This document shows positions 1-64,000 of a stretch of 64,000 nt of DNA, piece by piece. A program made the position numbers and the translations under genes. A model generated the notes under the pieces. The model saw nothing but the letters and a program-made list of their open reading frames with translations. It searched no databases and was not told the origin of the DNA. Numbering within the stretch: position 1 is the stretch's first letter; each line of letters begins with the position of its first letter. The stretch is from the NCBI GenBank assembly GCA_944472135.2, contig OX235263.1:4757517-4821516 (forward strand). The letters run 5' to 3'. Source of the stretch: Trichobilharzia regenti. Taxonomy: Eukaryota > Platyhelminthes > Trematoda > Strigeidida > Schistosomatidae.

Positions 1-1080
1 TTGAAACAATTCATGATAGGCAACAAGGAATAAAAAACTTCCGAAAGGTGAAATAAACTTAATGCTCTAAGCTGCTATTCGAAACACTTAGTTCCATTTA
101 AGAATTTCGGCAAAATGTCAAGAAGACGTGATTTATCTAAAATCGTGTAATTTATTTGCTCAAAACATTTTGAACAGTCGGATCACATGCCTACTTATCA
201 CAGGTATATACATGAAAATAATAAAATATTAGTCGGTGACAGAATAGACATAGGTCAAGTTAGAAGGCTAGAAGGATATCATTAAACCAAAGATGGGAGA
301 TAAGTGCATATCTGTACTGGTATCAAAAAAAACAAAGTTTACCAAAGAAGGTTTAATGTAATAACGAACTGGTTTTTAAACACATTAAGATGGTTTAAAC
401 TTCCAGATCGCTAGAGCCCCACAAACTTTAGGATACGTCTCAGATATGTTTTATAAGTAGGGTTTAAAAGAGACGTATACATGAATTTTACATCCTATCT
501 CTTTAATAAGTTTCGTAACAGAAGAGCCAGGTCATTTGTTTTCGCTATTAATGGGTTCAAGGGATTCGGCATACTCTAGGAGCCATTTAGAGATATGCTC
601 TGAAGCCTTTACTTTCAAAAAAATCACTGGACCCTCCCTATGTATGTATGTATGACGACATGCAGATAAAACACGGTAGTTGCAGTTAGATGTGACATAA
701 TTTTTCGCTTGCTTTAAGGGCTAAGATGGATATGTAGGCTTCTTATCCCCAATTATTCTCGTCTAAGCTACATAAAAATCTCCCTGTCTAGTTACCAAGC
801 TGTTACAATCACCCAGTTAAAGCAGCCTGATATACACGTCATTCTTAGAGACGAGTTGAATAATAGCTCTGAACACTGTATATCTCTATACGAACTTTTC
901 CGGACAATTATTGTCAACCAGAGTTATTGCCAGTTTTCTTAACTCATCTTCAAATGAACCCTCTATGCATATATATTGATTCCTACTGAGTAGAAATGTG
1001 TTGCTCAAATACATTACACGATTCACATAAATTATGTCTTCTTATCGTTTTGTCGAAACTATGAACTATGTATATTATCG
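1..1080. other. unassigned AT-rich sequence
   Basis: No gene, SINE head or LINE motif that I can support. A short plus-strand stretch near 280-330 could be a worn GIY-YIG remnant (reads YIGQVRR) but is too degraded to call. In context it is probably intron of the Ig-domain gene. Confidence 0.4.
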
Positions 1081-1485
1081 AGTGTGGTGGAGAAGATTTG
1101 TAGCTCAGGTGGATGATTTTGATGTGGTTGTGTTCTCTGAGCTAGCTGGATAGTTTATTCGCGAAGCTTTCAATGGCCTACTAGGCAACACCTTCAGTGC
1201 ATACTTCAATTCGTTAAAGTAAGCTTTTAGATTTCTCCACGAGTTTAGCTTATTAGTCATTTCTTCTGATGGATGACCTTCAACGTCGTGATTGATTTAT
1301 TTTTGTGTGTTTTCACATCTTCTAGGCAGCTAATTGTATTAGAGCTAACTGTTTCCTTGAACATAAATTTCCCACTTTGTGTGTAAGATTTCTCTCGTGT
1401 TGATCGGCAAATTCTGTTGATTGATGATTCATTGGAATACCACGGTGCTGAGAAAAGCATAATGTAAACCGCCCCACCGTGTATA
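1081..1485 (-). mobile_element. PLE-B 3' end, inverted
   Basis: The minus strand matches the 3' end of the PLE-B copies at 1840-2170 (plus) and 7371-7686 (minus), including a shared stretch reading CTCAGAGAACACA and the tail before it. The coding tail of the GIY-YIG nuclease is recognisable around 1430-1480. It meets the plus-strand copy almost directly at about 1490, forming a head-to-head pair. Confidence 0.6.
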
Positions 1486-1489
1486 AAGA

Positions 1490-2170
1490 GCATCTCAGAA
1501 ATAATTGCAAGTCGCTTCAAACCTTTAGGAATTGAAGTCTCACACAAACCAACAAAATTACTTCACTCAGTTCTTTCTCAGCCGAAAGACTCAACAACAA
1601 AAGAAGATGAGACCAACATCATCTACAAAATAAATTGTAACTGCAAAAAACTCTAAATTAGCCAAAATAGACATTCTCTTCGTTTTCGCAACCACTAACA
1701 AAAACTGGCCTTCAATACACAAGATGTTTACTCTCGCATATGGCCTCACTGCATACAGATAACCACGGACATCAATTCAATTGGACTGCCAACGTTCAAA
1801 TATTAGACAGAGGAAACACCAAAATTGCTAGGGAATTTTTAGAAGCCTGATATTTTAATGAATCGGCAGTAAACAGGCACACACAAAGGGTCAAACATCA
1901 GCTCAAGGAAACAATCAGTATCGATGCAATACAAGTTGCGTGGAGGTTGTGGAAGCACACGAAAACAACCAATCATGACGTTGAGGGTCACCGACCAGAA
2001 GAGATGAATATTAAACTAAACTCGTGGGGAAATCTAATGGCTCACTTAAACAGATTGAAGTAAACGCTGAAGGTGTTGCCTAGTGGGGCAATGAAAGCTT
2101 AGCAAATAAACTATCCAATCAGCTCAGAGAACACAGTCACATCGAAATATTCTTAAATAACTGCTACGAT
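1490..2170 (+). mobile_element. PLE-B fragment, GIY-YIG nuclease end
   Basis: Broken 3' part of a Penelope-like element. Translation in pieces gives SEIIASRFKPLGIEVSHKPT, then IIYKINCNC, the start of the GIY-YIG nuclease, and later HTDNHGHQFNWTANVQIL and REFLEA, the typical C-terminal block. Stops interrupt the nuclease. The 3' untranslated part runs to about 2170. Confidence 0.65.
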
Positions 2171-2865
2171 TCACTGGCGTTAATGTTAACGAGACATATC
2201 TGGGACATCTATGAAACTGTCACTGTAGGTAATAATTCAAAATATACGAATGTAATTTATAAAGGGATTTACTTTGAACATCAGGAATAAAATTTCCTTC
2301 GTAGCAGGTGAACGATACTCAAAATATAATAAATTTCTGAAAATATTTAAAAGATAGTGAACTGTCGTATCGGAGAGCTCATTAAAGATTTAAAAAAAAA
2401 ACTCTAACAGCTTAATGTAACAGACAAAAAAGTCATCTAAGGAACATTATCAAGTTTTATGGAGACTGCCACCACTGGTCATTTCATCTGAACAATCGCC
2501 TCCTTCAAGGGAATCTTTCTAAAGTGAAGAAGAACCTGCCAAAGACAATACGTTTCCGTCTTCTTTGCACTTCAGAAGCCCTAGCCATTTAGTAAGAAGA
2601 ACCAGAACTATGCATACAAAAACAAAATAATTTAACCACTTCTACTATCATGGTAACAACTCTATTGATTTGATTTAACATTTGCCTGTATGCTTGATTT
2701 TCTAACTACCTAAAACTCTTGCGTAATCCCGTATGTTATTTTGTTTCCATGTTCACCCTGAGCACAACTCTTTCATCAAACTGTACATGTCACTACGCAA
2801 CTCTTCTTTAACAATCGACTGTGACATCTAATTGTGATTCATGACAAAATAATGGGTTTTTTTTC
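2171..2865. other. unassigned
   Basis: AT-rich sequence between two PLE fragments. It may include worn upstream sequence of the following PLE-A copy, but I see no motif that proves it. Confidence 0.3.
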
Positions 2866-4430
2866 GATGTGACTTCTCTATTCACCCAGATCCCTCTGCA
2901 TGAGTCAGTAGACATAATGTGTCAACACTATTATCTTCTTCCTTTACCAAAACTGGAATTTAAGCAGCTTCTTGTGTTATGTACTAATGATATACAATTC
3001 CAATTTGACAACAGATGTATCGCCAGGTTGATGGCGTCGCAATGGGGAATCCACTGGGTCCTATATTAGCTGATATCTTTATGATCAGTCTGGAGCAGAC
3101 AAAGCTCATGTGTACAGTTGGTGAAATAACAGCCTACTACAGATATGTTGATGACACATTCATTGTATGCAATGATTTGAGTCACTCTTTGTCTCTATTA
3201 GACTCTTCTACAATGAACACACTTTCACAATGAAAAATCTCGTAAATCAGACGTAAAGTTGGAGAGAAAATAAGACGGGACACTCGAAAGAACTGTATAT
3301 TGTCAAAACACATGCAGTTGTCTTTACTTGAATTTCAACAGCTTCTGTCCAGTGAAATACAAACGAATGGTGGTGAAAACGTTTTTCAATAGAGCGAAGA
3401 GAATATGTTCACCAAACAAACTAGACAGTGAACTAATGCTTCTTGAAAAATGCTTGGAAAAAATGGTTGCCCACAAAGTTTCGATAACAAATATGGCAAG
3501 AATAAACTCATGAAGCGCGATACAGCTACAGTCAGTAAGAAGCCTATTTTCATCAAACTCGACTACAAAGGCGACGACATTATGAGAATGGTAAGTGCAA
3601 GATCAAGCGCAGCCCTGGCTAGGACGTATCCTGAAGCGTTATTAGTCTCTCTATCCCTAGCAACCTCTTCACTGGTGCAGCCAAAGATTGACAAGTACCC
3701 CTCACATGTTACCTACAACTGTGTATATCAATTGACATGTATCTGCAGGAGCACTTACATTGGAAGAACAAAGAGGAGGGCCTAGGTCAGATTCTGCGAA
3801 CATGTACCAAGGAGCGAGCCTCCGGTTAAAGGGACCGAATTGTTTAAGCTCTTCAATCGCCGCCAAACACCTGATTGACTCAAGACACTGAGTAGATCTG
3901 TTAAAATCATTCAAAATAACAAAATGAACATACAAAGTACCCCAAGTCTTCTCAGGTTTGCTGAAGCTATAGCAATAGAACGATTGAATCCTGACTTATG
4001 TGTCCAAAAAGAACCTTTTATTGGACTTCATTTACCTTGGTGACTCACTTCTTAGTTGTACACAGCTGATAAGAAGCAACGAAATAAAATGGATCTAGAT
4101 TATTCTGCGCCAATGTTTCTTCTTTCTTTGTTCCAATATATAAAAATGAATCATTGTGTGAGACATCTAATTACTTTTGTTACTACTCACGTATATCAAC
4201 ATCCAATTCCTCTGAACGTCTTTTGTCTTATGTTACTTCACCGAAAACTTATTAACTGCATTTCTTCTGGAAAGTTTTATGTACACACATACAAAATAAC
4301 TATGTATATGTGCGATTGTACAGCTGTGAAAATGAATTGTCCGTCGAAAAGAGACTGTTCGCTGAACTACTGGTTTTCTGTCTACCCGTATATTCACTAG
4401 ATGAGCTAATAAGAAAAACCCACTCCCTCA
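2866..4430 (+). mobile_element. PLE-A (Cercyon-like) copy, degenerate
   Basis: Penelope-like element with its reverse transcriptase split among frames. Visible in order: palm block SLFTQIPLHESVD (about 2870), YRQVDGVAMGNPLGPILADIFM (3010-3090, one frameshift before it), the catalytic YVDDTF (about 3140), then thumb sequence. The GIY-YIG nuclease start NCVYQLTCICRSTYIGRTKRRA is at 3718-3783 and is cut by a stop, followed by a C-terminal block ending LCVQKEPFIGLHLPW at about 4040. The 3' tail to 4430 includes the lineage's terminal motif near 4350. At least four frame breaks; not active. Confidence 0.75.
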
Positions 4431-4639
4431 GATTCTGTTTAATAAACTTTGGGAATCAATTTTACCTATTTTAGCAGCGCATTTGTTTGCATAAACCGCT
4501 GGAATCATTCATCTCGGAGGAGTACTCACAAAGTGAAGTTAAGCCTTTACGGCAATATTTATTAACTGATAAGACGGTCTAAGATTGACTATGTAGTCAA
4601 CCATTGGCATATAAATGTCTCCACTTGTGTTGAAACTGA

Positions 4640-4862
4640 TTATTCGTAGCACAGGAAGTGTTCTTCCTTAGTTCAGTGGATAATTGCTATCCAACCAAGC
4701 ACATGATCCGGTCTCGGTTCCTGGCAGACGAACTTCTAAATCTAGCCTAGCTAAAAGTAAGCCGCGAAGATTGTGAAGGTTGGATGAGCGACCAGTAGTT
4801 GCCCACCCCCACTCATCAGAACAATGCCAACACTGCAGTGACCCTAAAGTCTTGGATTTCAA
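4640..4862 (+). mobile_element. tRNA-headed SINE copy
   Basis: Head with an A-box-like TAGTTCAGTGGATAA (about 4673) and a B-box-like GGTCTCGGTTCC, followed by a non-tRNA body. It lies next to the splice donor of the exon at 4909-5150. I could not match it to a second full copy here, so the family is left open. Confidence 0.5.
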
Positions 4863-4908
4863 TCGGAGTACGAGGGATGAAAAGCAACATACTTGGACTT
4901 TTACTTAC

Positions 4909-5150
4909 CGCAATAGATTTATCATCTTTCAACAATTGTTCAACTGGTAGAATTGTACCTCCTTTTTGTCGTTTCTGAAAATGATTCATGATGAAATTAG
5001 ATTTTATTATATCTGATGAATTGAATAATTTTCTCCATTCAATTAAATCCACTGAAGGTGATGCATCTATTGTACACGGGAGACGTCCTGGACCATCTTT
5101 TCCTAGATATATTGGATTCTCTGTAGTGTTGAAGTGAACTCTTGGAATAT
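4909..5150 (-). CDS. Turtle/IGSF9-like next Ig domain exon
   Basis: Exon of 242 nt (2 bases + 80 codons) between the acceptor GTCATAG and the donor GCG|GTAAGT, ending in phase 0. It follows the exon at 41399-41715 in phase across a 36-kb intron. The peptide opens IPRVHFNTTENPIYLGKDG, then GRLPC (B-strand Cys) and, 15 residues later, the C-strand tryptophan in LIEWRK. The pattern tyrosine, Gly-x-x-G, x-x-Cys, A-x-P, Trp-x-K matches the fourth Ig domain of Turtle/IGSF9 in layout (from knowledge of that family; no alignment was run). The F-strand cysteine must lie in a further exon, which I did not find below 4909. A tRNA-headed SINE sits within 50 bp downstream of the donor. Confidence 0.8.
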
Positions 5151-5379
5151 CTATGACAAAATAAAGTACATTTGCGCATATAATAAATAATTAAATAGGT
5201 CATGCATGGTAGAAATTGATTATATGTACTCAAAAGTTTGGCATAAACAATAAAACTATTAAAATATGTTACCGTTTCTCTGCTTTCTATAGATAGTTAG
5301 CTTATGAATGAAGACAAGCTATGTGAGAAGAACACAATTCCCTCATTATAGGTGTTGCAATAGCTATCCTGAAATATTT

Positions 5380-5640
5380 CAGCATTGGTTTGTAGGGATG
5401 ATGAAATCCTGTAACCATACAGTCAATAGTCGGTGAGATGCTCACTGTCTACTGGCCCTATTGAAATAGGTAGTTACCTGGATTCTAATGAGAAGTCGTG
5501 ACCAGTGGGGTGCAGCAGGTCCAAAACCTTGCTCAGTTCACAAGACAGTAATGAGCGAAAAACGTTGAGAGGTTTGGTGTGAGGCTAGTGATCCTGTCCA
5601 GCATAAAAAAAAATAACACCATCGCTAGCTCAAATGATGC
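5380..5640 (+). mobile_element. SINE-C 5' module and SINE-D tail remnants
   Basis: The piece around 5460-5520 (ACCTGG, GTGACCAGTGGGGTGCAGCAG) recurs at 22195-22245 and, in part, at 33365-33480, where it precedes a SINE-C head. The piece after 5570 (GTGAGGCTAGTGATCC) matches the SINE-D tails at 9246 and 12145. Confidence 0.5.
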
Positions 5641-5644
5641 TAGA

Positions 5645-6470
5645 GAGGAACTCAACCATATTTGAAGAATAATTTTCTTTTCATGCGGGAAAAACGTAAC
5701 TTGAGGGCATTCTTACCCTGTCACGCTCTTCTACAATACAAATACTGACTTAAAGTTGTAACAAAACCCGAAGGGTCTAACTAAGTTCATAGGAACCATT
5801 TGATTTCTTTGTTTCTTAACATAGTTTTGACGGTTTCGCAGCAGAACTGTCACCAACTACACACACACACACAAGGTTTAGGGTTCGATTCCCGATCGAA
5901 GAACTCTGAAACCTCGGTAGAGTAACAATATACCAGGCATTGAGAGAAGACTGAGCATGTAAGGTGAGTAATGTTACGCCACCACCACCACCGATCTGCT
6001 TCGCAAGTTACTTCTTATCGCTAATCATTTCTGTGTTTTAGAGTAATCATGACCTTTTAGCTTCAGAAGCATTGGCTGTAGTTGGATTCTTTTATGTAAC
6101 AATAATTGTAGCAAAAGTGACAGTGATTCTAATCGATTCAACATAACCACTTTGCCTGTAGAGTAAAGTAACGGTGAACTTCTTTTGTCTAAAGACTTAG
6201 ATATTTTGAGTTGAAAAAAAATGTTTGATCTTTCAAGGTCTCCTAAGACTATACTGTAGACACACTGAATTCTTGGAGTTTATGTCAATCACTTACATCC
6301 GGTGAAATGGTAAAAGCAGATTAAAAAATTTACATAGTTAAATGTTTCTAGAAAAAAGTGGAGTTGTCGCTTGTTTTTTGTCACACAACCATTAGTGTCT
6401 ACAATCTACTATTTAACTCAGATTCATTAGTTGAAGTTTTTAAGGGAAGACAGAAGGATAATAGAATGTT
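5645..6470 (+). repeat. 0.8-kb dispersed repeat, copy 1
   Basis: Reverse complement of 50490-51310 over its whole length, with roughly one base in five different by eye and scattered short gaps. Inside is a tRNA-like B-box stretch (GGTTCGATTCC-like, about 5880) preceded in this copy by a short CA run. No protein frame is shared. It behaves like a non-autonomous element, but I do not recognise the family. Confidence 0.65.
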
Positions 6471-7090
6471 ATTTTATGTAACAGGTTGTTAGTAATTGAC
6501 TACAACGTGGAATAATTCGAGTTTTAAGATGCATAGAAATTTCCAAAATACTTCAATTACTAATTAAGGTAGGAGTAATCATAGTGAGAGAAAAAAAGTA
6601 AGAATCCACTGTCACCTCAGCGAGAAGTTTCAACATGAAAGTCATTTGTATGTTAATGATCTACTTGGATTTTATTATTATTATTATTTTCAACTTTGTG
6701 AACACTGTCTTGCAGATGATGAGCCATTGCGTTACTAAAGATTTGTCCATCTCACAGTAGCAAGTCCCACGAAATACTAGTGGAAATGTGGTCACGTATA
6801 TTACTCTAAGACTTGTCTTAATTCAACTGTCTCAATGACGGACTGATTCTATGAATACTAAATAATCTTAATACCGAATGGAACCTCTCTATTGCTGCAT
6901 TTGATTTTTATTCAATTCCCCTTGAAACCATGTCACCTATACAGTCAGTCTTTAGAAAGGTAGACCTTTTCTGAACTGTATGGAATGTTTTACTAAAATG
7001 TGGAGCTGTTTTTTTTTTGGTAAAATAGTCCAAGGTATTCTCTTCCTTATAAACTCTTTAAAACAATCTAAGGTTTGATGTTAGATGACT
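6471..7090. other. unassigned
   Basis: AT-rich intron-like sequence; a short TTA microsatellite near 6672. Nothing else supported. Confidence 0.3.
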
Positions 7091-7094
7091 GAAA

Positions 7095-7370
7095 GCAATC
7101 GCCAAAGCAGCTCTGGACCTAGGTTTTGTGTTTGTTGACATTTGACGGATACAACTCAGTGTGCACTCATCCAAGAACTAGGCACATTACATTGGGTGCT
7201 ACTATCTATGCTATAGTTCTACATGAAGTCAGTAATGAGCACAAATAACTAATTGAGAAAGCCTCTTACTACGGCAGTATGTGACCAGGGTTCGAATCTA
7301 AAAGTGGAAGAGAATTCCCTCGAGATAACAGGTACGCCTTGTTGACGAGTGCAAACTAGTGCAAAATGAA
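7095..7370 (+). mobile_element. SINE-E remnant
   Basis: A B-box-like GGTTCGAATCT at about 7290 is followed by the SINE-E body signature (GCCTTGTTGACGAGTGCAAAC), shared with 32095-32120 and, inverted, with 24405-24445. Confidence 0.5.
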
Positions 7371-8930
7371 TTTTTTTGATGTGATTGTGTTCTCTGAGCT
7401 AGCTGGATGGTTTATTTGTGAAGCTTTCATTGCCCGTCCTACTAGGCAACACCTTCAGCTCATACTTCAATTCGAATTGAAGTGAGCTATTAGATTTCAC
7501 CACGATTTTGTTAATCATCTCTCCTGATGGGTGACCTTCAACATAGTGATTAGTTGTTTTTGTGTGTTTTCAGACCCTCTAGGCTACTGGTATTGGAACT
7601 GATTGTCTCCTTGACTGAAACTTTGACCCTCTGTGTGTGGAGTTTCCTTCTTATCGGTTGATAAATTTAGTCGGTTGATTGATGAAAAGTAAATTCTACC
7701 TAATCTTTTTTCTCCTTTTTTCCGTCTCTTCATTGGTATTATTCTGTCTTCTTAATTGAAATATTTTGCATTTTCAACCCTCTTGTTCTCTACCCCCACC
7801 CGATTTAATTTCTACACCTCACTACCACTTTAATTGACCTGACTAACGCTCAATTTCTAGTCATTTATGTTACGTCATCCAACTTAATTGCTCAATTTCA
7901 GTTCTAATTTAAATGGCATTATTCTCTACCCTGCTTCTACTTAGTCTCTACCTGTAATTACCTCTGTTGCTACCCTGACCTAAGTTGAAACATTTTAGTC
8001 AATTAAATTACGTCATCTAACTTACTAACTAACTCAATCTTAGTTGCTTTAGTTGCTGTCTAATTAACCTTGTTTCTATATATTAGACCATTCTTGTATT
8101 ACCTGATCAATTATCTAAACTTGACAAACCTCATGTACACACGTACACACAAATAATTGTATATATAAATGTGATCGCACAGCTGTGTGAATGAAATCGC
8201 CACCGAAAAGAGTCTCTTCGCTGAACGTCTTCTCTTTTTCATATGATTGATGATTCACTGGAATACCAAGCTTCTAAAATTTCTCCAGCATTCTTGTTGT
8301 TTCCTCTGTCTAATATTTGAACGTTGGTTGTCCCAGTCTAATTGATGTCAGTGGTTGTCTGTATGCAGCGATATGAGCGAGGTAGTGGATGTCATCTCTT
8401 TTGACGGCTAGGTTATGTTGATGGATGTGAAGACGAAGGAGATGTCCACTTTGGTCAATGTAGTGTTCTTTGTTGTCGTTGCACCTTATATTTTAGATGA
8501 CGTTAGTTTTACCTTCTCATCTTTCGCTGTGAAGTCTTTGGTTTACATAGAGCTGAGTGAAGTGATTCTGTTGATTTGTGTGCGACGTCGATTCCTAAAA
8601 ATTTAAAGAGTTTAGCAGTGATTTCTGAGATTTCCTTTATATATGGTAAGGCGACTTTTTTGTGCTTTCTTTGAGGCCTTTTGGTTTGATAGGTTGGCTT
8701 AAGGGTATATTTCTTTTGATGAAATTCCATGGATATGCATTCTTTTAGAAGACGTTCATGAAATATCTTTCTTCAATTTTCTGTAAGGTAGGAATGCTGC
8801 AATGAGTCCTGGCCTTCTAGAGTAGTTCTTGTATGCAATTCCTTTTGTGTTATTCGATTGTTGCTGTTGTACGAAATGTAGTTCCAGCGCTGCAATCATT
8901 TAAAATCAATTCCGTATGCACTACGATAAC
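7371..8930 (-). mobile_element. PLE-B copy interrupted by a PLE terminal repeat
   Basis: Minus-strand Penelope-like element. From 8730 downward it reads KKVALPYIKEISEITAKLF, then FLGIDVAHKSTESLHSALCK (C-terminal end of RT and linker), then a broken GIY-YIG nuclease to about 8260, and the 3' tail at 7371-7686. The segment 7687-8243 is a separate insertion; removing it restores the colinear order seen in the copy at 1081-1485. Confidence 0.65.
7687..8243 (+). mobile_element. PLE-A terminal repeat inserted in PLE-B
   Basis: A 557-bp unit, also found at 58745-59480 (plus) and 60945-61425 and 62076-62320 (minus), where it flanks the best PLE-A copy. It ends in the lineage's terminal motif CCGAAAAGAGTCTCTTCGCTG at 8202-8222. 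It interrupts the PLE-B tail at a position that is continuous in the 1081-1485 copy. Confidence 0.6.
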
Positions 8931-8937
8931 CAGTCAC

Positions 8938-9060
8938 TTAGCTGGATGACCGATTGGGGAACCTGATCGACAGGATTTGATCTGTACCAATAAAAGGACA
9001 AGACTCATTAAATTGGTTACTATCCAGTGACCAATCGAACATTTCGGGTTTCACTGAAGT
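8938..9060 (+). mobile_element. SINE-E tail remnant
   Basis: Shares the tail order (CTGTACCAAT, AGGACTAGAC-like, TTACTA, GTCCAATCAA-like) with SINE-E copies at 24490-24560 and 32240-32300, but diverged. Confidence 0.45.
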
Positions 9061-9117
9061 TCCTTCCTTAGAATAACCTTCTTGAGTGTTTTCACTAAGC
9101 CTTTGTTTAACGCTAGA

Positions 9118-9360
9118 CGTCAGTGACTTAGCGGTAGAATACTCACCAACCACGCTTCGTGTGGTCAGGCGTTCGGTCCTCGCCCACTGACGTACTCCTT
9201 TGCCTCGTTAAACCAGTAATAAGACTGGTAAAGAGGAAGGTTGGGCATGAGGCTAGCAACTCCATCCCATAAAAATTATAAACATCGCTGCCATCGAAAC
9301 TTGAAGCCTCTAGCTTGAAGTCACCTATGTTCCAGTAGGAACTCAAAGAAATAAAAATTT
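9118..9360 (+). mobile_element. SINE-D
   Basis: tRNA-like head (A-box-like TTAGCGGTAGAATA, B-box-like GCGTTCGGTCC) followed by a body with TACTCCTTTGCCTCGTTAAA, AAGACTGGTAAAGAGGAAGG and CATGAGGCTAGCAACTCCAT. The same order occurs at 12001-12250, and pieces at 5572, 18104, 26575 and 43920. Confidence 0.65.
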
Positions 9361-9379
9361 AAGAGTTTACTTGTGCAGG

Positions 9380-9465
9380 TAGTGCGTCAGTAGTTCAGGG
9401 ATGGAATATCTACCAGCCAGCCAAAAGTTCAAGGTTCGATTCCTGGCTGACTCACCTTACCTCAC
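9380..9465 (+). mobile_element. isolated tRNA-like SINE head
   Basis: GTCAGTAGTTCAGGGATGG and AAGGTTCGATTCCTGGCTGA have A- and B-box spacing, but the cloverleaf arms do not pair well, so this is a SINE head or tRNA pseudogene and not a working tRNA gene. Confidence 0.5.
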
Positions 9466-9489
9466 CTTTTGTTTCTATATCAAATAAAC

Positions 9490-11165
9490 TCTCTTTACTA
9501 ATTCCATTATGAGTAGAATTTATTTTGATAAAGTCTCACAGTTTTATACGGTAATGTTTTTTATCGAATACCCCTACTTATGAATTATCAAAAAACTTAA
9601 CTCTAACATTAGGCCCTATCGGAAATCGTTCGAACTCCAGACTAACTAATTCATATGAGATGAAAAATAGACTAAATGACATTCAACTAGAGAATGATGA
9701 AAAAATGCTTAGCTTTGATATAACCAGTCTTTATATCAATATACCAGTCAATATGGCCTTAGAATCAGTTAAAAAAGAACTAACTGCAAATCCTGAACTC
9801 ACTCATAGGACAAAGATGCCCATTGAAGAAATTTTTTCAGGATGTCAGTTATGCCTTACATCAACCATCTTCAAATTCCAAGGCAAAATATATAGACAAA
9901 CAAAAGGTGTAGTAAGGGGATCACCAATATCCCCTATCGTAGCAGACATATTTATGGACAGCTGGGAAAATAGTGCCCTCAATACGTTTACTCCTACTCC
10001 AAAAATAATGGTGGAGATATGTGGATGACACCTTCACAGTGTTATAAACAGAACATATCTCTAGCTTCTTGACACACATAAACTCACTAGTGGAGGGAAT
10101 AAAATCCACATTTGAATCGGAAAATGAACAAGGAGAATTAGCTGTGATGTTAGATTGTAAAAGAAAATGAATAGAAGAAGATAATCTGCAGACTAGCGTT
10201 TATAAAAACCAACGCATCCTGCTAAAAGATATTTAGACTTTAATTGGTGTCATCCGTTAACTCTCTGTAAAAGCTGGCTTAGTTAAGTGTGCAGCAAACC
10301 GAGCAGTATCACTAAGTAGCACAAAAAAAGACGGAAATAATGAAATAAAACAGACAGAATAGGCTTTGGTATCAAATAACTAACTACCTTATAAAATTCA
10401 TCAGGAAAGATCGAAAAAAGGCCAAAAACAAAATAAAAATAATTGTTAAACTAATAATGATAACATAAATAAGACAGAATATAAGTTATCTACTGTTACC
10501 TCATACAAGGAGAGGACATCCAAGACCCTACAAAAGATTTTCAGTAAATCAGAAATTAGGGTGACATTCAAACCCACGAACTCACTGACAGACAAGCTCT
10601 GTAGGCTAAAAGACCCTATCGGTAGAGCCAGTTAGACAAAATAATATAATTTAGAAAATACCCTGCGACAACTGCGAGCGAGATCAGCTACATAGGTCAA
10701 ACTAGTAGGTGAGTGTGGTAGTCAGGTTGTCGGAAAATAAGAATTTAGCTAAGGTAAGAATAACTGACCCGGAGAAGATGAGTAATTTAGAAAGAAGCTC
10801 AGCAACAGACTGCACTGCATCCAATAGCACACAACCACACAATAGAGTGGTGCGAGAAGGTTGAAATTCTAAACAGAAATCTAGGTAGCTGTAGAGAGTG
10901 GTTGATTACTAAATCTTTGTTCATCAAGAAATGACTGATCACTCATACTGCAAATAGGGAGAATACTCCTACTACGAATCAAATCAAACGATAAAAAATA
11001 ATGGAATTATATGAATGAAGTTAGAAAGTTGTGTGATTACCTTGATATAATTATGAACACTTATAAATTGTGCTCAAAACGTGGTCATCGGTAAAGATTA
11101 CTGTATAAACACTGTGAAACTGTATCAAAACAAATTTTACCCATAATGGAATTATATTTTGCCAC
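9490..11165 (+). mobile_element. PLE-C with inverted ends
   Basis: Penelope-like element with RT at the left and a worn GIY-YIG nuclease at the right (terminal block reads LCDYLDIIM near 11030). The first 80 bp (about 9497-9575) are the reverse complement of the last 75 bp (about 11090-11165), as expected for PLEs with inverted terminal repeats. Many stops after 10030. Confidence 0.7.
9660..10030 (+). pseudogene. PLE-C reverse transcriptase, 5' half
   Basis: Longest open stretch of the element, 122 codons. Palm block A is seen in MLSFDITSLYINIPVNMALE and block B in YRQTKGVVRGSPISPIVADI, where the family norm is DG(V/T)xMGSP: the Asp is replaced by Lys and the Met by Arg. The catalytic YVDDTF follows after a frame change at about 10017. 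RNA-templated DNA synthesis is the family role; the substitutions and frameshift make this copy dead. Confidence 0.7.
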
Positions 11166-11224
11166 AGTGGACAAGTTTTATTCTCTTTACTAAGTGGAAA
11201 AACAGTCTAAAATTCAGAAAATAT

Positions 11225-11385
11225 ACATTTATATACAATTGGTGGACGGTGGCTAGCAGTGGAATCCAGGATGTGCATTTCGTCCTAATTGGGACTCGTC
11301 AGCTGGATGTACCTGAGACCGAGCACTTCGTTCCCAATCAATTGACGGGAAAATCAAAAAATTCAATTCAATAATATACATTTAT
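11225..11385 (-). mobile_element. Sm-alpha SINE fragment, foldback junction
   Basis: Positions 11238-11320 are the minus-strand ribozyme half of Sm-alpha; at about 11318 the sequence flips and continues as the plus-strand tail (GAGACCGAGCACTTCG, GACGGGAAAATC, AATTCAATTC). The two halves are adjacent only in a foldback copy. Confidence 0.75.
11264..11308 (-). ncRNA. hammerhead ribozyme, intact core
   Basis: Read on the minus strand: stem I ATCCAG, core CTGACGA, stem II GTCC-CAATTA-GGAC, core GAAA, stem III TGCACA (one pair closing four bases), ATC cleavage triplet, stem I CTGGAT. All conserved core bases of a type I hammerhead are present and both stems pair perfectly. The expected product is self-cleavage after the C of ATC. 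Sm-alpha hammerheads are known in schistosomes. This copy is in sense orientation in the 36-kb intron of the Ig-domain gene. Confidence 0.85.
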
Positions 11386-12000
11386 ATTGATAATTTGTGT
11401 TTTTGTAGGTAGTCATGGAGTATTTCATTGTATTTTATTTAAAATGTTGACAATGGAAATAACCTTTGGAAAATGAGAAACATAAAGGTGACTAAACATC
11501 TTTAATTAACTCAAGGTAACTAGATCTAATGAGATGTTCATGCTTTGATTGCAAAATTTTTTTAACAAAATCAGTCTGGATTTAGTGTATTTATTTATGT
11601 TAATTTGAAATTAGCGATACAACAACTGGTAATCAGGTCAGCTGCATGGATCGACATACAGAGTTATCAAATAATTGAAATATGATCTGTTTAGCTCACT
11701 CCTTGTGATTTGGGATATTTTTTTGTTTTACAGAAAGGTGTTTTACTTTTCATGTTAGGCATGATTGTCCATAAATATTTCTAAGTGGCGATTGTTCTAC
11801 TCATCATTGTTATTTTATGTTTTTTGTTAATGACCTGAAGTTCTGCCTCCTTTAAAATTATTTTCAAAGTTCATAAAAAGGTCATTCGATGAAATGATTG
11901 TGAACATTTGTAGTAGATCAAAGGGATGATGCATTCGTGGCAATTGTGTTTCTGTCTGTTATGGATGGTATATTTGTTATGCACAGGAAATATATCCGAT
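11386..12000. other. unassigned
   Basis: AT-rich, no shared repeat or frame recognised. Confidence 0.3.
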
Positions 12001-12250
12001 AAATAGAAGTATGTGCGTCGATGGCACACTGGTACGGACGCTCAACGACTATGTACATGGTCTGAAGTTCGATCTCCGGCCGCCGAAGCACTCCTTTACC
12101 TCGCTAAGCCAGTACTAAAGCTGGTAAAGAGGAAAGGTTAAGCATGAAGCTAGCAACCCCATCCTTTAGAAGCAGTCACCACTGCTACAGAAATTTCAAG
12201 CCTCCAGCTTGAAGCCGCCCTATGTTCCACTGGGAATGTAAAGGAATTTC
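12001..12250 (+). mobile_element. SINE-D
   Basis: Second good SINE-D copy: head CGTCGATGGCACACTGG and GAAGTTCGATCTCCGG, then the ACTCCTTTACCTCGCTAAGC block, CTGGTAAAGAGGAAAGG and AAGCTAGCAACCCCATCC, ending TATGTTCCACTGGGAATG. Confidence 0.65.
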
Positions 12251-12474
12251 ACATAACATAGATATATATAATTCGACTAATTGTCTTAGTTTTAACGTAG
12301 ACCTTTGTACAGACGCACAGCAGTTCGGCTTCCCAGACTTCATACAGCCCAAAAAACAGTAGGGAGAAGAGAGAAAGGAGAAATTCAAAATACAATATGA
12401 TGAGTCGAAATGAATAGCAACTTGGAAAAAACAGAGGTGTTTAACGGACTCGGCAGGTCACAGTGAGTGAATAT

Positions 12475-13640
12475 TATCTACGCCAATGACGACGCTTTTG
12501 AATCATATCATCAGCAATCTTTAGCCACCAGTTCTTAGCATCCTTAGGACATCAAATATGCAGTTTATACCTGTCAACGCATCTAAAACCCAATGTCAAA
12601 CACTTCATGGACTGATAGCAAGTTATGGTGCACAACCACAATGCCTGACTTCTCTACACTACCTAACACCTTCCGCTGAATCTGAATATAACTAACCCTA
12701 TTTATTATACCATATTACACCGAAGGTAGAACGAAATTATTTGTAGTCAAAGGCAGCCAGCCATATTGTGTTTCTTTCACCTTCACATTGAACATGTCTC
12801 ATATGCATAAAAGAGGATAGTGTTGTGGTGAGAGCAACCTGCTAGCCGATTGGTTGACACTAATCTACGTTAATGTCTAGGTCACTAATATGGGCCGTGA
12901 GAAAATATGAACAAGGCTGTTTCAACAACCAATCACAGAAAACTTAAACGTGGACAAATATGATTCGCAGATAGATGGCTCTACTTTCCGAGAAATATCG
13001 AAAACAACCAATCATAAGACTGTGTTTGTCTGCTTAACTTCCGAGAAACAACCAATCAGAAGACTGCCTTTTCCGCCTGCATAAGCCTTATTAATGTACA
13101 TAAAATATATATAAATACGTGTTGACTTTCGTAATAAAACGATCTGTTGCCGGCCCTTGTCTTCTGTTGTTACAGTGTGAACTGCTGCGTTGTACATACC
13201 TCCTTTGGTCGACAACGGGATATCATGTCTACGTCAAAGATAACGTAGACTGGCGAAGGCCATATGAGCCTATAGTATCCCTGCTGAGATTTCGTAACCA
13301 ACAGGCCCATTAATGCTTATGTGACTTTCCAAGTAAGTGACTCCACGACTTCGCTTCACATCTTTAAACTATGGATTGGTGTAGTCCAGTTCTATAGCAT
13401 CATCTTACATTTGATAGAAGCAAATCTCACACCACACACTCGAAGATTTTTGTAACATGTTTCGTTTCCTCGTACCAAATCAATCCATAGATCGCTCAAG
13501 TCAGTTCAGGTCAATTTGAAGAGCAGATCTGTGATAAGATTAAACAGGAATGGAGACATTGAGGATCCCTGACAGATGATACCTAGTTATTATCCAATCA
13601 GATGACAAGTCTACGTAAGGTCATAAATGGTTCCGAATGC
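12475..13640 (-). mobile_element. RTE-2 LINE remnant split by a solo LTR
   Basis: The two flanks of the LTR (12475-12823 and 13175-13640) are colinear with the minus-strand RTE-2 copy at 53930-54986, for instance the stretch around TTATTATACCA and the later GATATCATGTCTACG / GATATCACGTCTACT match. Coding sequence is badly worn. Confidence 0.6.
12824..13174. mobile_element. solo LTR of an LTR retrotransposon
   Basis: A 351-bp unit starting TGTGGTGAGAG and ending GTTGTTACA, flanked by the 4-bp target duplication GTGT (12820-12823 and 13175-13178). Nearly identical to 15433-15784. TATA-like (ATATATATAAATACG) and polyadenylation-like (AATAAAACG) signals lie in its right third. TG...CA ends and a 4-bp duplication fit a Gypsy-type LTR; no internal region is present. 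Confidence 0.85.
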
Positions 13641-14039
13641 ATGTCCCAGAATAAGATTGCGTGATGCATTCATTCATGTAATAGAACATACATTGTAATC
13701 CTAAAATGGCTGACTAAAATGACGTTTCAAGTGTAATGTTTTGCTTATGATAATTTCTCATATCAGTTACATCAGTACATGCTATTAATGCCTTATATGA
13801 CATAAGTCACATTGTACCATTGATTATTGACATATTGTTGGTATATTTGAGATGCTTTCAATGTTGGTATATATACATACACAAACAAGTTAGGCATTCT
13901 ACATTACCAAATAACCATTTATCTATCTAATTAGATAATTAATTTATTAAAATGGGGGGTAAGAACAACTATAGATAAGATAAATTTATTGTGTCCGCGT
14001 GAATTATATTATTCTGTAATATAAAGTAGGAAATTTATA
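13641..14039. other. unassigned
   Basis: AT-rich; no supported feature. Confidence 0.3.
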
Positions 14040-15260
14040 CAGTTTGAAAGGTAAATTAGCATACTTTAACATGAGAAATTTCAGTGTGAAAGTAAAAAGC
14101 TCAAAAATGGTTGCCCAGAAAGTTCCATTAACAAATACGGTAAGAATGAACTCAAGATACTTGATACAGTCACAGCCAGCAAGAAGCCTATTTTCATCAA
14201 ACTCGACTACAAGAGCGACGACATTATGAGAATAGTAAATACAAAAGATTAAACGCGACCCTGTCTAGGATATATCCTGCAACATTATTGATCTCTCTAT
14301 CCCGAACAACCATCTCACTGGTACAGTCAAAGATTGACAAGTATTCCTCACATGTTACCTCCAATTGTGTATACCAATTCACATGTATCTGCAGGAGCAG
14401 TTACACTGGAAAAACAGAGAGGAGGGCCTACGTCAGATTCTGCGAACATGTACCAAGGAGCGAGCCTCCGGTTACAGGGATCGAATTGTTTAAGCTTTTA
14501 ATTCGCCAGCAAACACCTGATTGATACAGGACACCGAGTAGATGTGTTGGAATCATTCAAAATAATTAACAGACAAAATAGTGCCTCAAGTCTTCTCAGG
14601 TTTGCTTAAGCTATAGCAATAAAACGATTGAAGCCTGACTTATGTGTCCAAAAAGAGCCTTTTATTGGACTTCGATTACCCTGGTGATTCACCTCTTAGT
14701 AGCTCATTGTTTTCTAATTTTGTTAACTTATCTTTTCACTACCTCCTCCTCTTTACTTTTGGCTTGACTTTCTTAGGAGATAATTTTTCTCGATCTTCTG
14801 AGTTCTGCTCACTTTATCACATCATCGACTTCTCATCTGACCAAATGTGCACCGAAATGTTGATCTTCTCTTATCTAATAGCGTAACTATTACTAATTTT
14901 CTTATATTACAACCCCAACAAGACAACTGTCAATTAATGTTTCTCAAGAAACTTCTTTCTAACAAGATACATATATATATATATATATATATATGTCGTA
15001 ACACTTTAGATACCTTGTAAATCGCAAAGCCTTATTTCACTATGACACTCTGACAATATGCCTGCTGATGGACACAAGTTTGTTAAGATTGAACACTTTT
15101 TGATTTTAATAAAGATTTCAAGTTGTACGCGTCTGATGAGAATCGATGAAATAAAATAGATCTAGATTAATCTGCGCGGCAATGTTTCTTGATTCTTTGT
15201 TCAAATTTATAAAAGGTAATCATTTTATGAAGAATAAAGATTTGAGACATATTACTGTTG
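14040..15260 (+). mobile_element. PLE-A 3' half
   Basis: Colinear with 3440-4165: the linker, then NCVYQFTCICRSSYTGKTERRA (14365-14430, GIY-YIG start), the FCEHVPRSEPPVTG block, and the C-terminal LCVQKEPFIGLRLPW region around 14645-14690, then a 3' tail. The second glycine region reads SYTGK instead of YIGR/K. A (TA)n tract at about 14970-14994 lies in the tail. Confidence 0.7.
14970..14994. repeat. (TA)n microsatellite
   Basis: Uninterrupted AT dinucleotides inside a PLE tail. Similar tracts lie at 31003-31034, 39725-39744, 43577-43600 and 49096-49127. Confidence 0.9.
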
Positions 15261-15264
15261 AGGA

Positions 15265-15900
15265 TGTAAAAGGCAGTATTGGAAAATCGAGATAGGTATC
15301 GATTACTCTTCAGTAAGTATGGTAATCTGCTGCATTCTGCACAAAGTACAAGATATAGATCCGTAAGACTAGCGTCAATTCATTACTTTTATATGGTTTA
15401 GAGACTTGATGTGTCTCCTCAAGCAGTTCCAGTGTGGTGAGAGCAGGCTGCTAGCCGATTGGTTGACACTAATCTACGTTAATGTCTAGGTCACTAATAT
15501 GGGCCGTGAGAAAATATGAACAAGGCTGTTTCAACAACCAATCACAGAAAACTTAAACGTGGACAAATATGATTCGCAGATAGATGGCTCTACTTTCCGA
15601 GAAATATCGAAAACAACCAATCATAAGACTGTGTTTGTCTGCTTAACTTCCGAGAAACAACCAATCAGAAGACTGCCTTTTTCTGCTTGCATAAGCCTTA
15701 TTAATGCACATAAAATATATATAAATACGTGTTGATTTTCGTAAAAAAACGATCTGTTGCCAGCCCTTGTCTTCTGTTGTTACACCAGCAGGTTACTAAA
15801 GAATTTTATCAGCAGTTACCTTCACTGGATCATTACTGAATAGTAGACGGCCAGAATAGATAAGATATGAGCAACTCTTTTAGTAAAACCAGTTAAGAAG
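15265..15900 (+). mobile_element. RTE fragment split by a solo LTR
   Basis: The flanks of the LTR read in pieces as the late part of an RTE ORF: SVNSLLLYGLET (compare the usual VLLYGSETW) just before 15432, continuing after 15785. Heavily worn. Confidence 0.5.
15433..15784. mobile_element. solo LTR, second copy
   Basis: A 352-bp unit with the same ends as the LTR at 12824-13174 and only a handful of differences; target duplication CCAG at 15429-15432 and 15785-15788. No internal retrotransposon sequence on either side. Confidence 0.85.
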
Positions 15901-16079
15901 TTACGGTTCAACAAATATGCGGATGGAAACCGGGATGCACTGCACACGCTGAAGGGAGGCTTTGGGTGACATTACGTACCAGACAGACTCTCGATTGTAA
16001 TCTGGATGGAAATACGCGAGGTGGACCACTGACCACTGAGAAGATACATCTGAAATATTTCAGGCTACTACTAGTTAGG

Positions 16080-17145
16080 TAAAACCATAAGTGTCCTCAC
16101 TGAAAGAAGAATGGAATGTCAGTCGAAACTCTATCTCAACTTTATCAACTTTGATAAGACCTGTGACAGCGCTAAGCATGTAGTAATTTGGAAACTATCT
16201 CAACGTTATAGAGTGAAGTGTCCTAAATCTTTATCAACTTGATTCAAGAGTTATATTATCGTGGCACGTGCCAGATAATCCAAAACAGATCCTCAGTGAG
16301 GCATTCCCAATTGTGGTAGACTGCATTATGCGTCAGACTGTGGGCAGCGAGAAGACGGAAATACTCTAGATATCTCAGGAGACTCCATCTGTAAGATATC
16401 GATTTCGCAGACGGCTTAAGTCTCAAGTTAAACGCCAACACGTTATCAGAAGAAGCAAGTAGCGAAGACACAGCTTCAGGTGAATCATTCAGTAATAACA
16501 ACTACCAGTTACTGCCAACGGGAGAAATTTGAGAGACGTCACCTCCTTCACTTATCTAGGCAGCATCCTATTAACTACAGGCTACAGCAGGAAGGAGGAT
16601 GTCTAAACCAGGATCGAAAAGGCGAAGCGGACGCTCGCCATCCTAAAATCAGTTTGGAAATCTGATGCACTGAGCACAGGGAACAAAATTTGTATTTTCA
16701 GCATCCATAATCAATCAGTCAGTTCTTCTATATGCGTCAAAAATTTGACACGTCACGAAAAGCGTTATCAACGGCTACCTTCTGTGTGTCAGAACTTATG
16801 AACAGATGGCTAGACAGAGAGAATTAGTAACGGGAAAATCCCTGAAAAAACCAACCAACAACCTTTTTCTCAGCAAATATATCGAGGTGGGGCCGAACCG
16901 GTTAGATGCTGAGGGGACCGTTGGGTAACATCGTGTGCTATGCTTTCACCCAAGGGGAACTGGCACAAGAACCGGCTCAACAAGTAGAGCATGGGTTTTT
17001 GTGTGACATGGAGGGGATTTTGTAAGCGGGTGGTGAGAGCTTATGAGCCATCCTGAGGCCAGCTAAAAAGGACCGCAGAGAAGAGGACAAATTTAAGATA
17101 TGCTGTTCCCCTCGAAAACCAAAAGAAAAATAATACTAATAATAA
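16080..17145 (+). mobile_element. RTE-like LINE 3' part
   Basis: Worn reverse-transcriptase ORF: LYLNFINFDKTCDSA (block A, catalytic Asp kept in part), a DFADGLSL-like block C, and FTYLGSILL near 16545. It ends with an AATAATACTAATAATAAT tail, as the other RTE copies do. Confidence 0.6.
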
Positions 17146-17714
17146 TGGAGAATAAAACTTAGGTAACAGAAAAGGGAAGCCATATGACCACACCAAAAAA
17201 TTCAGTTGGACATCACTTTATAAATTAAAGCCTGTTCACCTTTTTTTATCGAATAAAAAGAACCTGTCGTTGACACTTAACAGTACAGTACTGAATTACA
17301 CCCATTCGTGGACGCCGAAATAAGTAGTAGATTGTAACATTAACCCCTGTACAAACTAAAAGTTTCAGTTATTGTTGAAATGCTCTAGATTTCTTTTACG
17401 TTTTTGCACTTTCTATATCTTTAAACTGATTGTAATTCTGTAATATAATTCAGTTATTCTTCTATCTCTATTACTAACTGCCTATAACACCGAGTTTTTC
17501 TAAACATTATCTGCACTTACTTCTAAAGCTGCATGAAGCAAATTTGATTTCGACTTACTGTCGACTTAGAATGATCATTTTCCAGTTATTGGGAGCCATC
17601 TATCTCAGAACCTATGAAGTACAATAATATAACATCAGATTTCTGTAATTACTGGTGTGAACGCCATTAAAGTGTAGCAGATTCAGTGTACAAGTATTCT
17701 AGAATAGAGTTACA
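17146..17714. other. unassigned
   Basis: AT-rich; no supported feature. Confidence 0.3.
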
Positions 17715-18050
17715 GAATTTCAATAAAACATTTGGTTGGCAAACACCTGATAAACTCTGAATATCCAGCTTACTGGTAAACCAGTTTCAGAGTTATCTAC
17801 AGATTACGCAGAAATCTAGCCAAAGAGGGCCAAATGAAATTTCTACAAACTACAGAAGCTATCGCAATCCTTATCTTAAATACTGAACTTTGAATACAGA
17901 AGAAGTATGTTCATTCTCTGAACCTACAATGGATCTAATCTGTTTCAACACTCAACATGTAATTTTTGTTAATCTTAGCATTTCTCTCTTTTTTAATACA
18001 AATATCTTCTAGTCACAGAGTATTTTGGCAAACCTTTCTTTAATATAGAC
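17715..18050 (+). mobile_element. PLE C-terminal fragment
   Basis: The block RRNLAKEGQMKFLQTTEAIA followed by LNTEL and QKKYVHSLNLQW matches the C-terminal end of PLE-A proteins (compare LMLQTAEAIAIRLKQPVLCV at 45435). The upstream nuclease is missing. Confidence 0.5.
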
Positions 18051-18059
18051 AACTTGATG

Positions 18060-18230
18060 GGCACGTATACAGTTTGGTTTCGAATCTCGGTTAAAGCACT
18101 TCTGAACCTCGCTTACTCTGTTAGCTGATAGTAACATGGGAGAAGAAGGAAGATTGGGACGTCCCTTAAAAAATACAACACCGCAGCTATTGGAACTTCA
18201 AAAACGCCTAAGGCCCTGTTTTACCGTTGT
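18060..18230 (+). mobile_element. worn SINE-D-like copy
   Basis: B-box-like GGTTTCGAATCTC followed by a GAACCTCGCTTACTCTGTTAG block that resembles the SINE-D body. Confidence 0.4.
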
Positions 18231-18351
18231 AACGTAGAGGAATTTAAAAAATTTATGAACTAATTAAAACTAACCAACAAAACTTTTATATTCCACTGGT
18301 ATGTAGTTCATAAACATCGTCTGCAATGCTAGTCTATAATTATTGCAAAAT

Positions 18352-18860
18352 CTATGATTCTTAGACCACCACAAAAGCCGCCTATGCTTAGCCTCTCGAA
18401 AGACCTCCTCTACATGAACCTTCAATCCAGTGGAGATATATCTGCGAGAACACTAAAATGTCGACTGTCGCGTTCACTTAAGAAGACCTTCTTCGCAGCT
18501 GAACTACGACTAGCCCTCTCCACAAGACCTATGATTCATGTGAAGGTAAAGGGCAAGCTACCACTGTTGGCCTCATCAATGTGTATTTATCAATTCACCT
18601 GCTCGTGTGGAGCCAGGTATGTCGGTGGTACCCAGCGTACGCTTTTCAAACATATCACCGAACACTTACCAACAGTTAATATTAGTAAAAAGTTTGAGCA
18701 TTGTGGATTAGATCAAATAAAGTATAATTATATTTCAATAGTTTACACACAATGATAAGTTTTGTTATTGGTAATATGTCGAGCAAAATTACTGCCCGTG
18801 TTCACACCACTGTTGGAATTGTTTTATTCACACATTTATGATTTGTACTCATATATATAG
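18352..18860 (+). mobile_element. PLE-D nuclease fragment
   Basis: Open for 133 codons: PPQKPPMLSLSKDLLYMNLQ, LSRSLKKTFFAAELRL, then MCIYQFTCSCGARYVGGTQRTL, the start of a GIY-YIG nuclease (YVG for YIG, GT for RT). About 110 codons align with the minus-strand copy at 62334-62783. A 3'-end segment (18740-18850) recurs at 46670-46790. Confidence 0.65.
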
Positions 18861-18889
18861 TTCTTAATTATTATTATTTTTTGCTCATT

Positions 18890-19228
18890 CATGTTTGTGT
18901 GTGCATATGTGTGTTCAGAATTATACTCCACATTCATTCATGTGTTTGTATTTAGAATTATATTCCAAGTTGTTGATAGTTGTACTGAGTCACCCTTGTT
19001 ACATGTATCCGGTGTGAATTTAATGAATATCGATTCTGTTATGAGTCTTTCTTTCCATTTGTTCACGTTTGTTTTTAGAATACACACATTGTTCCAATCG
19101 ATATTGTGGTTTGTGTCCCATGCATGTGCAGCTATCGATGAATTTTTTTCAAGATTTTTGTAAGCTTGTGTCCCTGTTGGTTGACCTTTAGTTAGGCGTT
19201 TATGTTCATTCACTCTACGGATCATCAT
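18890..19228 (-). mobile_element. PLE-C nuclease C-terminal fragment
   Basis: A minus-strand open stretch carries RVNEHKRLTKGQPTG, NLEKNSSIAAHAWDTNHNID and WKERLITESIFIKFTPDTCN, the C-terminal half of a GIY-YIG PLE nuclease as in the copies at 28700 and 58200. The GIY and YIG strands are missing. Confidence 0.65.
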
Positions 19229-19239
19229 TGAACAAAGTT

Positions 19240-20420
19240 TGGAATGGCAGTCACCTCTCTATCTCAACTTCATCGACTTTGAAGAGGCCTTCGACAGCGT
19301 TGACTGAGAGGTGATTTGGGAAGTACTTCGCTACTACGGAGTGCCACCGACAATTATACGTCTCATCCAACAGTTGCACGACAATGCTGCACGGCAAGTA
19401 ACCCACAACGGGAAGCTCACGGAATTCTTCGAAGTGAAGGCGGTAGTACGACAAGCTAGCTGCCTACTATCTCCAATGATTTTCCTGGTTGCAGTAGATA
19501 GGATAATGCAACAGAAGGTGGTGGGCAGCGAGGAAACAGGCATAAAATGGGCCCTCCCAAAAAACCTGGAGGATCTGGACTTCTCCGATGATATTTGTTT
19601 GATTTCCCACAAACTGGAAGATATGCAAGTGAAAAGCAACAAGTTTGAGATAGAAGAAGCATCGAAGTAGGACTTCACTTCAGGTGAAGATAGAGAAAAC
19701 AGAGGTGATGAAGAATCCTGGACAACAGCAACAGCAACAACAGCAGACAACAATCAGTATAAAAGGGAGGATCCTAAAATGAACAACCCCCTTTACCTAC
19801 CTACCTGGGAAGCATCGTCTCAACTACAGGCGAACGGAACTGATGAGGATATCAAAGCTAGGACCAAAAACGTGAGGCAAGCTTTCAATACTCTAAAGTA
19901 TGAGTGGAAAAGATAAACACCCCTCAGCATCAAAAATAACATCCGGATTTTCAACCTCATTGTAAAGTCAGTGCTGCTTTATGAATCAGAGACTTGACGC
20001 TTGATGAAGAGCACTTCGAGCAAACTACAGACCTCCATCAAAGGCTATCTTCGCTCAATACTCAAGATCAGATGGCCTGCCGGAAAAGACGAGCAACAGG
20101 GATCTCTGGGAGCGACCCAATACTGCAGTAACTGACTGCATAATAAATATTCAGGAAGAAATGTAGATGGATTGGCCATACTCTGAGAAAACCATTCAAT
20201 TGACATCACTAGACAAGCTAGTGCTCGAGCCGAACCTGAAAGGGAAGTGGCGAGTTGGTCGTCAGTGCAAGGGTGACTTGGAGGAGCTGATGTGAAGAGG
20301 AGATGAAAGCATGTGGCAGACATGGGACCATGTGAAAACGTTGGCAGAGAACCGAACGCAATGGAGACTTTTGGCTGAATCCCTATGTCCCTCTACGAAT
20401 TAAAGGAAGTAATAATAATG
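19240..20420 (+). mobile_element. RTE-1 (SR2-like) LINE, 3' half
   Basis: Reverse transcriptase from LNFIDFEEAFDSVD (block A) through VIWEVLRYYGVPP, the LLSPMIFLVAVDRIMQQ region and DLDFSDDICLIS (block C, FSDD in place of FADD) to the post-RT end; a tail of AATAATAAT ends it at about 20416. A stop follows FDSVD and several more occur after 19670. Copies of the same lineage lie at 23485, 24805, 25365 and 55690. Confidence 0.75.
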
Positions 20421-20984
20421 GAGACATAAATTTAAAACCAGTCACGAAGATGTTTGTCAGGAGACACAATTATATCATGATTCATCGAGAATTTAAATGA
20501 GTTCATTTCTTCATAATAAAACCTGAGCTGAAGGGGTATGTTGTCTAGAAGGATGACGATCACAGTAGTGCAATTAAATCAACCGGCTACTCATATAAAA
20601 CAACTCAATCAAAATTCATGAAGTTATAACTTAAGAGCCTTAAAATAGATAATCAAAAACAAATGTTGGTTGAAACTTTTTGTTGTTCTGAATATACTGT
20701 AGGGATAATTCAATTTCTAGATTCATTAGGAAATCACATCATTGGAAAAACCAATTAAAACCATGTAGTACTGGAGTACTTAAAATCAACAACATTCGTA
20801 CAAACAAAACATTAAAAACAGTTGAAAATTAGTCTAGTGCCTAGTAGTAACTGACTACTTGATGAAGTCGACTGCAGTTCTATTGAGAAGTTATGATGTT
20901 CACACACCAGAGCTCCAAGTTAAAATGTGAGAACAAATACTCACCGACCTCGATCGGCTGTTGGTCACAGAATATACATTGTGA
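20421..20984. other. unassigned
   Basis: AT-rich; nothing supported. Confidence 0.3.
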
Positions 20985-21320
20985 ATTGGAACTAATTGGA
21001 ATTTTGATTGGATACTAGTTTCTAGTGTGATGTGTCTAGTCGCCTCTTTGGTGCAGACTAAATTCTATCAGTCAGTCAGGTTCACAATGTATCCACCACT
21101 TTAGGTGCCATCACGGTGCCTATTGATTAGATGATATCAGATAGCTGGAGGCAATCGGCACGAAGCCCTGACTTCATCTTGGCTCTTGCTAGTCAGTAAG
21201 GCGTATCTGCAACCTTGAAGAAACTAATGTTCGTCCTTCTGAGATTTGAACCCTCGTCGCCCAGTGAGTGCTGCAGTCAGAGACGTTATCACTGAGCCAT
21301 TCCAATAAATTGAAATTATT
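20985..21320 (-). mobile_element. SINE-E
   Basis: On the minus strand a head with TGGCTCAGTGATAACG (A box) and GGGTTCAAATCTCAG (B box) is followed by the E body. The tail end (20985-21065) carries AATTTTGATTGGATACTAG and GTGATGTGTCTAGTC, shared with 24205-24245. Confidence 0.65.
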
Positions 21321-21829
21321 GAGTCATTGGATTCAACCCCACGGGTTGAATCATAGATGTTTTCGTCTCTATACCTGAAGATTCTAGGTTCAAAATCTGT
21401 TTTGATCATAAGTCCTTAATGATGGGTAGTCTTGAACAAGAGTGAAACAGCTGAATCCGTGTCAGAACAAAACTAGAAAATTTTGAAAGAGTCAACTAGC
21501 ATGAACTATGAATAATGAGGTTAAGGCCTTGATTATATGACTCATGAAACAGACAGATATTACAGTAAATAAACTGCCTGCCTAAGTGACTGAAAGTTAT
21601 GTAATCATTCTTTAACAATTCATTTTTGTATAATATCACTCTCCTCAGAGAGTTTTAGCTGACAATATGAAAAAAAACACTGTTTGATCAAAAGATATAG
21701 TGAAAGAAGACTATGTATTATTGTTCAGGGAAGCATTTAGAGATGATTCGAAAAAATATTTGAGTGATTTCGTATGACTGGATCAAAAACGATTACATTA
21801 TTCAAGTATGGGTTCGCAGGGATTTAACT
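21321..21829. other. unassigned
   Basis: Partly low-complexity; nothing supported. Confidence 0.3.
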
Positions 21830-22020
21830 AATTGGTTACAAGGATTTCATAATCAGCCAACATCAGTAAGAAACCACTGAAAGACCTGTTAGTACTGGAC
21901 AGCAGTTTCGTCAGCCTAGTTTGGGCCTCCTCGCACTCCGCACCCATTGGGGTTTGAACCCACGACCTTCTGGTCGCAAGGCGAGCTCGTAAACCACTAA
22001 GCCACTGGGACCCGATACAA
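21830..22020 (-). mobile_element. SINE-C copy
   Basis: Minus strand: head CAGTGGCTTAGTGGTTTACG (A box) and GGGTTCAAACCCC-like B box, then the ribozyme tail, here decayed (GTCCAGTAC retained, stem II degraded). Confidence 0.65.
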
Positions 22021-22174
22021 TGACCAGTCCATGAATTTCAACTTCAGCCAACTGATTACATAGCCTGACCACTGGCCAATGTCTTCGACGAGTATTTGTT
22101 CTCACATCTGACCTGCTGTACCTCACTTGTCATAGCTTCGCAAGCAAGTCCCTGAACACTTGACTATCAATCTG

Positions 22175-22550
22175 ATGATCCTATTCAAGTAGGAAGTTAC
22201 CTGGGGTTCTAGTGAGACGTCATGACCAGTAGAGTGCAGCAGGTCGGGTGTGAGGACAAATAATCACTGGAGATATTGTCTACTGGTCGAGCAATTTAGT
22301 GAATTGGCAGAAGTTGTAATTAATGCATTGCACATTGTATAGGATCCCAGTAGTGGCTTAATGGTCTACAAGCTCGCTAGCCTTGTAACCAGCAGGTAAC
22401 CTGGATTTGAACTTCAGTGGGGTGGGTGAGTACCGATGAAGAGTCCTTAACCACAACAAAACAGCTCTCCAGTACTCTGTGTTTTTGTTTTCCAATGGTT
22501 CTTCAACCAATTTCAGCTCATGATGAAATCCTGTCACCAATAAAAATTTT
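22175..22550 (+). mobile_element. SINE-C with 5' module
   Basis: The 5' module (GACCAGTAGAGTGCAGCAGG) is at about 22190-22320, the head at 22350 (AGTGGCTTAATGGTCTACAA) and the decayed ribozyme (GTACCGATGAAGAGTCC ... CAGTAC) at about 22427-22482, ending with the AACCAATTTCAGCTCATGA tail. Confidence 0.65.
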
Positions 22551-23229
22551 TATCAGGCAGCAAATTATACTATAAGCGACCTGGACTACATTTCCATTTC
22601 ATTTTAGGCAGTTTATATGCCTTCTGAAAGGTATAATGTGTTCATGCTAATAGTCTAATGACTTACGCTTCAGATCCTACAGTTAGGAATGTAAATACTG
22701 TGTTTTTCATGGATCTTTACATATGTATGGAAAGGCATAGTTAATTTCATTATTTATTCCCCACTGTATGAAATCTGATGTCTAGGAATGTCGTAAAACA
22801 ACTTTAGTTTATACATCATAATGGCGCTATTAACAGAATTTTAACTTTTATGATTTGAAAGAAAATAAACATTGAATATTTACAGTTAATTTTATGTTGA
22901 GAAATGAAAAATAAAAAAAGTGGAGCACAACAGCATAACTATTAGAAGCCATAAAAAAATTAAGAATAAATCAAACTGAAATAGGCGCTACAACAACGTT
23001 TAACGAATTTAAAAATGGCGGATAATTTAAATTTGTGAATAGTAGACGACATTATTATTGTTTCTAGACTTAATAGCTACCCTGGAAAGAGATGCAGTCG
23101 TAAATAATGAAATCGCTGTGGAATAAATGCAGATAAAGGAACTCTGTGCAATTAAACAGTGTCAAATTTACTGGTGAACAGAAAACTGAGCAAGCTTAGA
23201 ATTGCCTAGAGTTCTACCAAGTCTGGTGG
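22551..23229. other. unassigned
   Basis: AT-rich; no supported feature. Confidence 0.3.
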
Positions 23230-23480
23230 TCGACTATTTTTTTGTTTTACTCATAATGCTGGCATATACAAGTCTTCGTCTACTAGTCTAATTCATGGCA
23301 GTGAAAAGTAAATTACTGATCAGATGTTATCCGTGTACCTGCTGTAGAATTTTAGTTCATCAATTATACCCTTCAAACGACCATTTTATAGTTTCGCAAG
23401 GAAAATATCGACTGGAATAGGTGCTGGTGGTGACCCCATCGCCACACCACCAATTTATCTGTGTATTTCCTCATTAAATA
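23230..23480 (-). mobile_element. PLE reverse-transcriptase fragment
   Basis: The minus strand reads GGVAMGSPPAPIPVDIFLAKL and then a worn YTDN in place of YVDD: blocks B and C of a PLE reverse transcriptase, with no nuclease attached. Confidence 0.6.
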
Positions 23481-23484
23481 AAGA

Positions 23485-24110
23485 GTAAAATTACGGAATC
23501 CTTCGAAGTAAAGACGCTAGTAAAAGAAGCTGGCTGCCTGCTATCTCCAATGATTAACCTGATTGCAGTAGATTGGATAGTGCGACAGAAAGTGGTGGGC
23601 AGCGAGGAAACAGGCATAAAATGGACCTACAAAAAAAACTCAGAAGACCGGACTTCGCCAATGAGATATGCAAGTGAAAAGCAACAAGCTGGCAGAAGAA
23701 GCATCAAAGACAGGACTTCAAGTGAACGTAGGTAAAACAGAGGTGATGAAGATTCTTGGTCAACACCAACAGCAACAACAACCAGAGCAGACAACAATCA
23801 GACAGCATAAATGGGAGGAACCTGAAAGAAACAACCTCCTTCACCTACCTGGGAAGCATCGTTTCAACTACAGGCCGACGGAAGTGACGAGGATATCAAA
23901 GCCAGAGTCGGAAAAGCAAGACAGGCTTTCATTACCCTTTAATCTGTGTGGAGGTCAGCATCACTCAGGATTACAATGAAAATGAGATCCGGATTTTCAA
24001 CTCCAATGTAAAGTCGGTGCTCATATAGGGACCAGAGACTTGGCGCGTCATGAAGAGCACCTCAAACAATCTACATACCTTCATCAACACAAAAACCATA
24101 ATAAAGCTTC
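23485..24110 (+). mobile_element. RTE-1 fragment
   Basis: Colinear with 19430-20040: MINLIAVDWIVRQKVVGSEE, then a deletion of the FADD block, then KSNKLAEEASKTGLQVNVGK and the glutamine-rich QQQQQ stretch. Confidence 0.7.
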
Positions 24111-24119
24111 TTCATTGAT

Positions 24120-24570
24120 GGCTTCATCGCCTCTTCGAACAAGCTGGTCTAATAGACAACTGGTAATACCTTTTACTATAGTTTTATTTAGCTATAACAC
24201 TGGTAGGTGTTTTGATTGGACATTAGTAACTAGTGTGATGTGTCTAGTCCTCTTTTTTGGTGCAGACTGATTTCTGTCAGTCAAGTTTTGTAATGTGGTC
24301 ACCATTCTAGGTAGCTTGCCATCACAGTGCACATTGATTTGATGATATTAGATGGTTGGAGGCAATCGGCCACAGGAAGCCTTGGCTACACCTAGTTTTC
24401 GTGCTAGTTGGCACTTATTAGTCAGCAAGGCGTATCTGAAGCCTTGACAGAACTTATGTTCCTTCTGAGATTCAAACCCTGACTGATACAATTCAGTCTG
24501 TACCAATGAGAGGACTAGACACATCACACTAGTTACTAGTGTCCAATCAAAATATCCGCCACAGTCCTAC
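24120..24570. mobile_element. SINE-E foldback
   Basis: 24160-24480 is a minus-strand SINE-E from tail to B box; at about 24484 it flips into a plus-strand tail (CAGTCTGTACCAATGAGAGG ... GTCCAATCAAAAT). The junction equals, in reverse, that of the copy at 31985-32400. Confidence 0.7.
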
Positions 24571-24579
24571 AGGAGGTCA

Positions 24580-24800
24580 ATCGAGAGCTTGAATAGCTCT
24601 GTGTTAAAGTCTCTGACTGCACCACAGAGTGACTCGGATTCGAATCTTAGAAGGGATATGAGTTTCTTTAAGGTTGCCAACGAGTGTCAACTGGCGCAAA
24701 ACCTAGGTCGTAGGCTTCCCGCTGATTGCCTCCATTATCTGATATCATTGGGAGGTGTCCTCCAGCACGAGAAACTAAGTTCCAATAGCTATATGACGAT
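24580..24800 (+). mobile_element. SINE-E
   Basis: Head TGAATAGCTCTGTGTTAAAG (A box) and GGATTCGAATCTTAGAAGG (B box), followed by the E body to GGGAGGTGTCC. Confidence 0.6.
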
Positions 24801-24804
24801 TGAT

Positions 24805-25330
24805 TGAGTCAAATGGTCCACAAGGGAATACTCAGCGTAGCATTTGAGGTGAAGCCATGAGAGAAACATGAGAATAAGGGGAATGTGATGGACCGATCAG
24901 AAGACTTCAGAATATCTGGATTGTGCAGATGATTTAAGCCTAGTGTCACATGAGGATGCAGATCTGCAAGTGAAAATAGGGAAGAGGGAGGTGATGAAAC
25001 TAACCAACCAGCAATGACAATCATTTATCACTTTCAGCAGGATAATTTTTGAACACGTCACTTCCTTTACTTTTCTAGGTAGCATCCAGTCAACTGCAGG
25101 CACGACACACGGATAAAGGTGTCAAAAAGAGAATTGGAAAGGTAAGACATACAGCCATCACTCTGAAATCAGTTAGGAAATTTTCACTACTCAGCATAAG
25201 GAAGAGAATAGAGGGTTTTCAGCACCAATATTAAGTCATTTAGTTCTTCTATATGACACAAAATGATTGAGCAAAGAGTATCTTTTGCGATAATTTCTTC
25301 TTCTTGCTCTAAAATTATATATGCATGTTT
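24805..25330 (+). mobile_element. worn RTE-1-like fragment
   Basis: Pieces correspond to YLDCADDLSLVSHEDADLQV (block C with ADD), KIGKREVMKLT and FTFLGSIQ; strongly decayed. Confidence 0.5.
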
Positions 25331-25364
25331 ATATGCATAGAATATTTTAGAATAGTAGTCAATA

Positions 25365-26390
25365 ACAATATTATTATTATTATATCCTTTAATTCCTAGA
25401 GGAAAATAGGGCTTCAGCTGCGCGTCTCCATTGCCTTCGGTTTTCTGTCAACTTTTTCACTCCGCTTCAAGTCTTCCCACATGCTTTCATCTCCTCCTCA
25501 CATGACCTCCTCCAAGTCACACCTCGCCGCTTCCCTTTCGGGTTCCACTCGAGCAATGCCTTCTCTGGTGATTTCAGTTGATGGTTTCCTCAGTGTATGG
25601 CCAATCCATCCCCATCTCTTCCTGCCTATTTGTTTCACAATCGGTTCCTGGTTGGTTCACACATAGAGATCTTTGTTGCTGATTTTTTCCGGCCGGTCTT
25701 TTAATCTTCACTAGTATTGAGCGAAGACAGCTGTTGATGAAGGTCTGCAGTTTGTCTGAGGTGTTCTTTATGACGCACCAAGTCTCTGATCCACATAGTA
25801 AGTAGCGCTGACTTCATATTGGAGTTGAAAATCGGGATCTTATTTTTGATGCTGAGTGATGCTGACCTCCACACAGATTAAAGGGTGATGAAAGCCTGTC
25901 TTGCTTTGATATCCTCGTCAGTTCCGCCTGTAGTTGAGACGATGCTTCCCAGATAGGTGAAGGAGGCTGTTTCTTTCAGGTTCCTCCCATGTATGCTGTC
26001 TGATTGTTGTCTGCTGTGGTTGTTGTTGCTGTTGGTGTTGGCCAAGAATCTTCATCACCTCTTTTTTACCTATGTTCACTTGAAGTCCTGTCTTTGATGC
26101 TTCTTCTGCCAGCTTGTTACTTTTCACTTGCATATCTTCCCGTTTGTAGGAAATCAGACATACATCATCGGAAAAGTTCAGATCCTCCAAGTTTTTTGTG
26201 TGGGTCCATTTTATGTCTGTTTCCTCGTTGCCTGCTGTCTATCGCATTATCCAGTTTACTGCAATCAGGAAGATCATTGGCGATAATAGACAATTTCGCC
26301 TCACTCTCGTCCTCACTTCGAAGGCTTCCGTAAGTTTCCCGTTAAGGGTTACTTGGCATGCAGCATTGTCGTATAACTGTTAACTGTGCT
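25365..26390 (-). mobile_element. RTE-1 (SR2-like) LINE, 3' half
   Basis: The minus strand holds the same protein as 23485 and 19240: MEDLNFSDDVCLISYKREDM, KSNKLAEEASKTGLQVN, QQQQQ, then the post-RT tail; the 3' end is at the ATTATTATT tract around 25370. Stops remain after about 25918. Confidence 0.75.
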
Positions 26391-26569
26391 TAATTGTATT
26401 GCATGTTGTTGTATTGTATTGTTGTTGTCGCTTTTTGCCCTTTTTGCTGTGAATTATTTTCCTTTTCGCTGGTGTTGTTCTGATTGTTTTGCCCGTTGTT
26501 TTCCGATTTCAAGGGAAGCAACCCAAAAGGTCGCTTCTCTCTAAACTTTATCTTAATGTAACAATTCTT

Positions 26570-27045
26570 TTCTCAGGCGTGAGGCTAGCAACCCCTCCCT
26601 GTAAACAAAGTTGTTCCAGAAACTTCAGCACGATGAATCTCTTTTTGCACTAATAACAATATTAGTGTTTTCTAAATAATATCGATTTGTGTATTTACCC
26701 ATTTTAACTGTTCCTGTGGAGCTAGTGACATAGGCCGTATAATTAGGCGTGTTTTTCGTCGAATTTCCGAACATCACCCAGCGTGGTTAAACAAATGACA
26801 AACAAAATCTATTCGCATCACTATTCTATCTCATCTTTTGGATGCAACAGAACACAAGATTGGTGTCAACGAGGCGGCTTTTAAAGTCATTTACCGCATA
26901 CCAACAAATCTCAGCTTCACCTGAAGAGTTCGTTGACTAAATATTGCTAAGGCTGTTGGGATCCACAATAAGAATCCTAATTTGTGCGTCCGAAAGAAGC
27001 TAGTTCAGACATTATCCTTACCTTGGCCACCGAGGTTTGAATGAT
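26570..27045 (+). mobile_element. SINE-D tail and PLE nuclease C-terminus
   Basis: 26575-26640 matches SINE-D tails (GTGAGGCTAGCAACCCC). From 26670 to 27043 the frames spell IGRIIRRVFRRISEHHP, HLLDATEHKIGVNEAAFKVI and NPNLCVRKKLVQTLSLPWPP, the C-terminal half of a PLE GIY-YIG protein with stops and frameshifts. Confidence 0.6.
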
Positions 27046-27344
27046 CCTGAATTTTTGTTGAATTTTCCTAATTTTATCCGGTATTCTCTTTGCTATTATA
27101 TCCTTATTATTATTTGAGCATCTTTAATGTACTGTAACTGCATTGATCATACTTTATAAATTGATATTTTTTAAAAAACACTAATATTGTTATTGACTAC
27201 TAATCTAGAATATTCTATGTATATAAACATATACCTATATAATTGTAGAGCCAGAAGAGGAATTTATCGAAAAAGATATTCTTTGCTCAATTATTTTATA
27301 TTTTATACATGTCTGAATGAATATCTTTGCTATATTGAAATCTT

Positions 27345-27775
27345 CTGTATGGATCAGGAACTTGACGAGGTCGTCATGAAAAGCATTTCCAGTGGTCATC
27401 TTTAGAGTTCTATCAACAGCTGCTTTTACTGGTTACATAATGCAGATCAGATGAGCGGAAATAAAAACTTGATAAACGAGACTCTGGGCATAAACTAATG
27501 AAGCATCTACTGTTTAAGAAATAAAATAGTACGTAGACGCTTTGGAGACCATAGGGTGACATCGTGCGCCAGGCCATCACTGTCTGGTGAAACTTCTATG
27601 AGAAACGACGCATTAGGTGTCTAAGGCTAACGCGGAGGAGATGCTAGTCTATGAGCAGTCGTGTAGCCAGATAAAGAGGATTCCAGAGTGTAGGACAAAG
27701 TGGAGATGTAGTCCTGCGGCCCTATAATACACTGAAAGTCCAAAGGGACAACAACAGAATGATAATAGTGTATGA
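27345..27775 (+). mobile_element. RTE 3' end remnant
   Basis: Similar to 16690-17140 in order, including GATGCTAGTCTATGAGCAG and AGCCAGATAAAGAGGATTCC, but no clear frame. Confidence 0.4.
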
Positions 27776-27869
27776 TGGCCAACAGGAGTAGTTAAAATGA
27801 TAGATACTAGAAGCATTACGCGCCTTAGGTAACTCGATTAATCACTTAGAGAATGAAACTACACATTGG

Positions 27870-29000
27870 ATAAATTATTTTAGGGATTCACTTATGCCTC
27901 ACATCTACTGTCTTTAAATTCCAAGGCAAAATATGTAGACAAACCGATGGTGTAGAAATAGGATCAACAATATCCCCTATTGTAGCAGATATCTTTATGG
28001 ATGACAGCTGGAAAAATAGAGCTCTCAATATATTTAATCCTACTCCAAAAATATCGGGGAGATAAGTGGATGACACTTTCACAGTGTTAAAAACAGAAAA
28101 TATCCAATCACTGTTAAGGCAGGCTTAGTTAAGTGTTTAACAAAACGAGCAATGGCACTAAAAAGCACAAAAAAGACCTAAATGATGAAATAAAACAGAT
28201 AGAGGAGGTGTTGGTGTTAAATAACTGTCCTTTAAAATTCATTAGAAAGATCGAAAAAGGACAAAGGAAGAACAAAAATAATTGTAAAACTAGTAATGAT
28301 AACATAAATAAGAAAGAATATAAGTCATCTACTGTTATACCACATAAGAGGAGACATCTGAGACCCTACATAGGATTCTCAGTAAAGCAGGAATTAGGGT
28401 GGTATTCAAACCTACAAACTCACTCAGGGACAAGCTGTGTAGGTTAAATTACCCTCTCGGTGGAGCCAATTAGACAGAATAATATAATTTACAAAATACC
28501 CTGCGATGACTGCCAGCGAGGTCAGCTACATAAGTCATACTAGTAGGTCGGGGTATTCAGAGTGTCGGAACATAAGAATTTGGCTAAGGTAAGAATAATT
28601 TACCCCGAGGAGATAAGTAATTTTAAAAAATGCTCAGCAATTGCACTACATGCATTAACACACAACCACATAATAGGGTGGTTGGAGAGGGTTAAAATTC
28701 TAAAAAGTAATCTGGGTCGATGGAGATAGACAGAGGTTGATTACGGAATCCTTGTTCGTCGAGTCTACACCGAACACATGCAATAGGAATGACTCATCAC
28801 TCATAACCGAAATATGGAAAATACTACTACCAATCAAATTAAGAGAAAAACAATGGAACTATATAAATGAATTTAGGAAGTCGTGTGATTACCTTGATAT
28901 GATTATGAGCCATAAATCGTGCTCGAAACGTCATCAGTAAACATTACTGTATAACACTGTGGGACTTTATCAAAACAAAATTGACCCATAATCGATTAAT
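27870..29000 (+). mobile_element. PLE-C copy
   Basis: Same order as 9660-11165: an RT remnant with CRQTDGVEIGSTISPIVADI (27935-27990; Gly-Ser kept, Met and Pro changed), a deletion of the thumb, a lysine- and asparagine-rich linker (28133-28330), then a worn nuclease with ITESLFVESTPNTCN near 28740. The 3' end has the TCGAAACGTCATCAG tail. Confidence 0.65.
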
Positions 29001-29221
29001 CACAACCGGTTGTTTACACAGCATTAAAAGTTCTTTGAAATAATTTTCTCAACTAGTTGGTTATTCATCTCGCTTGTTCACTAATCAGACTTTTAAATAA
29101 TTCTTGCGTTTTGAGCACAGGATGAGTAGTTAACTGATTTTGAGAATGTGACTCCGTGTCCATTGAATTTAGTTTTGTCTTCACCTATACTCTTGACCTG
29201 AATATATGACCTGCACACAAC

Positions 29222-30860
29222 TTATAATAATAATAATTTACTTTATCCCAAAGACAGTACTTGTGATACAGAATGGAATTTTCAGCATTAATCACAATAT
29301 TACTGCATCTAATTTCCTCAAATTAAAAATAAAATTAATCACACCGAAAATTTTCCACATTTACAATATGGGCAATGTCAGAAACATGCCGCATATAAAA
29401 TGGAAATAGCAATAATAATGATAACAGCTAGGGTAATAATAATAATAAGAATACAAGTGAAAATTACTGTGGGCTTGTTTCACACAGTATCGGCAATGTG
29501 GTATAGAAATCCTGCCATGTTTAAAAATATTGAATACAATCTTCTCTTTACATGAAATGGTGAGGGGAAAAACAAAGATTACAGCAGTCATGGAGATAAG
29601 TTGGTGTTTGCAATTATGAGAGTAAAACAAGCGAAGAAGCAACAGGACCATAAATATAATAGAAATAATAAAAGTAAAACCTGAAGGAGGTGTATAAGGA
29701 TGGATTGATGGAGGAAATCGTTTATTTACTAGATGAAAAAAGGTTAGTTAATTCTTTTGACTGACGCTATTTTCATCATATAAAATACATGCCAAGTATG
29801 GTATCATAGAATTTCTATACTTAGACGTGCGAGCATACAGTTTTCTGAAGTTACTTTTTGTTCTACCTGAGGAGGTGCAAGGTGAAAGCTGAAGGGGGGA
29901 AAGTGGATGCTCCAGTGGAAGTCAGACAAAATCCCTTTAGCAAATTTTTTGCACGAAGTCAAGTGCCTTTCAACAACGATGTTAACTATGTGGTCCACTG
30001 GGATACCACTCACCCTATTGACCGTCCTCAGCATTCGACGAATTTTGACATAGTCCTTTTTAAGCAAACCAGGAAAGAATAACGGTGAACAATAAAGAAG
30101 AATAGGTAAGATGCAAGAGTTTATGAACCAGCTGTAGGAGAAGTGCCTTAACTTCTTAATGGAAAATGTCAGGCGGAATATTTTACTGGAGATCGCTAGG
30201 ACATGGGAAGACCAGGAGAGATCAGAAGAGAGAATAAGTCCAAGATACTAAATTTCTGATTTAATTCCTATATCATTGTCGTCAACTTTACAACTGTCAT
30301 GAGAATCGACGGCTTCTTTTAACTGTCTTTTGCATCTTAAGCTGAAATTAACAGTTTGACATTAGGAGGATTCAGTTTAAGACAGTTAGACTCAGACCAT
30401 TTATTGACTCCCGACAGAAAGCTATTTATTTTGGTACAATCTAGCTGGGAGTTAACAGCGTACTTCACAAAGTTTATTTCATCAGATTGAGGCAAGTCAT
30501 GAAAGAAGAAAGAAAAAAGAAAAGGAGAAAGAACAGCGCCTTGAGGGACACCAGCTTCAGTAGGCAATGAAGTGGAAGACTTCCCTCTATATACGGTGTA
30601 CTGCTTTCTATCTGAGAAATAGGAATATAACCAGTTAACAGCCCAAAATTCTGTTTGACTAGCAGCAAGTTTATTTAATAAGATGTCCCTAGGGACCGAG
30701 TCGAAAGCAGATGTATAAACTAGGAAGGCGCAACGAACAAATTTAGCCCCCTTGTCTAGACTGGAAGCAATGTTATGATATAAGACGGCAGCTGCATCTA
30801 AAGTGCTTCTACTGTGCTTATAGGCAAATTGTTTAGCGTCATTAAAGGATTAATTATTTT
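29222..30860 (-). mobile_element. CR1-like LINE, 3' half
   Basis: Minus-strand reverse transcriptase with GVPQGAVLSPFLFSFFFHDL (block B, about 30505-30550), KYAVNSQL where YADD would be (catalytic Asp pair lost), and the C-terminal domain KKDYVKIRRMLRTVNRVSGI, HIVNIVVERHLTSC. The 3' untranslated part ends in an AAT tract at 29222. It is colinear with the plus-strand copy at 37830-38755. Confidence 0.75.
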
Positions 30861-30999
30861 ATTTTATTATTATCGTTACTGCAATCACTTCTTACCATCG
30901 TTACTTAGGTGTTTTGTGTAACATGGACAAATTTTTCGTTTCGCACTGTTAAATTGAAGTCCAATTTCCATTCCCGACTCAGGAATATCCTTCTAACAT

Positions 31000-31037
<38 letters not shown>

Positions 31038-31535
31038 TGACAAAAATCGTTTCTTGTTATCCTGCTTTGTCTAAGTTTATCAACAGACAGAAGAATCGTA
31101 TCAAGTTTCTGCGCAAAAGACATTTTAGAAAACTTATGTTGTACAAGTACTTATTGTCCAAAAAAAGTATAAGAATGTCTTCATCATATCATATGAAATC
31201 TTTAGCCTACGCATTTTCCCGTAAAACCAATTTTTTCTATTTTAATAATGACATTGAAACTTATAATGATATTCTCAGTTTCAGTGTATTCTTACTACAT
31301 TCTAATGCCTTTTAAATTATAATGTTCATTATAACGTTAAATCTTACTGATCATATTGATTGGATTATAGGAGTCAATGTGTTTTTATTTCATCGAGTTC
31401 TGTGTAGAACACACAGGATCATATCTTCGTTTCACTGTGCCTTCTGTAGTCTTGGTTATTCTAGTGACAAGATTATCCATGAGCTCTCAGTTCCCTCTTT
31501 CATGTTCTCCCCCCATTTCACCATAACACTGGCAA
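30861..31535. other. unassigned, with a (TA)n tract
   Basis: AT-rich; (TA)n at 31003-31034. No supported gene. Confidence 0.35.
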
Positions 31536-31539
31536 CTAG

Positions 31540-31800
31540 TTTTGTGAATAGTCCGCAGTACGCACCCACGCATCAGGGTTCAATCCTAGGACCTCGCTCG
31601 CTTGTATACCATTCAGCCAAATAGGATCCGATTCAGTTGCCAGCTAATGAATTCTAACTTCTACCAATTCGTGATTTAGTGTTGCCCCAACCATTGTCGT
31701 AGATGGAACATCCATCCTCACACGTGACATCTGGATGGCCCTCACTGGTCATGACTTCTCACTAAAACTCCAGGAAACTCCATCCTGTAGAAAGTTACTC
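31540..31800 (-). mobile_element. SINE-C head and 5' module
   Basis: Minus strand: 5' module (CCAGTGAGGGCCATCC, near 31735) followed by a head with the B box GGATTGAACCCTGATG near 31570-31590; cut before the ribozyme. Confidence 0.5.
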
Positions 31801-31844
31801 ACTAGAAAGCATCAGATTATTGTTCTGTAGTTTGGTTCGTAAAG

Positions 31845-31984
31845 GTTAGTTTTGTTTCTACGAGTTGACCACCTAGAGAATCATTGAAGACCAACCAGAG
31901 AGTGCTGGGCAGCGGTTTTATCCCGCATACACTCGATGATTCCTAAACAAGGATGAAATAGCTATCCAGTACTCTATGGCAGGT
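31845..31984. mobile_element. SINE-C tail foldback
   Basis: 31850-31925 is a minus-strand SINE-C tail; it flips inside the ribozyme region and returns as a plus-strand tail (GGATGAAATAGCTATCCAG, TACTCTATGG). Arms are diverged. Confidence 0.55.
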
Positions 31985-32400
31985 TTTCAATAGTAACTCG
32001 TGTAATGTGTCTAGTCCTTGGTGTTTGGTGCAGACTGAATTTTATCAGTGAGGGTTTGAATCTCAGAAGGGATATGAGTTCCATCAAGTCTGCGTATACG
32101 CCTTGCTGATGAGTGCAAACTATCACGAAACCTAGGTGCAGCCAAGGCTTGCTGTGGTCGGTCACCTCCAACCATCTAATATCATCAAATCAATGTGCAC
32201 TGTGATGGCAAGCTACCTAGAATGGTGGCCACAATTCAGTCTGCACCAAAGAAAGGACTAGTCAGATCACACTAGTTACTAATGTCCAATCAAAACACCT
32301 ATCAGTGTTATGGCTAATCAAAACTATAGTAAGAGGTATTAACACTCGTGTATCAGACCAGCTTGTTCTTACAAGTGATAAAGCCATCCATGGAGAAGCT
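31985..32400. mobile_element. SINE-E foldback
   Basis: 31985-32045 is the inverted tail; from about 32048 a plus-strand SINE-E runs from its B box (GGGTTTGAATCTCAGAAGGG) through body and tail (TTACTAATGTCCAATCAAAA) to about 32345. It has the same junction as 24120-24570 in reverse. Confidence 0.7.
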
Positions 32401-32689
32401 TTGCTGTCGTCTTTTGTGTTTGAACAAAAATGTTAAAAGCCTCTAGGTACTAAATGCTTAGAACAGTAGATGTCATTGTAAATCGCTTGCCTAAAACAAC
32501 TGAGCGTCTTGGTGTGCAATAGAGACAAATCTAACCAATATTGCTACCCTGGCCTACTGTAGAATCTATCAAATTCATAAATTCTACATTCCTTTATTGC
32601 TTAATTCATGCACATTATCACACACACACTTGATTTTAAACTATAGTCTAATGGTTATAATTTTGTTAATAACAATAATTTTCAACAGT

Positions 32690-33010
32690 TGGCTTGTAAG
32701 GATTGGTTTTGTATTTTTATGAGTTGACCATAGTTTTCAGTTAGAGAGCCACTGGAAACCAACCAGGGAGTACTGAGCAGTGGTTTCATTCCCAGTGGCT
32801 GAAGGGTATACGAACTAGCTTGCCTTGTAACCGGAAGGTCCTGGCTTCGAACAGTAGGGGTGGGTGCGTACTGCTGATGATTACTAAATCAGGCTGAAGA
32901 ATTAGCTCTTCAGTACTCCCTGGTTGGTTTTTAATGGTTCTCTAATTGATATCAATCCGCGGGGGCAAACTCGTGAAAAGAAAACTAACCTTTACAAACC
33001 AAACTGTAGG
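32690..33010 (+). mobile_element. SINE-C foldback, full unit
   Basis: 32690-32806 is an inverted tail joined to a nearly complete plus-strand SINE-C: head from 32810 (B box CTGGCTTCGAAC), ribozyme at 32868-32916, tail to 33010. Confidence 0.7.
32868..32916 (+). ncRNA. SINE-C hammerhead, decayed but C3 kept
   Basis: Stem I GTACTG pairs with CAGTAC at the end; the core CTGATGA is intact directly after stem I. Stem II and the GAAA box are degraded (GAAG), so cleavage is not expected. It shows that the family's ancestor had the C3 base. Confidence 0.55.
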
Positions 33011-33359
33011 GACTGACTTATCGTTTCCAATTCAGAGTCCTACTCTGGAACATGATATCACTCAATGGGCACCACAGTGTGTGTGTGTGTGTGCCTGATC
33101 TATCCCCATTTCCTTCATCACATTGGCTGAAAAATCGGTTATTCGTTGGTTCTTAGGACCACGAAGTTTCTTGCCTCCTAATCTCAGACTGTGAGCAGTC
33201 ATCTGTCTGTTGAATGACGATTGAAAGAAGACATTTAGAAAGATTGTTAATCTAGACAATATTCTGCTGCAAAATCGTAAGATTAACAATCCTTGAACAA
33301 GACTTAAAACAAGGTTTACCCTCAATAAATCTCAAATTCCAATTTATTATCTTAAATCC

Positions 33360-33725
33360 AAATTTAACGTTATGACCAGTGAGGTCCATACAGTCAAGTG
33401 TGCGCGGATGGATGTCCCACCGATGACATTAGTTGGTGATTGCGCTAAATCACTAATTGGTAGAAATTAGAAGTCATGGGCTGGTCAGTGAATTGGGTCT
33501 TAGTGGTTGAATGGTTTGTTGGCTAGCTTGACTTGTAACCGAAAGGTTCTGGATTTCGAACCATAGTGGTGAGTGCGTACTCCCAATGATTCCCAAACTA
33601 GGATGAAACAGCTGTCCAGTACGCCCTGGTTGGTTTTTAATGGTTCTCTAAGTAATATCAATCTATGGTCAAACACGTAAAAACAAATCCAACTCTTACA
33701 AACCAACTATTAAAAAATAATTATT
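33360..33725 (+). mobile_element. SINE-C with 5' module
   Basis: 5' module from 33360 (TATGACCAGTGAGG), head at 33500 (TTAGTGGTTGAATGGTTTG, B box GGATTTCGAACC), then a ribozyme remnant (GTACTCCCAATGA ... GAAACAGCTGTC-CAGTAC, 33567-33622) and the AATATCAATC tail. Confidence 0.65.
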
Positions 33726-34224
33726 TTCCAATGAACCAACGATTAATTTCATTGTCTACTCAAACACATAGAATATTTTCCTTCATATAAATGATAGTGA
33801 TCTATCTAAACATACACACACACACAGCTTCTGTTGCCCAGAAATACAACCGTCTGCATCTTCAGCATGTAAGCATCGATAGTCTGACTAACTGAATCTG
33901 GTAATTTTTCACATAGTGCGTGCATAAAACTGTAGTCACTTGAGAAGAGTTTAAAAAAAAATGAATATATTTAGAAAACCAAAAAGATAGGCAGTAAAAA
34001 AACCGATAAATCATTCTATATTCTATAAGTTCATTGGATATCACCCACAGAGATGCCAAGTCTTGATGGCTGAATATAGTTCTGATCAAAATTTGTTTTT
34101 CTTTATTCATAAGCCTATCTATGCATCTACAAGATCTGCTAACTTCCTTTATTGTGGTTCTATTCCATATGTTTTACTATTTTACGGTGAAGACCTATAA
34201 TGATAACCACTTGCTGTATTCTAA
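33726..34224. other. unassigned
   Basis: AT-rich, a short CA run near 33815; nothing supported. Confidence 0.3.
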
Positions 34225-34600
34225 AACCCCGGCTGATAACTGCTACCTTGTTGTGGTGGTCGGGCTTGAATACCGTAATGACCCAACGAGCTAAACTGAC
34301 TGGGACTCTGTCCCTGCAGGTCCTACCATGTCAGGAAGGCTGTTTGAAAAGCGGTTGAACTAAAAGCAGTTACCATGGGGTACATGAACTCCAGTAATCA
34401 ATCGGATCGAATGGTGTAGGAACCCAAATAAGTCACCGGGAACCATGGGAATGCAGCTCCTGATGCTGCTTCGCTGCCTTGCGGATTAGACTCCAAGTCA
34501 AAGGCTTGCGGAGGGGGTGGTCCCTTAATAAAACCACCTGCTTCGGTCTGGGCGCCTGGGCAGTATCTCAGCCCTAACACAATGAATTGAATGAAGCAAC
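34225..34600. other. GC-rich island of unknown origin
   Basis: Visibly richer in G and C than anything around it, with blocks such as TTGTTGTGGTGGTCGGGC and GGTCTGGGCGCCTGGGC. No frame or tRNA box fits. It could be the 5' untranslated part of a LINE or a worn structured RNA; I cannot tell. Confidence 0.4.
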
Positions 34601-34744
34601 AAACAATCAATGAAACTTATCGCGTGCTATTACACGTGTTGCAATTTCCTTCTTTCTTCCCTTCCCGATGATAGTTAACGAATACTGTTTGAACTTGTTA
34701 AGCATGACTGTTTTCCTTCCAGATGAAGTTCTTTATCCGTTGCC

Positions 34745-34955
34745 TACGTATATTTTTTTATTTTTTATTTTTGATTACAGCTTGATTCCACACTGTATTT
34801 TTGGTAGAAGTATGGAATTTTCAGCGTGGATATCGGTAGCCCAAGTTTCGCAGGCCGACCATAGATATCAGGTGTGCGTCGGCGTGGGCTCGGACCCCGC
34901 ACCATGTGCATGGTCGGTGAGAGTCCTAAACACTGTGCCTCTGCTTTCTTTTTTT
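34745..34955 (-). mobile_element. SINE-G
   Basis: Minus strand: head with GTGTTTAGGACTCTCACCG and a worn B box, then the body CGACGCACACCTGATATCTA, TCGGCCTGCGAAACTTGGGC, and a tail (ATACAGTGTGGAATCAAGC) ending in an A/T run. Matches 44403-44612 (minus), 46785-46940 and 50021-50215 (plus). Confidence 0.7.
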
Positions 34956-35039
34956 TTCTTTTGATCAATGTTATTTTATTATTATTGTGTGGATCATCCT
35001 TCTCGGTGCTATATTGTAGCAAGTTTTTATGCGTTTAAA

Positions 35040-35400
35040 TAAATAAGTAAAATAAATAATTCTAAAACAGTACTTATGATAGCATCGGGAAATCTTAGCA
35101 TTTTATACAATATCCCAAATAATTTTCTCTAGAAAAACCAAAAACCAAATAGAGAAAATGAGATCACAGGATTGATGATAGCTTCACTGACCATAAAGTC
35201 AAAAAAGTCACGTAGAATGCAGGAAAAATATATAGGATCGTTGAGTTTCTGTACTTTGTGATACTAGCGTATAATCTTTTATAATGACTTCTCATCCAAC
35301 CCATAAGGGGAGAGTTGAGAGTTATGAGGGTGTTGAGAGTTAGGCAGTACAGATTTAGACCATTTCTCACATCAGATCAGGCGTCTGTCGGCTACAGTAG
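35040..35400 (-). mobile_element. CR1-like C-terminal fragment
   Basis: The minus strand has KRLYASITKYRNSTILYI (compare IKLYARTSKYKNSMIPYL at 38130) and the CR1 3' tail (ATAAGTACTGTTTTAGAA) near 35060. Confidence 0.55.
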
Positions 35401-35429
35401 TAACTAACTGACTAAGTGACACACCTTGA

Positions 35430-36345
35430 AACTGTATTATTTAATGGATGACGTTTCGAAAAAAAATTTATTGTTCATTATCATGTCATCAATTGTAATC
35501 ACACAACTTCGAAACTGATTTTTATAGTTTTCTTCATTTTTTCCTATTTGTCGTAGGGGTAGTGGAACTTTCCAGATATCAGGGACAGGTGTTGAATCAT
35601 TCCTATTGCATGTATTCTTTCTCAGTTGATTCGGTAAATAAAGCTTCTGTTATCAATCTCTCCCTCCACCCTGCTAGTACATTCGATTTTAGAGCTGTCA
35701 TCTAATCCCATCCTTCCGACTGAATGGTTGTGTGTAAGTGTATATAGTGAATGCTATAGCCAAACTATTCTCTAGATTTCTTATCTTATTCAGGTCAACC
35801 GATCTGGATTTCGCTAAGTTTTTATGCTCGGCTAGTCTGACTCACTGCACCTGTTCTACTAGTGTGACTTATGTATTTGACCTAACAATCATTGCAGGGA
35901 GGGTATTAGATGAACTAAATTGTTTTGTTTTTAAACCTCCACAGCATCCTTTATCCGACAAAGCTTGTTTCTAATTGAGTTTGTGGGTGGTTTGAATGCC
36001 AGTCGCTTTTATTGCTGCCTTATTGAGAATTCCGCGTAAGGTTTCCGAGGTTCCTTCCTTGTATGGAATTACTACTGATGATTTAGATTCTTTATTGTTG
36101 GTGTTGTCTTGCACATATTTGATATGCATGTCGTCATTAATATTATTTTTATTATTATTATCACTATTACTACTATCATTATTTATTTTACTTTTAACTT
36201 TCCTTACATATTTCCTGACTAATTTATCCGGGTAAATATTAAGTTTCAAGGATTCTTTTGTGTGTATCACTTTCTGTCTCAGATTTTCTTCGGTACTACT
36301 TAGTTTTTGTGCTCTGTCATTTAAACATTTCACCAATCCTATTTT
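35430..36345 (-). mobile_element. PLE-C copy, linker and nuclease
   Basis: 121 open codons at 35971-36336 (minus): a lysine/asparagine-rich linker, SSVVIPYKEGTSETLRGILN and a start of the nuclease linker (IQTTHKLN); the nuclease continues in broken frames to about 35560 with the 3' end at 35430. Confidence 0.65.
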
Positions 36346-36369
36346 TACTTGATATTTTTAATAAACAAA

Positions 36370-37260
36370 CTAATATGGAATTACTTACTACCACAGTGCC
36401 CAAGTTTTACAGATATATTACGTGACACATTGTTTGTCCTACTGGTAACCTTTAATACCCTTCTCCTCAATAATATATAGTCCTTTTTGAGTAACCAAAG
36501 AAAGATTGAGAGGTAGCCGTAAATTACAGCAGGTAAAATGCAGGAGTCAATAAATTGTAAGAGTAGAGGTTGAGTGATTCCAGATTGCCTTAATTTCTTA
36601 ATGCAGCATGTTAAAGAACAACAAGATATGGGATCATCAAGAAAAGGTAGAGGATAGAATTATTGCTAGATGTTTGTTCTTAGCCTAGTTTCCATTTCTT
36701 AATCCACTACGCCACGCTACAAGCATCATGTGAATGAACCAGTTCGTGTAGATCATTTTCATGCCTAGAAATGAAGTTAATAGTCTGGCATTTTCACAGA
36801 ATTAAGACAAGACTATTTAGCTTAGACCACTGCCTTATGTCAGACAAAAAGTCTTTTAGTTTGAGACAGTTAGATCAGGAGGTAACTGTCGGCTAAACGT
36901 TCAGATTATCAGCGTAATTAACGAAGTTGATCTCATCCGAAAGAGGTAAGTCACGTGAGAAGGAATAGAGAAGAGGAGAGAGAGAACAGAGCACGAATGG
37001 ACTACAAAAGTGCTGTTGCTTGTAGTTGCGTGTAGTCAAACAACAGAAGAGAATAGGGTAGATGTATTAAAAGTAATTAAGTTGGCTAAAGAGAGAGGCA
37101 AATAATCAAATCTTTGTTTTGTCTAGTCTACATGTAATATAATGCCAGTTCCAGATTCACGGGAAATCGCATTAGAAAGAAGGAGGGATTAGAGTCGACT
37201 TGCAGCAAGTTAGGCAGTGGTGTGAACTTCTCAAAACGACTATGAGTATTCTTGAAACGT
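36370..37260 (-). mobile_element. old CR1-like fragment
   Basis: Similar in order to 30090-30800 on the minus strand (the stretch coding for the RT palm, e.g. around 36925-36990), but with many indels and no long frame. Confidence 0.45.
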
Positions 37261-37569
37261 CATCCAGTTGTTAATACACTATATTACCATATGTTTTATC
37301 AAATAAAATTATCCAATATGGGATGATGTTTTAACATAATGATAAAAGTTGCGTCTTACAGAACAGCGGTTATCGTTCCAAGTAATCAAGTGTAAAAGAT
37401 TTTCTGAAAACCTAAGTAGTTAACTGTAATTTTTTAATGTGAACTCACGTTAATAAGTGCTTCGGTTAAAAATGAATACAGTGGACTAACTTTTATATGC
37501 ATGTGGCTTTTATATCCTTTTGTAAGACAAATTTATTAGCCAGGTAACTGGAGTTTTGTTGATACAGTC

Positions 37570-37765
37570 GGGTGTTCATATAATTATTTAGGTATTCTAA
37601 CCCTGACAATAACCCTAATCTTTCCATAACCTGTTAGCAACGTGAAAAATATTCCTAAACTAACTGTTATCTACCTTGAACTAACCCTTATATCGCCTTT
37701 ATTAGGTTAACCTAACCCTAACTTGTCCTTGGCTTTAAGCGTAACTTAATCTTTCTTAAACCTGA
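37570..37765. repeat. telomere-like AACCCT tract
   Basis: Many degenerate AACCCT/AACCTAA units (for example CCTAACCCTAAC at 37710-37721) over 190 bp. Resembles the complement of TTAGGG but is too irregular for a true telomeric array. Confidence 0.45.
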
Positions 37766-37829
37766 GTTAAAACTTGCCAGATATCCCATTTAACAGCACA
37801 ACACTTTGATGAGGAAATCTTATTGATGA

Positions 37830-38755
37830 TGATGACATCAACCCCTCATCCTACAGTTCGTAAACTCTTGCATCCTACCTATTCTTCTTTATTGCTCACC
37901 CTTATTCTTTCCTGGTTCGCTTAAAAAAGACTATGTCACAATTCGTCGAATACTGAAGACTGTCAGTAGAGTGAGTGGTGTCCCAGTGGACCACATAGTT
38001 AACGTCGTTGTCGATAGGCATTTGACTTCGTGCAGTAAATTTGCTAAAGGGATTTTGTCTGACTTGGAGCATCCACTTTACCCTTCCTCAGCTGTCACCT
38101 TGCATCTCCTCAGGTAGAACAAAAAGTAACTTCATAAAACTGTATGCTCGCACGTCTAAGTATAAGAATTCTATGATACCATACTTGTCACGTATTTTAT
38201 GTGATGAAAATAGTGTCAGGCAAGAATTAACTAACCTTCTTTCATCTAGTAAATAAACAATTTCCTCCATCCATCCTTACATACCTTCAAGTTTTACTTT
38301 TATTACTTCTATTATATTTATGGTCCTGTTGCTTCTTCGTTTGTTTTACTCTCATAATTGCAAACACCAACTTATCTCCATGACGGCAGTAATCTTTGTT
38401 TTTCCCCTCACCATCACCATCATGTAAAGAGAACATTATATTCAATATTTTTAAACATGTTAGGATTTCCATACCACATTGACAATACTGTGTGGCACAA
38501 GCCAACGGCAATTCTCACTTGTATTATTATTATTATTACCCTAGCTGTTATCATTATTATTGCTATTTCCATTTTATATGCTGCATGTTTTTGACACTAC
38601 CTCTATTGTAAATGTGAAAAAGTTTCTGGGTGATTAGTTTTATTTAAAATTTGAGGAAATTAGATGCAATATTGTGATTAATGCTGAAAATTCCATTCTG
38701 TATCACAAGTACTGTTTTTGGAATAAAGCAAATCATTATTATTATTATTATTATT
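37830..38755 (+). mobile_element. CR1-like LINE 3' end
   Basis: Plus-strand C-terminal domain: KKDYVTIRRILKTVSRVSGV, PVDHIVNVVVDRHLTSCSKF, and after a frameshift IKLYARTSKYKNSMIPYL ... QELTNLLSSSK with its stop at about 38254. The 3' untranslated region ends in ATT repeats at 38740-38755. Inverted partner of 29222-30120. Confidence 0.75.
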
Positions 38756-38917
38756 TGGCAGGTTTCACTAACTTTCTCGATGCACGTTTCAAGATCGTTG
38801 GTAATTAGTGGTGCTTAAAATTTAACCTCTCCAAAAGCTAACTGAAGAAACAAACATACAAAGCTGAAAATTTTTATTAAATAACACCTGTGTATAAGTG
38901 GCACCACTCGTGGTCCA

Positions 38918-39380
38918 TTATTATTATTATTATTTTTATGTTCCAAGTGGGGTTTCAATAGCACATCTCTACTTTGTCCCTTGTGTCTGCAGTCAATTTT
39001 AGCTGTCAATAATCTCTCACCTCATCATACAATCTCCTCTATGTCATCCTCGGACACACGCTCAACTCGTTGTTTCTCATTCAGGTTCCCCTAATACGGT
39101 GGCTTGGCGTGAGATACAACTTAAAAGTCTCCTCAAAGGATGTCCGGTCCATCCTTGTTTTCTTAAAAATATTCGTTGGGTAATGTATTCTTGACTGATC
39201 GTTCTGCCCATTTGATCTTTAATATGAAACGAAGATAGCTACTGATAAAAATCTGAAGTAGCCGGTTGGAAAAGCTCTACAAGATGTGCACTTAAAGTTC
39301 CTGACCCAAACAAGATTACGAAAGACCAGGTATTAATGGAGAGCAGTTTATTGCTAGTTTAGGAGTCATGAACAGGGCAC
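38918..39380 (-). mobile_element. RTE 3' end, worn
   Basis: Minus strand, 3' end at the ATT tract (38918-38935), then the post-RT segment typical of RTE copies (compare 55730-56100). Confidence 0.45.
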
Positions 39381-39469
39381 GGTCGTCAGCCTACTAATGA
39401 GGAATGAAAATGGGATCTTAAAATGACATCTACTATTCAGTCGATGAGACAGAATCAAATGGCTCAGCA

Positions 39470-39615
39470 TTTCTAACTTCTGTCACATTTAAACATCCAG
39501 AGCAACCACCAGTCGTTACCATCAGTGATTAATTGTCCTCACGCCTAACTTTGAGAAGCCTCTGTTCACCCTTTTCTAATGGGAACGTCAGGAAACTCTA
39601 CCCTGTAGTCAGTAA
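39470..39615 (-). mobile_element. SINE-C 5' module remnant
   Basis: Matches the 5' module inverted (compare 31650-31800), without head or ribozyme. Confidence 0.4.
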
Positions 39616-39644
39616 CTTGTGAATCCCAGATTATAATTTAGTAA

Positions 39645-41065
39645 TTCTCATTGTAGCATTAAGAACACAATATTCAGTGAAGAGACTCTTTTCAACGAAT
39701 TTATTAACAAGCAGTACAATCGTATATATATATATATATATATGTTATTCCGTTTCTTTATGTGTACCTCAGTAGACGAGATGACGGATCTTTCAAAAGA
39801 TCTATCCACCGGAAACTTACATGGAACGGATAACTAACTAATTTTTACAGATGAGTGCAGATCTCCATGAAAAAGGAACCTAATTCATTCACTCTGCTTT
39901 AAGATAAGTAAACAAAATTTGTAGTTCTGATTGCGTTGACTCAGAACTTGACTTCTTAAAAGCCACGCTAGCATAAAACAGTTACATTAACCGATTTATT
40001 GACAGCAACATGAAATATAAGCAGTGTAAACTGGTCATCGACTCAGCTCCAAAGAAAACCTTATTCATGAACTTGGAATTCAAAGGTGATCAAGATTCAG
40101 ATATGCTCAAAAATCGTCTCCCTTCATCAGTCAGTAAGATGTTATTTGCAGCAAAATACATATATCGTTCACGAGCCGCAAATTGTTCTCTACCTCTGTA
40201 AAAAATAAGCTACCCCGTCTGGCCGCCTCCATGTGCACCTATCAATTCACCTGCTCCTCTTGTGCAGCAAAGTAGAGTGGCCGTGGTCAGAGGACGCCTT
40301 CCACATGGATACGAGAACATATTCCGGCAGCATGGTTTTACAAGGGAGAAAGGAAGTGTGTGAGAAGCTCTATTCTGGAACACCTGAACGACTGCTGTCA
40401 CTCTGTTAACCCTGACCATGATTTCAAGATCACCTACCGAATTCATACTAACTTGCTGGCCGCGTTTTCTTCGTTACAGACTTCTAAAGACAGTGGGGGC
40501 TATGGCAATTCATTACTTTAAGTCAGACCTTTGTGTAGTACAATCCCTCCTTTTGCCTTGACCATAGAGGGATAGACATTTATTTTTGTTTGTTTATTTA
40601 GTTATTCTATGTACCTTTCCCTTATTACTACGATTATTATTATTCTCACTCTGAACCTTTTCCACTTGACCCACTTATCATACTAAACCCAAGATTATTG
40701 ATTGTTATTTTTGCAATATTTAATTCTATCACATCAGATATCACACCATGTTATGTAACATTTTGTATTCGCCTACTAATCCTATAGTTATGTACCCCTT
40801 TCCAAAATCTATACACCTTATGTATTATTCTGTATATGACATTAATTATTTTGCCACTTGACGTTAAACTATGATTAGGTTTTCATTACATTTCATACTA
40901 TTATTATTTCATGTATTCACACCTCTGACCTAATTTCCTCACCGGATATAATTTCTTAAAAAGAAAACCATATATATACGATTGTACAGCTTGATAATAA
41001 CTTCGTTGCAGGAAAGAGTCTCTTCGTTGAAAACTGTGTTCTTAAAACTAGATTACATTACAAGA
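39645..41065 (+). mobile_element. PLE-A copy with inverted terminal motif
   Basis: At 39680-39730 is the reverse complement of the PLE-A end motif (GAAGAGACTCTTTTCAACG). The coding part from 40010 gives APKKTLFMNLEFKGDQD, a GIY region broken by frameshift (40225-40290) and a C-terminal MAIHYFKSDLCVV; the 3' tail closes with the motif in forward sense at 41010-41035. Confidence 0.6.
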
Positions 41066-41089
41066 GTCGTCACACTGACTGGGTGACTT

Positions 41090-41225
41090 TGCCTTTTGAC
41101 CCGGCGTTCCCAGGTTGTGTCATATTTGCGTACTACTGAAGAGTCCAAAAGTAGAAGAGAACAGCTGTTCAGTACTACCTGCTTTTCAAGTCAGTTTTAA
41201 AATCAAGCCTTAATCACTGTTTATA
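41090..41225 (+). mobile_element. SINE-C ribozyme tail
   Basis: Worn head, then GTACTA-CTGAAGA-GTCC ... GAACAGCTGTT-CAGTAC (41130-41177): core C3 is present, the GAAA box is shifted to AGAA. Tail follows to 41220. Confidence 0.5.
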
Positions 41226-41398
41226 GATTTTATTCCAGTGTGATACTCTACTCTATCTTCTGAGATAAACAACAACCACTAATAAACTAGCAAATCTCTT
41301 CCCGCCCAAAGGTATTAACCTATGCAAACTAAAAGGATTTCCATCTTATCTAACTACCAAAAAATGTAGAAAATGCAGCAATAATCAGGTGAACTTAC

Positions 41399-41715
41399 AT
41401 TGCACCTTCAGCCATATAGAAGTATTCATATTTGGTTGTTCATCACCAGTATCGCTATAATTACCTGGTGGTCGTGCGCTGAATTCACTCGTTAATCCAA
41501 TATGATTCACTTCATCTTGAGATGGTGTTTTGCTTTTCTTCAAAGGTGATTTTATTTCGTCGTCATTAGCATTCAAACCGCGTAAAGTCGACTGGCACGT
41601 ATATACACCAGTGTCATTTCGACTGATCTGCTTGAGATAGAGACTACCATTTGGTAAAATTTGATAACGGTTTTGAATATCAGGATAGAAATTTATATCG
41701 ATTCCATTCTTAAGC
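41399..41715 (-). CDS. Turtle/IGSF9-like Ig domain, second-half exon
   Basis: Exon of 317 nt (1 base + 105 codons + 1 base) between a TTTTTTTGCAG acceptor and a strong GTAAGT donor. It completes the Ig domain begun at 47973-48084: RYQILPNGSLYLKQISRND is the D/E strand region, and D-T-G-V-Y-T-C is the classic F-strand motif with the second disulfide cysteine. It ends in the G-strand pattern SIWLKVQ. Between the F-strand cysteine and the G strand there is an extra hydrophilic stretch of roughly 55-60 residues, rich in Lys, Ser, Asp and Asn, which ordinary Ig domains lack. The last base plus the first two of the next exon give a Tyr codon, so the domains join as KVQ-Y-IPRV, a normal inter-Ig linker. 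A PLE begins about 110 bp upstream, in the intron. Confidence 0.85.
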
Positions 41716-41824
41716 CTGCAAAAAAACACAAGGTTATACAAGAAGTATTTAGTTAAGTGGTCCACACAGCTTAAGTTATGTAAACAACATACTACATTTT
41801 CAAAAGAATGGATAGTGAACAAAG

Positions 41825-43565
41825 AGTACTCTTTCCGATAACCCCTTCATCATCAGGCTCTATAGTTATATACACATTATAGTGAATGAACGAATGAATT
41901 AGTGTTATTAACAACATTAATGGTGGTTAAATAACATCGAATCAATAATATTGATAGATTACAGCTCAATAGCATCAACATAGCAGTACACTGAATGTCA
42001 GAAATATTAGGGAAGATAATACTACAAATTCATGAATTTATAGTCTCTACTGAAGGCTGGCCAGGGCAGGGCAGTAGTAGTAACTAGCTAGCTGGACTTG
42101 TTTCTTTTGAACACAGAGCACTGGTTGTTTGAGGCGAATTGCAATAGCCTCTGCTGTTTGCAGCATGAGGTGCTTCGATGATTTTGGCAATTTAATAGGC
42201 ACCCAGTAGATGATAAAGAAGAATTCTTCCACGATGGCTGGCTCTGTGGCCAGTTTCAAACAGATGGTCCAGTACCGAACTGTTCACGGTTTTAACTACA
42301 GCTTTACTTAGCCATAGTGGGAGATGTTCTCGAGAGAGCACAAAAAATCAAGTTCCTAGAGCAACGGCCAATACCACAAGAGCAGTTGAATTGGTAGATA
42401 CAATTTCAAGTGGTCAGCTAGTCTAGGTACTTCATCTTTCAGTCGAAGTAGCACCATCGGTCGTGTAGAGAACAAGACGTGTAGTTCGCCAGCATCAAAA
42501 GTTCTTTGAACTGATTTTCTTAATTTCCTCGTAATTATCTCACTTGGTATATCGCCCTTGAATTTCAGTCGTATGTATAAAGAGGCTTCTTGTGTACAGA
42601 TAGTGAGTAGTCCTTTTCCGCTTTCTTTGTTATGTGTTTCTTGATAAATTTGTCGGGATAGCTATTTTTTTATCAGAGTATCACTTACAACGCCTAATTC
42701 ATCTTCAATAACTTCTTCTGATCATATAACTCCAACTCTGTGACTAAGCGTCTTCACTAAATTTCTTTTATACTTGATAGGAAAGAAGCTGCGAAAATGT
42801 GTGCATTTTCCTGTCGAAGTGGTTTTTCTATGGAAATTTCTTTGTATACTACCATCTGAGTTTCTTGAAAGTAGGACATCCAGAAAAGCAATTCTGTCTT
42901 GGGATTCCTCTTTGTATGTGAATTTCATAGCCGAACGTACTTCATTGAATTCAGTATTTATTGTACTCCTATCAGAACTATTATGACAAAGGGTGAAGTT
43001 ACCATCCATATATTAGCAATAAAATGAGAGCCTACTGATAAAGTTGTTCCAGGGTCCGTTTTCTAGCTTACTTAGAAAGAAATCAATCAGAATGGGGTCC
43101 AATGAGGAGCCCATCGCCACCCCGTCCACTTGCCTGTAAAGCGTGCCGTCAAATTTGTAGTTTACATTCATGGTACATCTTGATATCAATTCTTTAAGGG
43201 TTTCAGTATGGATGCCAATGTTTATCGACTCCTTGTCCACATATTAAATTATTCATAATTAGGACGGAATAATTCACTAGAGAGGGAGAAATGACTGAAT
43301 TCGGACATATTGTTGGGGATAGAAGGCTTGAAGCTAAAGTGAGCCCTATTCTGGGAAGTTTCTGTGCTTTTCTAACCTCTTCTAGATAACGGATTGCTTC
43401 TGAGGATTTATGACTTGTGAGAAAACCAGCATCTGATTGATGTGTTGTGTGTTGGGAAGTCAATAGATGTAATAGAAGCTTTCTAATGATGGTCTCTTTT
43501 ATCGGTTTTTTATCCAGTGTCAAATCACCATCAAGTTCTAAGCATTCTGCATCTGCATTCTCATG
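41825..43565 (-). mobile_element. PLE-A copy, left arm of an inverted pair
   Basis: Minus-strand PLE. In order from 43523 downward: N-terminal RT region, YRQVDGVAMGSSLDPILIDF (about 43080-43145, Asp for Gly in GSPLGP), KEESQDRIAFLDVLLSRNSDG, SFFPIKYKRNLVKTLSHRVG, a worn nuclease, and MLQTAEAIAIRLKQPVLCVQ near 42095-42165. The part 42046-42600 is almost identical to 44990-45560 inverted. Confidence 0.7.
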
Positions 43566-43576
43566 AGCCGTGATTT

Positions 43577-43600
43577 ATATATATATATATATATATATAT
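43577..43600. repeat. (TA)n microsatellite
   Basis: TA dinucleotides bordering the PLE-A copy. Confidence 0.9.
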
Positions 43601-43729
43601 GTAATTCCTGTGACACTTCATACCAGGTCCTCGGATGCCATCCGAATAAGATGCTTCAAGTGGAGGATTTGTGAGCGTGTGACACTAATGAAGGTGATAT
43701 GAAGAGGTAATAAAGGCTCGTGGGTGGCT

Positions 43730-43990
43730 GTAAATTAAGTCAAATGGTATGGAGGTAAGTGGATCAGGTCCCAGTGACTTAATGTGATTCGATATTGCCT
43801 TGTAACCAGAAGGTTCTGGATTCGAACTCGGTGGATGTCTATTGCTGAAGAGTCCCAAACTTGGATGGAAAAGTTAGCCAGTGCTTCCAGGTTTTTAATC
43901 CTGCCTAGTTTTTTAGCCGATCCTAAGCCCTGGTAAAGTGCGAGGGTTGAAAGTGAGGCAAGCAACTCTATTAATCCTATCAAACTGCTG
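43730..43990 (+). mobile_element. SINE-C with SINE-D-like tail
   Basis: Head with B box GGATTCGAACTCGG; ribozyme remnant TTGCTGAAGAGTCC-CAAACTT-GGATGGAAA (43848-43880) with core C3 present; then a TGGTAAAGTGCGAGG / GCAAGCAACTC stretch that belongs to SINE-D. Confidence 0.55.
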
Positions 43991-44033
43991 CATGAACTTA
44001 AACGCACTGAAAATATATTATAAATATAAAAAA

Positions 44034-44215
44034 TTCAAATGAGAATTTTATTTTTCGCTGGAATTGGAGAAGCGAAATGACACATCGGGCCGGTAAAAGC
44101 CTGCTTTCGGCGAGCCAGTCAGCCGATCGATGTGTCTTCTACCAAAGAAAGTGAGAATAAGAATGGGGACGAGGAATGTCCGTACAATGTACGAAGCTGA
44201 CCAGGTAGCCAAAAA
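44034..44215 (+). mobile_element. RTE 5' fragment, endonuclease start
   Basis: Reads RMGTRNVRTMYEADQVA, the N-terminal motif of the apurinic-type endonuclease of RTE-like ORFs (usual form IGTWNVRTM), with GC-richer leader sequence before it. Confidence 0.55.
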
Positions 44216-45810
44216 ATGAGAGAGCAGATGGAACGGATGTGGACTGAGGGGGAATCCCTAGACAGAATTGCCTTCCTGGATGTCCTACTTACAAAAAACC
44301 CAGATGGTAGCAAACGAAGAAATCTGCATAGAAATAGTATCTGGACAGGACAATATACACACTTACACAGCTTCGTTCCTCTCAAGTTAAGACGCTCACT
44401 CACAGAGACAGAGCTATATTTATTTTATTTATTTTTGATTACAGCTTGACTCCACACAGCACATTTTGGTAGAAGTATGGAATTTTCAGCATGTGACATC
44501 GGTAGCCCATATTTTGCAGGCCGACACAGGTATCCGGTGTGCGTCGGCAAAGGATCGAACTCCAGACCATGTGCTTGGTCGGCGAGAGTCCTAAACACTG
44601 TGCCACCGACGCAAACAATAACTACGATTCAATGAAGTAAATTTATTTACTTATTGAAATAAAGACAATAATTTTTGCTGACAAACTGATATATACAAAA
44701 GAGAGTATGACAAATGAATATTTCTGTATGATCGAATGTGTTTTTGTACTTCATTCCTTGTTCTTTAAAAGTTTAAACAAATCATACATCAACATAAACA
44801 TTTTGAATACATGCTATGATTGGCTGACTTTGTTCACTGGTTAACATTGAATAGAGAAATCTAAATTAAAGTTAACTAAGTCCTCAGAAGAACTGATTAG
44901 AGGCGAATTAAGCATTGCATAAGATACTTTGATCGAAAATAGCTATCCCGACAAATTTATCAAGAAACACATAACAAAGAAAGCGGAAAAGGACTACTCA
45001 CTATCTGTACACAAGAAGCCTCTTTATACATACGACTGAAATTCAAGGGCGATATACCAAGTGAGATAATTACGAGGAAATTAAGAAAATCAGTTCAAAG
45101 AACTTTTGATGCTGGCGAACTACACGTCTTTTTCTCTACACGACCGGTGGTGCTACTTCGACTGAAAGATGAAGTACCTAGACTAGCTGACCACTTGAAA
45201 TTGTATCTACCAATTCAACTGCTCTTGTGGTATTGGCCGTTGCTCTAGGAACTTGATTTTTTGTGCTCTCTCGAGAACATCTCCCACTATGGCTAAGTAA
45301 AGCTGTAGTTAAAACCGTGAACAGTTCGGTACTGGACCATCTGTTTGAAACTGGCCACAGAGCCAGCCAGCGTGGAAGAATTCTTCTTTATCATCTACTG
45401 GGTGCCTATTAAATTGCCAAAATCATCGAAGCACCTCATGCTGCAAACAGCAGAGGCTATTGCAATTCGCCTCAAACAACCAGTGCTCTGTGTTCAAAAG
45501 AAACAAGTCCAGCTAGCTAGTTACTACTACTGCCCTGCCCTGGCCAGCCTTCAGTAGAGACTATAAACGGACGAATTTGTATTATTGTTATCTTTCCTAA
45601 TTTGCCTTTCTGATATTCAGCTTATTTTATGTTGATGCTATTGAGCTGTAATCTATCAATATTATTGATTGGATGTTACTGAAACAAAATTATTGTTTAT
45701 CATAACACTAATTCATTCGTTCATTCACTATAATGTATGTACAACTGCAGAGCCTGATGAAGAATAGGAAATCGAAATGAGTACTTTTTGTTCAGTATGC
45801 TTTTTTTTGA
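44216..45810 (+). mobile_element. PLE-A copy, right arm of inverted pair, with SINE-G inside
   Basis: GESLDRIAFLDVLLTKNPDG and WTGQYTHLHSFVPLKLRRSL (RT thumb) up to 44400, then an inserted SINE-G (44403-44612), then the rest of the element: the linker from about 44880, broken nuclease, and MLQTAEAIAIRLKQPVLCVQ at 45439-45498. It lies head-to-head with the element at 41825-43565. Confidence 0.7.
44403..44612 (-). mobile_element. SINE-G
   Basis: Minus strand: head GCGTCGGTGGCACAGTG (A box), GGAGTTCGATCC (B box), body CGACGCACACCGGATACC and the AATCAAAAATAAATAAAAT-type tail. Interrupts the PLE-A copy. Confidence 0.75.
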
Positions 45811-45879
45811 AAACACAAGGAAACACGAGTTTACAGATAATCAACACTCACAGATCGAATATTCAACTATAGTAGCAAT

Positions 45880-46500
45880 AACCCTAAGACTCACAAAAAC
45901 GAAAGCGTACAGAAATTGTTTAGAGGGATTCGAACTCATTGTAGCACTCCAGTGCTGAAGCAGACAGAAGAGAAATATTCACTAAATATCTTCAAGAAGA
46001 ATGAAAATCCCTCAAAAAAAGCGCTTAAACTGAAATCGAAATGCCAATCAGAAACAATATATTCAAAATCAAAAGAATATTCACTCTACCCTGCATAAAG
46101 AATATGTCCGAGATAACGGCTAGAATACTAACTTTGTTTGAAATAAACATGGCGCACAAGCCAACACAATCACTTTACTTGATATCGTTCAAATCAAAAG
46201 AACGAAAGATGAAAAGGAAGATTAGATTACCACAATTTACAAAATAAATTACGTGAACTGCGTGCGATAAACATGCGATACATCGGTCAAATTGAGCGTC
46301 CCTTTCTACTCAGAATCCAAGAGCATAAACTAACTGCAAAATGACATGATATGTATTCTTTCATATCAAAGCATGCAGAAAATTAAGGGACGAAAATTTG
46401 ATTCGGAGAGTGTAGAAATTTAAAAACAGAGATTGAACACCGAAAATGCAGTTAGGTAATTTCTAGAAGCCTGGTAATCAAATAAAGCGGCGATTAACGA
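45880..46500 (+). mobile_element. PLE-B fragment
   Basis: Frames give KNMSEITARILTLFEINMAHKP followed by a decayed nuclease (RYIGQIERPFLLRIQEHK in mixed frames near 46270-46330) and NF-KPGNQIKRRLTN. Same order as 1490-1860. Confidence 0.55.
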
Positions 46501-46664
46501 ACACGTTACTATAGACTAAATTCACCAACTTATAAAAAATAAATCAAGTGACAAGAAAGTTCAAATCCTCAGTCAATAAAATCACCAGTAGAGATCTAGA
46601 TTGACAGCTAATCACGCAGGACACAGGATATTGTCGGGATATATAATAACATTCATAAAGAATC

Positions 46665-46945
46665 CAAACAAATAAAGTATAATTTTATTTTAGTGGTTTA
46701 GAGACAATAATAAGTTTTTGTTATTGGTAATATTTCGAGCAAAATTACCGCCCGTCTTTACACCAACTGTTGGATTTGTTAGGATTCTCGCCGACCATGC
46801 ATATGGTTTGGGTTTCGAGATCCCGCCGATGCACACCTGATATCTATGGTCGGCTTGCAAAATTTGGGCGACCTATATCACATACTTGTACCCAAAAATA
46901 CGGTGTGGAATCAAGCTGTAATCAAAATAATTAAATTGTTTCGTT
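46665..46945 (+). mobile_element. PLE-D 3' end followed by SINE-G
   Basis: 46670-46790 matches 18715-18830. From 46785 a SINE-G lacks its A box but keeps the body and the GTGTGGAATCAAGCTGTAAT tail. Confidence 0.55.
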
Positions 46946-47088
46946 TAATTCCTAATAATTTTTTTAGTATTCATGGAGGTTCATAGAGGTTTTTGTTGTT
47001 TTTCATCTATCTTGCTTTATTAGAGTTTGCCATATATAGGTAGGTGAAAAGTCTATCCCTTCTTTCCTGTTTACTGCATTCATTGTGG

Positions 47089-47505
47089 TTAAAATGTGTA
47101 CAAGGATTCAGCGGTCAACCTTTCTTTATGTGAATGATAGCCTCTTCCTAGGATTTCGACATTGTCGAAATTAATCTTATGTCTGCTGTCTATCGCATGC
47201 ATTGTTATAGTCGATTTTTTTTCTAGACTTTTTAATTCTACTTCATTTCTAGGTGGACGTTTCGTGCATAGTCTATGTTCATTCACTCTAACCTTCACCT
47301 GCCTACTTCTCTCCCCTATATAGCGTGCTTCACATTCTAAACACTTTATCCTATAGACGCAATTACTCTGTGACATTTTGGCAACCAAAGCTTTCTCTAG
47401 AGGAACAGAGGGCTTGAAAGGGACTTTAATATTTTGTGAAGCAAACAGTCTTTGAAGTTGTTCGCTGTGTCCTTTCGATATGGAATGGCCATCGTCGATA
47501 GCCAA
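47089..47505 (-). pseudogene. GIY-YIG nuclease of a PLE (PLE-E), open frame
   Basis: 138 codons without a stop. Contains GHSEQLQRLFASQNIKVPFK, NCVYRIKCLECEARYIGERS (the GIY-YIG start, Y and YIG kept), RVNEHRLCTKRPPRNEVELK (Arg and Glu-His of the nuclease core) and the C-terminal HAIDSRHKINFDNVEIL, ERLTAESL. Role in the family: nicks target DNA for retrotransposition. The RT that should precede it is not recognisable above 47520, and the C-terminus runs off frame. The start codon is not certain. Confidence 0.7.
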
Positions 47506-47520
47506 GATTTTTCAATTTTC

Positions 47521-47972
47521 TGTTTTCCTTTTTACGCCTTTTTATTGATAATATTATTTAGTAGTTTTTCCAAATAACGATTTCCAATCAAAATCTGTTT
47601 TTTGTAGTGGATATCTCGTTCCCAGTATCATCATTATCTGTTATAATGTATTTAGATATTTTAGCGAGATTTCAAGCTACTGAAACTTACATTCCTATTG
47701 GATGATCTGAAATGGATTCAAGCAAGATTACTTGATATTAAAGCTTGCAATGAGGATGTTGTCTAAATCAATCAGGTCAGATAGCAAAACCAAATCAGTA
47801 TCATTCCCCTGAGCCACAAATCTTCTCTGTTATTTCAAAAACCACTATGTACATAACTCGCTTATTATTATATTTGTCTATTGCTGGACTTATTAGGTAA
47901 ATGCAAAAGTTGCATTTTAATTTCCAAAGTATTTTATAAGAAAAGTGATATATATATATTCTTCTAACTCAC
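47521..47972. other. intron sequence, unassigned
   Basis: AT-rich sequence between the PLE-E nuclease and the Ig exon; nothing supported except perhaps the worn end of the PLE just above 47520. Confidence 0.3.
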
Positions 47973-48084
47973 CATCTGTACGACGATATTTTATTTCTCT
48001 CCCTTATATGACAATCGAAACGAACGTGTTTTGTATGCTCTTGTACAGTTATGTTTGCCGGATATTTGGAAGAATTTTCATCAC
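47973..48084 (-). CDS. Turtle/IGSF9-like Ig domain, first-half exon
   Basis: Internal exon of a cell-surface immunoglobulin-superfamily gene. Reading right to left, a pyrimidine-rich CAG acceptor lies just above 48084 and a GTGAGT donor just below 47973. The exon holds 2 bases, 36 stop-free codons and 2 bases (112 nt). The peptide has the start of an Ig domain: an N-glycosylation-type site (NIT), the B-strand cysteine in VRFDC, and SSYR at the C strand. The final TG joins the first G of the next exon to give the invariant C-strand tryptophan codon TGG. This phase fit and the motif order are the main evidence. Order and spacing resemble the third Ig domain of Turtle/IGSF9 adhesion receptors (inference). 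An intron of about 6.3 kb filled with PLEs follows. Confidence 0.8.
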
Positions 48085-48359
48085 CTGAAAGATAAGATGT
48101 ATATAGAGGTAAGAGTTAATGGGTATGACCATTATTGATCTTCTGTTTAAGTTAATGTAGTGTATATGGAATTATAATACAGCGGTTTCCCATGACAATT
48201 AAAAATTTATTTGAAGGCTTAATGAGTTAAATGCAATTACATTAACTAATTGTCACCGGTACTATTAAAATGTGCTGTACATTAACAGGTGAGTTCCGTT
48301 AAATCAAGTTTAGAAGCGAATAGTAGTCCATGAAAATGGATAGAAGTAATGCTCAGTAG

Positions 48360-48545
48360 AGAATTGAGGGAAGCTATAAGTCATTCGATTACCATAGGAT
48401 TACAACTCAGCAGAATAATGGTAACGTGATTATGTTGCATATGAAAGGTTCTGGTATCAACACCAAGGTAAGTTCATTATGAGTATACTTTGCTGGAAGA
48501 CCAAAATTAGAATAACACAGCTATCTGTGGTCATTGATCTATTTA
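48360..48545 (+). mobile_element. old SINE-C copy
   Basis: AAGGTTCTGGTATCAACACC (B box) and a ribozyme relic (GAAGACCAAAATTAGAATAA, ACAGCTATC) followed by a worn tail. Confidence 0.4.
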
Positions 48546-49093
48546 ACTTATCATGAATTCTGTCTTACGACCCAGTACCTTCAGATCCTCTATGAACTTA
48601 TTCTTTTCTTGTCACATCAAGTCCACAGAAAATTTGCATGTACTGGTTCTTAGAGCAGAATTCATGATAGATTGGATGAATAGATTTTACTCAGAGGAAT
48701 AGTGTGATAAATCACTGCACCAAGATACTCCTTCTAATCCGAATTCAAGAATGCCTACTACAAAAGAAGAAAGACTGAAACGACTTCGTGTAACAGAAGT
48801 GGTTAAAAAACAACGGTGTATATTGAAGCCCTTATTAAGCTAAAATGGTAAGAATACATCTAACATCAGTAAGAAAAGTAGAATTGAACAGAATCGCCTA
48901 AAAAAACAAGGGCACCGCATGTCCGGTTGGAACGGTGTGTGTAGCTTTCAGGATTTCAAATCAGGTACGGATGAAGGCCATTTAGGAACGTTCAGGAAAT
49001 AAAAATATCTACTATCGGTGTATGAAAGGGAGTCACTGTGACCGTATGGTAAGTGCATCCTCTTTCCTGCTTCATGTGTGGTCACTGCATATC

Positions 49094-49130
<37 letters not shown>

Positions 49131-49308
49131 CAGGTTAGGTATAATTGGTCTAATGCATGCAGTTAAATGGGTAGGTTTATTCACGGTAGCTCCGTGAATA
49201 CGTCCCGGTCAACAATACCACCGGTTTCTATAGGAGTCAAACAGAAGAAATGACAATGTTTGCATCTTTTTTTTAATGTCTAAATCAGTTTCTGCTGATA
49301 GTTTACAC
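48546..49308. other. unassigned, with a (TA)n tract
   Basis: (TA)n at 49096-49127; the rest is AT-rich without supported features. Confidence 0.3.
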
Positions 49309-49424
49309 CCACGTTATTAAGTGAATTCCCTACTTCCGTATTATTTTCTTCATCTCGGAAATATTGTGATAATACTGGTTGTGAGTTCTTTCGTTGTGCT
49401 TCTTCGAAATACAGCTGTGAACGA
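49309..49424 (-). CDS. possible upstream exon of the same gene
   Basis: Tentative exon: a good acceptor (TTTTTGCAG) at 49425-49426, then 1 base + 38 codons + 1 base to a usable but weaker donor G|GTGTAA. The ending phase matches the start of the exon at 47973-48084, giving a Gly codon at the join. The peptide is hydrophilic (Gln, Asn, Glu and Ser rich, starting RSQLYFEEAQRKN) with no recognisable domain, so it would be a linker before the Ig domain. The open frame runs a few codons beyond the proposed donor. Its phase fit and reading frame support it; lack of homology and the weak donor keep confidence low. Confidence 0.45.
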
Positions 49425-49639
49425 CTGCAAAAAGACGTAGAATATTGACCAGGATGAATATGAGGAGAAACTAAAGCTAATGACGTAACTCTTTCAACTG
49501 ACTAATAAATTAGTTTGAGTTTGAAAAATTCGATCCTTTTGCGTGGCGTTTACTAATAAAAATTCAATGGCCTGACCTTTGATCTATGGTAGTAAACCTA
49601 TTTCATGAGCTGAAATCAGTTATAAAACGGTTGGAAAAC

Positions 49640-49790
49640 CCGAGGGCACTTGATAGCAGTTTCCTACTGCTATTCTGGGGGTCTTCAGGTGGACGAAGCC
49701 TCCGGGGTTTGAAGCTATGACCTTCCGGTTAGAAAGTGAGCTTGTAGATCATTCAGCAACCAGAACTCATTCCATTGTCCGACTGTCGCC
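49640..49790 (-). mobile_element. SINE-C copy
   Basis: Minus strand: head near 49760 (GGTTGCTGAATGATCTACAA), B box region TCATAGCTTCAAACCCC, decayed ribozyme, tail. Confidence 0.5.
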
Positions 49791-50020
49791 AGTTCGTGAT
49801 GCATAGCGTGACCACCAGATTTGTCAGCAGCGAGCTACGATCCTCTTATTTGACTTGGTAAACGCGTGCAGTTGAAGGGGCGAAAACTAGAACGAAATCA
49901 CTGTTCAATACTCTCTGGCTTTCTAGAGGTTCTTAAAGTGGTACGGGCCCACCAAAATCAGACCTGTAGACAGTCAAATCATTGCAGACCAGCATTTGAC
50001 TATTTAGATCATTTTCATTG

Positions 50021-50215
50021 TGCGTCGGTGGCACAGTGGTTAGGACTCTCACCGACCAAGCACATGGTCTGGAGTTCGATCCTTTGCCGACGCACACCGG
50101 ATACCTGTGGTCGGCCTGCGAAATTCGGGCTACCGATATCACATGCTGAAAATCACATACATGTACCAAAAATACGGTGTGGCATCAAGCTGTAATCACA
50201 AAAATAAAATAAGTA
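50021..50215 (+). mobile_element. SINE-G, best copy
   Basis: Full unit of about 195 bp: GCGTCGGTGGCACAGTGG (A box), GGAGTTCGATCC (B box), body, and a 3' tail CATCAAGCTGTAATCAC followed by AAAAATAAAATAA. The tail suggests mobilisation by a LINE that recognises this end. Confidence 0.75.
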
Positions 50216-50489
50216 AGTAGTCTGTCGGTGAGATTTATCAAAACTTGACCAAATTTGTCATCGTTATCACTGTAAGCTTGTATTTTTTAATTAACATTTG
50301 TTTCCATGGTCTTCTTCATTCCTTCGCCTTTATTAACTGCAGCTTAAAGTTTTGGGATTAACCTTGAAGTTCCATTACTGGTGATGCCTTTTTTTACAGA
50401 GTAGTGTAGCTAGCCTCACATGCTCAAACTATTTTCCTCAACGAATTACCTACTAGTGACATGAAATGTCATCGTATTATCCTTCTCTC

Positions 50490-51310
50490 TTTACTGTTTC
50501 CCTTAAAAACTCCAGCTAATGAATCTTAGTTAAATGGTAGATTATAGGCACTAGTGGTTCTGTGACAAAAAAACAAGACACAACTCCATTTTTTTCTACA
50601 AGCATTTAACTATGTAAGCTTTTATTCTGTTTTTACAATTTCACCGTATGTAAATGATTGACATAAAGTCCAAGAATACAGTGTGTCTACAGTATAGTAT
50701 TACGATGCATTTACAGATTTTTTTCAACTCAGAACACCTGAATTTCTAGACAGAAAAAGCTCACCGTTATATTACCCTACAGGCAAAGTGGTTCAGCTGA
50801 ACCGATTAAAATCAACGTCATTTTTGCTATTATTATTGTTATATGAAAGAACCATACTACTCTCACTGCCTTTGAGTTTTCAGAGGGATGGTTACTCTGA
50901 AACACTGATATGAATAATGATAAGGAGTAACTTCTGAAACAGCCTTATTATAACTTCTTATTATTCCATGTGATGCTGTTTTATATTTTCGTGGGTGAGA
51001 TTACCCACCTTACATGTCCAGTCTCCTCTCAATGCCGAGCATGTTATTGCTGAAGAGAGGTTTCAAAGTTCTTCGATCGGGAATCGAACCTTGAACCATG
51101 TATGTAGTTGGTGACGTTTCTGCTACAGAACCACCAACGCCATGTTAAGAAACAAAATTTTCAAATGTTGCCTATGAACTTAGTTAGACTCTACGGGTTT
51201 TTTAACACTTTTAGTAAGTAATTTATCGCAGAAGAGCGTGACAGGGAAAGAATGTTTCCAAGTTGTGATCTTCCAATATGAAACGAAAATTATCCTTCAA
51301 ATACGGACGA
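50490..51310 (-). repeat. 0.8-kb dispersed repeat, copy 2
   Basis: Inverted counterpart of 5645-6470. The tRNA-like B-box segment is at about 51075-51090 on the minus strand. Copy 2 lacks the CA microsatellite of copy 1. Confidence 0.65.
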
Positions 51311-51917
51311 ATTCATCTATGGCACCGTCTGAGCTGGTAGGTATGCTGATTGTTACCTTACAATACGCTTGAAGAGTATGGAAGATAACATTAAATTCAT
51401 CCCTCATAATTTATCTCCAAAGTTTCAGATTTACTGGTGAATACAGGCACATCCAGATGACGAGCCCCGAAAAGGATGAAATTCTGCATCGTAAAATTCC
51501 AGTGTTTGTCATCATCTATCCAGTCACTTCATGTTAATCCTCAGTTATCGTCGAATCATCCGAACTAAGAGCCGATGTGTTAAGAGACGCCATATATTTC
51601 AGTGCAATCTATCATCCAGTAAATGAAAATCGATTTGTAAACAAGTGGCGGACCTCTTGGCTCATACGGTTTGGTGTATTAAGCTTCGGTTCTTTGGAAC
51701 TAGGGTCACTGAGTTCGAGCCTTATTGGGAACACCACCATTCACTGAGGAAGGCAGGTGCATTCAACTGACAAGTCCCAAATTTCTCTCCTGGATTTCGA
51801 TGTGCTAGTCATCATTCACCAAACTGTACGAAACTTCCAATTCATTTGCTCAATTTCTTCAGCCTTAGATTTGAAGTTCCAGTTCCAGTAGGTATCATGT
51901 TTTACGGGCTGAGGTAC

Positions 51918-51962
51918 GTCCAGATGACGAGTCCCTAATAGGACGAAATGTGCATCTTGGAT
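51918..51962 (+). ncRNA. Sm-alpha hammerhead, C3 lost
   Basis: GTCCAG stem I, core ATGACGA (C3 to A), stem II GTCC-CTAATA-GGAC, GAAA, stem III TGTGCA, ATC-type site, TTGGAT. The fold is kept but the substitution of C3 should abolish cleavage. Confidence 0.7.
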
Positions 51963-52250
51963 TCCACTGCTAGTTACCATCCACAAATTAAATTTTTAAG
52001 ATTAATCTGTGGCATGTTTTGGTAGAGGAGTTATTTCATCTAGATTGCATATGATCAAAATTATCTCGTCTGCTCAAATGCAAGTATAGTTCTATGCGTG
52101 ACTAACTGGTAATCGAAACGTCATCAGTTATTATTATGAAATCTTACCCAGTAATGGGGCAAACGTGATTAGGCTTGGTGTAGTTTAAGTGGGAGATGTT
52201 AAACTTTTAAGTCTCAGACTACTGTATTACAAGTTGTTAATCCTCTTATT

Positions 52251-52642
52251 GAATTGAATTTTTGATTTTCCCGTCGAATGATTGATTGGACCGAAGTGCT
52301 CGGTCTCAGGTTGACATGTCGGCTTCTTGTGAAGATGCTTCGACGATGTCTGGGTATTTAATTAGTATACAATTGGTGGATGGTGGCTAGCAGTGGAATC
52401 CAGGATGCGCATTTCGTCCTATTTGGGACTCGTCAGCTGGATGTACCCGCATTTCTCAGTGAGTGATGATGTTCCCACCGAGGCGCATCCTGGATTCCAC
52501 TGCTAGCCACCATCCACCAATTGTATACTAATTAAATACCCAGACATCGTCGAAGCATCTGCACAAGAAGCCGACATGTCAACCTGAGACCGAGCACTTC
52601 GGTCCAATCAATCATTCGACGGGAAAATCAAAAATTCAATTC
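52251..52642. repeat. foldback of Sm-alpha, 160-bp arms
   Basis: Arms at 52251-52410 and 52483-52642 are reverse complements with one mismatch by eye; the spacer is 72 bp. The left arm plus spacer contain the intact minus-strand hammerhead. Confidence 0.85.
52398..52442 (-). ncRNA. hammerhead ribozyme, intact core
   Basis: Minus strand: ATCCAG, CTGACGA, GTCC-CAAATA-GGAC, GAAA, TGCGCA, TC, CTGGAT. All core bases are present. Its 3' half (52398-52410) lies in the left foldback arm and is therefore complementary to the right arm, so a long transcript could hide it in a hairpin. Confidence 0.85.
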
Positions 52643-52783
52643 AATAATTAATATGACCCGTTGCACAAGAGGTGGCTCTCGTGGCCCAAATGGTCTAGTG
52701 GATAACGCTTTGGCGTTTGAAACTATGGGTACTGGGTTCGAGCCTCGGTGGGAACATCATCACTCACTGATAAATGCAGGTAC

Positions 52784-52828
52784 ATCCAGGTGACGAGTCC
52801 CAAATAGGACGAAATGCGCATCCTGGAT
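52784..52828 (+). ncRNA. Sm-alpha hammerhead, C3 to G
   Basis: ATCCAG, GTGACGA, GTCC-CAAATA-GGAC, GAAA, TGCGCA, TC, CTGGAT. Perfect except the first core base, G instead of C. Confidence 0.75.
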
Positions 52829-53025
52829 TCCACTGCTGGTCAACATCCACCAATTGTATGTTAATCCTCTTCTTTGAAAGTACTTTTGCAAAACACTTTT
52901 CAAACGCTTAACATATTATGCATATAATTTTTACAGATCACTGAGGTTTAAAAGCTTCTTATATTGACGTCATCATTTCTGCCCTGTCCTAAGCGTCAAC
53001 CTTAATCATTCGAATTGAGTCATGA

Positions 53026-53130
53026 AGCAAATAATAGACAATTTATTCAATGAGAAAAATTCTCTGTATCGACGATATCGTCTTCAAAGGCTGTACGGTC
53101 ATGTTTACATTTACCAAAAATGCATACTAG
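53026..53130 (-). repeat. short conserved open segment, copy 1
   Basis: Minus strand reads IFGKCKHDRTAFEDDIVDTE then NFSH and a stop. The plus-strand segment at 54984-55085 reads IFGKCTYDYKAIEDDFADKD then NFLH. Differences keep the acidic and Cys positions. Unknown function. Confidence 0.5.
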
Positions 53131-53925
53131 TCCATCAGTGATTAATAGAGGGTGAAATAAGTGATATATATGTATATACTTAGAAGGGGCTTTAAGAACA
53201 AGCAATAAAAAGTTGTGAATTGCGTAATATTCAATGACACAAAAGGAAGAAAACATTAGAAACTTGATGAGGTTGATATTGTTATTGAGTGAGAAGGCAG
53301 TTGAGTGTCAATTTCGACAAGTGTGAAGAGGGTGAGAAAGCATCCAAAAGTAACACCTGAGAGTGATAATAGTCAATTATTTATCAAAGTAAAAGCAAAC
53401 TTAAAGTAAAATTAAAAAATTAAAAAAATTTGTAATGATGAGGTTAAGACACTGGTAGAATAAGAGATTAGACAAACATTTTCCGTCTATGGAGTTCTGG
53501 GCTGTATTCACAAAACGCCAAGGCCTCCCCCCAAAACCAATGCCGAAACCTGACACCCATTGTACCATTTGGCCCAACCTGCAGATAATTTTGAAAGACG
53601 ACTCTGATGCAGCTGTGAGGCTTCATTTCACTAAGCACCCAAGAAATGAGCTAGTAATTGTCTTGCATTGTCCTTTTGCTAACCATATCGGGTAATGTTC
53701 AGAGATGCGTTTGGAAAGTGTACGCTTTGTACGGCAAATATAATTATATCAATTATATCACACACACACCCCTATTAATTAATAGTGAACTACTATATCT
53801 CTCTGTTTGGAACTTTGCACCGATGTGCACCAGTTCAAGTCGCAACACTCCATGTAGCACACAAGGCTAGAGAGGAAAGTAAAAACGATTCATACTAGAG
53901 ACACTAAACAGAGGTGTGAGACAAA
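53131..53925. other. unassigned
   Basis: Includes a 68-codon plus-strand open stretch at 53489-53692 without recognisable motifs or splice context; not called as a gene. Confidence 0.3.
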
Positions 53926-53929
53926 GGAA

Positions 53930-54986
53930 TAGTAATAACAAAGAACAGTATAGTTTCATTGGAAATCATAAGTTACAAGGAGTGGATGCATTTGCACCAG
54001 TTATTGAGGACGATTTCGAGACGTATCACCAACTGTTTTCAGCCACTGGTTCTTACCGTCCCGAGGACCCCAAAAAATCGGGAAGTCTACACCCAACCTC
54101 GTCACTGGCTGGCTTAAACTAACTGTTGTGGACTTCAATGACTGGTGCCATGTTTTGGTTTGACTACAGCTAGCTCTTGCCCGTGGAGCAAAAGAATGAC
54201 TAGGGATCCGTAACACATGAACTAACCATCTCAGTCGATGTAATTTCACAGCCTCGTCGATTGATTGCCCCCTCCCACCAACCTGGGACTCGACTGGTGC
54301 CTAACCTAAATATTGCTTACCTTATTATACCACTTCACACGGGAGGTAGAACGCAGGCATCTATGATCAGAGACAGCTAATCTTTTCACGTCTTCCACTC
54401 TCGATGCCCAGGTCTCACAGCTAGTCATGAAGGATGATGGAGCCGACTGTTGAGCATTACACCCACCGTTTGGTCTATAGCCAATCGGATATCACGTCTA
54501 CTAAGCCAGAGACGGCGTAAACTGGCATATGCAAAACTAGCTCTCTGTATTTGTGCTGAGATTTTGTCAGAGATCAACCCATTGGCGTTGGCTGATGGTA
54601 CCTGCCAAATAAGTGAAGTGTTCAACATGCTCTACCACTTCACTCGCTAATTTCTAAACTAGGAGTCAGTGTAGTATAGCCCAGTCCTGTAGCATCATCT
54701 CACATTTAGCGGGAGAGAATCGCATGCCAAACATTCGTAGATTGAAACTCAAGGTGTTCAGAAGACTCTGCTGGATTTTGTCAGCGTCCTCGCCTAGAAG
54801 GACTATATCATCTGCATATTCTAAGTGGACGAAGTGAGTTAGAGTTAAATCCATTAGTACATCTTTGATAGAATTCGATAGAAATGGGGATAATGGGCAT
54901 CCCTGACGGACATCACTAGTCATCACCACTTCAGATGACAACCCGCCGTAATCCCTCACCTGGCTGCTATATGGAATGTTATACAT
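53930..54986 (-). mobile_element. RTE-2 LINE, RT fragment
   Basis: 106 open codons at 54669-54986 (minus): VVMTSDVRQGCPLSPFLSN (block B), HLEYADDIVLLGEDADKI (block C, YADD intact), FNLRMFGMRFSPAKCEMML. The post-RT region continues in broken frames to about 53930, with cysteine-rich and IRLAIDQTVG-type sequence near 54450-54520. Confidence 0.75.
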
Positions 54987-55085
54987 TTTTGGTAAATGTA
55001 CATACGACTATAAAGCCATTGAAGATGATTTCGCGGATAAAGACAATTTTCTTCACTTCATTGTCTATTATTTTGTTAATCATTC
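54984..55085 (+). repeat. short conserved open segment, copy 2
   Basis: Partner of 53026-53130, starting exactly where the RTE-2 fragment begins. See there for the motif. Confidence 0.5.
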
Positions 55086-55689
55086 CCCTTAGTAAGAGAG
55101 AAGATAGACTGAGTGTAGAACAGGATATGGGTCACTGTCAGAAGTCTTATATTTTAATCGTTTTCTGTTCTTATACTTATTAGATATCATCGAATCAGAC
55201 ACCTTGGCGCCGATTTAATCAATTTATGCCTGTGCATTAGTCAGTTTATTCTCATATGTTTGGAAAATGAGTTTTAGGTCTCCGTCTAGGCAATGAATTA
55301 TGAGATTATAGATACGAGCTTGATGCTTAGCAATTGTTTCTCTAATATGATCTAAATCCCTTGTACATTAGCAATTTATCTATGTATTAATAAAAAAAGT
55401 ATTTTCTAATTCAATTGTCGTCGCCAGACGAGCGAAACGGCTGTCAAACGGTGTTTAGATCAGGTGGATAATCTGGCTGACTAGCGATCAGTACTGGTTG
55501 ATATAAGTGGTATTAAGCTACTCACTTCAGCCGACCAGTAGTACACAGCATAAGAGATCACATAATATTCTATAGTAGATAAGTTAATGGCACATTTACC
55601 ATTAGCCATAATCATAAGTATGACTTTTTTTTTATCTTACTTTACATGGTAGATACAGCACAAGAAAGAATGACGATATCCCTCAGAAT
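55086..55689. other. unassigned
   Basis: AT-rich; no supported feature. Confidence 0.3.
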
Positions 55690-56760
55690 TTCAGTAGATC
55701 TATTATTATAATTCCCCTGGGTTACGAGTGGGACACATCTACACTTCGTTCAATATCCTGCTGTCCTCTTTAGCTGGCTAGCTTCACGGTTCCCCATAAT
55801 CTCTCATCTCCTCCTCGACCAAAGATTTCATTCACGTCGCCTTCACACCGAAGACCCACTCTTCGCTTCTCTATGGAATTTCATTCGAGTGCTGATCTGC
55901 GTTGAGCGCGACATCATTTCTATTTTTTTCTCAACATATCTGTTGACCGATAGGCTCTTGACAGATTTCTTTAATGCTAATTCTTTCTGGCTAGCCAGTT
56001 GGCTGGTCATTTTATCTTCAGTACGTAGCTCATGACCGTGGCATCTGTTGATAAAAGTCTGTTGGAAATTTTATTTGTGACACGCTGGCCAACTTTCTGA
56101 CCCATATATAAAAGAACTAACTGACTTTGTACTTGTGTTAAAACTCTAAATCTTGTTCTTCATCCTGAGGCAGAGTGCAGAAGATTTTCAACAAATTTCA
56201 GGTTGATAAAAAAGCGCATCTTGCCTTTCCACTTCTAGCTGGATAACTTTGACATCTTTATCTGTTCCGACTGCGAGTGTTTCCAAACCGTGCTTCCTGA
56301 CCAGATAAGTGAAAACAGGAACCTCTGTTAAATCTTTCTTATTGTCGTTGATTGGTGCTGGTCGTTGTTTTGCTTGGTGGTTGGTTGTCTTCATCATCTC
56401 TGAGTTCTCTACGTTCACCTGGAGGCCTTTCGTTAACGGCTACTTCTTCAGTCAATTTCGCTTTTCGCCTGTAGGTCTCCGAATTTTTGTGGCATAAGAC
56501 ATCAGTCATCTTCAAAACCTTAATTTCCTAGAGTCCTCTTATCGGTCATTGCAGAGTACTCCTGTCTTCTCACTCCCCACTCACATTCTGACGCACTATC
56601 CAGCCCACCACAATCAAGACTATCACGGTCGGTGATAATAGGCAGCTTTGTTTTACTCTTGTATTCACTTCAAACACCCCACAGAATTTTCTTCTGTGGA
56701 TCACCTGACAACCTTCACCGTCATATAGCTGGCTGTTGAATGAAGTTGAGGTTGAATGAG
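55690..56760 (-). mobile_element. RTE-1-like LINE, 3' part
   Basis: Minus strand: SCLLSPTVIVLIVVGWIVRQ (block B region), a worn block C, then the post-RT part; the 3' end is at ATTATTATAA near 55695. Many stops. Confidence 0.6.
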
Positions 56761-56874
56761 TAAAGCTCCACTCTGTGTAAGATGATTAGAGTAAACACGT
56801 GTTCTTCATCTCAAAAGCGAATATTATAGTTGGATAATAGTAGTTAGCATAATTTAAAGTAAGATTTAATTCAA

Positions 56875-57195
56875 TTCAGATTTTCCTGTCGATTAATTTA
56901 ACCGAAATGCTCGGTGCCAGGTGGGACCCGATCCAATGGTCTTTGAGTTCTAACTTCCGCCAATTCACGACATAGCGCGACCACTTCGCGCGACCAGTGG
57001 CTCAATGGTCTACGAGCTCGCCTTGTAACCAGAAGGTCCTGGGTTCGAACCCCCGTGGTGGGTGCGTACTGATGAAGAGTCCCAAACTAGGACGAAACAG
57101 CTGTCCAGTACTCCCAGGTTTTCCAGTGGTTCCCTAACTGATGTCAGCTCATGATTAAATCCTCCATGCAATCAAACAAAATCCCTACAAAAACC
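56875..57195 (+). mobile_element. chimera: Sm-alpha tail joined to SINE-C
   Basis: 56875-56935 is an inverted Sm-alpha tail (GAAATGCTCGGTGCCAGG); from about 56940 follows the best SINE-C copy: head AGTGGCTCAATGGTCTACGA, B box GGGTTCGAACCCC, ribozyme at 57066-57111, tail AACTGATGTCAGCTCATGAT to 57190. Confidence 0.75.
57066..57111 (+). ncRNA. SINE-C hammerhead ribozyme, C3 to A
   Basis: GTACTG (stem I), ATGAAGA (core, expected CTGAAGA), GTCC-CAAACTA-GGAC (stem II), GAAA, CAGCTG (stem III, one pair with four loop bases), TC, CAGTAC (stem I). Same element order and lengths as the Sm-alpha ribozyme, with different stem I and III sequences that still pair perfectly. Only core position C3 is wrong. 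Copies at 32868, 41130 and 43848 have C there. Confidence 0.75.
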
Positions 57196-57224
57196 AATAC
57201 TTGAAAATTATAGGTAAAATTTAT

Positions 57225-57990
57225 TTCGATAAAGTCTCACAGTGTTTGTTATACAGTAATGTTTACTGATGTTGGTTCGAGCACAGTTTATTACTGCTCA
57301 TAATGATAATCATATCAAGGCACTACTTAAGCAACTTTCTAACTTCGTTCATATAATTCCATCATTATTTTTCATCTCTTGATTTGATTGGTTGTAGTAT
57401 TTTCAATATTTCCGGTATGAGTGATGAGTCATTCCTGTTGCAAGTAATCGGTGTAGAGTGCATGAAGCAGGCAGGAATCTGTAATCGACTTCTTCAGCTC
57501 TCCACCTAACTATATTACTTCTTAAAATAATAACCCCTTCCCACCACTCTATTTTGTGGTTGTGTGTTTTCGATGCAGTGCATTGTGGTGCCATTCTTAC
57601 CTCAGCTAAATTCTTATATTCTGATAATCTCACACTCCTGATCTACTAGTTTCACCTATGTACTAGACCTCACAGTAATTGCAAAGTATTTTGTAAATTA
57701 TATTATTTTGTTTGATTAGGTCGACCGGGTCCCTTGGTCTACAGAGCTTGTCCCTGTGTGAGTTTGTAGGTTTGAATGCCACCCTAATTCTGACTTTATT
57801 CAGAATCCTACGTAGGGTTTCAGATGTCCCTTTACTATATGGTAAAACTGTAGATGAGTTGTAATCTCTCTCATTTATGTTATCATTGTTAGTTTCACAA
57901 TTATTTTTAATTCGCTTTTGGCCTTTACTGATCTTCGTAATGAATTTTATAGGATAGTTATTTAACACCAACACCTCTTCTATATTTTTT
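57225..57990 (-). mobile_element. PLE-C fragment, inverted half
   Basis: 103 open codons (57663-57974, minus): linker NYPIKFITKISKGQKRIKNN, STVLPYSKGTSETLRRILNK, KLCRPRDPVDLIKQNNIIYK, then the nuclease in broken frames and the 3' end at about 57225. Confidence 0.7.
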
Positions 57991-57995
57991 ATTTG

Positions 57996-58740
57996 ATCAG
58001 ACCCGGTTGATCCAATTAGAACAAATAATATAATTTACAAAATACCTTCCACTGAGTCTGCTTTAAGTTAACTACAAAGGTCAAACTAGTAGATCGGGGG
58101 TAGTCAAATGGTCGGAACATACGAATTTAGCTAAGTGAAGAATGGTTACCCCCAGAAGATGAGTAATTTAGGAAAAAGCTCAGCAATCGCACTACATGCA
58201 TTAACACACAACCACACAATAGAGTGGTGAGAGAGGGGTAAAATTCTAAGAAGTAATCTATGTAGGTGGAGAGAGAGAGGTTGATTACGGAATCCTGGTT
58301 CATTGAGTCTACACCCAACACAACACATGCAACAGAAATGACTCAATGAAAATACCAGAAATATGCGTGGAAAATATTATTACCACCAATCAGTCAGTCA
58401 GTCAAATCAGAGGAGGATAATAAATAATCTTAAAATTATATTTCAATTCAAACACATCACAGAATTCTAACAAGTCACTTATTATAACTATGTCGCATCT
58501 GATTGTAATTGATGAATAACACTCATATTATTATTTTTGAATGCACATTATCCTATATAGATTTTTATTCCAGTATCTAGTCAATTCCACTCATGTATGT
58601 AATTAAAGGAAAAAAGTTGTGTGAGTGAGTAACTTGATATGATTATGAGTGACAATAGTTTGTGCTCTAAACGTGATCGCATCAGTTAATATTACTGAAC
58701 ACCACTGTGTGCTTTTTCAAAATAAAATATTATTCAAAAT
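57996..58740 (+). mobile_element. PLE-C fragment, forward half
   Basis: Starts at the same protein position as the minus half passes (DPVDPIRTNNIIYKIP), then a worn nuclease with NLGKSSAIALHALTHNHTIE and the 3' end (TCTAAACGTGATCGCATCAG region). Confidence 0.7.
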
Positions 58741-58744
58741 GGAG

Positions 58745-59480
58745 TTGTATTCTACTTTCTTGTCTTCTACCCTCATCCGGGTTAAAATCTACACCTCACT
58801 ACCACTTTAATTGACCTGACCAACGCTCAATTTCTAGTCATTTATGTTACGTCATCCAACTTATTTGCTCAATATCAGTTCTAACATAAATGGCATTATT
58901 ATCTACCCAATTTCTACTTAGTCTCCAACTGTAACTATCTCTGTTGTTATCTTGACCTAGGTTGAAACATTTTAGTCAGTTATATTACGTTGTCTAACTT
59001 ACTAAATCAATCTTACTTTAGCTGCTGTCTAATTAACCTTTGCATGGAGGATTTAATCATGAGCTGACATCAGTTAGAGAACCACTGGAAAACCAGGGAG
59101 TACTGGACAGCTGTTTCGTCGTAGTTTGGGACTCTTCAACAGTACACACCCACCGGGATTCGAACCCAAACTAGGACGAAGCAGCTGTCCAGTACTCCCA
59201 GGTTTTCCAATGGTTCCCTAACTGATGTCAGCTAATGATTAAATCCTCCATGCAATCAAACAAAATCCCTACAATACCAATACTTAATAATTAACCTTTG
59301 TTTCTATATTAGATCATTCATGTACACACACATCGGACACAATTTTTACTCATTCGTACTCATGCGTTCAGACTAAATGAATTCATGGGTTGCTTGAAAA
59401 TCCCATTTAGTCCTATGAAAAAGAGAAGACGTTCAGCGAAGAGACTCTTTTCGGCGAATTCATTCACATAGCTGTCCTTA
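58745..59480 (+). mobile_element. PLE-A 5' terminal repeat with SINE-C insertion
   Basis: 58745-59042 and 59289-59340 are the terminal-repeat sequence of 7687-8243; the end motif appears inverted at 59430-59450. A SINE-C foldback (59043-59288) interrupts it with a 12-bp target duplication. Confidence 0.65.
59043..59288. repeat. SINE-C foldback with 12-bp target duplication
   Basis: Arms 59043-59130 and 59165-59252 (88 bp each) are reverse complements with a few mismatches; spacer 34 bp with a B-box remnant. The insertion is framed by AATTAACCTTTG at 59031-59042 and 59289-59300, so it entered as one already folded-back unit or was made during insertion. Confidence 0.8.
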
Positions 59481-59552
59481 TGCCTGTAAGAGACTCATTA
59501 TCAAATCATTCTGTAAAAAAGTTCACTTGATCTCACAGAAATTCTGGACACC

Positions 59553-60800
59553 TTGAACATTAAGGAAAAGGTTATGTGTTCAATTGACATAGAATCTTTA
59601 TTCACCATTGTTCCCCTTCATGAAACTGTTGATTTTATTTGTGATTACATCACAAGCAACGGCATAAACTTACCCATTCCCGTCACTTACATCAAAGACA
59701 TAATCTTAATGTGCACAGAAAATATTAGATTCACATTCTAAGAAAAGGCATATAGACAAATCGATAGTGTTGCGATGGGGAGCCCTCTGGGGCCCCTGTT
59801 AGCAGATATGTTTATGTCGAAATTAGAGAAACAAATTCCAGGTATGCTTGGAGGATTTATGCTGTATAAACCTTATGTAGATGATACTCTTATTATTGGT
59901 AATAATAGTAAATCTATTGAAAACTTCATTACTCTATTTAATCATATTCATCCAAATATTCGAGTGACTTCCGAACTAGAATCGAATAACAAACTCGGTT
60001 TCCTGGATATTTCTATGACTAGGAGAGATGATGGAACGATTCAGCGATCTATTTTTCGTAAACACACATGGAGTGGACAATATCTTCGTTTCATCAGTTT
60101 TGTTCCTATCCAGTATAAACGTTCCCTAGTGAAATGTTTGTTCTCAAGGGCCCGAAAAATATGCACGAGTGACACACTGATGGATGAGCTTCGACATGTA
60201 CATTCAGTTTTATTAGCTAATGGTTATCCGGAGAGCTTTATCACTTGTCACAGCAAAGAAAAACCACATCTCGAAAAGACAGCTTCTGTACCAAAGAAAG
60301 CCATCTTTATTAATCTACCATTCAAGGCCGACCAGATTATGCGGTTGACAGCTCAACTTGCCGAACATTTTCGATCCCTGTATTTACTCACGATTAAAGG
60401 ACGAAATTCTGTGGGCTCTAGTTCAAACTGCGTCTACCAGTTCACCTGCAGCTGCGGTGACACCCATATAGGTAGAACTAACAGAATGTTCCAATGTCGT
60501 CGAAAAGATCATATTCCAAAATGGCTACTAAATCATATCGAAAATCCTAACGAGATTAATCTTAGTAGAAATCCAGCATCATCCATTGCAAAACACTTAT
60601 TAATGTCTGGTCACAAAATAAATATTAATGACTGTTTCACAATTATTTCACATAACTCTAATTCAAGGTTGGTTATTGAAGGTGATGGAAGCACTTTGGA
60701 TTAATCACATACAGCCTAAACTGTGTGTACAAAAATCAATAGACTTCAATCTTCGCCTACCATGGACTGACTACATGACCTATCTAAATATGATTGGTCA
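59553..60800 (+). pseudogene. PLE-A protein, best preserved copy
   Basis: Penelope-like RT plus GIY-YIG nuclease, at least C-terminal 415 codons. RT palm SIDIESLFTIVPLHETVD (block A with its Asp), an in-frame TAA at 59739, YRQIDSVAMGSPLGPLLADM (block B), PYVDDTLIIG (block C, both catalytic Asp), SFVPIQYKRSLVKCLFSRAR (thumb), then VYQFTCSCGDTHIGRTNRMF (nuclease start, HIG for YIG) and KDHIPKWLL. A frameshift near 60665 is needed to reach the C-terminal ALWINHIQPKLCVQKS end at about 60800. One stop and one frameshift: recently active, now dead. Confidence 0.8.
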
Positions 60801-60944
60801 TTAGTATGTAGTTTTGTTTTTTATTTAACTGAGTAATTTTCATGAACTTTATTTTATCAATGTTAACCATGTTAGTTGTAAAGCGGTTGTAAAGAAACTA
60901 CGAAATGATATCATATCGCGAAATTTGTCTTCTTAATGCCTTGT

Positions 60945-61425
60945 TCAAATTATATATAATTATTTGTGTGTGTGTACATGAGGTTTTCAAGATTGGATTA
61001 TTCATCAGGTAATACAAGGATGATCTAATATAGAAACAGGGTTAATCAGACAGAAACTAAAGCAACTAAGATAGAGTTAGTAAGTTAGACAACGTGATAT
61101 AACTGACTAAAATGTTTCAACCTAGGTCAAGATAACAACAGAGATAGTTACAGTTGGAGACTAAGTAGAAATTGGGTAGATAATAATGCCATTTATGTTA
61201 GAACTGATATTGAGCAAATAAGTTGGATGACGTAACATAAATGACTAGAAATTGAGCGTTGGTCAGGTCAATTAAAGTGGTACTCAGATGTAGAAATTAA
61301 ATCGTGTGGGGGTAGAGAACAAGAGAGTTGAAAATGCAAAATATTGTAATTAAGAAGACAAAATAATACTAATGAAGATACAGAAAAAATGGTTGGGTAG
61401 AATTTACTTTTCAAGTAATAAGATA
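60945..61425 (-). mobile_element. PLE-A 3' terminal repeat, inverted
   Basis: Reverse complement of the unit at 7687-8160 and 58760-59340. With 58745-59480 it frames the PLE-A protein, so the element has terminal repeats in inverted orientation. Confidence 0.65.
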
Positions 61426-61554
61426 GATTAAGTCCATTTTAAGAGTAGTGATTGAGCAGAAGAATTTCATTCTGCATTCAGAGTTCAGTGCTTAGGAAGT
61501 GAATTGCCATTGCTTCTGCAATTTGAAGAAGTCTGATTCGTACACCTTTAGAAA

Positions 61555-61740
61555 GACAACTTCTTACTCTGTAGACGACTCGTCAGCTGGATGTACCTGC
61601 ATTTTTCAGTGAGTGATGATGTTCTCTCCGAGGCTCGAACCCAGTACCCATATTTTCGAACGCCAAAGCGTTATCCACCAGACCACTTGGGCCACGAGAG
61701 CCACCTCTTGTGCAACGGGTCATATTAATTATTGAATTGA
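61555..61740 (-). mobile_element. Sm-alpha unit, head and half ribozyme
   Basis: Minus strand: tRNA-like head GGCTCTCGTGGCCCAAGTGG, B box GGGTTCGAGCC, to the ribozyme's core CTGACGAGTC, where it stops at about 61565. Confidence 0.75.
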
Positions 61741-62075
61741 ATTTTTTTTTGATTTTCCCGTCGATTGATTGGACCGAAGTGCTCGGTCTCAGGCTGATAT
61801 ATTGGCTTCTTGAGCTAGGTACTTGGTTCGAGCCTCGGTGGGAACATCATCACTCACTGAGAAATGCAGGTACATCCAGATGACGAGTCCCAAATAGGAC
61901 GAAATGCGCATCCTGGATTCCACACTGCTAGCCACCATCCACCAATTGTATACTAATTAAATACCCAGACATCGTCGAAGCATCTGCACAAGAAGCCGAC
62001 ATATCAACCTGAGACCGAGCACTTCGGTCCAATCAATCGACGGGAAAATCAAATAAAAAATTCAATTCAACCAAG
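61741..62075. mobile_element. Sm-alpha foldback
   Basis: 61734-61816 inverted tail, then a plus-strand unit (B box GGTTCGAGCC, ribozyme 61874-61918, tail to 62071). Arms are the outer 80 bp. Confidence 0.75.
61874..61918 (+). ncRNA. Sm-alpha hammerhead, C3 to A
   Basis: ATCCAG, ATGACGA, GTCC-CAAATA-GGAC, GAAA, TGCGCA, TC, CTGGAT: only the first core base deviates. Confidence 0.75.
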
Positions 62076-62320
62076 ATTGATTTAGTAAGTTAGACAACGT
62101 AATATAACTAACTAAAATGTTTCAACCTAGGTCAAGATAACAACAGAGATAGTTACAGTTGGAGACTAAGTAGAAATTGGGTAGATAATAATGCCATTTA
62201 TGTTAGAACTGATATTGAGCAAATAAGTTGGATGACGTAACATAAATGACTAGAAATTGAGCGTTGGTCAGGTCAATTAAAGTGGTAGTGAGGTGTAGAT
62301 TTTAACCCGGACGAGGGTCT
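62076..62320 (-). mobile_element. PLE-A terminal repeat fragment
   Basis: Inverted, matches 58760-58985 closely, including CAACCTAGGTCAAGATAACA on the plus strand, which is shared with 61120-61140. Confidence 0.65.
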
Positions 62321-62333
62321 GATTCGTACACCT

Positions 62334-63060
62334 TTAGAAACACAACTTCTTACTCTGTAGACGACTTTGAAGTTTGTTTGGAGTGTAGCTTGGTGTCCGG
62401 ATTCTATCAGATGTTCTAAGATGGAGCGTCGGGGACATCGTTTTTCTCCTTTGTAAAACCATGTTGGTAAGTGTTCGGTGATACGCTTGGAAGGCGAACG
62501 CTAGCTGGGTACGGCCGACATACCTGGCTCCACACGAGCAGGCGAATTGATAAATACACATTGATGAGGCCAACAGTGGTAGCTTATCCTTCACGTACAC
62601 ATGGATTATAGGTTTTGTGGAGAAAGTTAGTCGTAGTTCAGCTGCGAAGAAGGTCTTCTTGAGTGAGCGCGACAGTCGATTTTTTAGTATTTCCGCAGAT
62701 ATATCTCCACTGGATTGAAGGTTCATGTAGAGTGGTTTCTTCGGGACGCTAAGCATAGGAGGCTTTTGTGGTCTAGGATTCATAGATTTTGCAATAAATC
62801 GTTTTGGGTAACAATTCTCGAAAAGGATTCTCTTGAGTTTGTCCAGTTCATCTTCTCTGGTGTCCGGGGTACAAATTCTGCGAACTCTGTAGCTGAGTGA
62901 ACGGATCAGGTTTCGTTTGGTGTATAGGGGTACCCAACTGTGAAAGTAAGTAAGCTGTCTGTTCCATGTTGACTTTCTGTAGATAGATATTTTCAGTGTT
63001 CCATCCTGTTCTCGTCTTGCTAGTTGAAGAGAATCTAGACGACATCCTGATAAGATCTAT
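62334..63060 (-). mobile_element. PLE-D fragment, RT end and nuclease start
   Basis: 149 open codons at 62337-62783: PRPQKPPMLSVPKKPLYMNL, LSRSLKKTFFAAELRLTFST, MCIYQFACSCGARYVGRTQL (GIY-YIG start), then a frameshifted end. Upstream (62848-63045) a second frame has the RT thumb sequence. Confidence 0.7.
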
Positions 63061-63099
63061 CTACAGACGTTGTAGCCCACGTCAAAACAAGAGTTCTTT

Positions 63100-63500
63100 A
63101 ATCTGAAATCAGTTTGGAAACCTGCCGACCTTCAATACTAATGTCACTAATGGTTCAAAAATAAGTCATGCGTGACATCAACAGCATTTTGAAAAGTGTC
63201 TTTCGAAGTCTTTCAACATCTGCCTTCACTGGCTCGGTACTGAAGATAAAAATGGCCCACCAGAAAGGAGTAACCACAAGGAAATCTGATGCCTAATGAA
63301 CTAACCAAGAACCAATCATTGGACAAATATTTTTGGAGGGAAATGGAGACTGATCGGACAACCTTTAGAGACCTTTGAGCAAAACCACATGGCAATGCTT
63401 AAAGTGGAACACCAATGGGAGACGACGATTTGTACTTTGGTCCAAGGATCACATGGAAGAGATTGTGTAAGGATAACACGGTGAAGTGGTGATGTGTCAC
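63100..63500 (+). mobile_element. RTE-like post-RT remnant
   Basis: Order AATCTGAAATCAGTTTGGAA, GTCTTTCAACATCTGCCTTC, and AATGGAGACTGATCGG resembles the post-RT part of RTE copies (16640-17000), without an open frame. Confidence 0.4.
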
Positions 63501-64000
63501 ATTAAGAATAATCTATTCAGTATTCAGGTGAAGTAATATTTCCCGGATAAATTGGTGATTCAGATAATTTGAAAAAGATCTTCGAATCATTTAATGATGA
63601 AGTCAAGAAGGGTGATGGGATAGACAGGTCATTTGACTAAAACCACTGTGAGGAACTTAGGTAAGTGCTCGTTATCCACTAGACAATAGTCATGAGGTTT
63701 CGTTTCCGTACAAGCGACTTTTCCCTTGAAAAGTTTCGCTGAAGAGAGAGAGAAGCCGGTCCACCTTTTTCCCTAATGTGATGTTTTTTCTGCCACTTTA
63801 GTTACACTATAATATATTTTTACACCCTCTTATATTATCGTCTATTTTTCTTCGATAGATTATATTCCGGATGCTATTGTCTGATTTCTGGTTACGGAAT
63901 TTTAATGATCATTGGATCTCGTGTTCTCTTGTAATTCATAAGTAATGCGCTGATTTAAATCTTTTTTTATTATACCTCAACTGCTGTCTCACTTCCTTTT
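63501..64000. other. unassigned
   Basis: AT-rich end of the window; no supported feature. Confidence 0.3.

Follow-up and report, generated by a model that had tools for sequence, protein, structure and literature searches.

SINE-C, a probable second hammerhead-bearing SINE family of Trichobilharzia regenti, and the apparently recurrent replacement of its core residue C3

Among the described systems closest to the repeat considered here, Sm-alpha and Sj-alpha are SINE-like retroposons that bear type I hammerheads (Ferbeyre 1998 and Laha 2000, as cited in PMC8490949 and PMC2770079), Sm-alpha is a family reported active, and tRNA-Gln-TTG SINEs are reported in S. mansoni (PMC2770079). The repeat, which we call SINE-C, resembles Sm-alpha in having a tRNA-type head, a type I hammerhead whose stem II is GTCC/GGAC, copies both scattered and in tandem, head-to-head pairs, and variation at core residue C3. 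The two differ in that the head of Sm-alpha is tRNA-Gln(TTG)-like, as read from the loop in copies of the window (the whole stretch of 64,000 nucleotides that was analyzed), whereas that of SINE-C is tRNA-Thr-like. Sm-alpha here has stem I ATCCAG/CTGGAT, the palindrome ATGCGCAT and units of 329-336 bp; SINE-C has stem I GTACTG/CAGTAC, the palindrome ACAGCTGT, units of 394 and 400 bp, and a tRNA part that joins the ribozyme without a linker. A further likeness is to the metazoan non-LTR retrozymes (PMC7229834), with which SINE-C has in common the type I hammerhead, a unit of 150-450 bp, tandem multimers, target-site duplications of more than 4 bp and a GC content of 49.7%. Unlike the retrozymes as described there, SINE-C has a clear tRNA-like head and many dispersed copies, often in inverted pairs.

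The S. mansoni W-elements W25.2, W26.2 and W27.2 (PMC8490949) carry hammerheads that are, like SINE-C, schistosome hammerheads of weak similarity to Sm-alpha, and three of five tested variants of W25.2/W36.2 cleaved (PMC8490949). Unlike SINE-C, the W-elements are described as satellite-like families. In S. haematobium, 16 small-RNA clusters are RF00163-like and seven of these lie inside predicted SINE/tRNA repeats (PMC5993326); the likeness to SINE-C is that a blood fluke has hammerhead-like RNA within SINE/tRNA repeats, and the clusters could be relatives of SINE-C or Sm-alpha. Among the papers listed on hammerheads of schistosomes, flatworms, SINEs and retrozymes, no title or abstract opening names a tRNA-Thr SINE with a hammerhead or recurrent loss of C3. 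SINE-C may already be present, unnamed, in repeat libraries or in the Rfam full set, or may equal a W-element family (PMC8490949).

The window (C2:4757517-4821516) belongs to an assembly of 954,079,586 bases (954 Mb) in 548 contigs, which was also the genome searched. It holds seven RF00163 matches above gathering, five of Sm-alpha type and two of SINE-C type (57066 and 59145). The former of these two SINE-C copies had been proposed to contain a hammerhead in a preliminary description of the window, which suggested a check with the type I covariance model. Rfam RF00163 bears this out with 50.8 bits (E=3e-10; gathering 34) at 57066-57111 of the plus strand, the whole model (1-45) being covered with no non-standard pairs; canonical copies elsewhere score up to 54.1 bits. 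The letters also agree with the stem I, stem II, GAAA and TC before the cleavage point that were described. Stem I is formed by GTACTG (57066-57071) and CAGTAC (57106-57111), and stem II by GTCC and GGAC around the loop CAAACTA; GAAA (57094-57097) is followed by CAGCTG, T and C17 at 57105. The core reads ATGAAGA (57072-57078), and the replacement of C3 by A is, as the description had it, the only core fault: all stems pair, and the CUGANGA core is otherwise present. Stem III had been given as one pair with a four-base loop, and this needs correction, as there are two pairs (A-U and C-G) enclosing AGCU. In a dimer, the 8-nt palindrome ACAGCTGT could also pair as a stem III of 8 bp. Because of the C3-to-A change, this copy is probably inactive. 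An alternative core register in this copy, CTGATGA three bases earlier, was rejected because it puts stem II out of register and is absent from other copies.

Table 1. Features of the SINE-C copy at 57066 and other SINE-C copies in the window
Feature	Position	Strand	Basis
Inverted Sm-alpha tail piece upstream of the 57066 copy	56879..56922	-	84% match
Inverted SINE-C leader piece	56952..56983	-	84% match
tRNA-Thr(TGT)-like head of SINE-C	56992..57063	+	Sequence; matches at six other window places
Box A-like TGGCTCAATGG	56998-57008	+	Motif match
Box B-like GGTTCGAACCC	57042-57052	+	Motif match
Possible outer stem I strand GGGT, partner TCCC at 57112-57115; corresponds to the GGTRC/TCC flank common with Sm-alpha	57060..57063	+	Alignment
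Type I hammerhead, C3 to A	57066..57111	+	RF00163 50.8 bits; pair counts
Third core position, with A in this copy and C in most SINE-C members; recurrently replaced	57072	+	Copy comparisons
C17, predicted cleavage point (after this base) in an intact copy	57105	+	RF00163 alignment; cleavage inferred
SINE-C 3' tail	57112..57203	+	Common to 59040-59099 (-), 59196-59259 (+) and others
Second SINE-C copy, hammerhead 59100-59145, C3 to T and one stem II mismatch	59040..59168	-	RF00163 39.7 bits
Head-to-head partner of the 59145 copy: hammerhead 3' half and tail	59165..59293	+	Sequence match
SINE-C copy, head to head with the 22280..22532 copy	21841..22071	-	Sequence match
SINE-C copy: leader, tRNA part, hammerhead (A3), tail	22280..22532	+	Alignment
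SINE-C hammerhead relic	31926..31990	+	Profile search
SINE-C copy, hammerhead relic at 32868 with C3	32792..32955	+	Profile search, alignment
SINE-C copy, hammerhead relic at 33577	33525..33673	+	Profile search, alignment
SINE-C hammerhead relic with C3	41127..41191	+	RF00163 27.4 bits at 41130-41175, below gathering
SINE-C copy, hammerhead relic with C3	43771..43895	+	Profile search, alignment
SINE-C copy, head to head with 49856..49942	49603..49760	-	Sequence match
SINE-C hammerhead relic and tail	49856..49942	+	Profile search

From its putative anticodon loop, CTTGTAA, the head of SINE-C reads as tRNA-Thr(TGT)-like. No tRNA is called by ARAGORN in the 64-kb window. Two motifs in the head, which we take to be box A and box B, are matched again in the 394-bp unit described below, and the tRNA part directly adjoins the ribozyme with nothing between them. 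For the possible outer stem I pairs, two-sided changes occur in 4 of 4, but only 60.5% of cells pair. The 3' ends were compared across 17 fetched arms.

A profile search of the window found about 12 SINE-C pieces. The majority sequence of 11 aligned hammerheads is GTACTG-C-TGAAGA-GTCC-CAAACTA-GGAC-GAAA-CAGCTG-TC-CAGTAC; C is the plurality at position 3 (5 of the 10 copies with a letter, against two with A and three with T), and none of the 11 is fully canonical. The relics at 32868, 41130 and 43848 do retain C3, as had been noticed before, each with other faults in stem II or GAAA. Head-to-head SINE-C pairs occupy 59040-59293, 21841-22532, 49603-49942 and 31862-31990. An inverted 290-bp repeat (58750-59038 and 61040-61332, 92% identical) ends at most two bases from the first of these. 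Head-to-head junctions with tail pieces are likewise seen in the window copies of Sm-alpha at 52261-52865, 61577-62058 and 11232-11361, several of them falling in the T-arm or at the hammerhead. A third repeat family, at 32001-32329 (+), 24176-24529 (-), 20972-21292 (-) and 7233-7405 (+), has a T-arm-like motif, inverted ends and a hammerhead-like relic (stem I GCCTTG/CAAGGC, stem II GTGC/GCAC, palindrome CCTAGG, extra bases at the cleavage site); its 22 Rfam bits are at chance level alone, and a genome search gave 4,734 first-look candidates, 40 of which were scored.

Genome-wide, the 35-nt core of SINE-C with C3 left free has 3,868 exact matches (1,966 + 1,902), and the reversed control has none; together with the Rfam E-values, this rules out a chance origin of the hammerhead. 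A at position 3 (A3) is carried by 1,484 of the matches, so that C3 stands in at most 2,384, G and T not being separated out. Intact copies have the CUGANGA and GAAA core with C17 before stem I, and canonical ones reach 54.1 bits in RF00163 once in L006 and 13 times in L039, and 53.5 in L008. The preliminary description had expected an ancestral C3 and had named a consensus lacking C3, or the stem II and GAAA pairing, as evidence against a ribozyme. C3 is in fact the commonest state of the family, and intact ribozyme sequences are abundant throughout the genome. An exact 22-mer of SINE-C has no match in the virus (viral_contigs) or prokaryote (genome_contigs) collections, nor has a 32-nt Sm-alpha string in viral_contigs; given the nature of these collections, the results carry little weight.

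Copies occur both in tandem and dispersed. The array L039 holds 13 SINE-C hammerheads at an exact spacing of 394 bp, with 12 full units identical, and a second run has 13 hammerheads spaced at 400 bp (C1:21399729-21404563). The GC of the 394-bp unit is 0.497, and the unit thus lies within the size range of retrozymes at a GC below 50%. Sm-alpha likewise forms arrays, of 14 hammerheads (L105, G000:C1:23904600-23909900) and seven (L106, G000:C1:27637000-27639700), spaced at 329-336 bp. Among 47 head-to-head SINE-C pairs in the fetched loci, 25 are flanked by direct repeats of at least 8 bp (8-15 bp; 1.2% for mismatched flanks), although three of these 25 seem to duplicate others in the set. A pair flanked in this way is thus a single insertion, in which one outer end often falls at tail position 109-112 and the other near 69 or 77-82. 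As an idea only, the antisense arm of such a pair could mask the ribozyme in SINE-C RNA.

The replacement of C3 was followed beyond the window because three of its Sm-alpha hammerheads (52442-, 61874+ and 52784+) are identical over 45 nt save at C3 (C, A and G, respectively). Within the window, the C3 excess among 11 SINE-C copies loses significance once other columns are taken into account (P 0.028 for the single column, with equal variation in columns 28, 41 and 51), and that of Sm-alpha has P 0.00025 on five copies. A further 56 loci of C1 were fetched for SINE-C beside L001-L045, L019-L031 being omitted as duplicates of array L039. Loci after L008 all lie within about the first 23 Mb of C1 and came from the matches listed for the C3-free exact 35-mer, whereas extra copies within the fetched stretches were chosen independently of it; likely segmental duplicates, with near-identical flanks or copies, were kept (L013/L014, L064/L065, L084/L085 and L095/L097). 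From 187 profile matches, 167 spanned the hammerhead, 149 were distinct and 117 had the tRNA head; 114 of these have a letter at C3, which in 109 is A or C. The 117 tRNA-headed copies have C in 65, A in 44, T in three and G in two, with three missing, and 32 copies without the head have C in 22, A in seven, T in two and G in one. The change to A thus recurs in about 40% of SINE-C copies and does not look like random decay. The best reading is that C3 was hit during RNA-mediated copying, again and again and mostly from C3 sources, rather than passed on by ordinary inheritance.

Several other explanations have to be considered. First, full-length RNA must escape self-cleavage, so that cleavage-poor mutants may have been favored as templates and C3 lost in this way. 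In its favor, an intact hammerhead would cut the template, and dispersed copies need uncut RNA. But selection for any dead ribozyme should strike other core residues too, and among the 64 copies chosen independently of the 35-mer C3 is substituted in 28 of 61, against 17 of 64 for the unconstrained N7, 11 of 64 for U4, and 0-7 of 62-64 at the remaining positions (G5 7, A6 2, G8 5, A9 2, G12 5, A13 3, A14 3, A15.1 0, C17 4). C3 copies, moreover, remain the majority, and we regard this explanation as unlikely. The bias is also seen genome-wide: allowing up to one mismatch gives 7,190 SINE-C matches, or an average of 98 single changes for each of the other 34 positions (N7 alone accounting for at least 731, from 3,115 matches minus at most 2,384), the per-position figures of these searches being averages in both families. 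Sm-alpha shows the same excess of A. Its string with C3 free has 3,570 matches, with C 79, A 17, T 3 and G 1 among the 100 listed (counted by eye); up to one mismatch gives 5,929 matches, other positions averaging 69; and 100 distinct copies from 65 fetched loci have C in 73, A in 22, T in two and G in one, with two missing. Non-templated addition at the cleaved 5' end, considered as a source of A3, would alter the site beside C17, and C17 is not raised.

Second, C3 could be a mutation hotspot in DNA, or its variation an assembly error. Copies with A3 do become somewhat commoner with distance from the nearest neighbor (18/38 in the most distant third, 10/38 in the closest; Fisher test on A and C only, p=0.028). 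This speaks against an effect acting purely at insertion: part of the A3 states may date from later, or there may be few recent sources. Yet C3 lies outside CpG, the effect is common to two families with different stem I letters, and arrays keep the residue: all 34 hammerheads of three arrays (13 SINE-C, 14 and seven Sm-alpha) have C3, and neighboring inner units, with 0-4 differences elsewhere, never differ there. Each array is a single lineage, so that these are three observations and not 34. At L102 and L103, neighboring Sm-alpha copies at distances of 329 and 339 bp do have different letters at C3; with 82-83 mismatches elsewhere, they are not fresh DNA copies. The contrast with arrays suggests that DNA copying spares C3 and RNA-mediated copying does not, and we give a hotspot or an assembly error little credence.

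Third, and less likely still, A3 could mark an old inactive subfamily, in which a single mutation was then inherited. A3 is indeed far commoner than T3 and G3 (44, three and two of 114 tRNA-headed copies), but tree and linkage contradict this account. On a tree of the 109 copies with A or C (65 C, 44 A), the A/C state requires 32 changes, against 34.4±2.7 in shuffles (47/200 at or below), and is thus random, whereas eight control sites, each omitted from its own tree, show subfamily signal, requiring 10-18 changes where shuffles require 24-38. Of 166 sites, C3 changes most often (37 times; the next has 20 and the median is 4). Nor is it linked to subfamily sites: its r2 to any variable site is at most 0.07, whereas the ten other sites with a minor allele of at least 0.3 reach 0.42-0.76. 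Recombination alone fails to explain this, because five site pairs straddling C3 are still linked across it (r2 0.14-0.36). Near-identical copies differ at C3 as often as all copies do, in 9/16 pairs with at most three other differences in about 170-180 nt and in 53% of all pairs; these close pairs share members and are therefore non-independent, and two of the seven concordant ones look like segmental duplicates. Among the 36 head-to-head pairs listed, 30 have both arms typed as A or C, and the arms agree in 15 and are discordant in 15. In Sm-alpha, the C3 state requires 22 changes against 22.3±1.5 in shuffles on a tree that includes a poorly aligned tail, which is no signal, and 13 against 11.7±1.1 on a tree of 53 tRNA-headed copies. 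Sm-alpha agrees with SINE-C in this but is not strong support, because about half of ten control sites lack signal too and at least ten sites change more than C3 in the poorly-aligned-tail tree.

The ribozymes of the two families themselves are probably related. Stem II, a nearly identical loop II (CAAACTA in SINE-C and CAAATA in Sm-alpha) and the flanks GGTRC...TCC are shared, and the hammerhead module thus looks homologous, derived from one ancestor with stems I and III changed and the folding kept. The common flank and loop II are where a tertiary contact between loops 1 and 2 may lie. In an alignment of 13 rows (eight SINE-C and five Sm-alpha, three SINE-C rows with core inserts or gaps being omitted), 86.3% of cells are paired, against 23-40% for slid structures, and two-sided changes keep pairing in 27 cells, against 12.1±2.4 in shuffles (0/500 reach 27). 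The 27 cells represent few events counted repeatedly, because they sit at six pairs of stems I and III and mostly separate the families; covariation within SINE-C alone is modest (14/500 shuffles reach its paired percentage). The earlier statement that the SINE-C hammerhead is not a diverged Sm-alpha copy aligned by chance therefore stands as regards stems I and III, which differ by pair-keeping changes, with the refinement that the module itself is not independent of Sm-alpha. That SINE-C is just such a diverged copy and no second family, as the homologous-looking module and weak matches of each profile to the other family (best E 1e-4 to 1e-3) might suggest, is scarcely credible, since tRNA head, linker and tail all differ, the two-sided changes fall at six pairs, and SINE-C is a family of its own with units unlike those of Sm-alpha in length. 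It lacks the tRNA-Gln head, the Sm-alpha tail and the unit of about 335 bp that define Sm-alpha membership. Rfam scores, compensatory changes and intact genome-wide copies thus support SINE-C as a second hammerhead family beside Sm-alpha, with traits of both SINEs and retrozymes, and uphold the original suggestion of a second tRNA-type SINE with a hammerhead.

Taken together, SINE-C is very probably a tRNA-Thr-headed retroelement that bears a hammerhead, is predicted to cleave itself, and has had C3 replaced recurrently during RNA-mediated copying. Its life cycle would join the model of the Sm-alpha SINE with that of retrozymes (PMC7229834). Transcription from an internal promoter of Pol III type, formed by boxes A and B, would run through the type I hammerhead into a short tail, and intact copies, to judge from core and stems, would self-cleave after C17. 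In head-to-tail units such as the 394-bp array, cleavage would free unit-length RNAs, as proposed for metazoan retrozymes. Dispersed copies, in contrast, would come from RNA that escaped cleavage and was reverse-transcribed by the enzyme of a partner LINE. Energy folding is uninformative in this regard. RNAfold, which has no tertiary terms, prefers another fold for canonical SINE-C (-12.5 versus -6.6 kcal/mol for the hammerhead), but does likewise for Sm-alpha (-10.0 versus -5.5 kcal/mol), which is reported active; the RNA of a 137-nt SINE-C copy folds no better than shuffles (z=0.41).

Why C3 in particular is hit leaves two causes, an advantage of slow ribozymes specific to C3 or, more speculatively, a reverse transcriptase that misreads a modified C3. 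C3-U4-G5-A6 forms a uridine turn like that of C32-U33 in the tRNA anticodon loop, and tRNA-Thr is a known substrate for m3C32. It is conceivable, though we think it improbable, that C3 is chemically marked in the template RNAs of both hammerhead families, for example as 3-methylcytidine. Such RNA would escape self-cleavage because the mark blocks the C3-G8 pair, and the reverse transcriptase would misread the marked base, mostly as A but at times as T or G, or would pass over it. Arrest of reverse transcription, or misincorporation, is a described effect of m3C (PMC7969016).

As a second large SINE family that bears hammerheads and has intact units, SINE-C allows comparative study of a self-cutting motif in a retroelement, and touches the question of how an element spreads via RNA when that RNA cuts itself. 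The pattern at C3 is informative here, as thousands of natural insertions log events at one catalytic residue during copying, and RNA modification, selection for slow ribozymes and DNA mutation predict different measurable outcomes there. If C3 is indeed marked, the genome would be a permanent record of an RNA modification that gates a natural ribozyme.
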